Of a stretch of DNA of 11,174 nucleotides, positions 1 to 11,174 are shown in pieces. This DNA is from Salibacteraceae bacterium. Lineage in GTDB: Bacteria; Bacteroidota; Bacteroidia; Flavobacteriales_G; Salibacteraceae. Each line of letters opens with the position of its first letter. Position 1 is the first letter of the stretch. The stretch spans positions 1-11,174 of the forward strand of contig JALRDM010000116.1 in NCBI GenBank assembly GCA_023262195.1, written 5' to 3'. The notes under the pieces are model-generated. The model saw nothing but the letters and a program-made list of their open reading frames with translations, searched no databases and was not told the DNA's origin. A program made the translations under genes and the position numbers.

Positions 1-47
1 ATACACTTTTAATGTATGGGTCCAGGGTTCGAGCCCCTGTCGGGTCA
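1..47 (+). tRNA. tRNA-Lys(UUU), 3' part, 5' end outside the window
   Basis: This is the last two thirds of a lysine tRNA. Bases 1-5 (ATACA) pair perfectly with 13-17 (TGTAT) as the anticodon stem. The seven-base loop at 6-12 is CTTTTAA, so the anticodon at 8-10 is TTT (reads AAA/AAG). Bases 18-22 form a five-base variable loop. The T stem is CAGGG (23-27) with CCCTG (35-39) around the loop TTCGAGC. Bases 40-46 (TCGGGTC) are the 3' acceptor strand and A47 is the discriminator. CCA is not encoded (CTG follows), as is usual in Bacteroidota. The acceptor 5' strand, D arm and base 26 (about 26 bases) lie before the window. A terminator follows 9 bases later. The anticodon call is firm because stem, loop and T arm all fit. 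Confidence 0.93.
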
Positions 48-56
48 CTGAAATGC

Positions 57-90
57 AAAAAGCTGCTGGTTTTTACCAGCAGCTTTTTTT
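57..90 (+). terminator. Intrinsic terminator of the tRNA-Lys transcript
   Basis: A perfect 10-bp inverted repeat (61-70 with 75-84) encloses a TTTT loop and is followed by a run of seven T (84-90). Four A at 57-60 can extend the stem by pairing with 85-88. It sits 9 bases after the tRNA discriminator, where a tRNA transcript would be expected to end. Confidence 0.9.
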
Positions 91-153
91 ATTTCAATAA
101 TTCTTGGGCGAGAAGTTCATATCGAGCAAGAGAGGAACGAGTGAGTCGAAGTA

Positions 154-172
154 AGCCCCTGTCGGGCCACCA
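154..172 (+). repeat. Partial copy of a tRNA 3' end (tRNA remnant or attachment-site-like repeat)
   Basis: Bases 154-170 repeat bases 32-48 of the tRNA-Lys gene with one mismatch (16 of 17 identical). The copy covers the 3' strand of the T stem (CCCTG), the acceptor 3' strand (TCGGGCC) and an A at the discriminator position, here followed by CCA at 170-172. No cloverleaf can be built upstream: the CAGGG half of the T stem is missing and no GGCCCGA acceptor strand occurs at the right distance (around 95-105). It is therefore not a working tRNA gene. It could be the remnant of a second tRNA with its own terminator, or the direct repeat left by an element that once integrated at the tRNA 3' end. 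No integrase is present in the window. Confidence 0.6.
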
Positions 173-180
173 AATAAATA

Positions 181-209
181 TGCTTCACTGTAAGGTGAGG
201 CATTTTTTT
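181..209 (+). terminator. Intrinsic terminator after the tRNA 3'-end copy
   Basis: The 8-bp stem 181-188 (TGCTTCAC) pairs with 195-202 (GTGAGGCA) with one G-T wobble, encloses a six-base loop and is followed by seven T (203-209). It lies 8 bases after the CCA of the tRNA-like fragment, mirroring the tRNA-terminator arrangement at 1-90. It would isolate the following operon from upstream transcription. Confidence 0.75.
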
Positions 210-264
210 ATGGCCACATTTACCTTCCGATTGGATATATCAGAACAAGGAGGTCCATTTCTTA

Positions 265-339
265 ATGCAATGCAATTACAAAATATCAGAATCACCATCA
301 TTAACCCGCAGCCTTACTACATTTGAACTTGACATTTGA
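265..339 (+). CDS. Possible 24-codon leader ORF upstream of rfbG
   Basis: A short ORF begins with ATG at 265 and ends with TGA at 337-339, three bases before the ATG of rfbG. Ten bases before its start is AAGGAGGT (247-254), a full Shine-Dalgarno match, which is rare in Bacteroidota and is not seen before the other genes here. The peptide (starting MQCNYKISES and ending TFELDI) matches nothing I recognise and has no signal peptide or membrane segment. The placement would suit translational coupling to rfbG. The motif could also be chance, or the ORF could be the tail of a decayed gene, since the frame stays open back to about 199. Treat as a weak candidate. Confidence 0.2.
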   Translation: MQCNYKISESPSLTRSLTTFELDI

Positions 340-342
340 TTT

Positions 343-1422
343 ATGCCATCTACACTAAAGGAAACGTTTGCTGGTAAGCGTGTTTTTTTAACCGGTCACA
401 CAGGCTTTAAAGGAGCTTGGATGACCTTGATCTTGAATAAACTCGGAGCACAGGTGAAAGGGTATGCTCTTGAACCGAAAAATAATTTTGACCTATACAA
501 TCAGCTCGAAGGAAATAGCTTGTGTGACTCAGTTATTGCGGACATACGAGATAGACAAAAGCTTAAAGATGTAATCCTAGAATTTCAGCCAGATTTCGTG
601 TTTCATTTTGCAGCCCAAGCGCTTGTGTTGGACTCATATAAGGAACCAGTAGAAACTTACGAAACAAATGTGATGGGCACCATTCACGTTCTTGATGCTC
701 TTCGATCGTTAAATCAGCCCTGTTATTCTGTGATTATTACCACAGACAAGGTCTATGAGAATATGGAAGTACTCACACCTTACCCCGAAACAGCGCGTTT
801 TGGAGGATATGATCCATACAGTAATTCAAAGGCGTGTGCAGAATTGGCCATAAGTGCGTATAGAAATTCATTTCTCAATCCAAAAAATTACAAAGAGCAC
901 CTACAATCTGTCTCAGCGGCAAGAAGCGGTAACGTGATTGGCGGAGGTGATTGGAGTGAAAATCGGCTCGTTCCTGATATAGCAAGAGCTTTGATTGAAA
1001 ATAAACCAATTACGATCAGAAATCCTGAAGCCATTCGCCCATGGCAGCACGTCTTGGATCCACTAAATGGATATTTAACCTTGGCCCAGAAAATGGTTGA
1101 GGACCCCGTTGCTCAGGCGACTGGCTATAACTTTGGCCCAGAACCTAAGGATGAGCAAACGGTAATTGACATGGTGAGGCTGGCCATTGATTATTGGGGA
1201 GCTGGATCTTACGAAACTCCAACCATTCAAGACAAACCACACGAAGCTGGGCTCCTCAAATTAGCCATAGACAAAGCCAAATCAGAACTAAGTTGGAAAC
1301 CGCGGTTCGATTCATCGAAAGCAGTGGAATGGACCATGGATTGGTATAAAAACGGCCGAGCAAACGCCTTGGATTTCACCTCGAAACAGATCGACATTTT
1401 CTTTAGCGATGAGATCATTTAA
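343..1422 (+). CDS. rfbG: CDP-glucose 4,6-dehydratase
   Basis: This cytoplasmic NAD-dependent short-chain dehydrogenase/reductase (extended SDR) converts CDP-glucose to CDP-4-dehydro-6-deoxyglucose, the entry step to CDP-linked 6-deoxy and 3,6-dideoxy sugars. The 359 residues match the usual length. The N-terminal GKRVFLTGHTGFKG segment carries the Rossmann GxxGxxG (Gly18, 21, 24) and the GHTGFKG form typical of RfbG. TTDK at 133-136 places Asp135-Lys136 where the dTDP-glucose dehydratases have Asp-Glu, which supports the CDP-specific family. Tyr159-x3-Lys163 (YSNSK) is the catalytic pair. The substrate is assigned by family resemblance. In many genomes the cytidylyltransferase rfbF lies directly upstream; here only a tRNA region does, so CDP-glucose must come from a gene elsewhere. 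The ATG start gives a normal N-terminus. The gene overlaps the next by 14 bases and leads the operon. Confidence 0.93.
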   Translation: MPSTLKETFAGKRVFLTGHTGFKGAWMTLILNKLGAQVKGYALEPKNNFDLYNQLEGNSLCDSVIADIRDRQKLKDVILEFQPDFVFHFAAQALVLDSYKEPVETYETNVMGTIHVLDALRSLNQPCYSVIITTDKVYENMEVLTPYPETARFGGYDPYSNSKACAELAISAYRNSFLNPKNYKEHLQSVSAARSGNVIGGGDWSENRLVPDIARALIENKPITIRNPEAIRPWQHVLDPLNGYLTLAQKMVEDPVAQATGYNFGPEPKDEQTVIDMVRLAIDYWGAGSYETPTIQDKPHEAGLLKLAIDKAKSELSWKPRFDSSKAVEWTMDWYKNGRANALDFTSKQIDIFFSDEII

Positions 1423-1960
1423 GGAGCTCAATATACCTGGAGTGTTCGAAATTGACATGTTTCATGCAGGAGATGACCGTGGTATGCTTGTCAAACCATA
1501 TCACAAAAACACCCTAAACGAGCAAGGGCTCGTGAGTGAATTTCGTGAGAGCTTCTACTCTACCAATAAGAAAGGTGTAATCCGCGGAATGCACTTTCAG
1601 CATCCACCACATGATCACGCAAAGATTGTATACTGCACGCATGGTAGGCTCTTGGATGTAATTTTGGATATACGCGTAGGGAGCCCTACTTATGGAAAAG
1701 CAACCTGCATCGAGCTTAGTTCCGACAATTTTAAAGCCGCATATTTACCTATAGGTGTAGCCCACGGATTCTGTGTTCTCGAGGATGATACTACCATGAT
1801 TTACCTCACAAGTACCGTACACTCATCCACGGCAGATGATGGTTTGCTGTTCAATTCCTTTGATTTTGAATGGCCCATTAGCAATGGAATACATTCAGAA
1901 CGTGACCTTGAGTTCAAACCTTTGGCTGAATTTGACTCACCTTTCATCTATACCCCATGA
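1409..1960 (+). CDS. RmlC-family nucleotide-sugar epimerase (dTDP-4-dehydrorhamnose 3,5-epimerase-like)
   Basis: The 183 residues have the full cupin-type RmlC layout. They show the GDDRG turn (21-25), VIRGMHFQ with the catalytic-base position His62, Lys72 after the HPPHDHAK segment, DVILDIRVGSPTYGK (83-97), and YLPIGVAHGFCVLE with His119. HSERD (162-166) holds an Asp166 that probably pairs with His62, and WNS/WP-type residues follow. The family epimerises 4-keto-6-deoxy sugar nucleotides at C3 and/or C5. Next to rfbG the substrate is probably a CDP-4-keto-6-deoxy (or 3,6-dideoxy) hexose, as for AscE of the ascarylose pathway. By recalled alignment, the tyrosine general acid of RmlC is replaced here by His138 (STVHSS), which may change which carbons are epimerised. 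The start overlaps rfbG by 14 bases; the usual short lead-in to the PGVF motif fits it. The stop overlaps the next start as ATGA, suggesting coupled translation. Confidence 0.85.
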   Translation: MRSFKELNIPGVFEIDMFHAGDDRGMLVKPYHKNTLNEQGLVSEFRESFYSTNKKGVIRGMHFQHPPHDHAKIVYCTHGRLLDVILDIRVGSPTYGKATCIELSSDNFKAAYLPIGVAHGFCVLEDDTTMIYLTSTVHSSTADDGLLFNSFDFEWPISNGIHSERDLEFKPLAEFDSPFIYTP

Positions 1961-3099
1961 GACTTCTTTATACCCTGCTCCTTCTGCTGTATTTCCAATT
2001 TGGTTTCGGGCAAGAACCAACTCCAATTCTTTCCAACAAAGCCGAGATTTCGGTTTTAACGTGTAGTCCAGGGAATCAACTCTACTCTCTCTTCGGGCAC
2101 AGCGCCATACGCGTAACGGACCCGATAAACAAAATTGACGCTGTCTTCAATTATGGAACCTTCTCCTTCAACGAAGACTTCTATTTCAACTTTGCGATGG
2201 GTAGGCTAAACTATAAGCTTAGCGTATCGCCTATGAGCGGATTCATGCGCGAGTATCAGTATGAAAATCGCGGTGTCACGGAGCAAAGATTGGATCTTGA
2301 CTCTGCTCAAAAGCAAGACCTATTGAATTTTCTTGATTGGAATCGACAACCCGAGAACCGTATATATCTCTACGATTTTTTCTATAACAATTGCTCATCC
2401 ATAATTAGGGATGTTTTAGATACAGCATTAACTGCTGAGGTTTCCTATGAAGACTTAAGCTATGCCAGCAGTCCATCATATCGAAATATGATTGACAGTT
2501 ATTTGATTTATCATCCTTGGGGAGATTTCGGAATTGACCTTGGTCTCGGCACTCCGTGTGATAAAATCCCAAACGCTCAAGAGTATATGTTTTTGCCAGA
2601 TGAACTCGATCGTGCCTTTGACCATGCTCAGATTGAAGGACGACCAATTGTCAAAGAAAAGCGTACCCTTTTAACCACGGATGGCCTTACTTACACTTGG
2701 AGTCTCACCCAGCCTATTCCTTTGTTTTGGACATTGTTTGGAATCATCGCGGTGCTTTCAGCATGGGGACTAAGAAAAGGAAAGCGATTGGTGTTTTTAG
2801 ATGTAATCATCTTCCTTGCCTATGGAGCTGTTGGCGCGCTCCTCTTCTTTCTTTGGTTTATTACCATACACACCGCAACAGCCAATAACTTCAATATGCT
2901 CTGGGCATGGCCTATTCACATTTTGGCGATCCCTTTCCTCTGGATTGAACGGATTCGAAAACCTTATTTCATGGCATACGGAATCGTTCTGTTGTTGACC
3001 TTATTGAGTTTTCCTATACTCCCTCAAATGCTCCATATGGCTATTATTCCAATCGTTTTAATTGGATTGGTCCGTTCGTGGGTGAACTGGAAGTTATAG
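1957..3099 (+). CDS. DUF4105 / Lnb-type periplasmic domain membrane protein
   Basis: A 380-residue envelope protein. Residues 1-18 form a signal peptide (cleavage probably FG|QE). Residues about 28-200 form a DUF4105 domain with its hallmarks: CSPGNQLYSLFGHSAIR around His48, a VFNYGTF strand, and FFYNNCSS around Cys146. His and Cys are the likely catalytic pair. About five hydrophobic segments follow (roughly 254-273, 279-306, 315-332, 338-356, 359-376), anchoring it in the inner membrane. From memory, this domain has been renamed after Lnb, the lipoprotein N-acyltransferase of Bacteroides, so a role in acylating lipoproteins is plausible; whether this member does so is inference. It overlaps the epimerase by 4 bases (ATGA) and ends in two consecutive TAG codons directly before the next ATG. 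The next gene encodes a lipobox protein, which suits the suggested role. Confidence 0.82.
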   Translation: MRLLYTLLLLLYFQFGFGQEPTPILSNKAEISVLTCSPGNQLYSLFGHSAIRVTDPINKIDAVFNYGTFSFNEDFYFNFAMGRLNYKLSVSPMSGFMREYQYENRGVTEQRLDLDSAQKQDLLNFLDWNRQPENRIYLYDFFYNNCSSIIRDVLDTALTAEVSYEDLSYASSPSYRNMIDSYLIYHPWGDFGIDLGLGTPCDKIPNAQEYMFLPDELDRAFDHAQIEGRPIVKEKRTLLTTDGLTYTWSLTQPIPLFWTLFGIIAVLSAWGLRKGKRLVFLDVIIFLAYGAVGALLFFLWFITIHTATANNFNMLWAWPIHILAIPFLWIERIRKPYFMAYGIVLLLTLLSFPILPQMLHMAIIPIVLIGLVRSWVNWKL

Positions 3100-3102
3100 T
3101 AG

Positions 3103-4077
3103 ATGAGAAGCTTAACCCTTTTCTTGTTGTCCTTAGTCTTACTCCTCGCTTCATGCAGTCAATCATCAGACGTGGTGCAGCATGGACTTTGGCAAAAGCG
3201 AAAGTATCGCAAGGGTTGGCACGTTAATGATATCGCCAAGCATAAAGAACAGCAGAAAAAAGGCCTTGACCGAGGTCAATCCATCGGTCCGATAAATTTT
3301 TCGCAAACGCTCCAAGAATCAGATGAACCTGAAGTATACGATCATGGTACGAATCAGAGCATTGAAACAAAAAAACCAGACCCCAAGTTTGAGGTTGACT
3401 CCAGATTTCACCTTAAATCAAAACGGCATAGAACAACATCTAAAAAGTTTTTGAGCGTTAAAAATCACTCGCCTCCGGATGAAGACAAAGACAACAAGTC
3501 GAAGCGGTTAATTATAGCAAGTATCGGAAGCTTGGTTTCGCTTTTTGCTATGCTCATTACTCTTGTGTTGGGTTCAATCATAGGTGGGGCAGCTTTTTTA
3601 CCCAGTTTTATGGTCATACTATGGTTGGGGTTAACCATTTTGGCAATCATATACGCGATTGACTTATCTAGATCACAAAAGGGAAAACCTTATCTCACTG
3701 ATGAGCGATTGACGGACTTTGGTCTTAAATCAAAGCGACTTGCTATTTTATCAACCACCATTATACTGGGGGTTATCCTTTTAGCGGCCTTGGCTTTGGT
3801 TATTTTCTTTGTAATTGCCGCATCAGTTAATACTGGCAATATCGTTGGACTCATACTCCTTGGCATCGTGATACTATTCGTTTTGGCACTTATTGTTAGC
3901 CTAGCCACCATTGCATATATAGTATTGAGTAGCATCGGTCTCGCATTTGGAATTGCTTCGTATAAGCATAATCAGGAAGGAAAAAATGGTACGTGGATCA
4001 TCGTAGGTCAGTTAGCACTTCAGTTTCTCCTATTTATTGCGTCCATTCTCCTCGTCTTGATGAATGTGCTTATTTAA
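3103..4077 (+). CDS. Lipobox-bearing polytopic membrane protein, function unknown
   Basis: I do not recognise a named family. The first 18 residues are a lipoprotein signal peptide ending in the lipobox LASC, so Cys18 would be lipidated. Then comes WQKRKYRKGWHVN (30-42), a basic motif seen after the lipobox in many Bacteroidota hypothetical lipoproteins, and a charged, low-complexity stretch to about 133 with many Lys, Asp and Glu. The C-terminal part is strongly hydrophobic, with helices near 135-163, 166-187, 213-241, 246-283 (possibly two) and 296-323. A lipidated N-terminus on a multi-spanning protein implies an inner-membrane location with the 19-133 segment in the periplasm. The start lies right after the two amber stops of the preceding gene and in the same frame. 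It ends with two consecutive TAA codons. A 48-base gap then separates it from the next gene. Confidence 0.75.
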   Translation: MRSLTLFLLSLVLLLASCSQSSDVVQHGLWQKRKYRKGWHVNDIAKHKEQQKKGLDRGQSIGPINFSQTLQESDEPEVYDHGTNQSIETKKPDPKFEVDSRFHLKSKRHRTTSKKFLSVKNHSPPDEDKDNKSKRLIIASIGSLVSLFAMLITLVLGSIIGGAAFLPSFMVILWLGLTILAIIYAIDLSRSQKGKPYLTDERLTDFGLKSKRLAILSTTIILGVILLAALALVIFFVIAASVNTGNIVGLILLGIVILFVLALIVSLATIAYIVLSSIGLAFGIASYKHNQEGKNGTWIIVGQLALQFLLFIASILLVLMNVLI

Positions 4078-4125
4078 TAAGATATTTTATCGTTCCATTC
4101 CATATGATGCCTGTAAACTTGCAGC

Positions 4126-5016
4126 ATGAAGACACTCATTCTCGGTGCATCTGGATTGGTTGGGGGCAATTGCTTAAAATGGTTCAATGAACAAGGCTGG
4201 GAATGTTTAGGAACTCATTTCTCCTTCGAAACACCTGCCACTGAGTTTTACAATACTTTGGATCATACTGACACAAGCAATGTGGATGTCGATGCTTTTG
4301 CTCCTGAGATAATCATACACTGTGGTGCACTCACCTGGGTAGATTACTGCGAAGAAAATCCAGAGGAAAGTTTTGAAAAAACGGTGGTCTCAACGCACAA
4401 TGCTGTTGCGCTTGCTCAAAAGCATAATGCTAAACTGGTTTATCTCAGTACTGATTATGTTTTTGATGGCGAAAAAGGATTTTACTCAGAAGAAGACCAG
4501 ACTAACCCTTTAGGTGTTTATGCCAAACATAAGCTCGAGGCTGAAGAACATATTTCAGCTCAGCTTTCTGACTTTCTCATTTGCAGAATTACCAACGTTT
4601 ATGGTGATGAAATCAGAGGCAAAAACTTCATTGCGAGGCTCAGTGCAAACATGGTAAAAGGCGATGCCATGGATCTGAAGCTGCCCATTGATCAATACGC
4701 TACACCTGTGAATGCAATCGATGTGGCCCGTGCAATCTATCTGCTTTTAGACGCACAGAAAAAAGGGATATACCATTTCGCAAGTACAGATTACCTCAAT
4801 AGAGTGCAATTGGCAGAGCGCGTATTTCAATATTTCGGTCACGAACAAGTCAAAATTTCGTCTGTTACTACACATGATTTGAAGCAAGCTGCAAAAAGAC
4901 CATTGAATGGAGGAATGAGCGCAGCAAAATTCAATTCAGAATTTCCGCATTTTCGCTGGACAAATGTGGATGACTATTTAAGCGAATTACAACATAGATT
5001 ACAGGATAAAGAATGA
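4126..5016 (+). CDS. RmlD-family NAD(P)-dependent sugar-nucleotide reductase (dTDP-4-dehydrorhamnose reductase-like)
   Basis: A 296-residue extended SDR of the RmlD type, which reduces the 4-keto group of a 6-deoxy sugar nucleotide in the cytoplasm. Visible features are the Rossmann motif LGASGLVGG (Gly7, 10, 13), IIIHCGALTWVDYCEENPE (62-80) equivalent to the AAYTxVDxAE segment of RmlD, the strongly conserved STDYVFDG (108-115), and the catalytic Tyr132-x3-Lys136. Length agrees with RmlD (about 290-300). No rmlA or rmlB is present, while a CDP-glucose dehydratase and a 3-dehydratase are, so it probably makes the last step to a CDP-(di)deoxyhexose rather than dTDP-rhamnose. It may start a second transcription unit after the 48-base gap. 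Its stop overlaps the next start by 4 bases (ATGA). The substrate is inferred; the family is clear. Confidence 0.87.
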   Translation: MKTLILGASGLVGGNCLKWFNEQGWECLGTHFSFETPATEFYNTLDHTDTSNVDVDAFAPEIIIHCGALTWVDYCEENPEESFEKTVVSTHNAVALAQKHNAKLVYLSTDYVFDGEKGFYSEEDQTNPLGVYAKHKLEAEEHISAQLSDFLICRITNVYGDEIRGKNFIARLSANMVKGDAMDLKLPIDQYATPVNAIDVARAIYLLLDAQKKGIYHFASTDYLNRVQLAERVFQYFGHEQVKISSVTTHDLKQAAKRPLNGGMSAAKFNSEFPHFRWTNVDDYLSELQHRLQDKE

Positions 5017-6221
5017 ACGAAACCAAGGAAATGATAAGGGTGCCATATGGCATGACGGTGCATGGTGAAGAGGAAATAGAGGCCGTAGTAAATGTGCTAC
5101 GCACTTCTACCCAAATGGGGAAAAACGTGCGCGAAATGGAAGACCGTATTGCCAAACTTTTTGATAAGCCGTATGGTATTATGCTCAACAGTGGGTCATC
5201 AGCCAACTATTTGGGTGTAGAAGTGATGAATCTCGAAAAAGGCAGCGAAGTCATTACCCCTGCACTTACCTTCTCAACTACCGTTGCACCATTGGTGCGC
5301 AATGGCTTAATCCCATCGTTCGTAGATGTGGAAGAAGGCACCTATAACCTTGACGCGGATAAAGTGGAGGAAATGATTACCTCTAAAACCAAGGCCATGA
5401 TGGTTCCAAACCTCATCGGAAACATGCCTGATTGGGAAAAGCTTAGAGCGATAGCAGACAAGCATAATTTAATCGTCTTTGAAGACTCAGCCGACACCCT
5501 TGGTGGTACCATCAATGCTAAAAGCACCGGATCCTTTTCTGATATGAGTATTACCAGTTTCTATGGGTCACACGTGATCAATTGTGCAGGCAATGGTGGT
5601 ATGTTAATCGTTCGTGAGTCAGAACACTTTGAACACGCAAAACTGTTGCGATCATGGGGGCGATCATCTTCACTCTTCGTAGAATCTGAAGCTATTGAGA
5701 ACCGCTTCAATGTAGAAGTTGACGGCATCCCATATGATTCCAAATTCATTTTTGCCGAGCCAGGGTACAACCTAGAGCCGTCAGAAATGGGTGCTGCATT
5801 TGGGCTGGTTCAGCTCAGCAAACTCGATCATAACATCAGCGAGCGAGAGAAGAACTTCGCTGAAATGACTGAGTTTTTCGAGCAATGGGAAAAGTGGTTC
5901 ATTTTACCCAAGCAACTTCCTAACAGCCGCACAGGTTGGTTAGCGTTCGCCCTGACCATTAGAGATGACGCGCCATTTAAGCGACCTGAAATGCAGATTT
6001 TCTTGGAAAAACGTAATATTCAAACACGAACAGTTTTTACGGGAAATATTTTAAGACAACCTGGATTTAAGAACGTGGAGAGTAAAAAGTCGAGCGATGG
6101 ATACACCGAATCTGATAAAGTGATGCGCGGTGGTATGCTTCTCGCCTGCCACCATGGACTTACTCGACCTATGATTGATCACGTAAAAGAGCAAGTCACC
6201 AATTTCCTAAGTCAGTATTAA
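5013..6221 (+). CDS. DegT/DnrJ/EryC1/StrS-fold sugar 3-dehydratase (RfbH/ColD-like), without Fe-S cysteines
   Basis: A 402-residue fold-type I PLP/PMP enzyme. The cofactor phosphate loop NSGSSANYL is at 59-67, and FEDSADTLGG places Asp158 opposite the pyridine nitrogen. SFYGSH (182-187) carries His187 where aminotransferases have the Schiff-base lysine. That Lys-to-His change defines the 3-dehydratases RfbH/E1 and ColD, which remove the C3 hydroxyl of a 4-keto-6-deoxy sugar nucleotide. Classical RfbH also binds a [2Fe-2S] cluster through four cysteines after WGR. Here that position reads WGRSSSLF (215-222), and the protein has only two cysteines (191 and 379), so a cluster of that type is excluded. 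His187 lies close to its position in ColD as I recall it (His188). With rfbG in the operon, the substrate is probably CDP-4-keto-6-deoxyglucose and the product a CDP-3,6-dideoxy-4-ketohexose. The substrate is inferred; fold and His replacement are seen. Confidence 0.86.
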   Translation: MNETKEMIRVPYGMTVHGEEEIEAVVNVLRTSTQMGKNVREMEDRIAKLFDKPYGIMLNSGSSANYLGVEVMNLEKGSEVITPALTFSTTVAPLVRNGLIPSFVDVEEGTYNLDADKVEEMITSKTKAMMVPNLIGNMPDWEKLRAIADKHNLIVFEDSADTLGGTINAKSTGSFSDMSITSFYGSHVINCAGNGGMLIVRESEHFEHAKLLRSWGRSSSLFVESEAIENRFNVEVDGIPYDSKFIFAEPGYNLEPSEMGAAFGLVQLSKLDHNISEREKNFAEMTEFFEQWEKWFILPKQLPNSRTGWLAFALTIRDDAPFKRPEMQIFLEKRNIQTRTVFTGNILRQPGFKNVESKKSSDGYTESDKVMRGGMLLACHHGLTRPMIDHVKEQVTNFLSQY

Positions 6222-6246
6222 ACTTGAAGTGAATTCAAGCCGACTT

Positions 6247-9132
6247 ATGGGACCTATAAAAAGGAATCCACTCTTACTGTTAACCACCATCTTATGGGTA
6301 GTAATAACGGTGTTCATTGAGCCTGGCAGGTACTCTAAGTCTGAACTGCCTAAACATTCTCTGTCGGTAGATAGTGTTGCAGGCTATGAACGAGGGAATG
6401 GTAAGAGTCATTTTGAAGAGCTTCACGAAAATTTTTTCATCACTTATCCTGGCAAGAAAGCCCCTGTCATTGCTTACTTGTCCTTTGATGAATCTATAGA
6501 TATCCTACTGCGGGGAGGTGTAGTATCTTGGGCTGAAACAGAAGACACTACACGTTCAAGAATCGATTATCATATCGCATTGAACGACAGTTTGCTATAT
6601 CGCCAAGCCTCAGTTACTCAACCCTTTCGCGAAGTATTTCATGTTGATTCCGGAGATTTGATGTCGATTACCATTGATAAAGGAGATGAATGGTATTACG
6701 ATGAAGGATACTTCGAAATAAAACACCACCATCCTTGGTTGCCCTTAATCGTTATTGTTTGTACGCTACTCGCATCTTTAGTGCTCAGTCTGACGATATT
6801 ACGAGCTCCACTCAGCCTCCCGATGGTACTTCTTGCTATTTTCTTATTCTACTTTGATGAGGTGAGCATAGTAAGAGCGTATCACTTGCACATATCATTA
6901 ATATGGGCCTTGTCATTGATAATGGGCATCACGGTGTTACGTTTAATTTATTTTAAGCGAACAACAATTAACTTATTAAAAAACAGCGGTTTAGCTACAC
7001 TTCTTTTCTTGTTGTTTTTAATTCCGCTGCTTAACATGATGAACTTTCTCCGGTTTGATAAAGGACTCGCTCAATATGACTACTACGCTATATTTCAGAC
7101 CAATTGGACAGAAGCTTTTCAATACGCAACTACTAATTCAAATTACGCAGTAACAAGCCTTACCGCTTATGTGCTTTTGGCATTGGTGCTTTACCTATTC
7201 GACCTCTCTCACAAACGGATAACAGTATCGCCAAAACTGCGACTCGCATTACTATTAGCAGCATTGATTGGTATGATATCGTTTCCAGTTTCAACAAGTA
7301 TCTCCGATGCAGCAATAGCATTCTCGACATATCGAAGTGAGTTGGCTGGTTTCATTGCATTACAAGATTCGCTCACCCAAAAAAGTACAACACTAGGCGC
7401 TACCACCAATGCCCAAAACGAATTGCACATAGTCGTCATTGGAGAGTCACACAATAAACACCACATGTCTCTCTATGGCTATCATAGAAACACCACCCCT
7501 CGCCTCGATGCTTTGGCTAAGCAGGGCGAAATCATTGTGATGGATGAGGCCATTGCTCATCACACTCATACCCATCCCGTATTAGAGCTTTCGCTATCCT
7601 CGGCTAATTTGTACAACCAGCGTAGATTGAAAAACAGCTATACTATCATTAACGTACTCAATGCAGCTGATTATAAAACCACTTGGTTGAGTAACCAAAT
7701 AAAGATTGGCGCATGGGATAACCACGTTTCATTGATCGCGATGGGGTGCGATAGTGAGTACTTCTTAAATAAGAACATTGGCACAACGTTCACCTCGATG
7801 AGCTATGACGAAATAGTCTTGAACAATTTAAAATCGATCATTGAAAAAGAGGATGCCAGAAACCATGTAATATTCATTCATATCATGGGGAGTCATGGCA
7901 ACTATGGCGACCGATGGCCCGAGAATCGAGAGAAATTTCAAAACCCAACCAAAGGTCAGTTTGGCAACTTCAACACTTGGATTGTTGATGATTATGACAA
8001 CAGCATTTACTACAACGATTCTATCCTCACAGAGATCATCGCAGTCCTTAACAAGGCACCACAATCAAAAAAGAGTTTGGTATACTTTGCCGACCACAGC
8101 GAAGAAGTATCTCGAGGTGATGGTCACAGCATGGCGCTATTTGATTATGAAATGACCGAAATCCCAATGTTCTGGTGGTTTAGTGAAGGTTACAAGCAGA
8201 CCTACCCACAGCGTGTAGAGCACCTTAATCAGAATAAGTTCAAGGTATTCACCAACGATTTAATCTATGATCAAGTTGCTGAAATTGCTAGTATTGATGG
8301 AGCGGAGAGTGAAGCTCGCCTTAATCTGTTTAACCCAGCTTATGCGCTACCGATGGAGAATATAAAATTGGTTGATCAAAGCCACCCCTATGGTGCTGAT
8401 ATGAATGTTTATTACATAGAGCGCGTCAACAATGATTCGCTGCACAAAGGCTGGCAACAAAAACTGGGGGTTCACCGAGCAAACACCATCGGCAAACTTC
8501 ATCATGCCACCAATAGACTTGGTTTCAAACAAGTAGAACTCGATGTGGTCTTTCATTCGGATTCCGTCATTTGGTTTGAAATCGGACATGGAGAGCGAGA
8601 GTCGATGACAGCCATGGATTTGAGAACTTACTTGGCAGACCCACAATGTGCCAATATTGATCGCTTCTGGTTGGATGTAAAGAATATAAATGACAACAAT
8701 ATTGATGACTTATTAGCGCATCTTGGAGACAGTTTATTCCAACAATTTAAAGCGAAGTTGATTATTGAGAGCTCCACCAAATCTTCGCGATTCAAAGAAA
8801 TCAACGGGCTTGGCTTCTACACCTCATATTACTTGCCAACTGCAATTGCGGAAGTATCAGATGACCGACAGCTTAGAACTTGGGCCGAAGAAATTTCTGC
8901 TCAAATAAAGTTACAGCGTGTGAGCGCAGTTTCTTTTGACGCAGCCTTATATCCTCGGGTTAAACAATATTTAGAGCCCCGTATTAACGCTGAAATCGAA
9001 TACCTTTCGTGGCAATTAGACCTGAGTATGAGTCAACCCGGTTTGTCCGAAAAGCTTAATTCCAGCTCCGTGGCAAATGACCAACGAGTGAAAATGTTAC
9101 TGATAAAACTCCAATCTAAATTTGATTACTAA
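6247..9132 (+). CDS. EptA/CptA-like phosphoethanolamine transferase fused to a GDPD-like C-terminal domain
   Basis: A 961-residue inner-membrane protein, almost twice the family's usual 500-580. One TM helix (about 8-25) is followed by a roughly 135-residue probably beta-rich extracytoplasmic loop, then about six TM helices up to residue 350. The catalytic alkaline-phosphatase-fold domain (about 390-690) shows VVIGESHNKHHMSLYGYHR with nucleophile position Ser401, HIMGSH (545-550), ADHSEE with Asp616-His617, and GDGH with His627. The family transfers phosphoethanolamine from phosphatidylethanolamine to lipid A, core sugars or proteins. Residues about 735-900 resemble a glycerophosphodiesterase/PI-PLC-like barrel: HRANT (His743, Arg744), VELDV (Glu764, Asp766), GHGE (His781), LDVK and IIES. 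I chose the ATG at 6247, which leaves a short charged tail before the first TM; a GTG at 6229 in the same frame is the alternative (967 residues). The stop overlaps the next start by one base. Confidence 0.82.
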   Translation: MGPIKRNPLLLLTTILWVVITVFIEPGRYSKSELPKHSLSVDSVAGYERGNGKSHFEELHENFFITYPGKKAPVIAYLSFDESIDILLRGGVVSWAETEDTTRSRIDYHIALNDSLLYRQASVTQPFREVFHVDSGDLMSITIDKGDEWYYDEGYFEIKHHHPWLPLIVIVCTLLASLVLSLTILRAPLSLPMVLLAIFLFYFDEVSIVRAYHLHISLIWALSLIMGITVLRLIYFKRTTINLLKNSGLATLLFLLFLIPLLNMMNFLRFDKGLAQYDYYAIFQTNWTEAFQYATTNSNYAVTSLTAYVLLALVLYLFDLSHKRITVSPKLRLALLLAALIGMISFPVSTSISDAAIAFSTYRSELAGFIALQDSLTQKSTTLGATTNAQNELHIVVIGESHNKHHMSLYGYHRNTTPRLDALAKQGEIIVMDEAIAHHTHTHPVLELSLSSANLYNQRRLKNSYTIINVLNAADYKTTWLSNQIKIGAWDNHVSLIAMGCDSEYFLNKNIGTTFTSMSYDEIVLNNLKSIIEKEDARNHVIFIHIMGSHGNYGDRWPENREKFQNPTKGQFGNFNTWIVDDYDNSIYYNDSILTEIIAVLNKAPQSKKSLVYFADHSEEVSRGDGHSMALFDYEMTEIPMFWWFSEGYKQTYPQRVEHLNQNKFKVFTNDLIYDQVAEIASIDGAESEARLNLFNPAYALPMENIKLVDQSHPYGADMNVYYIERVNNDSLHKGWQQKLGVHRANTIGKLHHATNRLGFKQVELDVVFHSDSVIWFEIGHGERESMTAMDLRTYLADPQCANIDRFWLDVKNINDNNIDDLLAHLGDSLFQQFKAKLIIESSTKSSRFKEINGLGFYTSYYLPTAIAEVSDDRQLRTWAEEISAQIKLQRVSAVSFDAALYPRVKQYLEPRINAEIEYLSWQLDLSMSQPGLSEKLNSSSVANDQRVKMLLIKLQSKFDY

Positions 9133-9680
9133 TGAGAACTCTCTCCTTACTCCTAGTGTGCAGCTTTGCACTTATGCAAACCAGCTGCGGCCAAAAATCA
9201 GATCGAAAAAGCCCGCCAGCAAAGGCTGAAATTTCAATGGGTGATTTCGAGGCGTCCATCAACTACGGACAACCAAGTAAAAACGGAAGACTAATTTTCG
9301 GTACGAAAGAAGCTGATGCTCTTGTTCCATATGGATAGCCATGGCGCACGGGAGCCAATGAAGCGACTGAAATCACACTTTCAAAATCGGTCACTATAGC
9401 AGGAAATACGCTTGATGCTGGAACATATTCGATCTATACAATTCCCGGAGAAAACGAATGGGTGATCGCTTTCAATAGTGAAACCGATTTTTGGGGAAGA
9501 TCCTTGTTTGGTAGTCCATACAAGGAAGAAAAAGATGTTTTTCGAATCAACGTCACCCCAAAAACATCCGAAAGTGTGACAGAAGCATTCATAATTTCAA
9601 TGAAGGAGGTATCCGAAACTTCTGTAAGTGTAACGATGGCTTGGGATCAAACCAGCGTAGCCTTTGACATGATGTTCTAG
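9132..9680 (+). pseudogene. DUF2911 lipoprotein gene interrupted by an in-frame amber codon
   Basis: One continuous frame encodes a 182-residue DUF2911 protein except for a TAG at 9336-9338 (codon 69). Before it are a signal peptide with a lipoprotein-like TSC (Cys19), the INYGQPSKNGRLIFG segment and LVPYG. After it, in the same frame, come PWRTGANEATEITLSK, GNTLDAGTYSIYTIPG and WVIAFN, followed by the family's C-terminal strands, ending in TAG at 9678. As I recall, the family consensus reads VPYGKVWRTGANEAT, so the stop sits where Lys is expected; AAG to TAG is one substitution. No frameshift is involved. It is either a recent nonsense pseudogene, a sequencing error or a recoded site. The 68-residue product would lose nearly the whole domain. 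The function of DUF2911 is unknown; intact members are exported or lipid-anchored. It is the last gene of the + strand run. Confidence 0.85.
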
Positions 9681-11092
9681 GGATTCGGCTCAAGTTCTCC
9701 TTCGCTGCTCGCTACGATGGTAGAAACCGAAGCGTCACCCGTAACGTTAACCACGGTCCTACACATATCTAAGATTCGATCAACAGGAAAGATCAGGGCG
9801 ATCCAAGCTGGATTTAAGCCTACCGACTCCAAGACAATAATCATGAGTACGAGGCCAGCGCTCGGTACAGCAGCCGCACCAATAGAAGCAAGCGTAGCAG
9901 TAATAATGATGGTGAGTTGTTGCATCAAACTCAAATCCACCATGTGAAACTGCGCTAGTGCCACCACGGCCACCGCTTGATATAAGCTGGTACCATCCAT
10001 ATTCACTGTGGCACCTATGGGCAATACGAAACTGGTTGTTCGTTCGCTCACGCCCAAATTCTTGTTTACTGCGTTCATCGTAACTGGCAGTGTTGCTACG
10101 GAAGAGCTTGTAGAAAAAGCAGTGATTTGAGCGTCTCTAATCCCAGAAAGAAACTTGCGATAATTCATTGACTTTACCAATGCCGATACAACCAGTGGAT
10201 AGAAAATAAAAACCATAATCACCAGCCCAAGCACCACTACGAGAGAATACCTCCACAAAAAGTCTAGCAACTCAAAAAATCGGTCTGGATCGGTCCCTGC
10301 AGCCTTCACAATCTGGCCCGCCATAAGCGCAAAAACGAAAATGGGCATGGCTTTCATAACTACCCAAATCATTCGAACGAACACCTCATTGAATCCATCC
10401 ACCAGCTTAATGACAGGTTCTGCCTTTTCAGGATCGATCATCACTAAAATGAGGCCGAAAAAAATCGCAAAGAAGATGATTTGTAGCATGGATGTGTCTG
10501 CCAGAGCCTGAAAGATATTGGTGGGCACCACGTCAACTACAGGTTTCAACGGACCGAAGTCTTTTTGATTCTGCTTCTCACGTTTTGCCTTTTCAATCTT
10601 ATCCGAAACCCATTCATTAGACTCTTGCTTTTGTCCTTTCAACTCTGCAACCAGTACCTGGTTTTTTTCATCACAACCAATGCAGATATTGTCAAGTTTC
10701 ATAACGCCATTAGCATCACGCCAAAGTTCATACCCAATGCGGTTGCGTTCGCGAATGTTGTCTGCTTGTGCATTTCCTGGAGCAAAGGCATTCACCAAGG
10801 CAAGACCGATGGTTACTGAAATCATGGTGGTCACCAAGTACAGTCCCAAGGTCTTCAAACCCATCTTACCCAGCTTATTGATGTCTTTAAGCGAGGTTAC
10901 TCCAAGTATTACTGAAAACAATACCATAGGCACGGCAATCAGCTTTAACACATTGATGAAAATGTCACCCAGAGGTTTGATGTAATAGGTGGTGAACTGA
11001 TTCCAACCGAAGCTAATGCTCAACCACGCATACAACGCTCCAAGGATGATTCCTGCGATGACTTGCCAATGAAGTGGGATTTTTCTGAGCAT
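9677..11092 (-). CDS. Dicarboxylate/amino acid:cation symporter (DAACS, GltP/DctA family)
   Basis: A 471-residue inner-membrane secondary transporter that takes up glutamate/aspartate or C4-dicarboxylates with Na+ or H+. The re-entrant hairpin 1 serine motif STSSSVATLP (327-336), NMDGTSLYQ (364-372) in TM7, hairpin 2 around AAAVPSAG (406-413), and TM8 LDMCRTVVNVTGD with Asp442, Arg445, Asn449 and Asp453 are all present. Arg445 matches the GltPh arginine that binds an acidic side chain, so an acidic substrate is likely. Between TM3 and TM4 is a hydrophilic insert of about 80 residues (107-188) with charged residues and a CIGC pair (Cys137, Cys140), which should face the periplasm. The start (MLRKIPLHWQ) gives the expected short N-terminal helix. 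It converges on the DUF2911 gene, overlapping by three bases at the stop codons, and is divergent from the partial gene at 11145. Confidence 0.94.
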   Translation of the reverse strand: MLRKIPLHWQVIAGIILGALYAWLSISFGWNQFTTYYIKPLGDIFINVLKLIAVPMVLFSVILGVTSLKDINKLGKMGLKTLGLYLVTTMISVTIGLALVNAFAPGNAQADNIRERNRIGYELWRDANGVMKLDNICIGCDEKNQVLVAELKGQKQESNEWVSDKIEKAKREKQNQKDFGPLKPVVDVVPTNIFQALADTSMLQIIFFAIFFGLILVMIDPEKAEPVIKLVDGFNEVFVRMIWVVMKAMPIFVFALMAGQIVKAAGTDPDRFFELLDFLWRYSLVVVLGLVIMVFIFYPLVVSALVKSMNYRKFLSGIRDAQITAFSTSSSVATLPVTMNAVNKNLGVSERTTSFVLPIGATVNMDGTSLYQAVAVVALAQFHMVDLSLMQQLTIIITATLASIGAAAVPSAGLVLMIIVLESVGLNPAWIALIFPVDRILDMCRTVVNVTGDASVSTIVASSEGELEPNP

Positions 11093-11144
11093 AATGGAAC
11101 TTTCGGATATTTAGGTGTCGGGTAAAGTATGTCTAGAAAACACC

Positions 11145-11174
11145 ATGGCAAAAAAGGAGAAAAAGACCACACCG
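11145..11174 (+). CDS. Start of a divergent gene, cut by the window end
   Basis: An ATG at 11145 opens a frame that runs uninterrupted to the last base, giving ten residues (MAKKEKKTTP). A lysine-rich start of this kind is common for cytoplasmic proteins. The position, 52 bases from the divergent symporter start, suits a real gene. Nothing more can be said about the product. Confidence 0.4.
   Translation, partial: MAKKEKKTTP

Follow-up and report, generated by a model that had tools for sequence, protein, structure and literature searches.

Phosphoethanolamine (PEtN) transferases of Gram-negative bacteria alter the charge of the cell surface and the way in which the cells interact with immune factors and antibiotics.

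A candidate partner for such an enzyme appears in the P49 vesicle-cargo gene cluster of Shewanella vesiculosa HM13, where, in the accessible text of PMC6971210, the GDPD-like protein HM3345 (accession LC431025) is listed beside an OpgE-like PEtN transferase (HM3344) and is predicted to lie in the inner membrane. The accessible part of PMC7281004 describes the dissociation of cargo P49 from vesicles and cells upon disruption of putative surface glycolipid genes, including that of an LOS PEtN transferase. The accessible portions of PMC12096838 and PMC10434233 add nothing further on a transferase/barrel pair, and no title on a fused form was found in the literature searched, in which subscription journals were mostly outside coverage. 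The other point of reference is the menorin/FAM151 family, which the accessible text of PMC6965129 assigns to the GDPD/PLC-like superfamily and describes as wide in animals and of unknown substrate; one member, Fam151b, is needed by mouse photoreceptors.

Gene Context and Architecture of the Fusion Protein

The window, i.e., the whole stretch of 11,174 nt analyzed here, comes from an assembly that is fragmented into 420 contigs and 79% complete, and it carries a run of + strand genes, with a dicarboxylate symporter gene on the opposite strand. The CDP-glucose 4,6-dehydratase gene is followed, in order, by genes for an RmlC-like epimerase, an Lnb-like lipoprotein N-acyltransferase, a membrane protein, an RmlD-like reductase and an RfbH-like dehydrase, and then by the fusion gene, which begins 7 bases past the stop codon of the RfbH-like gene. 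The CDP-glucose 4,6-dehydratase, RmlC-like, RmlD-like and RfbH-like genes (343-6221) suggest that a surface glycan is supplied by way of a CDP-dideoxyhexose route. The Lnb-like gene and the adjacent membrane-protein gene have counterparts in two of the related loci described below (L009 and L010). A single open frame encodes all 967 residues of the fusion protein, and an alternative ATG start at 6247 would give 961 aa. The main features are:

343-1422, + strand: CDP-glucose 4,6-dehydratase gene (TIGR02622, 460.4 bits, above cut-off)
1957-3099: Lnb-like lipoprotein N-acyltransferase gene, within the nucleotide-sugar gene run
3103-4077: gene for a membrane protein without convincing family, within the nucleotide-sugar gene run
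6229..9132, + strand: fusion gene, 967 aa from a GTG start
6262..6330, + strand: first hydrophobic segment, probable TM1 (residues 12-34, Kyte-Doolittle)
6361..6726, + strand: beta-rich segment between TM1 and TM2 (residues 45-166)
6727..7281, + strand: other hydrophobic segments (residues 167-351), low-confidence helices in the model
7369..8415, + strand: phosphoethanolamine transferase domain (residues 381-729)
8416..8454, + strand: linker ahead of the barrel (residues 730-742)
8455..9126, + strand: GDPD/menorin-like TIM barrel, as predicted (residues 743-966)

The sequence-only reading of this DNA had proposed a GDPD-like domain fused to a phosphoethanolamine transferase; the fusion itself was confirmed and its interpretation is supported. 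The transferase part is complete, as that reading had claimed, and PF00884 (residues 401-667, E 1.1e-39) is the sole Pfam family matched in the protein. The domain has the EptA-family fold and the PF00884 catalytic domain, and residues E406, T448, H556, D622, H623 and H633, which we take to be the catalytic Thr and the metal ligands (Glu, His, Asp-His, His), are invariant in 14 fused proteins (alignment A6) and align with the corresponding residues of EcEptC. The best NCBIfam matches are the CptA models NF007933 and NF012179, and since the scores (184.8 and 155.2 bits) lie under the respective curated cut-offs (404 and 900 bits), the fusion protein is not a CptA by NCBI's rule. The beta-rich segment of about 120 residues is common to the longer fused relatives, is missing in L013 and L014, and is largely replaced by gaps in L042, L045, L049 and L052. 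In the full-length model the pLDDT is only 75.4, so the two sites are not placeable relative to each other.

The C-Terminal Barrel and Its Family

The barrel was modeled with a pLDDT of 94.7 as a TIM barrel of the GDPD/PLC-like superfamily, in agreement with the fold anticipated from the sequence. It had been placed at 8440-8960, which is right as to location and too short in extent, the domain running onward to about 8455-9126. All of the motifs that had been listed are present, i.e., HRANT (749), VELDV (769), GHGE (786), LDVK (815) and IIES (845). The individual residues were also correctly picked and only their numbering needs correction: His743, Arg744, Glu764, Asp766 and His781 become His749, Arg750, Glu770, Asp772 and His787, the earlier numbers being six lower, as if counted from the ATG at 6247. 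The signature residues are located as follows:

8473..8478, + strand: HR motif, His749-Arg750 (alignment of 42 copies)
8536..8544, + strand: ExD, Glu770-x-Asp772, metal site by analogy
8587..8589, + strand: His787, second catalytic His by analogy
8674..8685, + strand: Asp816-x-Lys818-Asn819, WLDxKN signature
8767..8769, + strand: Glu847 (IIES)

In the model, H(R), ExD and the second H appear to lie at the active-site end of the barrel, so that the listed residues would cluster as foreseen, judged by strand position rather than by distance. ExD and the second H align to GDPD, and HR falls outside the coverage of that alignment. Among 42 copies, the window's own included, E770, D772, W814, D816, K818 and N819 are invariant, position 749 is H in 36 and position 750 is R in 31, while H at 787 and E at 847 are each found in 38. 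L062 and L077, both of them paired, have Lys in place of the first His. In four proteobacterial, unpaired copies (L063, L066, L067 and L068) HR has become YG, the second His Arg, and the Glu Val, and this branch is probably inactive. These losses speak against a uniform catalytic role.

The top structural matches of the barrel are bacterial GDPDs (e.g., 1vd6 and 2pz0); profile matches to PF03009 and PF10223 were not obtained for the window's copy. The C-terminal 277 residues of the fusion protein have no Pfam or NCBIfam match at E up to 1, and in particular do not reach the 25-bit cut-off of Menorin (PF10223). With E limited to 0.1, that family is matched by 19 of the 41 copies, the best having E 4.2e-8; L103 (30.4 bits) and L047 (29.6 bits) pass the cut-off, and, as judged from sequence profiles, menorin/FAM151 is the closest Pfam family of the barrel family. 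When 100 relatives were searched with PF10223 there was no match, but none of 14 controls was detected either, so this search carries no information. Ordinary GDPD (PF03009) was rejected as a family label, with no match in the window's barrel and one (E 0.011) among the 41 copies. Matches of four of the 41 copies to the PI4-kinase accessory domain (best E 1.1e-4) were taken for chance. When the barrel profile was compared with PDB sequences, phospholipase D 9yd8 came first (E 0.0015), next came unrelated proteins (beta-glucanase, E 0.033; nuclear matrix protein, E 0.093; and others), with sicariid phospholipases D, and one GDPD, appearing only at E 0.6-3.7.

Recurrence and Pairing with Transferases

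A single-sequence search found the barrel in 8 of 199 genomes of relatives, its own genome included, and with a best E of 2.4e-48 outside that genome the extra C-terminal part is real, as had been supposed, and not a product of chance. It was also found in 14 of 395 genomes of the class and in 8 of 395 of the phylum (five of these weak and partial), and a scan of named genomes gave 32 loci; plasmid and phage records held no match to the window's barrel. Removal of second copies (L037-L040, L054, L065 and L069, of L009-L012, L013, L077 and L043) and of partial matches (L078, E 5.4e-4; L082-L086, E 2.2e-6 to 3.5e-4) left 43 loci, namely the 42 of alignment A4 and L103. Near-copies remain (L070/L071, 94% identical; L067/L068, 97%).

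The two-domain architecture, sought in other genomes, recurs: the barrel is fused behind a PF00884-type domain at 18 of the 43 loci, a share that is no population estimate because alignments A2 and A3 were drawn mostly from fused proteins. Another 20 lie beside a PF00884-type gene, three of these pairs being divergent (L057, L062 and L077), and five have no such partner within the stretch seen (L056, L063, L066, L067 and L068). L056 (5935-6672) is a Bacteroides sp. barrel that keeps the signature residues. By record titles, the fused copies come from Bacteroidota, Pseudomonadota, Ignavibacteriota and Bdellovibrionota, and the 17 beyond the window include Shewanella surugensis DSM 17177 and Teredinibacter sp. 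ISS155. L047 (2269-6681) encodes a 1471-residue Methyloprofundus sp. protein that has, besides sulfatase and menorin-like parts, a weak MG2-like one. Mariniflexile sp. AS56 has the barrel as a standalone protein. At several loci the transferase was recognized solely by a profile built from alignment A1, without Pfam. L046, with its 5' end cut, was counted as fused from part of the transferase domain, and L053, left out of A5 for unread bases, was counted as adjacent, its neighboring frames (138 residues without Pfam match, then a PF00884 frame) being probably one interrupted gene.

Ten partners were compared with NCBIfam: five are closest to CptA (L058, L070, L072, L075 and L076), two to general PEtN transferase models (L055 and L064), two to phosphoglycerol transferase or LtaS models (L048 and L077), and that of L015, a PF00884 protein by Pfam, has no model within E 1e-8. 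The partners looked at are thus CptA-, EptA- or OpgB/LtaS-like, and such enzymes transfer small phospho-alcohols off phospholipids. That the two parts recur together, fused or neighboring, across several phyla suggests that they act on the same surface group. In the window's own genome (79% complete), the fusion gene is the only PF00884 match and PF03009 was not found; 11 PF00884 matches, three under cut-off, were counted across 13 genomes. Some flavobacteria hold many PF00884 genes, which, if true of the genomes of the adjacent loci, would weaken the argument against chance pairing without removing it. No transferase was seen alongside 16 ordinary GDPD loci, a control of little weight: no more than 1.5 kb of flank was covered, and the CptA-type profile used was insensitive, missing the distant PF00884 proteins of L015, L048, L053, L060, L062 and L077.

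In enzymes of this family the PEtN transferase domain sits outside the cytoplasm. All 25 unfused barrels begin with a hydrophobic segment near the N-terminus (best 19-residue score 1.44-2.75, six under 1.6), and beyond residue 80 no segment scores above 1.3, so that these barrels too are probably tethered on the non-cytoplasmic side.

Phylogeny and Local Divergence

On a tree of the 43 barrels, the fused label needs three changes, of which at least two are forced by well-supported branches. The unfused pair L048/L053 is nested in a well-supported fused clade (100/99), and L013 and L014 are fused within an otherwise unfused part of the tree, where support is modest (90/87). Both fusion state and partner type changed on the tree, and the pairing outlasted both changes.

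In L009-L011 the fused gene is flanked by an RfbH-like gene and a response-regulator gene, and in L123-L125 a response-regulator gene, alike in sequence as judged by eye, comes after the RfbH-like gene, the fused gene being absent from between them. The window's fused protein is 38–42% identical to those of L009-L011 over the two catalytic domains, and the RfbH-like protein 86–87%, so the fused gene either diverges fast or was exchanged. A tie of the fusion to dideoxyhexose synthesis was considered and rejected: the RfbH-like gene is present in 11 of 12 same-genus relatives (E up to 1e-100) and the barrel in three, which indicates that the pathway has no need of the fusion.

Proposed Function and Alternatives

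The protein has two domains, its signature residues are intact, and the barrel is repeatedly paired with transferases of head-group type. The best explanation, held tentatively, is a bifunctional enzyme whose barrel processes the product of the transferase. The fusion protein would be an inner-membrane enzyme facing the periplasm, its first half taking phosphoethanolamine from a phospholipid and placing it on a surface glycan or lipid, as suggested by how closely its fold and residues match those of EptC. The second half, a menorin-like barrel of GDPD fold, would act next on the same kind of phosphodiester, cleaving or exchanging the product's small alcohol and thereby yielding a final surface group other than plain phosphoethanolamine. 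The barrel would accordingly be catalytic and use a divalent metal, its substrate would be the transferase's product, and the acceptor would belong to the dideoxysugar-containing glycan at which the neighboring genes hint. That the barrel stays constant while its transferases vary within one chemical kind argues for a shared substrate, a small-alcohol phosphodiester on the product or the donor lipid. Counting against this explanation are G058, a transferase relative (29% identical) without a barrel, the residue losses in L062, L077 and the four unpaired proteobacterial copies, the lack of a Pfam match for the window's own barrel, and the unrelated and PI4-kinase accessory matches among the profile results. 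In one specific version, which we consider improbable, the transferase adds PEtN (phosphoglycerol with other partners) to a surface glycan, and the barrel then cuts away the alcohol, so that a phosphate monoester is left, or hands the phosphate on to a second group; the mannose-6-phosphate tag, likewise made in two steps, offers a formal analogy.

The same pairing evidence would fit a barrel that strips off the phosphoethanolamine added by the transferase and so sets the level of modification, and enzymes of GDPD fold do hydrolyze small-alcohol phosphodiesters. Fusion or tight pairing, however, would leave little separate control and result in a futile cycle, which makes such an eraser unlikely; because pure removal would be futile in a fused enzyme, processing of the product is favored. 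Phospholipase D-like members of the superfamily act on phospholipids or lysophospholipids, and the barrel might likewise attack the donor phospholipid or some lysophospholipid, tuning donor supply or clearing a lipid by-product, a role that we regard as quite unlikely. The barrel might instead be a non-catalytic module that binds a phosphodiester or glycan and positions the acceptor. L062 and L077, which lack the first His and are still paired with a transferase, would suit this role, as would the absence of a known substrate for menorin/FAM151 in the accessible text of PMC6965129, but E770, D772, D816 and K818 in 42/42 copies, with H749 in 36/42 and H787 in 38/42, seem to exceed what binding needs, and we consider it distinctly unlikely. 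That two unrelated activities were joined by chance or by an error in this fragmented assembly is very improbable given 17 more fused loci and 20 adjacent pairs, and was rejected since fusion or pairing recurs across genomes.

If the barrel is indeed a partner phosphodiesterase processing the transferase's product, the group added by PEtN transferases would not always be the end product; were the more specific version true, surface sugars would be phosphorylated in the periplasm without ATP, with phosphate from phospholipid. Menorin/FAM151 is also placed near bacterial relatives whose gene neighbors point to small-alcohol phosphodiesters from phospholipid head groups as a substrate class.

Comparison with Known Systems

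The barrel shares its TIM-barrel fold and the ExD and His motifs with bacterial GDPDs (PF03009), such as those of T. thermophilus (1vd6) and T. tengcongensis (2pz0). Its sequence is too distant for PF03009, and it carries WLDxKN where most of the compared GDPDs have a form of ExK. Menorin/FAM151 (PF10223) is described in PMC6965129 as wide in animals, whereas the barrel copies described here are bacterial and paired with head-group transferases. From the EptC/CptA transferases (PF00884; NF007933, NF012179) the fusion protein differs by its C-terminal barrel and by the extra beta-rich segment past TM1. The HM3345/HM3344 pair of S. vesiculosa HM13, likened here from its table description in the accessible text, similarly brings together a GDPD-like protein and a PEtN transferase, as two separate genes rather than the single fused gene of the window.
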